From a virus, in the IMG/VR virus record IMGVR_UViG_3300018080_000527, positions 1 to 26,508 of that record: 26,508 nt of DNA, one strand, 5' to 3'. A program made the translations under genes and the position numbers. Every line of letters starts with the position of its first letter. Within the stretch, counting starts at the first letter, position 1. The notes below the pieces were generated by a model. That model saw only the letters and a list, made by a program, of their open reading frames with translations, searched no databases and was not told the origin of the DNA. Below are positions 1 through 26,508 of the stretch, in pieces.

Positions 1-101
1 CATAAATAATTAACATTTTCTTTAAACTTTGGATAATAGCCATCGTGCAAATATATGCCATGTCTGAAAATATGTTCACAAAACCTCTGTTCTTTATTCA
101 T
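1..101 (-). CDS. Partial hypothetical phage protein (N-terminus only)
   Basis: The first 33 codons of a leftward gene that runs off the window edge. The start ATG (99-101) follows AGGAGG at good spacing, and it overlaps the TGA of the upstream gene as ATGA, so translation is probably coupled. The visible part begins MNKEQRFCEHIF and is rich in His, Tyr and charged residues (HGIYLHDGYYPKF follows). I do not recognise a family. It is the fourth gene from the leftward promoter and is expected to be expressed with its three small upstream neighbours. Confidence 0.6.
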   Translation of the reverse strand, partial: MNKEQRFCEHIFRHGIYLHDGYYPKFKENVNYL

Positions 102-217
102 TTCTTTTTCCTCCTATATGGTGGCGGTGGTAATGGGTTTTTGAGCCAGTCCTTAATGCGCTTCTCAAAGTCCTTTATATCTTGCCATGCTTTTTCTAGT
201 TTTTGATCGTTAGTCAT
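98..217 (-). CDS. Small basic protein with polyproline stretch, 39 aa
   Basis: The start ATG (215-217) follows a GAGGAG-type site (GGCGAGGAGTAAAAA) and overlaps the stop of the upstream gene as ATGA. Its own TGA overlaps the next start. The N-terminal half is a likely amphipathic helix (about residues 4-26, KLEKAWQDIKDFEKRIKDWL), followed by PLPPPP and a basic tail YRRKKK. The tail codons also encode the AGGAGG site of the next gene, so that part may be shaped by the RNA as much as by the protein. Function unknown. It is supported by the chain of RBS-bearing ATGA overlaps rather than by homology. Confidence 0.6.
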   Translation of the reverse strand: MTNDQKLEKAWQDIKDFEKRIKDWLKNPLPPPPYRRKKK

Positions 218-357
218 TTTTTACTCCTCGCCTGATGGTTTATTGTTAGTGCCAGTTTTAAAACACAGTCCTGACATAACACCGCTTTTTCTTCTATAGT
301 TCCTGAAAAAATCCTAGCTATAGTCTTGCCACACTCTTGACATATTATTTTCTTCAC
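214..357 (-). CDS. Small zinc-ribbon-like protein with two CxxC pairs, 47 aa
   Basis: GTG start (355-357) preceded by GGAGG (GTGGAGGCAAGCA); the TGA overlaps the next ATG. The protein has CQEC at residues 6-9 and CQDC at 28-31, the spacing of a small treble-clef or zinc-ribbon knuckle, so zinc binding is likely. Proteins of this size and pattern are common in phage early regions and are usually of unknown role, sometimes binding nucleic acid or host RNA polymerase; that is an inference here. The first 44 nt lie inside the upstream gene in another frame. Confidence rests on the RBS, the chained stop/start and the symmetric Cys pairs. Confidence 0.65.
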   Translation of the reverse strand: MKKIICQECGKTIARIFSGTIEEKAVLCQDCVLKLALTINHQARSKK

Positions 358-493
358 TGCTTGCCTCCACTACTTTATATTTTTGCCCGTTGTATTCTTT
401 TTCATACCAGTCATATTTAATATTGTATTTATTAAGCACACTGATATAGTGCCTCATTTGCTCCACGTTGTGAAATATTTGTGAAAAATACAT
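314..493 (-). CDS. Hypothetical small protein, 59 aa, first gene of the leftward operon
   Basis: ATG start (491-493) with a strong AAAGGAG site at 499-505. It is the first gene after the leftward promoter and the leader hairpin. The product is polar and Tyr-rich (MYFSQIFHNVEQMRHYISV, then KYNIKYDWYEKEYNGQKYKVVEAS), compatible with a helix followed by a small beta hairpin. No family is recognised. Its last 44 nt overlap the following GTG-started zinc-ribbon-like gene in a different frame. That is a long overlap for such a short gene, so one of the two C-terminal or N-terminal segments may be dispensable. Confidence 0.6.
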   Translation of the reverse strand: MYFSQIFHNVEQMRHYISVLNKYNIKYDWYEKEYNGQKYKVVEASSEENNMSRVWQDYS

Positions 494-510
494 ACGCTCT
501 CCTTTAAGAT

Positions 511-555
511 AGGCGATATAACATCACTACGGGGTTAAGGTCAGTTACACCGCCT
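511..555 (-). promoter_or_regulatory. Long hairpin in the leader RNA of the leftward operon
   Basis: On the minus strand AGGCGGTGTAAC (555-544) can pair with GTTATATCGCCT (522-511) over 12 continuous base pairs, two of them G-U. The 21-nt loop is 523-543. The G-U pairs are A-C mismatches in the complementary transcript, so the structure fits RNA made leftward. It lies between the predicted start of transcription near 590 and the AAAGGAG site at 499-505. No U-tract follows, so it is not a simple terminator. It could set mRNA stability or translation of the first gene, or be the binding site of a protein or ligand. Confidence 0.5.
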
Positions 556-570
556 GTTTGTTAAAAAAAT

Positions 571-587
571 ACCTATTAACAATAGGT
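571..587. promoter_or_regulatory. Operator-like inverted repeat 1
   Basis: Perfect 7-3-7 inverted repeat ACCTATT-AAC-AATAGGT just downstream of the leftward -10 box, over the predicted transcription start region. Its centre (579) is 21 bp, or two helical turns, from the centre of the neighbouring inverted repeat (600). This suggests a dimer bound on the same face of the DNA beside another dimer. A repressor bound here would block leftward initiation or clearance. Confidence 0.6.
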
Positions 588-591
588 TATG

Positions 592-608
592 TAGTTATTA
601 TATAACTA
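592..608. promoter_or_regulatory. Operator-like inverted repeat 2, overlapping the leftward -10 box
   Basis: Perfect 7-3-7 inverted repeat TAGTTAT-TAT-ATAACTA with the same arm and spacer geometry as the repeat at 571-587. It covers the leftward TATAAT box (597-602), so binding should compete with RNA polymerase. The right half ATAACTA recurs at 680-686 in the rightward promoter, so the same protein may touch both promoters. Confidence 0.6.
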
Positions 609-624
609 TTTTTTTATATGTCAA
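597..624 (-). promoter_or_regulatory. Leftward sigma70-type promoter, consensus boxes
   Basis: On the minus strand TTGACA (624-619), a 16-nt spacer and TATAAT (602-597) are both exact matches to the consensus. The predicted start is near 590, giving a leader of about 97 nt before the ATG at 493. The -10 box lies inside an inverted repeat and a second one sits immediately downstream, so this strong promoter looks built to be repressed. It drives the small leftward genes that leave the window at its left edge. Confidence 0.75.
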
Positions 625-655
625 TATATTTTTTTATTTTTTTTAAAAATATTAC

Positions 656-684
656 TTGACTTATTTTTTTATATACCGTATAAC
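656..684 (+). promoter_or_regulatory. Rightward sigma70-type promoter
   Basis: TTGACT (656-661), a 17-nt spacer and TATAAC (679-684) precede the 707 gene. An alternative -10 is TAGAAT at 685-690. With the first choice, transcription starts near 691, directly at AGGAGG, so the leader would be only about 16 nt. The two divergent promoters stand back to back; their -35 boxes are separated by a 31-bp run of almost pure A and T (625-655), which could act as an UP element or bend the DNA. Confidence 0.65.
672..682. promoter_or_regulatory. Palindrome TATAC-C-GTATA in the rightward promoter
   Basis: A perfect 5-1-5 palindrome that ends inside the -10 box of the rightward promoter. The overlapping sequence ATAACTA (680-686) is identical to the right half of the inverted repeat at 592-608. 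A regulator bound here would control the rightward operon, and the first gene of that operon encodes a ribbon-helix-helix-like protein, which points to autoregulation. That link is inferred only. Confidence 0.4.
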
Positions 685-706
685 TAGAATAGGAGGTATA
701 AAAACC

Positions 707-892
707 ATGAGTAAAAAATATTTATATGTAAGAGTAGAGGAAAACTTAATAGCTTACTTAAAAGAACGATCTAAGGCTGAGCAAAAGTTTTTACCTTTAA
801 TAGTAGAGGAAATGATCAGGCGCGATAAAGAGCAACATGACAACATCGAAAAACAGGCTTTTCATCACTGTAAAGGAGGGGATTGTGCATAG
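707..892 (+). CDS. Ribbon-helix-helix-like small regulator, 61 aa
   Basis: The start ATG at 707 is chosen because AGGAGG (691-696) stands 10 nt upstream; an earlier in-frame codon at 656 lies within the -35 box. The product starts with a short basic beta strand (KKYLYVRVEE), followed by two helices (about residues 12-24 and 28-40, KFLPLIVEEMIRRDKEQ), the order expected of Arc/CopG/MetJ folds. The C-terminal stretch FHHCKGGDC is unusual. It is the first gene of the rightward operon and sits next to palindromic sites, so autoregulation and control of the divergent promoter are plausible. The fold is recognised by pattern only and the function is inferred. Confidence 0.6.
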   Translation: MSKKYLYVRVEENLIAYLKERSKAEQKFLPLIVEEMIRRDKEQHDNIEKQAFHHCKGGDCA

Positions 893-1697
893 TTATAAAT
901 TTGATGATGATACTTATCCAAGTGTAACTGGTATTTTAGGTCAACTTTCAAAAGGAGATGCTTTGTTGCAATGGGCTGCTAATCAGGCTGTGGGTTATAT
1001 AGAAGAAAATAGTTATAAAAAACTTTCTTCTGATAATACAGGAAATGTTTACACCGCAGATCAGGAAACTCTTGATTTGGCTAAAACAGCTTTTAAGGAT
1101 TATAGAGAGAAAACTGCTGATCTAGGGAGTGAACTACATAGCTTAATAGAGATCCATATTAACGCACAGTTAAACGAAAAAGAGTTAAATGATGATTTAT
1201 TAAAAGATCAGTTTGATCCGCGTGTGTGGCCTATGTATTTACAGTTTAAAGTGTGGGAAAAAAATAACGTGTCAAGATGGCTAGAGTCAGAAAAACCTGT
1301 TTTTAGTTATGTAGAGGGTTTTGCAGGCACTTGTGATATGATATTTGAAGATATGAACGGTAATATTGTTTTATGCGATCTTAAAACTTCTAATAGTATT
1401 TATAAAGAAGCTGAGTTGCAAGTGTCTGCATATAAAGCAGCAAGGCAGTTTATGAAAGGCGGGTATAACATAGGCTTTTCAGATGGTAAAGCCACATGGA
1501 ATAAAGAGATATTTTACCATGAGATTAAAATAGACAAGTGCGCTGTTTTAAACATCAGCCGTGATTATTTCGATCTTAAATACAAAGTGGTAAAAGATCC
1601 TGATACTTTATATGAGGCTTTTTTAGGCCTTGTTAAATATTATTATTACTCTGCTAAACGTAGAGTCAAAAACCAAATAACAAAGGAGTTATATTAA
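885..1697 (+). CDS. PD-(D/E)XK nuclease, RecB/Cas4-like phage exonuclease, 270 aa
   Basis: The GTG start at 885 is chosen because AAAGGAGGGG (872-881) lies just upstream and the start overlaps the end of the regulator gene; an ATG at 837 would lie deep inside that gene with no RBS. Motifs in order: GSELHSLIE at residues 81-89, GTCDM with D151, CDLKTS with D165 and K167 (the D-x-K of the PD-(D/E)XK core), and Q179-x3-Y183, the QxxxY motif of RecB/AddB/Cas4-type nucleases. The expected activity is metal-dependent DNA exonuclease in phage recombination or replication. The SSB-like gene next door supports this. No RecT or Erf annealing protein is recognisable in the window. Confidence 0.8.
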   Translation: MHSYKFDDDTYPSVTGILGQLSKGDALLQWAANQAVGYIEENSYKKLSSDNTGNVYTADQETLDLAKTAFKDYREKTADLGSELHSLIEIHINAQLNEKELNDDLLKDQFDPRVWPMYLQFKVWEKNNVSRWLESEKPVFSYVEGFAGTCDMIFEDMNGNIVLCDLKTSNSIYKEAELQVSAYKAARQFMKGGYNIGFSDGKATWNKEIFYHEIKIDKCAVLNISRDYFDLKYKVVKDPDTLYEAFLGLVKYYYYSAKRRVKNQITKELY

Positions 1698-2014
1698 TGA
1701 GCAAACCAATAAAAACTTTACGTGAGGGGCAAGTTTCCCTGTCTATATGGCAAAAAGACTTTGATGGTAAACCAACTTATAGTTATTCATACCAAAAGAG
1801 CTATAAAGATAAAAGCGGTCAATGGCAGAATACTACTTTTTTAAACAAGACTGATTTAAAAGACCTTATCTTTTTAGCAGAAACTATTATACAAAGTGGT
1901 ATATTAAAAAAAGCTGAAGTTCAAAAAGCACCTAACCAGCAGCAGCAAGTTACTCAAACTTTTCAGGGCCAGCAACAAGATCCGTACGCTAGTGATAATA
2001 ACATACCTTTCTAA
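1697..2014 (+). CDS. SSB-like single-stranded DNA-binding protein, 105 aa
   Basis: The ATG overlaps the nuclease stop as TAATG and is preceded by AAAGGAG. The N-terminal two thirds (residues 1-70) are beta-rich with many Tyr, Trp and Lys (SIWQKDFDGKPTYSYSYQKSY), as in small single-strand-binding folds. Residues 78-97 are Gln-rich and low in complexity. The C-terminus DNNIPF closely resembles the acidic-hydrophobic tip DDDIPF with which SSB proteins recruit partners. At 105 aa it is shorter than typical bacterial SSB, so it may be a PC4-like or reduced OB-fold version. The role as partner of the upstream nuclease is inferred from adjacency and the tail. Confidence 0.6.
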   Translation: MSKPIKTLREGQVSLSIWQKDFDGKPTYSYSYQKSYKDKSGQWQNTTFLNKTDLKDLIFLAETIIQSGILKKAEVQKAPNQQQQVTQTFQGQQQDPYASDNNIPF

Positions 2015-2175
2015 TGTATGATCCACTATTACCAGAAAACAGTCCTGAGGAAGTTACTTTTTACGACGACTTTAAAACTAAAGATGTTTTAGATGATCTT
2101 CCAAAGGGCTGTGATGGTATTCTGTTAAACTGGGAGGTTATAGATGGAAATAATGACAATAGCTCAAGAGATTAG
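2014..2175 (+). CDS. Small acidic protein, 53 aa
   Basis: The ATG at 2014 overlaps the stop of the SSB-like gene as TAATG; no separate RBS is seen, so translation probably depends on re-initiation. The product is very acidic (Asp/Glu about a quarter of residues, e.g. SPEEVTFYDDFKTKDVLDDL) with few basic residues. The last 32 nt overlap the next gene, whose GGGAGG site is embedded here. No family recognised. Small acidic phage proteins include DNA mimics, but nothing here proves that role. Confidence 0.5.
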   Translation: MYDPLLPENSPEEVTFYDDFKTKDVLDDLPKGCDGILLNWEVIDGNNDNSSRD

Positions 2176-2503
2176 GAGTAAAATAAAAGAAATAGACTCA
2201 ATAAGAGCATCAATAAAAGAGCGAGGTATACAGAAAGCCCGCACTATATCTGAATACGAAAAAGCGCTTGCAGTTACTATTATCAAACTTAAAAACGGTG
2301 TAGAGTTTGTTTTTGAGGGTGAGATAATAAGTAAGCCACCTGTTACAATACTAGAAAAGATTGCAAGGGGTATCTGTTGGAAAGAAAAACAATCTGCTGA
2401 GGAAGCTGAGGCACTATATAAAAGTGCTACTAGCAATATGCAGGCTGTATTGGCTCAATTAAATGCTGATCAAAGTTTATTTAGTAAACTTGATAAGGGG
2501 TGA
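2144..2503 (+). CDS. Hypothetical helical protein, 119 aa
   Basis: ATG at 2144 preceded by GGGAGG (2132-2137); a second in-frame ATG follows at 2153. An N-terminal charged helix or coiled coil (about residues 5-40, rich in Lys, Glu and Ile) is followed by a short beta hairpin (IIKLKNGVEFVFEGEII), then a helical C-terminal half (EKQSAEEAEALYKSATSNMQ). I do not recognise the family. Its position after nuclease and SSB-like genes suggests a role in DNA metabolism, but that is context only. Confidence 0.65.
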   Translation: MEIMTIAQEIRSKIKEIDSIRASIKERGIQKARTISEYEKALAVTIIKLKNGVEFVFEGEIISKPPVTILEKIARGICWKEKQSAEEAEALYKSATSNMQAVLAQLNADQSLFSKLDKG

Positions 2504-2505
2504 TT

Positions 2506-2565
2506 ATGGTTTGTATTATATTTATATTAACTTTTATAATATTATTTAGTATAATAACTATGTGA
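2506..2565 (+). CDS. Putative 19-aa single-span membrane peptide
   Basis: A very short frame with ATG at 2506 and AAGGGG a few bases upstream, between two convincing genes and using the available space exactly (stop 2563-2565, next RBS starting at 2564). The product MVCIIFILTFIILFSIITM is entirely hydrophobic, long enough for one membrane span. It could be a tiny membrane peptide or a leader-type frame that couples translation to the next gene. Length and composition alone cannot exclude chance in such AT-rich DNA. Confidence 0.35.
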   Translation: MVCIIFILTFIILFSIITM

Positions 2566-2572
2566 GGTGTGT

Positions 2573-3016
2573 ATGAGAAATTTATGTATAATGTTCTTAC
2601 TTATAACAATGTCAATAAGTAGTCTTGAAGTTGGTAAGTATTCTTTTGTATATCATAAACCAATAACTGCTGAGTATATTGTTTATCATGGCGATGGTAA
2701 TATGATCCCGATTAAGTGGGAATTAGAAAAAAAAATACAAATATATAACGTATATGAAAATAAAAGGTTAATAGAAAAAGGTTTTAAGTTTTCTAACTTC
2801 TGGTTAGTTACTGATTATAAATCGTTTAATGATCTTATTTATTTAACACGCTCACAGATGGTCTGGAAAGCTCGTATAATAGGTATAGAGAATGAAGTTT
2901 TATATGAAACTTATAACGTGTTTATTTGTGAGCAAGGTGAGAAAGTTCATATAGAGCTACAAGATACTGCAAATAGTTTTTGTGTGGTATTGAATATAAA
3001 TAAATGTGAACTATAA
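2573..3016 (+). CDS. Secreted or membrane-anchored hypothetical protein, 147 aa
   Basis: The ATG at 2573 is chosen because GAGG (2564-2567) sits 5 nt upstream; a GTG at 2567 in the same frame lies inside that site. Residues 1-20 (MRNLCIMFLLITMSISSLEV) form a signal peptide or N-terminal anchor. The rest is a beta-rich domain with many aromatic residues (VGKYSFVYHKP, YIVYHGDGN, KFSNFWLVTDYKSF, CEQGEKVHIEL) and is expected outside the cytoplasm. No family recognised. It ends the rightward operon, tail to tail with the lysis genes. An envelope-acting or superinfection-exclusion role would fit but is not shown by the sequence. Confidence 0.65.
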   Translation: MRNLCIMFLLITMSISSLEVGKYSFVYHKPITAEYIVYHGDGNMIPIKWELEKKIQIYNVYENKRLIEKGFKFSNFWLVTDYKSFNDLIYLTRSQMVWKARIIGIENEVLYETYNVFICEQGEKVHIELQDTANSFCVVLNINKCEL

Positions 3017-3056
3017 CTAAAGTTATACTATTTAACTTCTTTATATTTTACTTTAG
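3017..3056. terminator. Weak bidirectional terminator candidate between convergent operons
   Basis: The gap between the rightward stop (3016) and the leftward o-spanin stop (3028), extending into the o-spanin end, holds CTAAAGT (3017-3023) facing ACTTTAG (3050-3056) and a nested AAGTTA-tactatt-TAACTT (3020-3038) followed on the plus strand by a T-rich stretch. The stems are AT-rich and short, so this is a weak candidate. Location is the main support. Confidence 0.25.
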
Positions 3057-3258
3057 CTCTTTTGAGTTCATTTATTAGATCAGCGTACCATCTTTGTGTA
3101 TCATTGTGGTATAGTGTGATTCTCTCCAAAAATTCTGTTAGTGGTATATCAGGAGGGATATCTTTTAAAGTAGGGTATTCCTCCACCACTACAGGGCTAG
3201 TCTGACAACTTATAATAATCAATAATAGTATTAACAAAAGGCCTATGAACTTTTTCAA
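3028..3258 (-). CDS. Outer-membrane spanin lipoprotein (Rz1-like), 76 aa
   Basis: TTG start (3256-3258) with GGGAGGG 5 nt upstream. The N-terminus is a lipoprotein signal peptide (Lys-Lys, then a Leu/Ile core) ending in IISC at residues 15-18, so C18 would be lipidated. Gln at +2 does not retain the protein in the inner membrane. The mature part is about 59 aa with a Pro-containing stretch (SPVVVEEYPTLKDIPPDIPL), as Rz1 proteins often have. The first 62 nt lie inside the i-spanin gene in another frame, the overlapped Rz/Rz1 arrangement. Known role: it joins the i-spanin to fuse inner and outer membranes in the last step of lysis. Confidence 0.8.
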   Translation of the reverse strand: MKKFIGLLLILLLIIISCQTSPVVVEEYPTLKDIPPDIPLTEFLERITLYHNDTQRWYADLINELKRAKVKYKEVK

Positions 3259-3499
3259 TATTACCCTCCCTTTGTAGTTTATCAGCTTTTTTTCTAGCTA
3301 GCAATATTTTTTCTTTTTCTTTATAATACTTCTTTTCGTTTTCTATTCGCTTCTCCATGTAGCTTTTTTGATCGGTTAGAGTTGTAGCGTGTTTTATTTT
3401 TAGGTTTGTTATTCTGCACTGCTGAATACCTATAAATATCAGCAATACACACAGCAAAAGTATGAATAACCCTCTAACTATCCATGATATATAGTTCAT
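3197..3499 (-). CDS. Inner-membrane spanin (Rz-like), 100 aa
   Basis: An N-terminal membrane span (about residues 7-25, IVRGLFILLLCVLLIFIGI) is followed by a charged periplasmic coiled coil (residues 30-82, KRIENEKKYYKEKEKILLARKK). This is the type II membrane topology of Rz-type i-spanins, and the length is close to theirs. The ATG overlaps the stop of the upstream small membrane protein as ATGA. The o-spanin gene begins within the 3' part. Together with the endolysin-like genes upstream it forms the lysis cassette and implies a host with an outer membrane. Confidence 0.8.
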   Translation of the reverse strand: MNYISWIVRGLFILLLCVLLIFIGIQQCRITNLKIKHATTLTDQKSYMEKRIENEKKYYKEKEKILLARKKADKLQREGNIEKVHRPFVNTIIDYYKLSD

Positions 3500-3687
3500 T
3501 TTTTAACTCCTGCAAAATTACTGCTTGCCTTTGCCCCCCATGTTATACCCATGACAGCAGTTTGACAAGTTACTAATGGTATTATTAAATCTGTTTTATT
3601 TTCTATAATAACCCATATTGAAAATACTATTATTATTATTTCCGTAAGTATGAAACACCAAAGCCCTATTTTTTTACCCGTTGTCAT
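3496..3687 (-). CDS. Small membrane protein with two spans, holin candidate, 63 aa
   Basis: Two hydrophobic segments (about residues 8-28 and 34-52) are separated by a short polar turn (IENKTD), with a basic C-terminal end. It starts inside the last codons of the M23 peptidase gene (14-nt overlap) and ends by ATGA overlap with the i-spanin. Size, topology and place between endolysin and spanin fit a class II-type holin, but the coiled-coil membrane protein at 4622-4819 is a second candidate, and one of them may be an antiholin or accessory. Confidence 0.6.
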   Translation of the reverse strand: MTTGKKIGLWCFILTEIIIIVFSIWVIIENKTDLIIPLVTCQTAVMGITWGAKASSNFAGVKK

Positions 3688-4159
3688 TCATTAACCTCAT
3701 ATAGCTTTCAAAAAAATACTGTGGATCAAAAAATATTCTTTTTGCTATTATCTTATAACGCCTATTTCTCATAAAGTATTTTATATCGTCGTTTGGCATA
3801 TTGTAACTCATTGTAAATATTTCCAGATGTGTATGTATTCCCTTGCTATAACCTGTCTGGCCTTGTATGCCTATTTTATCACCAATTTGTACTAAGTCAC
3901 CCTCTATTATCCAGTTTTCCTGATTATGAAAATAGTTAGTGTAGTATTTTATGCCATGTATATCTGTTACTGTTTGTATATATTTGCCCTCGCCAAAATT
4001 TCCCCACCTTGCACGCCTGCAAAACCCATTTATAAAAGCATATAATGAAAGGTCGGTATCATTTACTATATCTATACCAGTGTGAAACTCTTTTTGTGAT
4101 GGCTCAAAAGGATCATTCCTATTACCAAACTTACTCGTTATCCTGTATTTGTCTATCAT
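3674..4159 (-). CDS. M23-family (LytM-type) peptidoglycan endopeptidase, 161 aa
   Basis: The ATG at 4157-4159 is preferred over the adjacent TTG because GGAGG (4167-4171) lies 7 nt upstream. The zinc-peptidase motifs are complete: H26-x3-D30 in FHTGIDIV after YRITSKFGNRNDPF, and H109-x-H111 in SKGIHTHLEIF. Residues 80-108 hold the usual GDLVQIGDKIGIQGQTGYS loop. The protein is almost only the catalytic domain and has no signal peptide, so a holin would be needed for access to the wall. It should cut peptide cross-links in peptidoglycan. Its 5' end overlaps the cysteine protease-like gene by 29 nt. Confidence 0.85.
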   Translation of the reverse strand: MIDKYRITSKFGNRNDPFEPSQKEFHTGIDIVNDTDLSLYAFINGFCRRARWGNFGEGKYIQTVTDIHGIKYYTNYFHNQENWIIEGDLVQIGDKIGIQGQTGYSKGIHTHLEIFTMSYNMPNDDIKYFMRNRRYKIIAKRIFFDPQYFFESYMRLMNDNG

Positions 4160-4625
4160 CAATAAACCTCCAGCGTGTATCTTGCATTACAAAACATTTA
4201 ACTTTTGATTCATATAAACTTGCTACAAACTCTACAGCTTCTTTAGCTGTTTTATGTTCATGTATGTTTCCATAGTTGCATGAGTAATAAATACCATCTT
4301 TATAACTCATACAAAACCCATGACTCATTTTAAAAGGCTCTGCTATATAAGTTACTAAATAACTATCAAAGCCCATATTGCTAAAATATATTTGCCATAC
4401 CCTATGAATACTATTACAATCTCCACCTGTAAAGGCCTTAACAGCATCAAACTGGTAATCCCACTGCAAACCTAAAAACTTATCCTGTTTATATGGTATT
4501 TTTTTTATTAAACCTAACTCATACCTTTTAACAGCTTCTTTTTCTTTTTCTAAAGATCCTATCCAGCCTTTAAGTCTACCATATATAACTTTAATAGTTA
4601 TCCATATTTTAAGAACTGTTTTCAT
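4131..4625 (-). CDS. Transglutaminase-like cysteine peptidase, putative, 164 aa
   Basis: Residues 66-82 (TGGDCNSIHRVWQIYFS) carry the Cys of a papain/transglutaminase-like fold (C70), H102 lies in SHGFCMSY, and the third position is in YYSCNYG (N117). The order Cys-His-Asn/Asp and the helix after Cys match bacterial transglutaminase-like peptidases (BTLCP type). The N-terminus (residues 1-25) is hydrophobic and basic (KTVLKIWITIKVIYGRLKGW) and may associate with membrane. It lies in the lysis block upstream of the M23 peptidase, so a wall-peptide or protein-processing role is possible; the substrate is not visible from sequence. Confidence 0.55.
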   Translation of the reverse strand: MKTVLKIWITIKVIYGRLKGWIGSLEKEKEAVKRYELGLIKKIPYKQDKFLGLQWDYQFDAVKAFTGGDCNSIHRVWQIYFSNMGFDSYLVTYIAEPFKMSHGFCMSYKDGIYYSCNYGNIHEHKTAKEAVEFVASLYESKVKCFVMQDTRWRFIDDRQIQDNE

Positions 4626-4819
4626 TTCCAGAGCCTAAAGATTATTGTAAGTACCACAGTTATTAAAACAGGCATAAACCCAACAGCAGCCCATAGCCCG
4701 CGTATTTTTACACTGTTTTCAACGGTCTCTATTTTAACAGCATCTAACTTTAAAAACATAGCATCAAGTTTTTTTGAGATATCGTCAACTTTTTCTTTTA
4801 TGTATTCGTACTGATCCAT
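4622..4819 (-). CDS. XhlA-like coiled-coil membrane protein, holin-associated, 65 aa
   Basis: A short coiled coil (about residues 5-40, with heptads of Ile/Val/Leu) is followed by one membrane span (residues 43-62, LWAAVGFMPVLITVVLTII) and a basic end (FRLWK). This is the plan of the XhlA family found next to holins and endolysins. The ATG region lies 2 nt after the upstream stop and its stop overlaps the next gene as ATGA. It may act as holin, holin partner or pinholin-like protein. Confidence 0.65.
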   Translation of the reverse strand: MDQYEYIKEKVDDISKKLDAMFLKLDAVKIETVENSVKIRGLWAAVGFMPVLITVVLTIIFRLWK

Positions 4820-4821
4820 TT

Positions 4822-5130
4822 TTACACCTCGTATTTATTATTTATTACTGTTAGTTCATCTTGATAAGGCTGGTGACTTTCTTTAGCCTGATCAAATAAA
4901 TATTTTACATATTGTTGTAAATACTTTTTATTCAACATTTTTATTTCATGTGCTTTGTTTATTTCACTTTTGTTATTATTATAATAGGTATCAAGTTGTT
5001 TTATTGTTGGTTTTTGCTCAGGTAAGTTCCATATATCAATAATAACATTTCCGTTTTCATCCTGATTAAATCTTATATCTGTACTTGTTAACTCTCTACC
5101 TATAAAATGTTCTACTGTTTTATGATACAT
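4822..5130 (-). CDS. Small fibre-associated protein, XkdW-like, 102 aa
   Basis: It begins directly after the fibre stop (TAAATG) with GGAG upstream. Residues 15-45 (TSTDIRFNQDENGNVIIDIWNL followed by PTIKQLDTYY) resemble the small XkdW-type proteins encoded after tail fibres, in which an aspartate-rich hairpin precedes W..P..P(T)..L. The C-terminal half is helical and charged. Role unknown; it may be a fibre chaperone or a minor tail component. The assignment is by position and a short motif. Confidence 0.45.
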   Translation of the reverse strand: MYHKTVEHFIGRELTSTDIRFNQDENGNVIIDIWNLPEQKPTIKQLDTYYNNNKSEINKAHEIKMLNKKYLQQYVKYLFDQAKESHQPYQDELTVINNKYEV

Positions 5131-6483
5131 TTATTTCTCCTTAATAAATATGGTTGCACCATCATTACCCGATACTAATAAATTACAAGCATTTCCTGAG
5201 TTTTGATAGACTCTATGCTGCCAATAATCACCTTTTTTAGTTGCTGGTGATATGTTAGATTGCCATACTAACGCGGTGGCAGTACCAAGACTTTGCTGTT
5301 GATGAGCGCCATAAGTACCACCGTTTTTATACATTCTAGATAAAGCTATTTCATTAGTTGCAGCGCCTGTTACGTTTGTTACTCTAGCATGAGCATTTAT
5401 TGTCACATCTTTTGCATCTTGCGCAGTCCATGTCCAAGTAGAGCCTGTTGCAACTTCGCTTAAAGTATCATATTCTATAGTGTCATAATTCACTACTGTT
5501 ACAGAGTTATCATTTATTTGCTGTGTACTATTTGCCCTGCATAATACTCTTGTTTTAGGTCTTTGTTCTAAGTTAAACACATACTCCCCATCAGTTCCAG
5601 AAGATAACCCCATATATGCAGTTGCTACCATTCTATAATTATTAGAAGAAATAGTATCATAACAATAATTTCTAGCCTCATTAAATACATCTAATAAAGC
5701 AAGTTGGTTTCCTGACGGGCTATAATTCGCCCATGAAGTGTTAGTTGAATTAGTCCAGCCTGTAACACCATCAGCTTCATTTATATATGCTACAAACCAT
5801 TTATTATTCATTCCTGTGCTAGTGTCTTGTATTTTAATATCATCTTTAAACTCTATTGTTTTACCGTTCAAGTCAAATTGACCTTTACTTAAATAAACAC
5901 CTGTGGAGCTAAAATATAAGCCTTTAGAAGCATAAAAACCCCTGTCTTTTGTTTTAGAATAAAATACTGTAAGCTGGTCCACAGTTCCACCTGTAGAGTT
6001 AAAACGTGCTAAGACTTTATTTCCATCCTGATCATACCAGCCGCCTTTAGCCTCATCAAAGCTAAAAGAAGTAACAGATGTAGTGTGTTCTATTATTCCA
6101 TAACCTATTGAAGTACTACCAACGTTCTCAGCACCTTTACAAATAGTGTAATAAGTTCCTGCTGTACCTGTGGAGCTACATGAAGTGCTATCCCAGTCTA
6201 CAGTAAAAGCAGCTGGTAAAAATACAGCCTCATGATCATAGTTTACTACTGTACTATTAGCAGGGTAAACATTATTATCTGTACTATTTGAATCTACTGT
6301 TACATCAGTTTCTTTAACCACAAAAAACATAGAGTTTTGACCGACTACAGGCGGGTGAGTGCCATCTGTTGAGTTATGATCTACTTTTATATTTTCATTT
6401 ATGTATAATAACGGCTGGTGTGAGGCGTTATGAGATAACGACCAGTTATAGTCATATCCTTTGTATTTTCCTAAACTTACCAT
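5131..6483 (-). CDS. Tail fibre or receptor-binding protein, 450 aa
   Basis: A beta-rich protein with many Ser-Thr and Asn-Ser-Thr pairs, aromatic residues and few helices. The N-terminus (MVSLGKYKGYDYNWSLSHNA) has no signal peptide. The middle (DQDGNKVLARFNSTGGTV, KSKTKDRGFYASKG and similar) and the C-terminal part (WQHRVYQNSGNACNLLVSGNDG) look like repeated beta sandwiches. It stands between the beta-helix tailspike and the lysis block, where siphoviruses place receptor-binding fibres. No catalytic motif seen. Likely attached to the tail tip. Fine receptor specificity cannot be predicted. Confidence 0.6.
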   Translation of the reverse strand: MVSLGKYKGYDYNWSLSHNASHQPLLYINENIKVDHNSTDGTHPPVVGQNSMFFVVKETDVTVDSNSTDNNVYPANSTVVNYDHEAVFLPAAFTVDWDSTSCSSTGTAGTYYTICKGAENVGSTSIGYGIIEHTTSVTSFSFDEAKGGWYDQDGNKVLARFNSTGGTVDQLTVFYSKTKDRGFYASKGLYFSSTGVYLSKGQFDLNGKTIEFKDDIKIQDTSTGMNNKWFVAYINEADGVTGWTNSTNTSWANYSPSGNQLALLDVFNEARNYCYDTISSNNYRMVATAYMGLSSGTDGEYVFNLEQRPKTRVLCRANSTQQINDNSVTVVNYDTIEYDTLSEVATGSTWTWTAQDAKDVTINAHARVTNVTGAATNEIALSRMYKNGGTYGAHQQQSLGTATALVWQSNISPATKKGDYWQHRVYQNSGNACNLLVSGNDGATIFIKEK

Positions 6484-6492
6484 TATTTCTCC

Positions 6493-7890
6493 TTATTTGT
6501 TATTAGATAAAGTATTGTTATTGCCTTGATCGTCAATTTTCGGGCTTCCTACTCCTGCGTTAGTTGAGGTAATATTACCAAGAACCAGACAACTATCTGC
6601 ATTTGTATTTAAGAAAGCTTGTGAAGTGCTATCACTGTCATTGTTATCTATTATATTTGACATTATATTTATGTTTTGCCCTGAGTCTACAAATATACCA
6701 TAAGATGAATTATCTGTTATAGAATTTCCTGTTATAGTTGTTCTAAATACATTGCTTTGTATATATATTCCATTATCACTATTTGCATATATATCATTAC
6801 CTGTTATAGTTACTTTATCTGCTGATATTAAACCAATTCCATGATCATCATTTGAGAATATATTATTATTAGAAATAACAGTATTTTCATTTGCAAGATA
6901 TATTCCATTCAGTGTATTGTTATTTAATTCATTGCTTATAATTTTATTATACTGACCTGTTATATTTACACCATGATCACCGTTATCATATATATAATTT
7001 TTGTCTATGTTTGACCAATCAGATCCTAATTGTATTCCGTCCCCTGTATTATCATGAATCCAACATCGTTTTACTTCTGATCTATTTCCTGCTATGTTTA
7101 TTCCATCCCCTGCATTACTATTGCCGTCAACTTGTAAATCTTCTATTGAAATATTTATATCTGTTGAAACCGCTTCTATAAATATTGTACTATGGTTTTT
7201 TACTAAATGAGTTCCAAACCCTACACCCTTTAAAGTTACATTACTTTTCATTACTATTTCTGTAGTAGAATTGTATTGGCCCTCTAATAATTTAAGCTCC
7301 CCTCCCCCATTATCGGATAATTGAGTAATAAAAGCATTTATATGACTACTAGCATTTTCTGTACTCTTAATAATTAGATCAGCATTTATTTGGCCATAAT
7401 CAGCAGTTTGTGTAGTGGCTAAAACGATACTTGAAACACCTTTGACAAATGTGTTAAGTGTAGCAGCATTTAAAACCCCTCCTGCACTTTGAGCTTTAAA
7501 ACTTATAATGTCCTCTGCACTATTTGAGCCTACACCAACATTAAACTCAATAGCATTTCTTACATTTGTATTAGTTGGATTAAATTTACAAGTATAATTA
7601 CTTAGTGCAACATCCGCGTCAACTATAACAAGATCCACTCCTTGAGTCTCATTTCTAACTTCAAAATATGTGCTATTAGTTGATGTTCTGTATATCTCAT
7701 AATCTAAGTATACAATATAACTTGTACTAGCTCCACTATCTGAACTAGGAAAATTCGGGCTAGCTGGTATTGTTATATCATTAACCCCGATTGTATTTGT
7801 TGTGCTGCCACCTTTGCTCTCACTTCGTATATTATACAATCTAACAATATCATTTGTAAACGGGCTACGTGCGCTATCTCTAAAACTCAT
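6493..7890 (-). CDS. Right-handed beta-helix tailspike, 465 aa
   Basis: Residues about 205-440 are a run of degenerate repeats of roughly 22 residues such as NKIISNELNNNTLNGIYL and VTITGNDIYANSDNGIYI, the PbH1 pattern of pectate-lyase-like beta-helices. A loop NVTLKGVGFGTHL precedes the helix, as in polysaccharide-processing spikes. The N-terminal 200 residues are beta-rich and probably attach to the tail. Such spikes usually bind or cleave host capsule or O-antigen; catalytic residues cannot be placed by eye. It lies between the tail hub gene and the fibre gene, with 1 nt between it and the hub start region. Confidence 0.75.
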   Translation of the reverse strand: MSFRDSARSPFTNDIVRLYNIRSESKGGSTTNTIGVNDITIPASPNFPSSDSGASTSYIVYLDYEIYRTSTNSTYFEVRNETQGVDLVIVDADVALSNYTCKFNPTNTNVRNAIEFNVGVGSNSAEDIISFKAQSAGGVLNAATLNTFVKGVSSIVLATTQTADYGQINADLIIKSTENASSHINAFITQLSDNGGGELKLLEGQYNSTTEIVMKSNVTLKGVGFGTHLVKNHSTIFIEAVSTDINISIEDLQVDGNSNAGDGINIAGNRSEVKRCWIHDNTGDGIQLGSDWSNIDKNYIYDNGDHGVNITGQYNKIISNELNNNTLNGIYLANENTVISNNNIFSNDDHGIGLISADKVTITGNDIYANSDNGIYIQSNVFRTTITGNSITDNSSYGIFVDSGQNINIMSNIIDNNDSDSTSQAFLNTNADSCLVLGNITSTNAGVGSPKIDDQGNNNTLSNNK

Positions 7891-7891
7891 T

Positions 7892-9523
7892 TTATAACTC
7901 CTGTGCTGCTTTTAAAGCTTCTACTTCATTTTTTAATATATTAAAATCATCATCTGCAAACTCTTGAAACTCGCCTGCTTTTATATTTACATAACTACTT
8001 GAAAGATCAAAACTCATTTCTATAACATTTGCCTCATAAGATTGCCTGAATAGTGAATACAGTTGTATTTCATCTATTCTAACGTCCGCTGTAGTATCAT
8101 CACTTTCAAATCTTATAATAGAAAAAGTGTCAAAAGTAGTAGGTATATCTACCCATTGCCACTGATTTACGCCTTTAATATCAATAGAAAAATTAACAGT
8201 TGATCCTATTTCTATATCTGTTGAGCTTATAACAGAAGTACTGCCAACACCATATAAACCAATACCTAGAACACCCATACCAAGCGCACCAGGCTCACCC
8301 TGTGCATTTGTGCTATTGCCTAGATATACATTTACAAAAGATCCTATCTTATCACTTCTAATATAAAAGCCTAGTCTCTCAATGCCTTTCCAGCGTTTGT
8401 AGCCTGAAAAAGTATAATCTGACTGGCTACTGTCTAGTTGTAAAGAATAAGTGTCAACTTTTGCTATGGTTGAAAGATCACCAGCAGACCAGTTAGCTGT
8501 AGACTCACAATCTATAATAGTATGCCATAATAAATCTTCTTCTTTATATACTTTTATTCTCTCACCTATTTCTATAGGGTATCTGTCATAGTCTACGTTT
8601 TTAATATCTATTTTTGTTTTAAGTATTGCATCTTTAACAAGTTTCTGATAAGCAAAGTTTAAACCATCAGCTGTGCTTAATCCCTTGTAAACAGTTTCTT
8701 TGTTTTCTATAACACCCACTTGATTTTCTATTGCTAAAGGTGGATATTCTGTAGAGTTTGTTGAATAACCCACAGAGCCAAGCCTTACCTTTTGCCCTGC
8801 TGTTGTAGACTCTTGATAAACTTGTGATCTTGTAGCCTTGACAGCTTTATCATCTACAGTAACTTTTACACTTTCATAACCGCTATCATCATCAGCATAT
8901 AGAGTAGTAGTAATAGTTGTGCTAAAGGCCTTAACATAAAAAAAGTTATTATGATCAACTCCCAAATACCTGTTTTCAAGTTGATCTTGAATATCTTTTA
9001 ATATTTTGTTTACAGAATCATATTTGTACTCACCTGTAAAAGTAAAAGTAGAGCCTGTATTAACTAAGGTATTATTCCATAAAACACCAGTGTCTTGATC
9101 TTTTTCTAAAATAATATCTTCTAATATTTCCTCATAAGTAGCGCCTGTAGAATAGTTAAAGTTATATGTTTTATTTTGAAGTTCATTTAAAAAAGGACTG
9201 CAAGTAACTTTTCCGCCTGCTTTATCTGGTACACCATCAACTAAACCTTGATAAACTATTTTCCCATTTCTATATATGTTAATTTTATCTCTTGAAACAA
9301 TAGGAGCATCCATAATAGCAAAGTCAAATTGTGCTTTACCCATTCCAGAACGTGTTACGGTGTATTTTGCTTGTCTTAAAGGGCAATCAAAACCGTTTAT
9401 GTGATATGTTTTAACTCCCTCAATTTCTACTCTATAAGGAAAATAACTAATTGGATTAGGGCTATCCTCTGTTAAAGCAATAGGGCGTTCATCTAATGTA
9501 TTTTCACTAAAATTATATATCAA
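7892..9523 (-). CDS. Tail hub / baseplate protein (Tal or gp27-like), 543 aa
   Basis: Residues 30-130 (YRVEIEGVKTYHINGFDCPLRQAKYTVTR, then FDFAIMD, DKINIYRNGKIVYQGLVDGVP) have the organisation of tail hub domains of the gp27/Gp37-like group. The middle has a second beta domain (DRYPIEIGERIKVYKEEDLLWHTI) and residues 370-500 form a jelly-roll-like module. The C-terminal end is helical (EFQEFADDDFNILKNEVEALKAAQEL). Its ATG overlaps the Dit-like gene stop by ATGA. In siphoviruses this protein follows Dit and closes the tail tube at the tip. Confidence 0.7.
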   Translation of the reverse strand: MIYNFSENTLDERPIALTEDSPNPISYFPYRVEIEGVKTYHINGFDCPLRQAKYTVTRSGMGKAQFDFAIMDAPIVSRDKINIYRNGKIVYQGLVDGVPDKAGGKVTCSPFLNELQNKTYNFNYSTGATYEEILEDIILEKDQDTGVLWNNTLVNTGSTFTFTGEYKYDSVNKILKDIQDQLENRYLGVDHNNFFYVKAFSTTITTTLYADDDSGYESVKVTVDDKAVKATRSQVYQESTTAGQKVRLGSVGYSTNSTEYPPLAIENQVGVIENKETVYKGLSTADGLNFAYQKLVKDAILKTKIDIKNVDYDRYPIEIGERIKVYKEEDLLWHTIIDCESTANWSAGDLSTIAKVDTYSLQLDSSQSDYTFSGYKRWKGIERLGFYIRSDKIGSFVNVYLGNSTNAQGEPGALGMGVLGIGLYGVGSTSVISSTDIEIGSTVNFSIDIKGVNQWQWVDIPTTFDTFSIIRFESDDTTADVRIDEIQLYSLFRQSYEANVIEMSFDLSSSYVNIKAGEFQEFADDDFNILKNEVEALKAAQEL

Positions 9524-10500
9524 AGTTGCCTCTCATAATATTTAACTTTAAAACCGCCATCTGTTGACTCTTGCGCTATTACACTTAATGTGTTCTCACC
9601 TTTATCAAGGCTAAATGGAGTTGACTCAGCACTGAACACGCCAAAAACCTCATTATTATCAACAGTACATTCCAAGTCACTTCCTCTAGTATCTACATTT
9701 ACCACTTCATCAGTTAAAAAACTCGTTTTGCTTGCTTTAAATCCATATCCCTCAGCAGTTTTAACTTGAAATATTGTCATGTTTGTGCTAGGTGTTATTT
9801 CATATTCACATGGAGTTCTAAAACCATCTAATGTGAAAGTAGTTTGAAACTCTGTAGAGCTGGTTGTATGAGTTGAAAAAGTTGTTAGTGTAGTGCTGGT
9901 AAAATAAGGGCTACCAGAAATAGCTTTAAAACTAACATCATCACTAAGCCTTATGTTATTATATGACTCCCCACCATCGGGCTGAGTTACTACTTTTGCC
10001 CTACCTAAAAAAGTATCTACTTGTAATGTGTGACCTACTATAGTCTGAGTTGGATTAACACTTATATCCAGAAAAGTGCTGTTAATAGTTTCTATTATTG
10101 CGCTACTCGCACTTGATAAGCCTAAACCATAAATAGGATCACCTGTTGAAAGTTGATTTAGCTGGTTTGTACTTCCAACTAAAACCACTACACTTGATCC
10201 ACTTGTTATATTACAAGTAAATCTTTTGTAAACATATTTATATAAATAAAGAGTTGTTACCAGCGACCTGCTTAACCAATCTAGGAAAACTTCTCTTTCA
10301 TATTCTTCATTCTGTTTAAAAAAATACGTGCACTCAAAAACTCGGCCTTGCATAGCTCCCACGCCTTTTATTTGCCCGCCATCCATGAGAGTATTTCTTA
10401 ATCTATAGTCATTTGTGGGTAGTCCTACATCTACATTATTAACTACATCTAGCCAATATTGAGAAGTACTGTCACCCTCTTGTAAATAATATCTACTCAT
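9520..10500 (-). CDS. Distal tail protein (Dit-like), 326 aa
   Basis: The start overlaps the tape measure stop as TAATG. Placed directly after the tape measure and before the hub, the Dit position. The N-terminal 100 residues (RLRNTLMDGGQIKGVGAMQGRVFECTYFF, then EREVFLDWLSRS) fit the first beta domain of Dit-type proteins with its RVFE-like strand, and the rest is beta-rich. It is longer than minimal Dit proteins, so an inserted galectin-like or carbohydrate-binding domain (about residues 100-200) is possible. The call is mainly by order. Confidence 0.65.
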   Translation of the reverse strand: MSRYYLQEGDSTSQYWLDVVNNVDVGLPTNDYRLRNTLMDGGQIKGVGAMQGRVFECTYFFKQNEEYEREVFLDWLSRSLVTTLYLYKYVYKRFTCNITSGSSVVVLVGSTNQLNQLSTGDPIYGLGLSSASSAIIETINSTFLDISVNPTQTIVGHTLQVDTFLGRAKVVTQPDGGESYNNIRLSDDVSFKAISGSPYFTSTTLTTFSTHTTSSTEFQTTFTLDGFRTPCEYEITPSTNMTIFQVKTAEGYGFKASKTSFLTDEVVNVDTRGSDLECTVDNNEVFGVFSAESTPFSLDKGENTLSVIAQESTDGGFKVKYYERQL

Positions 10501-12701
10501 TATATAATAACTCCTGCACGCTGTCTATTTGTTATTATTGCTCTGTTTATTGGCACTTCTTCATCACCTATTATAAAAGTAGCATTAACCATAGGCACTT
10601 GATTTTGAATAGCTTTTGTATCTCTAGCATTAAATACACGTGTTCTATTAGAGACTCCCTCAGGCACTATAAGCTCTTGCCCTTGCTCCCCTGCTATAAA
10701 TGCGCTAGAAGCTATACCACCTTGAGCAAACTTTGGCGGTGGTGGTGGCTGTTTACTTGCTATTAGTCCTATTTGAGTTGCTAAAACAGTGCCTATTACA
10801 CCAGTTAAAACACCTCCCACAGTAGCAAAAACAGCGGGCGCTGCTATACCTGCCTGACTTGCTGCACTTGCTGCCGCTGTCCATGCGCTAACTATACCAA
10901 GAGCCGCTGTAACAGTTGCATTGACTATATCCGTTGCCTTTTTAACATTAAATATTTCAACTTCTCTTTTATATTTTTCTTTTGCTAACTTTTTATCAAG
11001 TTCATTTCTTTGTTTTTCTATTCTGTTAGTTGCCTGTTGTATTGCTATTTGTTTTTGTATTTCGCTTTTTTGTTCTTCCAGATCTTTTTTCTTAGTAGCA
11101 TCCGTTTCAAGAATTAACTTTTCCTGTATGGCTGCAAGTTCTGCATTTAGAGCCTCTTGTTTTGTCATGCCGTTATTTTCAATTAGCTCAATTTCTCTTG
11201 CTAATCTTTCATCCAGAGCTTCTATTTTTCTTTCTTCGTTCTGTACGTATCTTTCAAGATCTGCCTCTAAAAAGTTGGTTACTATTCCTGAGACGTTTGT
11301 AAAAGCTTGCGCTGCGCTTTCTACCCAGCCCTGCCAGCTATCTTTTGCAAACTCTGTCAATATTTCCTGAGCTGATCTAATTTTTTGCCCTGATTTATTA
11401 AGGTTATCTTCTGCTTTTGTTAAAGCATCTTCTTGCTCTTTTAAGAATCTATCAAATACACCGCCGATATCTTTAAAGTCATCACCAATACTTGTTACAA
11501 AGTTTTTGCCAGCTTCTTCTAAAACATCAAGTGCATTTGAAACGTTATCTGGTACTTCTATCCCTAGTTTATTACCTAACTCACCTGCTTTACCTATTAC
11601 TTTATCTATTGCATTACCAACGTTATCTATTATTTTTTTCCCAGCTTCTACAGCGCCACTAGCTAACTTTTTAAACCCATCAACAATAAAATCTAGTGGT
11701 TTTATTAACTCCAAAAATGCTCTGTTAACTGCTATTATTAAAAGGTTAAAAGCATTTAGTATTTTTAAATTTATAGATATTATTTTACCCAGTGCAAATA
11801 TAGTAGCTGATATAAAAGAAATTGTTTTCTGTATTTTTGTTAATCCCTCACCTTCTTTTGTAAAGTCCCTTATTCCCTCAGCAGAATTTAAAAACTCTCC
11901 TGTTATACTTTTTAGTGCTGGTAAGAATGCCCTGCCTAAATTAGCAGCTATGTCATCCTGTACTGCCTGTAAACGTCTTTGCCTATTTGCTAGGCTTTCA
12001 GATGTCCTTTCAAAATCTCCTATTGCATTTGCTGATTGAGTTACTGCCTGTTGGTATATTACTTGCGCTTTTGCTACTTGCTGAGTTACTCCCTCAGTTT
12101 CCATGAGTGTTTTAACTTGCTCTCTAAACTCTGGTGTATTTTGTCTTATTACTATACCTAGAGCCTTTGCGCTTTCAGTCTCGCCAAGTAAAGCTTTAGT
12201 AAGTGCCTGACTTGCTCTTTCAGCTCCACCTTCAAGGTTTTGAAAACTTGCTAAGTCAACAGCTAATTGCTGAACTGACTCAGACAGTTTTAATGCTTCT
12301 TTTCTTTGAAAACCAAACCCTGTTAATAAATCACCTGTAGCACCAAGTAAATCTGTTGCCTCATTTCTACTCAAACCATAAGCACTTACAAGGGCGTCTC
12401 TGGCTTTTGTTGCATCATCTTCTATACCTCTAAAAGTTACCCTGAGTTTATTGTTACTTTCTTCTAAGTCTCTTGCTAAGTTTATGCCTTTTTTTATTGT
12501 TTGACCTGCTGCATTTAAAGCCTTTGTAGCTGCTCCAATAGCCAAGTTAGCCACACCAAAAGATGCTGCTAATTTACCTATACCTAAATTATTTTTTTTG
12601 GTTTGCCCTTCTAAACCATTTAATTTAGCTTTGAGTTTATCTATTTCATTTGTATTTACTTCAATACCTATTTGAAGATCACCAGCTGATAAATTAGCCA
12701 T
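10500..12701 (-). CDS. Tail tape measure protein, 733 aa
   Basis: Longest gene in the window, after the tail chaperones as usual. Residues 1-30 start with a short beta strand (LQIGIEVNTNEIDKLKAKL); residues 80-280 hold the conserved helical tape-measure core (LRVTFRGIEDDATKARDALVSAYGLSRNEA). Hydrophobic segments lie around 290-330 and 590-650, with a long charged coiled coil between about 470 and 590. A run of five prolines is followed by FAQGGIASSAFIAGEQGQEL, a common tape measure C-terminal motif. At the usual ratio of about 0.15 nm per residue the tail would be roughly 110 nm long (inference). The start overlaps the end of the frameshift extension by 8 nt. Confidence 0.9.
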   Translation of the reverse strand: MANLSAGDLQIGIEVNTNEIDKLKAKLNGLEGQTKKNNLGIGKLAASFGVANLAIGAATKALNAAGQTIKKGINLARDLEESNNKLRVTFRGIEDDATKARDALVSAYGLSRNEATDLLGATGDLLTGFGFQRKEALKLSESVQQLAVDLASFQNLEGGAERASQALTKALLGETESAKALGIVIRQNTPEFREQVKTLMETEGVTQQVAKAQVIYQQAVTQSANAIGDFERTSESLANRQRRLQAVQDDIAANLGRAFLPALKSITGEFLNSAEGIRDFTKEGEGLTKIQKTISFISATIFALGKIISINLKILNAFNLLIIAVNRAFLELIKPLDFIVDGFKKLASGAVEAGKKIIDNVGNAIDKVIGKAGELGNKLGIEVPDNVSNALDVLEEAGKNFVTSIGDDFKDIGGVFDRFLKEQEDALTKAEDNLNKSGQKIRSAQEILTEFAKDSWQGWVESAAQAFTNVSGIVTNFLEADLERYVQNEERKIEALDERLAREIELIENNGMTKQEALNAELAAIQEKLILETDATKKKDLEEQKSEIQKQIAIQQATNRIEKQRNELDKKLAKEKYKREVEIFNVKKATDIVNATVTAALGIVSAWTAAASAASQAGIAAPAVFATVGGVLTGVIGTVLATQIGLIASKQPPPPPKFAQGGIASSAFIAGEQGQELIVPEGVSNRTRVFNARDTKAIQNQVPMVNATFIIGDEEVPINRAIITNRQRAGVII

Positions 12702-12939
12702 ATCTTTTCCTTTTAAAGTACATTTTTAAGCTACCATCTTTTTCTTTTTGTTTTAGCTCGGCGTTTTTTCTAGCCTCAATCTGTGCTTCATTTTGTTTTC
12801 TTATCCATTCCTCACTAGCATATAATAAGCCTATTATCTCCCACCATTCAGAACGATAAAATAACTCTCGGAGAGTACAGCCTAGATTGTACTCCCTCAA
12901 GAGTATAGATCCTATTCTTGTAAGGCTTTGTTGATTGTC
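12694..12939 (-). CDS. -1 frameshift extension of the tail assembly chaperone (GT-type)
   Basis: This frame has no SD-backed start of its own; the first possible start codon is a TTG at 12898-12900. It is continuously open upstream to the A_AAA_AAG site at 12939-12945 and lies exactly in the -1 frame of the upstream chaperone. A -1 slip would give a fusion of about 211 aa: 130 residues of the chaperone plus 81 from this frame. The extension has two Trp-containing helices (FYRSEWWEIIGLLYASEEWIRK) and a basic tail (MYFKRKRYG). This is the known G/GT arrangement of siphoviruses, in which the T part binds the major tail protein. It ends 8 nt inside the tape measure gene. Confidence 0.85.
   Translation of the reverse strand, partial: DNQQSLTRIGSILLREYNLGCTLRELFYRSEWWEIIGLLYASEEWIRKQNEAQIEARKNAELKQKEKDGSLKMYFKRKRYG
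12871..12927 (-). promoter_or_regulatory. Possible pseudoknot downstream of the frameshift site
   Basis: On the minus strand GGGAGTAC (12896-12889) can pair with GTACTCTC (12878-12871; 8 bp, one G-U), and the loop contains AGGCT (12883-12879) that can pair with AGCCT (12927-12923), 11 nt after the slip site. The order of arms is that of an H-type pseudoknot. The 5-bp first stem and the 26-nt first loop are not typical, so it may be chance. Confidence 0.3.
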
Positions 12940-13328
12940 TTTTTTTTTACGTCTTCTGTTATTTGCTCTATTTCTTTTTTTGTCTCATCATCAAAAGCCT
13001 GATAAATAACATTAGATCTTTTATTAAGATATTGTATATAGCCCATCATTACAGCAATAATCTGTAAAGGTGCTAGTTTATTTATATCTTTTTCGTCAAA
13101 GTCCTCTTGACCGTTTTCTTTTATAGAGCTTTTTATGAGGTGTTTCCAGCGCTCAAGATCGGCCTGCTCTAAAGTTTTAAAGTCTTTGCTTTTACTTGTT
13201 ATATTTTGGTTTTCCTGTAAGAACTTTAGCTCTAATACAGAAGAAACAAAGTTAATATTATATGTTGTAGTTTTAGTTTTTATTTCAAAACCTTCACTTT
13301 CAAAGAGTGTTAAATCTATTGTTTTCAT
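12912..13328 (-). CDS. Tail assembly chaperone (gpG-like), 138 aa
   Basis: Located between the major tail protein and the tape measure, the invariant place of the tail chaperone. The N-terminal part has a short beta sheet (MKTIDLTLFESEGFEIKTKT), the rest is helical and charged (SKDFKTLEQADLERWKHLIK, then EKDINKLAPLQIIAVMMGYI). The last codons run GTA AAA AAA AAG and carry the slip site used to make the longer fusion. Zero-frame translation ends at TAG 12912-12914 only 9 codons after the site. Expected role: it coats the tape measure during tail tube polymerisation and is absent from virions. Confidence 0.85.
   Translation of the reverse strand: MKTIDLTLFESEGFEIKTKTTTYNINFVSSVLELKFLQENQNITSKSKDFKTLEQADLERWKHLIKSSIKENGQEDFDEKDINKLAPLQIIAVMMGYIQYLNKRSNVIYQAFDDETKKEIEQITEDVKKKTINKALQE
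12939..12945 (-). other. Programmed -1 ribosomal frameshift site A_AAA_AAG
   Basis: On the minus strand nine A residues (12948-12940) are followed by G, read in frame as GTA AAA AAA AAG. The heptamer A_AAA_AAG fits the X_XXY_YYZ rule and is the most slippery sequence known in E. coli. A -1 slip leads from the chaperone frame into the open frame ending at 12694. Position and frame are both as expected for the tail chaperone pair. Confidence 0.85.
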
Positions 13329-13337
13329 TTACTTTCC

Positions 13338-13937
13338 TTATGTAGTAGTAGTAGACTCTATTTCTATTTTATATATACGTCTGTTGCTATATGATAACTC
13401 ATCTGATTCTCTAGCCTGCATTGTGTAAGCTTCATCTGTGTACTCACCAGTTCCCTGTGATTTAGGACTAGCAGCTCCACCACTTACATAATACACCTTT
13501 GGAAAATAAGTCTGCTTTGATCTACCATCACTATAACTTGCATATTCCCAGATCATACATGGTGTAATTGTATCAGCACCACCACTGTATAAAACTGTTG
13601 CTGGATTATTAGTTGATCCTGCTGGTATATCTGTACTTACTTGCTGAGTTATACCACCTCTTAAAATAGCCACTAAAGAACTATTAAGCTCCTGTAGTGT
13701 TATTGTTAAGTTTTCAGCTTCTTTTGTTAATACCTGATCATGCTCTACGTTAAATGATCCTGGTTGAACACTTTCGTTTGCTGACTCTCTCGAATATTCA
13801 GTTAAAGATCCTAAGTTATACCAAGTCGCACTTGATAACTCTGCTGCTGTAGTGTATTCTGTTGACCATTCAGCTACATATAATATGATGTCTTCTGGGT
13901 ATAAAACAGAACTATTTTGTATTGTATTTTGAGCCAT
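13338..13937 (-). CDS. Major tail protein, 199 aa
   Basis: Precedes the tail chaperone and follows the tail terminator, the usual order. The N-terminus (VLYPEDIILYVAEWSTEYT) and the region ESVQPGSFNVEHDQVLTKEA resemble the tube-forming major tail proteins with their long beta hairpin. Residues 80-110 (ENLTITLQELNSSLVAILRGG) form the conserved strand plus helix. The C-terminal strand ends in IEIESTTTT, encoded by a run of four Thr codons. Expected to polymerise into the tail tube around the tape measure. Confidence 0.8.
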   Translation of the reverse strand: MAQNTIQNSSVLYPEDIILYVAEWSTEYTTAAELSSATWYNLGSLTEYSRESANESVQPGSFNVEHDQVLTKEAENLTITLQELNSSLVAILRGGITQQVSTDIPAGSTNNPATVLYSGGADTITPCMIWEYASYSDGRSKQTYFPKVYYVSGGAASPKSQGTGEYTDEAYTMQARESDELSYSNRRIYKIEIESTTTT

Positions 13938-13938
13938 G

Positions 13939-14325
13939 TTACCTCCTTATATTGTACCATATTGAAAGCTCTAAGTCTTTCCAGTATGTTTTGTTTGTTT
14001 CATCATAACCGCTTGCAGAGTTGTTAATGATTGAAACACTATCTACATTTAGATTGCTTGATGACTCCCGAATATAGGCGGTCGAGGTATCAAATAAATC
14101 ATAAAGTAGTGTGTTCAAACTTTCCATATCTGCTTTAGAGTTATGTACTGATCTTACAGCTAGTATTGTATTTCGTTCTAGCAAGTTTCTATTAAATCCA
14201 GTGTCATAATATAACAGAAAAGGCGGCGTTATATTATCGCTGTATTCAGGCAAAACATCTGTAGTTATTGCACTAATAGAAGTGCTAGAATTTATTTTAC
14301 TTACTAACCATTCATAGATTGTCAT
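13939..14325 (-). CDS. Tail terminator / tail completion protein, 128 aa
   Basis: Size and place (between the HK97 gp10-like gene and the major tail protein) fit the gpU/tail-terminator group. The N-terminal helix (MTIYEWLVSKINS) is followed by ISAITTDVLPEYSDNITPPFLLYY and an ESLNTLLYDLFD helix, then C-terminal beta strands (YWKDLELSIWYNIRR), the pattern of DUF3168-like proteins. Its ATG overlaps the upstream stop as ATGA. It should cap the tail tube and join it to the head. Confidence 0.65.
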   Translation of the reverse strand: MTIYEWLVSKINSSTSISAITTDVLPEYSDNITPPFLLYYDTGFNRNLLERNTILAVRSVHNSKADMESLNTLLYDLFDTSTAYIRESSSNLNVDSVSIINNSASGYDETNKTYWKDLELSIWYNIRR

Positions 14326-14738
14326 TTTAACAATTTCCTTATCTCATTATTTACTTTTGCTAATAATAATGATGTATTATTATATAAAGCAGGTCTATAA
14401 AATGGCTGTGGTTTTGTACCGGGATGATTTACTTTTTTAGTCCTTACCCACTTGCCATTTATCTTAAAAGCTAAATATGATTTATTTTTAGGTAATATTA
14501 CATGGGGTTTAGTGCCATATTCAACATCTGGTGCATACTCCATAGTATTATAAACTATTCCCGCAAAACCTTTTTGCTCTATATAATTATTATTTTTAAG
14601 GTTACCTTTGTCAACAGGAGCCGTTGTCTTTACTCTATTTTTTACCTCTAAAAGTGCTTTTCTTAACCCTCGTTCTATAGCTTTATCAAGTAGAGGTTTC
14701 CATCTAGGGTTTTCATCAAACTTAACTTCTGCTGGCAT
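14322..14738 (-). CDS. HK97 gp10-like head-tail/tail completion protein, 138 aa
   Basis: The ATG at 14736-14738 is preferred because AGGA lies 7 nt before it; an in-frame ATG at 14742-14744 lies inside the site. The sequence RKALLEVKNRVKTTAPVDKGNLKNN is the conserved N-terminal part of the HK97 gp10 family (helix, then APVDTG-like turn), followed by YAPDVEYGTKPHVILPKN and a C-terminal PQPFYRPALYNN motif typical of that family. It should act at the head-tail interface. Confidence 0.8.
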   Translation of the reverse strand: MPAEVKFDENPRWKPLLDKAIERGLRKALLEVKNRVKTTAPVDKGNLKNNNYIEQKGFAGIVYNTMEYAPDVEYGTKPHVILPKNKSYLAFKINGKWVRTKKVNHPGTKPQPFYRPALYNNTSLLLAKVNNEIRKLLK

Positions 14739-15051
14739 AATCATTTCCTAAATCTATTTGTAAATGGTTACTTCTAAGATCAGCATTTAAAGCTAATATC
14801 TCATAATAAGTTGATCCTCTTACTATTCTATCAGTATGCTGTCTTATATCCTCTGTAGCATCACAATACATTCTTAAGTTATACCTTATATCTTCTTCAC
14901 GTTCTATAACTGACTTATCACCTGATCTGGTTTGAATAGTGCATAATACATCTGCTACAGTAGACCATGTTTTGACCTGTTGACCGTAAGAATCGGCTGT
15001 AACTGTATAGCGTTCTATTACTACAGTTTCATTATAGTAATCACTTATCAT
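14722..15051 (-). CDS. Head-tail joining / head closure protein (SPP1 gp16-like), 109 aa
   Basis: Small beta-barrel type: VVIERYTVTADSYGQQVKTWSTVADVLCTIQ at the start, ending in YYEILALNADLRSNHLQIDL. The pattern (E-x-x-x-x-x-D-x-x-G-x-x-x-x-x-W, then A-x-I-x-x-x-x-G, then a final Y-x-I-x-x-V/L-x-x strand) is that of phage head closure proteins. Start at 15051 overlaps the upstream stop as ATGA. It lies between the connector and the gp10-like gene, as expected. Confidence 0.75.
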   Translation of the reverse strand: MISDYYNETVVIERYTVTADSYGQQVKTWSTVADVLCTIQTRSGDKSVIEREEDIRYNLRMYCDATEDIRQHTDRIVRGSTYYEILALNADLRSNHLQIDLGNDYASRS

Positions 15052-15647
15052 TTTTTACCTGCTATTCTATATTTGTTTAGCCCACTTATAACACTGCGCG
15101 GATAAGTATTAGATCCTGCTGATACTTCGCCTGATCCAGTGCCATAACTCACAGAATAATCACCTATTGACTCGCTTGTTATACCTTTATTACCTGCCTG
15201 ATTGCGCGCAAATAAATTATAACCTATCATATTAGAGCATATATAAGGAAGATCCTTAAAAAAATCCACGCGATATATATAAATATTACTATCTGTTGAC
15301 TCAGCATTTAATGACTCATTTACAGTTATTTTTGTACTATCAACATCAGCTATGGTATAATAATCATCATTCCATTTAGAGCCTCTTATTATAATAGTAT
15401 CACCTACAATAAACTGCTCTGTAAATACATCTCCAGTATCACTATTTGTAATCTCTGAGGCTGTTGATAACGTCCACAAACTATCATGAAAATATGCTGT
15501 TGACTTAATGAAATAGTTCTTACAATATAAATTAATATCTTCTAATACAATAGGTATTAAGGCATCTATCTGTGTATCGTATGTAGTGGTAGTTATTCCC
15601 AAAAACCCTTTTACTTCTGTTTTATTTGTTAATACACTGGTACTCAT
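15048..15647 (-). CDS. Head-tail connector (gp6/gp15-like adaptor), 199 aa
   Basis: The N-terminal helix bundle (LTNKTEVKGFLGITTTTYDTQIDALIPIVLEDINLYC) matches the gp6-like adaptor that packs under the portal. An inserted beta domain (about residues 62-128, GDTIIIRGSKWNDDYYTIAD) is larger than in the simplest adaptors. The C-terminal part (ICSNMIGYNLFARNQAGNKGITSESIGDYSVSYG) returns to the family pattern. The ATG overlaps the stop of the upstream 55-aa gene as TAATG. Confidence 0.75.
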   Translation of the reverse strand: MSTSVLTNKTEVKGFLGITTTTYDTQIDALIPIVLEDINLYCKNYFIKSTAYFHDSLWTLSTASEITNSDTGDVFTEQFIVGDTIIIRGSKWNDDYYTIADVDSTKITVNESLNAESTDSNIYIYRVDFFKDLPYICSNMIGYNLFARNQAGNKGITSESIGDYSVSYGTGSGEVSAGSNTYPRSVISGLNKYRIAGKK

Positions 15648-15814
15648 TATAATATCCCTTTTAATTTCTTTATTGCCTTCTTATCCTCTATTTTTATGCT
15701 TCCTTCCCTAGTTGATAAGACAATATATAAATTTCCTAAACTTTCAGAAATTTTAACTATATGATCTGGATTTATATATGTCTTTTCATCTATTTTAATA
15801 TATTTACTAAACAT
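15647..15814 (-). CDS. Small hypothetical protein, FlbD-like pattern, 55 aa
   Basis: ATG (15812-15814) with AGGAGA upstream; its TAA overlaps the start of the connector gene as TAATG. The product is basic and beta-rich (YIKIDEKTYINPDHIVKISE, then GNLYIVLSTREGSIKI), the layout of the small FlbD/YlzI fold (L-x-x-N-x-x-x-I-x-x-I), followed by a Lys-rich C-terminal helix (EDKKAIKKLKGIL). It lies at the 3' end of the accessory block, just before the connector. Function unknown; a small adaptor or translational coupling role is possible. Confidence 0.6.
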   Translation of the reverse strand: MFSKYIKIDEKTYINPDHIVKISESLGNLYIVLSTREGSIKIEDKKAIKKLKGIL

Positions 15815-15822
15815 TATATCTC

Positions 15823-17208
15823 CTAATTATCAACTAAAACTATATCAAAACCACCAGAAACACTTGCAGCAGTAATTGGACTATCTGTTATTGTAGCCCT
15901 TAACTCTATATCCGTTTTTTCTGTAAAGATCTCTGGTTCTTCATATTTGTGTTGTAAATAACTATTAGCGTTATCACTTATAGCTGATTTATGTTTAAGT
16001 TGAAATACTTCACCATCTTTACGCGCAAATAAATCTATAACATAGTTAGTATTTCTATTAGCTCCTGCACTAGAAGCGTACCAATCCCTCATATAACCAG
16101 TTTTTCCTGCTGGTATTGTGTAAACTGCCATCAGTGTCTGGTTATTTCCATTTGTTATCATTGCCCTTACATCACTTGACGCATCCGGCAAACCATTTGT
16201 AAAAGTAGCTGTTGAAGTAGTCGCATATACATTGCCAGCGATATCTGTACTTCCAATATTTTTCATTCTAAACACTCTTAAAAATGATGTTGACATTGTT
16301 ACAGGAGTTTGACCATTCAATGAGGTCGTTAATGTTGTTAATCCATAAGTACTATTTAAACCCTGTATTTCTACATTCATAGTGTCAGCGGCATCTGTAC
16401 TTGATATTTGAGTTATATTGGCACTCGTTGAATACTGGTAAACATATTGTGCTATTGTGGTATCATTAGCACCATCCCAAATAGTGACAGTTCCATCTCC
16501 ATCATCCCAATCTGGAGCAGTACCGAATTTATGAATAAAAGTTACTCCTGATACGTTTCCTTGTGCAATAGAAAGCCCGTTAGAATTATCTGAGATTGTA
16601 AGATTTCCATCTATGGTAGTAGCTACGTTTTGAAAAGCTCCCGTTGAATCCTGACCTGTTAATACTGCTTTTACTAAGCTTGCATCATCTTCAGATACAA
16701 TAGAATCTTGTATTCTATGTGATGAATCTTTAATATAAGATTTTCTTAATATTGTTTGTATATCTATATCTGCTGTGCCATTAGTGCTATTGGTATAAAC
16801 TACTCTAAAATATCTATTAGCTGGGGTAAATGTATAAATCTTCCCACCATTTTTAGAATAAGTAAATACATCATCCTGTGTTTCTGTAACACCATCTACA
16901 GACCATTGAACGTCCAACCCATCAGCTGCGGAGTCTTGATCTGATTTTATGGATACTGCTACAGTTCCATAATCAAGCGTATCCTCCCAAGCACCAGTAA
17001 AAACAGCTCCTGCAGCCAAATTACTCATATATGAATTAGCTGTACTTTCATGTCCTTTATTAGAAACAATTAATTCGCTGTTACCTGTTAAGACATTCTC
17101 GTTAAATTGAAAACTATCTGTTGAGGGTATAGTTATCGTGTTAAATGCTGTGCTTGCTGTTGAATAAGCTTTTAATAAAGCATCTCTTACTGCTCCACTT
17201 TCTGCCAT
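15823..17208 (-). CDS. Virion-associated beta-rich protein, head fibre/decoration candidate, 461 aa
   Basis: Almost entirely beta, with many Ser-Thr pairs, no Cys, no signal peptide and no catalytic motif. Residues 1-35 form a helix plus strand that could be an attachment part. The middle (FRVVYTNSTNGTADIDIQ, FRVFRMKNIGSTDIAGNVYA) and the C-terminal domain (MAVYTIPAGKTGYMRDWYAS, ending SGGFDIVLVDN) look like successive beta sandwiches. I recall similar C-terminal domains in virion proteins of marine phages, but cannot verify it. Placed between capsid and connector genes, it is more likely on the head or neck than on the tail tip. Confidence 0.55.
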   Translation of the reverse strand: MAESGAVRDALLKAYSTASTAFNTITIPSTDSFQFNENVLTGNSELIVSNKGHESTANSYMSNLAAGAVFTGAWEDTLDYGTVAVSIKSDQDSAADGLDVQWSVDGVTETQDDVFTYSKNGGKIYTFTPANRYFRVVYTNSTNGTADIDIQTILRKSYIKDSSHRIQDSIVSEDDASLVKAVLTGQDSTGAFQNVATTIDGNLTISDNSNGLSIAQGNVSGVTFIHKFGTAPDWDDGDGTVTIWDGANDTTIAQYVYQYSTSANITQISSTDAADTMNVEIQGLNSTYGLTTLTTSLNGQTPVTMSTSFLRVFRMKNIGSTDIAGNVYATTSTATFTNGLPDASSDVRAMITNGNNQTLMAVYTIPAGKTGYMRDWYASSAGANRNTNYVIDLFARKDGEVFQLKHKSAISDNANSYLQHKYEEPEIFTEKTDIELRATITDSPITAASVSGGFDIVLVDN

Positions 17209-17211
17209 AAT

Positions 17212-17505
17212 TTATCCTTTTACCACTACTGTTGAAATTGTTTTTTTAGTCACTGGGTTAGGGCTAGTTTCAAAATCATAATTAGAGCCTTCCAACATTT
17301 CTTCATCTTTACCAAGATTGTCTGCTTTATTCAAATCCTCTGTTAAAACTTCAATTATTAATTGGCCTGTACCATCCTCATACCTTTCTGTTGTACTAGA
17401 GCCTATTTTCATTCCTTGCGCTTCTAATTTTGCCTTATATTCTCTCAATAATTCAGCACCTTTTGTCGGATCAATATTTTCTTTTACCAGTATTTTCTTT
17501 TCCAT
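17212..17505 (-). CDS. Hypothetical protein, 97 aa
   Basis: Starts with MEKKILVKENIDPTKGAELL and has an N-terminal helix (residues 15-32), a beta hairpin (GTGQLIIEVLTEDL), an acidic middle segment (NLGKDEEMLEGSNYDFETS) and a C-terminal strand (KKTISTVVVKG). The gene fits tightly between two virion-type genes with SD sites. Family not recognised. It may be a minor structural or chaperone component of the accessory block. Confidence 0.6.
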   Translation of the reverse strand: MEKKILVKENIDPTKGAELLREYKAKLEAQGMKIGSSTTERYEDGTGQLIIEVLTEDLNKADNLGKDEEMLEGSNYDFETSPNPVTKKTISTVVVKG

Positions 17506-17506
17506 A

Positions 17507-18217
17507 TTACACCTCGTTATAACGTGCTAGCCAGTCCATTTCTGGGTTAGCAAGTACTTGCCCATCTAACATAAAAAACATTTGTAAATCCCCGATCCAC
17601 GGCTCAAAAGTTCCAGTCGCATTTCCTATGGCAACATTATTTATAGTGTCGGTGTTTGCTAATAATCCACTTGCCGTTCCTAAGTTGTCTCCATTTGCCC
17701 TTAACTTCATAATATCTGCACCAACGTTCCATGTTGCTGAGAACCAAAACCAATTTGTGTTTGAGTAAGCTCCATCGATATTTTTGAATGTACTATCTGG
17801 CGCACTGTTTTGCCTTTGTATCCTTAATACATTACTTGATCTTTTTAGTATTCTCAGCTGTAAATCTCCATCTGAAAAAGCCCAAAAACAGTGATGGTTT
17901 AATCCATCTCCCCACGTGCTACTTGATATTTTAGCTCTCATTGAAATAGCGCCTTCATCTGGGTCAAATCTGCCTTCTAAACTTGCGTCTGCATCTATAT
18001 TATAATCATTTTGCGTACCATCCTGATTTACATAATAATATCCTAAATTACGTGTTGCTGTTTTTGACCTTCCTGTTGCATTACCCCATGTTTGATTATC
18101 TTGATTGCCTCGCCTTTTGTCAATAGCAGTGCCACCATTAGAAAAGTCGTCCATTGGCAATAAAATTGCCTGGTCTTGAACTTCCATTCGCCTTAATATT
18201 TGAATTATATTACTCAT
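17507..18217 (-). CDS. LamG/concanavalin-like jelly-roll protein, 236 aa
   Basis: Residues 85-225 follow the LamG pattern in order: EGAISMRAKISSSTWGDG, then LQLRILKRSSNVLRIQRQ, then NTNWFWFSATWNVGADIMKLRANG, then NNVAIGNATGTFEPWIGDLQMFFMLDG, ending EMDWLARYN. This is the usual W-x-x-x-A-x-x-W, strand with NG, IGN, G-x-I/L-x-x-x series. Such domains bind sugars or serve as decoration on phage heads and fibres. The N-terminal helix (MSNIIQILRRMEVQDQAILL) may anchor it. In the middle of the accessory block, it suggests that the virion head or neck carries a carbohydrate-binding layer (inference). Confidence 0.7.
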   Translation of the reverse strand: MSNIIQILRRMEVQDQAILLPMDDFSNGGTAIDKRRGNQDNQTWGNATGRSKTATRNLGYYYVNQDGTQNDYNIDADASLEGRFDPDEGAISMRAKISSSTWGDGLNHHCFWAFSDGDLQLRILKRSSNVLRIQRQNSAPDSTFKNIDGAYSNTNWFWFSATWNVGADIMKLRANGDNLGTASGLLANTDTINNVAIGNATGTFEPWIGDLQMFFMLDGQVLANPEMDWLARYNEV

Positions 18218-18225
18218 ATTATACC

Positions 18226-18753
18226 CTATTGAATGTCATAATCTAATGATATCTGGTTATAGTTAGTTCCATCAAAAATATAAGTTACAACATCTGACTC
18301 ACCAGCATCACTATTTGCTGTATTTAACCCAAAACCACCACCAGTTCTAATTGTATTTGCTGTAGAATAAGTAACCGTCCTGTTTCCTGTGCCATCTTGT
18401 ATATATTCTATATAACATAATCCGATCTTACTTACTGGATCTGTAAAAGTTATAGTACAATCTGCTGTTAGTGTTATTTTCTGAAAGTTTCCAGAGTTCC
18501 AAGATATTGTTGCTGCTGCGCTACTATTACCGTTGTCAACTATCGCATCATTCCCATTAAATGCGTTAGCTGTAAAACTCTCAGCTACTATATCTCCAGA
18601 AGTAGAGCAAGTTGCTGTTGTCTCTAATACATCTCTTGAATCTGTAGAGGCTGAAAGTATTGATCTTTGAGTTGCAAATAGTGCTGTGCTTTGTACTCCA
18701 TAGGTTACAGCGTCGTCTATTGTCTGGCCTGCGTGCGTGCTATTGTATGCCAT
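18226..18753 (-). CDS. Virion structural protein, beta-rich, 175 aa
   Basis: N-terminus MAYNSTHAGQTIDDAVTYG resembles the G-x-x-I-D-x-A-V motif at the start of many phage fibre-like proteins. The core SAAATISWNSGNFQKITLT followed by ADCTITFTDPV matches a repeat seen in phage virion fibres (W-x-x-G-x-x-Q-x-I-T-L-T-x-x-x-T-L-T-F-x-x-P). The last strand VVTYIFDGTNYNQISLDYD is typical of this unit. AAGGAG lies before its ATG. It is likely an exposed virion protein; the site on the particle is not known. Confidence 0.65.
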   Translation of the reverse strand: MAYNSTHAGQTIDDAVTYGVQSTALFATQRSILSASTDSRDVLETTATCSTSGDIVAESFTANAFNGNDAIVDNGNSSAAATISWNSGNFQKITLTADCTITFTDPVSKIGLCYIEYIQDGTGNRTVTYSTANTIRTGGGFGLNTANSDAGESDVVTYIFDGTNYNQISLDYDIQ

Positions 18754-18764
18754 ATTTTATCTCC

Positions 18765-18917
18765 TTATGTAGATGTTAAGAAATAAGCGTTTGTAGATGT
18801 TATAAAGTAAGCGTCTATTCCTGTAGATGTTATAAAAACATTACTTGGTATTGGAGCCATACCATTAACAAAATCTATTTGATCTGTATATTCTCTACCT
18901 AAACCTAAACCTAACAT
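18765..18917 (-). CDS. Small protein with tandem YF(I/L)TST repeats, 50 aa
   Basis: ATG (18915-18917) follows TAAGGA. The N-terminus MLGLGLGREYTDQIDFVNG is followed by NVFITSTG, AYFITSTN and AYFLTST at the very end: three copies of a hydrophobic-ITST unit. The DNA shows this as three copies of a TGTAGATGTTA-type direct repeat on the plus strand. The stop codon is part of TAAGGAG, which serves as RBS of the next gene. Family not recognised. The hydrophobic beta repeat could be an assembly or binding tail. Confidence 0.5.
   Translation of the reverse strand: MLGLGLGREYTDQIDFVNGMAPIPSNVFITSTGIDAYFITSTNAYFLTST
18770..18836. repeat. Three direct repeats TGTAGATGTTA-type within a small gene
   Basis: Plus-strand copies start near 18769, 18791 and 18821 (tgtagatgttaag, tgtagatgttataaag, tgtagatgttataaaa), with uneven spacing. 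They lie in frame within the 50-aa gene and encode its repeated ITST unit, so a protein-level repeat that arose by slippage or duplication is the likely explanation. Confidence 0.5.
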
Positions 18918-18925
18918 ATTATTCC

Positions 18926-19198
18926 TTATATAGTATATGCTATAGCATACACTGTGCTTAATTGAACACTTGATATCTCACCGTAAATAGTTTGACCTGC
19001 TGCATAAAATGGTGTTGTCAATAACGTTGAATCTGTCACGCCAGCTATTGTAATACTGTTAATAGTAGCAGAGCTTAAAAAGTTTAATGCTCCAAATTTA
19101 CCAGTGCTAGCAGCGCCTGTAGTAGATGATACCACCACACCACCTTTTTGACCAAACGATATTTCACTTAAATCTAATTCCCATCTTGATTCTGCCAT
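18926..19198 (-). CDS. Small decoration-like virion protein, 90 aa
   Basis: The sequence GKFGALNFLSSATINSITIAG and later YAAGQTIYGEISSVQLSTVYAIAY resembles small proteins found beside phage coat genes, with the pattern of a W/F-G-A-l-x-x-L strand and an A-G-x-x-I-Y-G-x-x-x-x-x-x-L strand pair. It is beta-rich, Cys-free and has no signal peptide. The flanking genes are also small and beta-rich. Likely a decoration or fibre base protein; this is inference from pattern and position. Confidence 0.55.
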   Translation of the reverse strand: MAESRWELDLSEISFGQKGGVVVSSTTGAASTGKFGALNFLSSATINSITIAGVTDSTLLTTPFYAAGQTIYGEISSVQLSTVYAIAYTI

Positions 19199-19207
19199 GT
19201 TTTATCC

Positions 19208-19420
19208 TTATGTAGAAGTAATAGATGTAGAAGTATCTGCACTAATACCAGTTACTATATTATTATCAAAATACAAAGTTGCTTTTGTGAAATTGATAGT
19301 GGTACTAGCAGCGTCAAAGCTATCTATTGATTTTACTATATCTAATGATGTGCTATTCCAAGTTGATCCCAAAAGATCTATTGAATAAGCACTAAGTTCA
19401 TTTTTAGTCATTTTGCTCAT
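19208..19420 (-). CDS. Hypothetical small protein, 70 aa
   Basis: Begins MSKMTKNELSAYSIDLLGST with an N-terminal helix, continues with beta strands (INFTKATLYFDNNIVTGI) and ends in TSTSITST. The last codons and stop (ACATAAGG) are nearly identical to the end of the 50-aa gene at 18765-18917. The good SD (GGAGAAATAAAATG on the minus strand) and the tight spacing support it as a gene. Family not recognised. Confidence 0.55.
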   Translation of the reverse strand: MSKMTKNELSAYSIDLLGSTWNSTSLDIVKSIDSFDAASTTINFTKATLYFDNNIVTGISADTSTSITST

Positions 19421-19431
19421 TTTATTTCTCC

Positions 19432-20574
19432 TTAGGCATTTAAGGCTTTGAGATGGTAAGTGTGTGCATCTCTTGCGCCTTGAAACGCGTTTAATCTAGC
19501 ATCAAGGTTTTTAATATCATTATTAAATGCCTCTAGCTTTTTACTTATTGTTTGTTTTGTTAATATATCATATTGCTCTATAGGCATACTCTCAGCTTTT
19601 TTTAGCTCTTTAGTTAGTGCCTCATATTGTTGTTTAAGATTGTTTATTTTTTGGTCTACGGTCATTCTCATTTCGTTGTTTAACTTTCCAGCCTCATTTA
19701 CCAGAATACCTCTTTTAAACTTCATGTCCTCTATGCCGCGATTAAAAAAGTCAACCTTACCTTGTATCTTTTTTCTTTTCACCTCTATATCTGCAATACC
19801 GTATTCATGCTCATTCCGTAAAACTTCGCTTTCCTCTGGTAAGTGAATAACACCGCGTTTTCCTTTTGCTAGTAAGTACCCAGCTAGAACACCGAGCCAC
19901 CATTCATTACAAGGTCTCTCATATTGCCATTCCGTATCAGTCTCTAAATGTATGCCGTACATGTGAAGCTCATCATAAGCATCATTTTCTATTACCATAT
20001 CCAGCGCCCACACTATCATATAAGCTATGCTATTAGTCACATAAAACTTATCATTAACAGGTAGTAAATCCTTATACTTATTCTTTAAGTATTCTCTAGG
20101 AAATACTGTGTTATTGTTTAAGTTGTCATCTTTAACCCATGTAACAGCCTCAATATCCTTTTGTGGCATCCATGCAGGGCTATTTTCTTTATTAGCATGA
20201 TGTATAATAGGCTTTCTACTATAAGGGCTAACCTCTTGGTTATAGATATAAGGTAAATGTATTTCAAAGACCTTATCAAGTCTCTTAACACTTTGTAGCA
20301 TAAGACTGTGAGCTACTCCCCACATCTCTGCGTTTGGATCATTATAGGGGGCTTTACCTGCGCTACCTGCTGTACCCACTATACAAAGCTTTCTTTTATT
20401 GTCTTCTATTTTCTCTTGTATAACAGGCATATCTTTACCTGTTAACTCTTTAATATATTTTGCTGCACCATCTACTTGACTTTTACTAGGTTTTTTCTCT
20501 ATAGATGTTACACTTGCTTTTTCAGCCTTTTCTTGATCTTTGATCATTTTAATTACGTTTGTTTTTTTAGCCAT
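19432..20574 (-). CDS. Rossmann-like (DUF115-type) protein with coiled-coil C-terminus, 380 aa
   Basis: Three parts are visible. Residues 1-60 are charged and likely unstructured or helical. Residues 61-260 form an alpha/beta domain: KLCIVGTAGSAGKAPYNDP (strand, Gly-rich loop and acidic patch), WGVAHS at 85-90, FYVTNSIAYMIVWALDMV at 177-194, LHMYGIHLETDTEWQYERP at 203-221 and GVIHLPEESEVL at 241-252. Residues 260-375 are a Lys/Glu/Leu-rich coiled coil. The domain looks like a widespread phage family (GTAPSS...WG...S-x-A-x-M-x-x-x-A...Y-G-x-x...Y-x-x-x-P-x-x-E-x-x-G), related in appearance to DUF115 or nucleotide-sugar enzymes. The reaction is unknown. The gene follows the coat/decoration genes after a terminator hairpin. 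Confidence 0.6.
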   Translation of the reverse strand: MAKKTNVIKMIKDQEKAEKASVTSIEKKPSKSQVDGAAKYIKELTGKDMPVIQEKIEDNKRKLCIVGTAGSAGKAPYNDPNAEMWGVAHSLMLQSVKRLDKVFEIHLPYIYNQEVSPYSRKPIIHHANKENSPAWMPQKDIEAVTWVKDDNLNNNTVFPREYLKNKYKDLLPVNDKFYVTNSIAYMIVWALDMVIENDAYDELHMYGIHLETDTEWQYERPCNEWWLGVLAGYLLAKGKRGVIHLPEESEVLRNEHEYGIADIEVKRKKIQGKVDFFNRGIEDMKFKRGILVNEAGKLNNEMRMTVDQKINNLKQQYEALTKELKKAESMPIEQYDILTKQTISKKLEAFNNDIKNLDARLNAFQGARDAHTYHLKALNA

Positions 20575-20601
20575 TTTAAATCCTTTTAAAGATAATATAA
20601 A

Positions 20602-20618
20602 GGGGAGACAAGCTCCCC
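20602..20618 (-). terminator. Terminator or attenuator hairpin after capsid genes
   Basis: On the minus strand GGGGAG-CTTGT-CTCCCC forms a 6-bp, GC-only-ended stem that stands out in this AT-rich DNA and is followed by TTTATATTATCTTT. It lies 6 nt past the stop of the decoration-like gene. It is probably a partial terminator (or an RNA 3'-end stabiliser) that lets coat and decoration genes be expressed above the downstream genes. No new promoter is obvious after it. Confidence 0.7.
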
Positions 20619-20623
20619 ATGTT

Positions 20624-21007
20624 TTAGTTTTGTCTGGTTGATGATTGCTCTACAAAACCAGCTGCAATAGCTGTTGAGAAAGCAATAGTAACTACATTAG
20701 ATGTAGATTGAAACCAGTTTGATTCTAAGTTTGCAATAAAACCATAACCTGAACTATTTAGGGCTGTAGATATAATAAGATCACCTCTACCTATAGAGGC
20801 ATAGCCCTCAGCAGTAGAAGCTGAGATAGTTGCCGTAACATTATCTACATCAGTAGGATTATGCCAGAATAAAACTACGTCCTCTAAACTACCACAAGTA
20901 ATAGTTAAAGAAGTAGTCGCGGTAGAAAATCCTATATGTCCTCCGCTTGTCGAATTATAAATTGCATTTATGCCGATTTTTTCGGCTGTTGTTGTTAAAG
21001 CTGCCAT
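20624..21007 (-). CDS. Capsid decoration or head-stabilising protein, 127 aa
   Basis: Directly downstream of the coat gene with its own SD, and immediately followed by the terminator hairpin, as expected for an abundant protein. The sequence is beta-rich (IYNSTSGGHIGFSTATTSLTI, then VVLFWHNPTDVDNVTATIS and WFQSTSNVVTIAFSTA) without Cys or catalytic motifs. The family is not certain; lambda gpD- and P22-type accessory proteins occupy this place. Decoration is inferred from position, size and composition. Confidence 0.6.
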   Translation of the reverse strand: MAALTTTAEKIGINAIYNSTSGGHIGFSTATTSLTITCGSLEDVVLFWHNPTDVDNVTATISASTAEGYASIGRGDLIISTALNSSGYGFIANLESNWFQSTSNVVTIAFSTAIAAGFVEQSSTRQN

Positions 21008-21020
21008 GTTTTACCTCCTA

Positions 21021-21890
21021 TTAACTATTTGTTACTTTTGCGTATAATACACCAGTTCTGTCTGGTATAATTCTAGCGCCATATACGTGTAAACCACCCA
21101 TTGAAACACCGAAGCCTTTCTGAGCATCGTATAAGTTACCACGTTCCATTTTAACAATTTGCTCTGCTAGTGTAATAGACTCGTTAGAAACACCACATAT
21201 AATATTGTATTGATCCGTATCTGTAGATGGTTGATTAACATTGTTACTCATAACTAGATTCCAGCCATAAGCTCTTACAGTTCTACCCTCTTGCCATGTT
21301 ATATCATTATTTGATTGCTCTAATATACCAGCGTCAATCAATTCAAACATTAAAGCAGGTGGGATAACCATATATCTACCATCTCTCTGAACGTTGTTTT
21401 GATCGAATGTTTTACCCATTAACAATAATTCTGTTCTAGCGTTTGAACTTCCTATAGTAACATAAGAAGTTGCACTATTTGAAGTTGAACTTAAACCAGC
21501 CTGTGTGTATAAACCAGCTATAAACTGATCCTGAGTATCTGCTAATTGGTAAGCCATGTTAGTAGCTAACTGTGGTAATACATTAACATTACTTTGTACC
21601 ATATCAATATCATCAATACCAACATTAACATATTTCTCTTGATCAACTACAAGTGTCATGCTTGCTACATTTGCTGTTTCTAAAGTAAGACCTGTACCAA
21701 AATCATTTCTAGTATAGTCGTTTACTGTAGGGTGTCCAATTTGAGGAATTCTTACTTGATCCCCAGATTGTCTTATTTCTCCCTCATAGTTTCGGTTTGC
21801 TAACATACCGAAAACATGAGCTTTCTTTTTATCTTCTAATACTCTTTGACTCCATATTTCAGGAATAAATTCCGTCATAACATCTGCCAT
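21021..21890 (-). CDS. Major capsid protein (P22 coat/gp5-like), 289 aa
   Basis: N-terminus MTEFIPEIWSQRVLEDKKK followed by HVFGMLANRNYEGEI, GDQVRIPQIGHPTVNDYTRND and VDQEKYVNVGIDDIDMVQSN. This series (F-I-P-E-x-W...N-R-x-Y-E-G-E-I...G-D-x-V-x-I-P...D-x-x-K-Y-x-x-x-x-x-D-D-x-x) is the signature of the P22 coat-like group of HK97-fold capsid proteins. It ends with YGARIIPDRTGVLYAKVTNS, the A-domain end typical of the family. It is preceded by the scaffold gene and followed by the decoration gene. Confidence 0.9.
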   Translation of the reverse strand: MADVMTEFIPEIWSQRVLEDKKKAHVFGMLANRNYEGEIRQSGDQVRIPQIGHPTVNDYTRNDFGTGLTLETANVASMTLVVDQEKYVNVGIDDIDMVQSNVNVLPQLATNMAYQLADTQDQFIAGLYTQAGLSSTSNSATSYVTIGSSNARTELLLMGKTFDQNNVQRDGRYMVIPPALMFELIDAGILEQSNNDITWQEGRTVRAYGWNLVMSNNVNQPSTDTDQYNIICGVSNESITLAEQIVKMERGNLYDAQKGFGVSMGGLHVYGARIIPDRTGVLYAKVTNS

Positions 21891-21905
21891 TTTTTACCTC
21901 CGTTT

Positions 21906-22550
21906 TTATCCTATTCCAAGTAGCCTGTTATAATCAGACTTCTCTTTACTTGATCTTTCGTTTTCAGGTTTAGCAGCTATTGATTGAGCGTATTGCACTT
22001 TCTCAGTTTTTGACATTTTACTTATATCACTTCCAACCTCACCCGTATTTAACCCCGCCTTTGGTTTATACGTTGTTTTTGAAAGCGTATCAGTAACAGT
22101 CTTTTCAATAGTTTGCTTATCCCTATTTTTTAAGTTTTCAGCCAATATTTTTACATTGACTTTTATTTCTTCTAAGTTATCACCTTTTATAATATTGGTA
22201 ATATTCTTTTGTGAATCTACATCTAAAAAAGCCAGTTCATCAGAAATAACTTCACGTTTGCTCTTTTCAAAGAGTTGGCCTTCAAGTTCCTTGAGTCTCT
22301 CTTGAACCTCTTTATTTTCCATATCTTTAAGCTGTTCTTTTGACATTGAAAGTTTCTGTAGCTCAGATACTTTTTTATCTAACCCTTTTACTTGACCTAA
22401 CAAATTTTCTTTTTCACTTTTAGCTTTTGTAAACTCACCTAGTAACTCATTATATTTCTCTAAAGAAATAGAATCACTTTTATTATCTTGAGTTTCAGTT
22501 GTTTGCTGCACCTCTGCCTCTTGAGTTGCCGCTTGTTTTTCATCACTCAT
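21906..22550 (-). CDS. Capsid scaffolding protein, 214 aa
   Basis: Acidic, Gln/Glu-rich N-terminus (residues 1-28), a long coiled coil (about 30-95, LGEFTKAKSEKENLLGQVKG), a helical middle and a basic C-terminus ending in KEKSDYNRLLGIG. This composition (DUF4355-like) and the location just before the coat gene define siphovirus scaffolding proteins. It should drive prohead assembly through the C-terminal coat-binding part and leave or be degraded before packaging. No protease is fused. Confidence 0.85.
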   Translation of the reverse strand: MSDEKQAATQEAEVQQTTETQDNKSDSISLEKYNELLGEFTKAKSEKENLLGQVKGLDKKVSELQKLSMSKEQLKDMENKEVQERLKELEGQLFEKSKREVISDELAFLDVDSQKNITNIIKGDNLEEIKVNVKILAENLKNRDKQTIEKTVTDTLSKTTYKPKAGLNTGEVGSDISKMSKTEKVQYAQSIAAKPENERSSKEKSDYNRLLGIG

Positions 22551-22698
22551 TTATAATCTCCTGTTTAGCTTTTTCAGCTTTTTTTATTTTATTTACATAG
22601 GGCTTTAAGTCGTTATAAAGCTCTAATATTTGCTCATCGCTTGCATGTCTTATAAACTGCACCAGTTTGACTGCTGCCTTTTTAAACATTATGTTCAT
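22543..22698 (-). CDS. Small helical protein, 51 aa
   Basis: ATG (22696-22698) overlaps the stop of the minor head gene as ATGA and is preceded by AAAGGAAAGG. Its stop (22543-22545) lies 8 nt inside the scaffold gene. The product is a helical, basic protein: FKKAAVKLVQFIRHASDEQI, then ELYNDLKPYVNKIKKAEKAK. No family recognised. Internal starts at codon 4 are possible. The chained overlaps strongly suggest it is translated. Confidence 0.6.
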   Translation of the reverse strand: MNIMFKKAAVKLVQFIRHASDEQILELYNDLKPYVNKIKKAEKAKQEIINE

Positions 22699-23618
22699 AG
22701 CCTTTCCTTTTCCCACTCTTTAAAAGTGAGTTGTTTATATTTATTTTTACTTGCGGGCGTTACCCTTTTTTCTATGTTCTCTGGTATATCATCAACTTCT
22801 TCTATATAAGTACATCTACAATTTATATCTTCTTCAGCTATACCAAACAATCTTGGCGCTTCTGCCTGAGCGCCTCTATTTTTACCACTCACTAAAGTAA
22901 ATAACCCATCAGTATTAGCTTTTTGCCCTTCCATACTCACATGACTCGGGCGTGTTCTGCTATCGTTTGTACTATCCCACACTTTAACTATATCTATACC
23001 AAGATCTTGACTTCTCTGTGTGCTAACTAACTGAGCTTTACTGCTTGCCCTTAATCCCTCAGTTCTAGCTATTGTTACAGCTCTATTGTAACTTATATTA
23101 AGAGTGTTTTTTATCCTTTGAGCCATCTTTGCAGCACCCTCGCCAAGTGTTAAACTCTGGCCTATTTCAAAAGATATTCTGTTAGCTGTTTGCTGTGTAA
23201 CTCCCTTTACTAGATCACTTAACTTTACATCTGGGTATGGTTCTGTTACAATACCCTGCACTAGCTCAGGATTTATTTTTCCGAAAGCTAGACTTGTTTG
23301 TATTTCTTTCTCATAACCAAACCAACTTCTATTATAAGTGTTAGTAACTATATTAGTGTTAGTTCTAGCTAAACCAGCAGCTGACTGCCTACCAAGTTTC
23401 CTTATTTCATTCGCGATTTGAGTCTTAAGCTTATCAAGTCTATTATACTTGCTAAGTTCTGAAAAGCTCCACTTAGCCTTTTCATTCAACTTCATTAAAT
23501 CGCTTCTTATTTGTTTCAAAGATCCCCTATATATACCAAGTAGTTTTTTCTCGTACAGGTTAAGCATTGCCTCGCTTTGATTGAACGCCACTTTTTGGTT
23601 TTGAGCTACTTGCCCCAT
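22695..23618 (-). CDS. Minor head protein, phage Mu F-like (SPP1 gp7 group), 307 aa
   Basis: The conserved C-terminal domain is complete: NISYNRAVTIARTEGLRASS, then VWDSTNDSRTRPSHVSMEGQ and EEDINCRCTYIEEV. The R-T-E, D-S-R-T-R-x-x-H and N-C-R-C motifs define the Mu F-like family. N-terminal helices (residues 1-110) precede it. These proteins sit inside the head on the portal and aid DNA ejection and assembly. The preferred ATG at 23616-23618 has GAGGTAG upstream. It overlaps the small 55-aa gene. Confidence 0.85.
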   Translation of the reverse strand: MGQVAQNQKVAFNQSEAMLNLYEKKLLGIYRGSLKQIRSDLMKLNEKAKWSFSELSKYNRLDKLKTQIANEIRKLGRQSAAGLARTNTNIVTNTYNRSWFGYEKEIQTSLAFGKINPELVQGIVTEPYPDVKLSDLVKGVTQQTANRISFEIGQSLTLGEGAAKMAQRIKNTLNISYNRAVTIARTEGLRASSKAQLVSTQRSQDLGIDIVKVWDSTNDSRTRPSHVSMEGQKANTDGLFTLVSGKNRGAQAEAPRLFGIAEEDINCRCTYIEEVDDIPENIEKRVTPASKNKYKQLTFKEWEKERL

Positions 23619-23727
23619 TTGCTACCTCAAATATTATAAAGCCATCTATTTTTTTAACGGCTCTTATGTTAGTCTCCGTTCTGCTGTGGTATTTCTTCAT
23701 CTCCTGGATTAAATCCATTACTCTCAT
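23560..23727 (-). CDS. Small protein bridging portal and minor head genes, 55 aa
   Basis: The ATG at 23725-23727 follows GGAGGTC (a strong SD) inside the end of the portal gene. The frame overlaps the portal by 59 nt and the minor head gene by 59 nt, in another frame from both. The unique central part (about residues 16-40, SRTETNIRAVKKIDGFIIFEVANG) has a plausible strand-turn-strand composition; the C-terminus is basic and low in complexity (SKPKSGVQSKRGNA). It fills the only gap between the two genes. Small proteins at this place are common in phages but of unknown role. Confidence 0.5.
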   Translation of the reverse strand: MRVMDLIQEMKKYHSRTETNIRAVKKIDGFIIFEVANGASSSKPKSGVQSKRGNA

Positions 23728-25126
23728 CTTGACCTCCATCCATGTCAAACATTTTCATATTTTTCTCTTTCTGAGCCTTGAGTCTTTCAACAGCTAGATC
23801 AACATTATCTACAAGATCCTCAGGAAAAGTTTTAAGTATATCTTCATCAGCTAATAACCCTGCATTTTTAAGTTTAGTTGCATTTTCTATAATCTCAGTT
23901 AGATTTACAGGAGTATTTCTCTTGAAGCGTATATTAACTTTTTCAAACTGAACATCTCTTATTTTTAAATAAGTGTTTATAAGATCTATTCTGTGTTGTA
24001 AACCTTTTGAGAATAGCGTTTCTTTATCACTGCAAAAGTTTTCAAAATCAAACAAAGCCCACATCATACTTACACCCGAAGCATTTGAGAAGTTCTTACT
24101 TCTAAAATCTGGTATGTGTGAGTGGTACTCTATATCTTCTCTAAGTGTGCCTTTAACGGTTTCAAAAAAATCACTAGGTATATCTTTAGTTAGAAACTCA
24201 GCACCACCTTGACCATCTAAAAACTCTAAAACTCTACGTGTTTTAATTTTCTCCAACTCTCTTTTTTTCATATTATCATCATCAGGATTACTAAAAACAT
24301 AGTCTTTAAGTATAAGGTAAGCACTTGCAAACCTGTTTAATTCGTTTGTTGAATCGCTTGCTAATATATCATAAGCATCAACTAAGGGTTTGACTGGCTC
24401 ATAGTCTGCATGAAATTCTTGGTTGTTTTTATATAACACAAAAGGAATTTTTCCGAAAGGGTTAGGGTATTCATCAACCTTTGAAGTTATCTTAAAGTTA
24501 TTAGAACTATTTTCTTCTAAGTTGTACACCTCTACTCTATCCAAGTAGTAAACTTCTAACCTGTACTTTTTAACGTTGTTTTTACTTTGTTTATCTTCAT
24601 CAATAAGGTAATATCTAATAGCGCCTGAAAGTTTAGGCTCTATTTCCATATTATTAAGAAATATGCACTCTTTCGGGTTAACGTTTGTAAACCTTAGCTC
24701 AGCTTCCTCATCTATATACATAAGTTCTACACCAAGACCGTATTTACTTTGACTCTCGCCAAGTTCTGAGGTTTTAAGTGTTTCATCGTTCCTGTCAAAT
24801 ATCTCTTGTAACACTTCCATGTATTGATCATTATCGCTGTCATAAGTAATAAGTCCAGCTTTGAACATATACCCTTTCACTATTTGAGTCATAGTCCGCG
24901 CGTATGGTACTGCTACCCTTGAATCTGGGTTATTAGAATCTACATTTCTTTTACTTGCTATTGCTACATTAGCACCAATATAATATTGCTCATTTTCAGA
25001 ATATTTATCCCAGAACTCCCTGTTTTCTTCAATGAGTTGAACAAGTTCTTTTTCACTTAAACTTGTAAACTCCTCTACACGTGGGTATTCATATATTTTA
25101 GTTGTTATTTTTACATCACCTTCCAT
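23669..25126 (-). CDS. Portal protein (SPP1 gp6-like), 485 aa
   Basis: Residues 20-100 (LVQLIEENREFWDKYSENEQYYIG, then RVAVPYARTMTQIVKGYMF) match the SPP1 gp6-type portal group, and the family spans its length: QSKYGLGVELMYIDEEAELR, NPFGKIPFVLYKNNQEFHAD with the P-F-G-x-I-P motif, DAYDILASDSTNELNRFA and the helix at the C-terminal third (NASGVSMMWALFDFENFCSD). The C-terminus is acidic and low-complexity. It forms the dodecameric DNA entry ring. The start overlaps the methyltransferase stop as TAATG. Confidence 0.9.
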   Translation of the reverse strand: MEGDVKITTKIYEYPRVEEFTSLSEKELVQLIEENREFWDKYSENEQYYIGANVAIASKRNVDSNNPDSRVAVPYARTMTQIVKGYMFKAGLITYDSDNDQYMEVLQEIFDRNDETLKTSELGESQSKYGLGVELMYIDEEAELRFTNVNPKECIFLNNMEIEPKLSGAIRYYLIDEDKQSKNNVKKYRLEVYYLDRVEVYNLEENSSNNFKITSKVDEYPNPFGKIPFVLYKNNQEFHADYEPVKPLVDAYDILASDSTNELNRFASAYLILKDYVFSNPDDDNMKKRELEKIKTRRVLEFLDGQGGAEFLTKDIPSDFFETVKGTLREDIEYHSHIPDFRSKNFSNASGVSMMWALFDFENFCSDKETLFSKGLQHRIDLINTYLKIRDVQFEKVNIRFKRNTPVNLTEIIENATKLKNAGLLADEDILKTFPEDLVDNVDLAVERLKAQKEKNMKMFDMDGGQDESNGFNPGDEEIPQQNGD

Positions 25127-25917
25127 TAAGATACACCCTTAAATAAATGATCGTTATTTTCTTCAAGTCTTTTATTTATTATATCAATATATTTTTGCTC
25201 TTTTTCAATCAATATATATTTTCTGTTTAGGTTTTGACAGGCTATTCCTGTAGTTCCGCTTCCAGCAAACGGATCTAGCACAGTATCGTATTCATTGCTC
25301 CATGAAATTATGTGATCTGATGCAAGTTTTTCTGGAAATATAGCAGGGTGGTTATTTTCAAACCCTCTCTTTAGATTATAAATTAACCAATGATTAAACC
25401 TCTCGCTATATTCTCTTACCTTGACTGGTTTTTTTCTAATTAGCTTTCCAGCAGCATTTCTTTCCGTTCTTTTTGAAGGCTTCCTATTGAATGATTTATT
25501 TTTCCTATCTTTTATAGGATTGAATGTTTTTGGTTTACCTTTTGACAATATAAACATATATTCAAATCCTTGATGATATCTGTCTTTACTAGGAAAAGCC
25601 ATTTGCTCTTTTATATATATCATTGTATCATGCAGATTAAACCCACACTTTTTCGCCCACAAAGCTTGCTTAAAACTTGTTCCTGTTTCACTTCCGTTTA
25701 TAGTAGCATCTCCAACAACCCAAACAACAACACCGCCATTTTTAGTAATTTTATATAGTTTATTTATAACGCTTTTCCATATATTTTCATCCCATTCTAA
25801 ACTATTGTTATATGTTCTTAAATTATCATAAGGCGGGCTAGTTATTGTCAAGTCAATTTTTACACCTTGATCTATTAACTTATCCATCTCTTCTAAGCAA
25901 TCCCCATGTATTACCAT
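25126..25917 (-). CDS. DNA methyltransferase (N4-cytosine/N6-adenine, beta class), 263 aa
   Basis: Motif IV TSPPYD (residues 26-31) comes before motif I DPFAGSGTTG (215-224), the order of beta-class amino-methyltransferases. SPPY favours N4-cytosine but N6-adenine is possible. The S-adenosylmethionine-binding loop and the catalytic motif are intact. The region 130-172 is Lys/Arg-rich, likely DNA-contacting (target recognition). No restriction gene is adjacent, so a solitary protective methylase is likely. It sits between terminase and portal, with TAATG overlaps at both ends. Inserted here, it is expressed with packaging genes, i.e. late. Confidence 0.9.
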   Translation of the reverse strand: MVIHGDCLEEMDKLIDQGVKIDLTITSPPYDNLRTYNNSLEWDENIWKSVINKLYKITKNGGVVVWVVGDATINGSETGTSFKQALWAKKCGFNLHDTMIYIKEQMAFPSKDRYHQGFEYMFILSKGKPKTFNPIKDRKNKSFNRKPSKRTERNAAGKLIRKKPVKVREYSERFNHWLIYNLKRGFENNHPAIFPEKLASDHIISWSNEYDTVLDPFAGSGTTGIACQNLNRKYILIEKEQKYIDIINKRLEENNDHLFKGVS

Positions 25918-26508
25918 TATAACCCCAGTTGACCAGCTCTAAGGCCAGTTTTTCTATATATTCTCATTAAGTGTTCTAAAGCATACCTCATGGCATCCAT
26001 CAAGTGATTATTCATATCTAACGGCTCATTCATAACATTCCCATCTTTATCTTCTCTGTACTTATATGTACTAATCTCATTTATAAAATTAGTGCATCGT
26101 TTATCTATTATTATCTTATGTTGTCTTATCCATTGGATCCCATGTTTCACAGAATCCTTACCTTTTACCGTTGCTTTAGCGCTTATGTTATATGTTTTAA
26201 GCTCTCTAATACTTTTCGGCTCGGCGTTATCACAATAAACATAACCATCAAACTTATCTTTGTAAACCTTTGCTATATCACTATTGCTAAGCCCTTTTTC
26301 ATAGTGTTCTCTTAATATATATATATTCCAATCTTTTCGGGCTAACCTAACTATAGCAGTAGGATCGTTCGTAAATCCAAAATCAAGACCTGTATAATAA
26401 CTATTAAAGCTATCTTCTATTTCGCTTAAGTCTTTTACTTCCCAATTATTGAAAACAAGATTTCCTAAAACACCCCATTCCCCTAAAACGTAAATGTCAT
26501 AGTAAACC
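25917..26508 (-). CDS. Terminase large subunit, partial (C-terminal nuclease domain)
   Basis: 196 residues plus the stop are visible; the gene continues past the right edge. The nuclease domain shows YTGLDFGFTNDPTAIVRL with the first catalytic Asp, then YVYCDNAEPKSIRELK with the second acidic residue, and NHLMDAMRYALEH with the third. This is the RNase H-like headful-cutting domain of PBSX/SPP1-type large terminases. The ATPase domain must lie beyond 26508. The stop overlaps the methyltransferase ATG as TAATG. Confidence 0.9.
   Translation of the reverse strand, partial: VYYDIYVLGEWGVLGNLVFNNWEVKDLSEIEDSFNSYYTGLDFGFTNDPTAIVRLARKDWNIYILREHYEKGLSNSDIAKVYKDKFDGYVYCDNAEPKSIRELKTYNISAKATVKGKDSVKHGIQWIRQHKIIIDKRCTNFINEISTYKYREDKDGNVMNEPLDMNNHLMDAMRYALEHLMRIYRKTGLRAGQLGL

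Follow-up and report, generated by a model that had tools for sequence, protein, structure and literature searches.

What do the genes that separate the capsid gene from the connector genes in this viral DNA encode, and have they been inserted there? In the window, by which the whole analysed stretch of 26,508 nucleotides is meant, the gene for the major capsid protein (MCP) and that for the head-tail adaptor lie 5,374 bp apart, and this distance, occupied essentially throughout by open reading frames (ORFs) on the minus strand (Table 1), is near the upper end of the 208-5,721 bp found in those relatives in which both genes were recognised. The existence of a gene block at this place, proposed in the original prediction, is thus confirmed. 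The nine genes counted there agree with the nine ORFs located between 15647 and 20574 (55, 461, 97, 236, 175, 50, 90, 70 and 380 aa), although the accompanying list names ten; from its four small beta-rich proteins, three (70, 90 and 50 aa) are within these limits, while the fourth (127 aa) is outside and adjoins the MCP.

The region is composed of two parts, a conserved unit formed by the MCP gene, the 127-aa gene and the gene of a Rossmann-type protein, and a variable slot that spans 15647-19420. Hence, the proposed insertion describes the slot, whose content varies, but not the Rossmann gene, which belongs to the conserved unit. Since the G+C content is uniform across the block, gene content and gene order in the nearest relative (L004) are identical apart from the missing 55-aa ORF, and the dN/dS values of the block genes are 0.03-0.30, the block is no recent insertion. 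The 127-aa gene directly follows the MCP gene in the window and in L003-L005, L011, L012 and L101. Being small, adjacent to the MCP gene and conserved with it, it has the attributes of a decoration-protein gene, and its product, with 7 Ser-Thr dipeptides against 2.4 expected (p 0.002), is probably a capsid decoration protein, an identity deduced from its position, and would bind to the capsid surface.

Table 1. Features of the region between the capsid and adaptor genes; positions are those of the window
Feature	Position	Strand	Ser-Thr	Evidence
Head-tail adaptor, 199 aa	15048..15647	-	5	phrog_1236 1e-18, phrog_1161 7e-11; far slot boundary
55-aa ORF	15647..15814	-		only slot gene absent from L004
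461-aa beta-rich protein	15823..17208	-	12	C-terminal phrog_8198 module
97-aa protein	17212..17505	-	2	L004 orthologue 89%; dN/dS 0.03
236-aa protein, earlier called LamG	17507..18217	-		L004 relative 83%; dN/dS 0.05
Fibre-like protein, 175 aa	18226..18753	-	5	phrog_19976 8e-5; dN/dS 0.10
Small protein, 50 aa	18765..18917	-	3	L004 orthologue 57%; Ser-Thr p 0.007
Small beta-rich protein, 90 aa	18926..19198	-	4	L004 orthologue 64%; dN/dS 0.17
Small beta-rich protein, 70 aa	19208..19420	-	5	orthologues in L004, L012 and others; Ser-Thr p 0.04
Rossmann-type protein, 380 aa, coiled-coil C-terminus	19432..20574	-		family alignment A4, 48 sequences
Probable capsid decoration protein, 127 aa	20624..21007	-	7	position-based identity
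Major capsid protein (MCP), 289 aa	21021..21890	-		phrog_267 E 2.1e-46, PF25209 9e-11; block boundary

The content of the slot is swappable. It holds eight genes in the window and seven in L004, mostly for small beta-rich modules, and is empty in L087, L105, L106 and L145. Other relatives carry at the same place a relative of the podophage GP4 fibre I protein gp80 (PF23140, 1.8e-35, in L031; absent from the window), a 7-bladed beta-propeller (PF10282, 1e-25) or a glycine-rich domain (PF21722, 2.5e-14), and in the isolated phage AP45 it is occupied by a 446-aa 'minor capsid protein'. Among the window products, the C-terminal half of the 461-aa protein matches phrog_8198 (E 9.4e-37, profile positions 35-262 of 262), whose relatives are annotated as tail fibre in some cyanophages; its AlphaFold model (pLDDT 49.5) was too poor for a fold search. 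The fibre-like character ascribed to the 175-aa protein finds weak backing in its C-terminal part, which resembles phrog_19976 (tail assembly) and the 'putative tail fiber' of MW202476 (43%). The 50-aa protein contains an internal repeat that ends in TST. The LamG assignment of the 236-aa protein, for which L004 supplied the sole relative found, was not sustained, as no LamG or lectin family appeared among the Pfam, NCBIfam and PHROGs matches (E 0.1-1) or PDB sequences, nor did the FlbD-like label of the 55-aa ORF receive support, no family being matched in Pfam, NCBIfam or PHROGs. No block protein matched a neck-appendage family in these three collections. The surface-module reading remains plausible without its LamG component: the block proteins share an excess of Ser-Thr dipeptides with the other exterior proteins, and fibre and propeller modules fill the slots of relatives. 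Judged by sequence, the block products plausibly resemble exposed virion modules, whose putative site would be the head, neck or tail.

The Ser-Thr excess concerns the virion exterior. The exterior proteins of the window, block included, contain 101 such dipeptides against 43.6 in shuffled sequences (z 9.8; next most enriched dipeptide, z 3.6), and the block proteins 41 against 17.3, a number reached in none of 2000 shuffles; the interior and non-structural proteins contain 5 against 12.5 and show no excess. A DNA motif is ruled out as the source because the dipeptides are spread over 16 codon pairs, and low-complexity TSTS runs because TS is not enriched. Across about 100 loci the observed/expected ratio of Ser-Thr had a median of 1.73 where the Rossmann gene was present (Ross+) and of 0.88 where it was absent (Ross-) (p 1.6e-9), the reverse dipeptide being unchanged. 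The difference persisted when relatives were collapsed at 60% identity (51 vs 27 clusters, p 2e-7) and at 45% (18 vs 5, p 0.012), the controls belonging mainly to two coat families. In a second coat family a prediction was tested on those contigs that show the excess and have no Rossmann gene near the coat gene: five of six long ones carried the gene elsewhere, and none of the contigs of this family lacking the enrichment contained it. Ser-Thr sites are also retained more than other Ser/Thr dipeptides, both in L004 (80% vs 65%) and in L012 (75% vs 36%). There are exceptions: the Microcystis phage PP496355, the one cultured phage with the Rossmann gene, has neither the excess nor NeuB/NeuA, and L124 and L133 have the sugar genes described below and no excess.

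The Rossmann gene is widespread among uncultured tailed phages, where it adjoins many unrelated coat families and usually lies between the coat or decoration genes and the connectors; scans of genome contigs gave no prophage or cellular copies. Its family is absent from Pfam and PHROGs. The original prediction had missed it as a conserved gene in its own right, with associations suggestive of sugar transfer to the virion. In searches of the PDB with profiles of two sub-families (A9 and A7), GT42 sialyltransferases were the best matches (E 0.003-0.007); with A9, nine GT42 chains headed the list (best E 0.0031) and the next match, an unrelated one, stood at 2.8, while the profile of the whole family gave E 0.29. 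The hhalign probability against GT42 was 67%, versus 0.1% against a DNA methyltransferase. The Pfam family PF06002 matched the Rossmann ORF in 8 of 29 Ross+ contigs (best E 5.3e-6), always below the curated cut-off, which none of the 29 reached. Much of the match is one short motif. In the family, a conserved W-x-L-N, to which the mapping of catalytic residues is limited, aligns with a conserved Asn of Cst-II; the window clade has W-G-V-A-H instead, so that the asparagine is missing in the window's own protein. MptE-like proteins (PF01973), to which the same short motif gives weak matches in 5 of the 29 contigs, are a possible alternative family. The AlphaFold model (pLDDT 66) yielded coiled-coil noise in Foldseek against the PDB, with no useful fold match; among viral models it strongly matched two entries, of which one is an uncharacterised phage protein and the other has no name. 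GT42 sialyltransferases (CST-I, PF06002; Cst-II 1ro7, 1ro8, 2drj), the top and nearly the only solved relatives detected, are hence weakly indicated as the closest ones. They differ from the Rossmann family in that the latter scores below the cut-off, shares a short region and is phage-encoded among head genes.

The GT42 likeness is accompanied by a genetic association. NeuB was present in 23 of 29 Ross+ phages and in 1 of 21 controls, and a CMP-sugar synthetase in 23 of 29 and 1 of 33, respectively (p 1.6e-10); in three contigs the operon order is NeuB-Rossmann-NeuC-NeuA. Within Ross+ contigs, the relation between sugar genes and Ser-Thr excess was only a trend (p 0.07). In L004 the sugar genes are directly upstream of the terminase genes, and because the window ends inside TerL, its own would be out of view. 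That the Rossmann gene tracks with sialic-acid-type genes and with the Ser-Thr excess suggests sugar-coated particles. NeuB/NeuA-type enzymes encoded elsewhere in the phage genome would make a nonulosonic acid, a nine-carbon sugar resembling sialic acid, in CMP-activated form; the Rossmann protein, as the putative glycosyltransferase, would use it to modify virion proteins, those of the block included, at the Ser-Thr dipeptides of their exposed loops, and the virion would become coated in acidic sugars, which might mask receptors or antigens, prevent the clumping of particles or imitate the surface of the host. We consider this reading, a conserved unit with its putative transferase next to a variable slot of exposed modules, reasonably probable.

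Among the other explanations, the slot proteins could be parts of the tail tip or tail fibre that merely map among head genes, as the annotation of phrog_8198 and phrog_19976 as tail fibre or tail and the tail spike gene often found next after the Rossmann gene in podovirus-type relatives would suggest. However, tail-spike-like and fibre-like genes exist separately in the window, at 5131-9523 after the tape measure, and the slot is by synteny on the head side with respect to the adaptor. A tail origin is rather unlikely. It is unlikely, too, that the block is solely an accessory cassette for head fibres, decoration or neck whiskers, with a structural or assembly role for the Rossmann protein and the Ser-Thr excess as a feature of beta-rich folding. 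The position of the block between head and connector genes, the fibre-type modules in relatives, the location of the Rossmann gene, mostly among head genes, and its product's long coiled-coil C-terminus accord with such a cassette. However, the beta-rich proteins of Ross- phages, lambda, TP901-1 and AP45 show no such excess (observed/expected ratio 0.64-1.0; phiSASD1, 1.27), and homologous coat proteins differ according to the presence of the Rossmann gene (0.96 Ser-Thr per 100 aa in Ross+ vs 0.44 in Ross-, p 3e-6), as do the adaptor, head-closure and 461-aa families. Moreover, in several phages the Rossmann gene lies apart from the head genes, inside a NeuB/NeuC/NeuA operon.

Enzymes of the NeuB/NeuC/NeuA pathway and of GT42 are usually involved in making surface polysaccharides, and the presence of such genes in many contigs would fit an alteration of the host lipopolysaccharide or capsule, for example excluding other phages, with the Rossmann protein acting on the host glycan and not on the virion. 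Such a role, which leaves unexplained both the confinement of the excess to exterior virion proteins and the frequent location of the Rossmann gene among head genes, is quite improbable. Least credit is given to another modification of Ser-Thr by the Rossmann protein (phosphorylation, acetylation, methylation or the transfer of some other sugar): what is seen directly is the dipeptide signature and the Rossmann fold, and the database record of a Microcystis homologue reads 'type 11 methyltransferase', but none of the Methyltransf_11 (PF08241) matches in the 29 Ross+ contigs fell on a located Rossmann ORF, for which reason this label is rejected, and the Rossmann gene is strongly linked to those for CMP-nonulosonate.

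Returning to the sugar-coat reading, there is about an even chance that its broader form holds, namely that the uncultured tailed phages include a large and as yet unrecognised group whose members produce a sialic-acid-like sugar and use a putative transferase of their own to link it to Ser-Thr across the virion exterior, the excess being a genome-readable signature of glycosylated virions that separates exterior from interior proteins by sequence alone. Many environmental phages would then carry particles sugar-coated by a phage-encoded nonulosonic-acid pathway with an acceptor signature of just two residues; virion glycosylation would be predictable from sequence and directly testable, a gene family missing from Pfam and PHROGs would acquire a name, and the view of virion surfaces, receptor binding and phage-particle recognition would change. 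A search of openly accessible literature brought up no publication about GT42 in phages, about NeuB in connection with phage virions or about a rule for Ser-Thr. Glycosylation encoded by the phage itself has been suggested for the capsids of mycobacteriophages such as Maravista (PMC11256854), where a phage glycosyltransferase is likewise proposed to modify its own capsid. The system proposed here differs in its enzyme type, its nonulosonic-acid pathway and a dipeptide signature over the whole exterior in many unrelated coat families; unlike GT42 enzymes, whose acceptor is an oligosaccharide, its transferase would act on protein Ser-Thr.

The slot itself recalls glycan-binding decoration proteins and head fibres such as Hoc, pb10, gp12 and gp8.5 (reviewed in PMC7602432), accessory virion surface proteins whose genes are often near the coat gene; the block differs in having no sequence match to them and several genes per slot. 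The capsid turrets of HFTV1 are also capsid-borne modules, proposed to contact host glycans (PMC12494034); no homology to the block was detected, and the turret genes gp30 and gp31 are apart from the coat gene gp19. In lactococcal 936-group phages, the neck passage structure and whiskers come from neck genes that may be present or absent at a hotspot among the late genes (PMC4759559); these neck genes adjoin the major tail gene, whereas the block of the window lies between coat and adaptor.

The minus-strand late genes of this 26.5-kb fragment of viral DNA run from TerL, truncated by the window end, through a DNA methylase-like gene, portal, MuF-type head protein, scaffold and coat protein to a 127-aa probable decoration protein, a 380-aa Rossmann protein and eight more ORFs, beyond which lie the head-tail adaptor, head closure, Neck1, tail terminator-like, tail tube and tail genes. 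The coat-to-adaptor gap of 5,374 bp is among the largest in relatives spanning 208-5,721 bp, which bears out the original prediction of extra genes between coat and connector; a single inserted block is not what the comparison gave, since a kept Rossmann gene adjoins a variable slot. Coat, decoration and Rossmann genes are retained in six related loci (L003, L004, L005, L011, L012 and L101; Rossmann identity was 45-77% in the ones compared by BLAST), and the downstream content varies. L004, the nearest relative, carries the window's slot genes in identical order minus a 55-aa ORF; L005 has a beta-propeller plus other genes, L101 and L011 phrog_5335-type genes and L012 two small ORFs, the slot being empty in L105, L106, L087 and L145. 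In remoter relatives the occupant is a relative of the Gp80 fibre, a glycine-rich domain or pieces of tail-collar-type fibres. At the sequence level, then, the Rossmann gene is conserved and the slot variable, and the differing contents among relatives mark it as a surface-module hotspot. The dN/dS of slot genes (0.03-0.30) indicates purifying selection.

An excess of the Ser-Thr dipeptide (ST) was first noticed on reading the protein sequences. Sorting the window proteins ourselves by gene identity, we counted 101 ST in 18 exterior virion proteins where shuffled sequences gave 43.6 (z 9.8; the runner-up dipeptide reached z 3.6), 41 against 17.3 expected in the block and decoration protein alone, and 5 against 12.5 in 22 interior or non-structural proteins, with none in the tape measure, scaffold or Rossmann protein. 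Gly, Asn or Ala tends to precede the dipeptide and Ala or Gly to follow, a context like that of exposed turns. Across loci, observed/expected ST was 1.73 with a Rossmann-family gene and 0.88 without (p 1.6e-9), the survey using mechanical ORFs on contig fragments and controls that were mostly two coat families plus lambda, TP901-1, AP45 and phiSASD1 (0.64-1.27 in these four). The association persisted once related loci were collapsed, and the reverse dipeptide did not change with Rossmann gene status. Within the coat, adaptor, head-closure and 461 families (the last being relatives of the window's 461-aa slot protein), homologues had more ST where the gene was present; tape measure, MuF, scaffold, portal and Rossmann families were not enriched, so far as sequence can tell confining the excess to exterior proteins.

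Several contigs of a second coat family had the excess yet lacked a Rossmann gene in the coat gene's neighbourhood, and searching them whole was a test of the link that could have failed. The gene was located elsewhere in L180, its near-duplicate L181, L182, L195 and L197; it was absent from L179 (29.9 kb) and shorter fragments with the excess, from the unenriched L203, L205, L206 and L210, and from 23 control contigs.

The Rossmann gene and the excess are further associated with nonulosonic-acid (sialic-acid-like sugar) genes. Of 29 contigs with a Rossmann gene, 23 encode CMP-sugar synthetase (PF02348), compared with 1 of 33 controls; for NeuB (PF03102) the counts are 23 of 29 and 1 of 21. 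In contigs G002, G014 and G015, NeuB, Rossmann, NeuC-type epimerase (PF02350) and CMP-sugar synthetase genes overlap or adjoin in that order, one additional ORF preceding the synthetase in G002. Directly upstream of its terminase genes L004 carries UDP-sugar dehydratase (PF02719), NeuB, a radical-SAM-type gene, aldo/keto reductase, GT2, CMP-sugar synthetase and aminotransferase; the window ends inside TerL, short of any matching region. GT42 sialyltransferases top the PDB list for Rossmann-family profiles (E 0.003-0.007). With every member scoring below the PF06002 cut-off and a divergent protein in the window itself, a GT42 relationship is a lead, not proof.

The Rossmann product would move CMP-activated nonulosonic acid onto virion proteins, at Ser or Thr of ST, and the slot products would be displayed on the particle exterior. 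Glycan-binding decorations and head fibres (PMC7602432, PMC12494034) and optional neck structures (PMC4759559) are already known, and phage enzymes have been suggested to glycosylate capsids (PMC11256854); the literature searched yielded no nonulosonic-acid pathway linked to a Ser-Thr signature across the virion exterior. Within Rossmann-containing contigs, sugar genes and ST excess show only a trend (p 0.07). L124 and L133 have Rossmann and sugar genes and no excess, and their acceptor signature may differ from ST; a cultured Microcystis phage with the gene has neither sugar genes nor excess. In L014 (contig G044) a 461-family protein adjoins TerL; this phage encodes NeuB and CMP-sugar synthetase but has neither a Rossmann gene nor the excess, and a different transferase may stand in for the Rossmann protein there.

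The family comprises 58 phage clusters (70% identity), nearly all uncultured. Of 50,697 phage records a single one contains a member; none was found in cellular genomes at the sensitivity used, and the family has no counterpart in Pfam, NCBIfam or PHROGs. Upstream lie coat proteins from many different PHROGs; tail spikes or proteins of the head-tail adaptor, head-closure and Neck1 types make up most of the downstream neighbours. Some phages (L115, G004, G016) have two matching ORFs or pieces.

Coordinates of the slot, the Rossmann genes and neighbouring features
Feature	Location	Strand	Remark
Variable slot	window 15647-19420		
461-aa slot protein	window 15823-17208		
Rossmann protein	window 19432-20574	-	
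Probable decoration protein	window 20624-21007	-	
DNA methyltransferase-like gene	window 25126-25917		between TerL and portal; missing from that position in L004
MuF-type orthologue	L004:7290-9011		573 aa (window, 307 aa); extra C-terminal stretch contains HEFGH (zincin-like)
Lys-rich short ORFs	L005:14828-15063; L012:11550-11880		slot end, adjoining adaptor
461-family protein	L014:9851-11227		
Rossmann-family gene	PP496355.1:34781-35584		Microcystis phage Mvi-Yong1342-1, only cultured phage with one; annotated 'type 11 methyltransferase'; adjoins terminase small subunit
Rossmann-family matches	L115:2201-3034; 8010-8690
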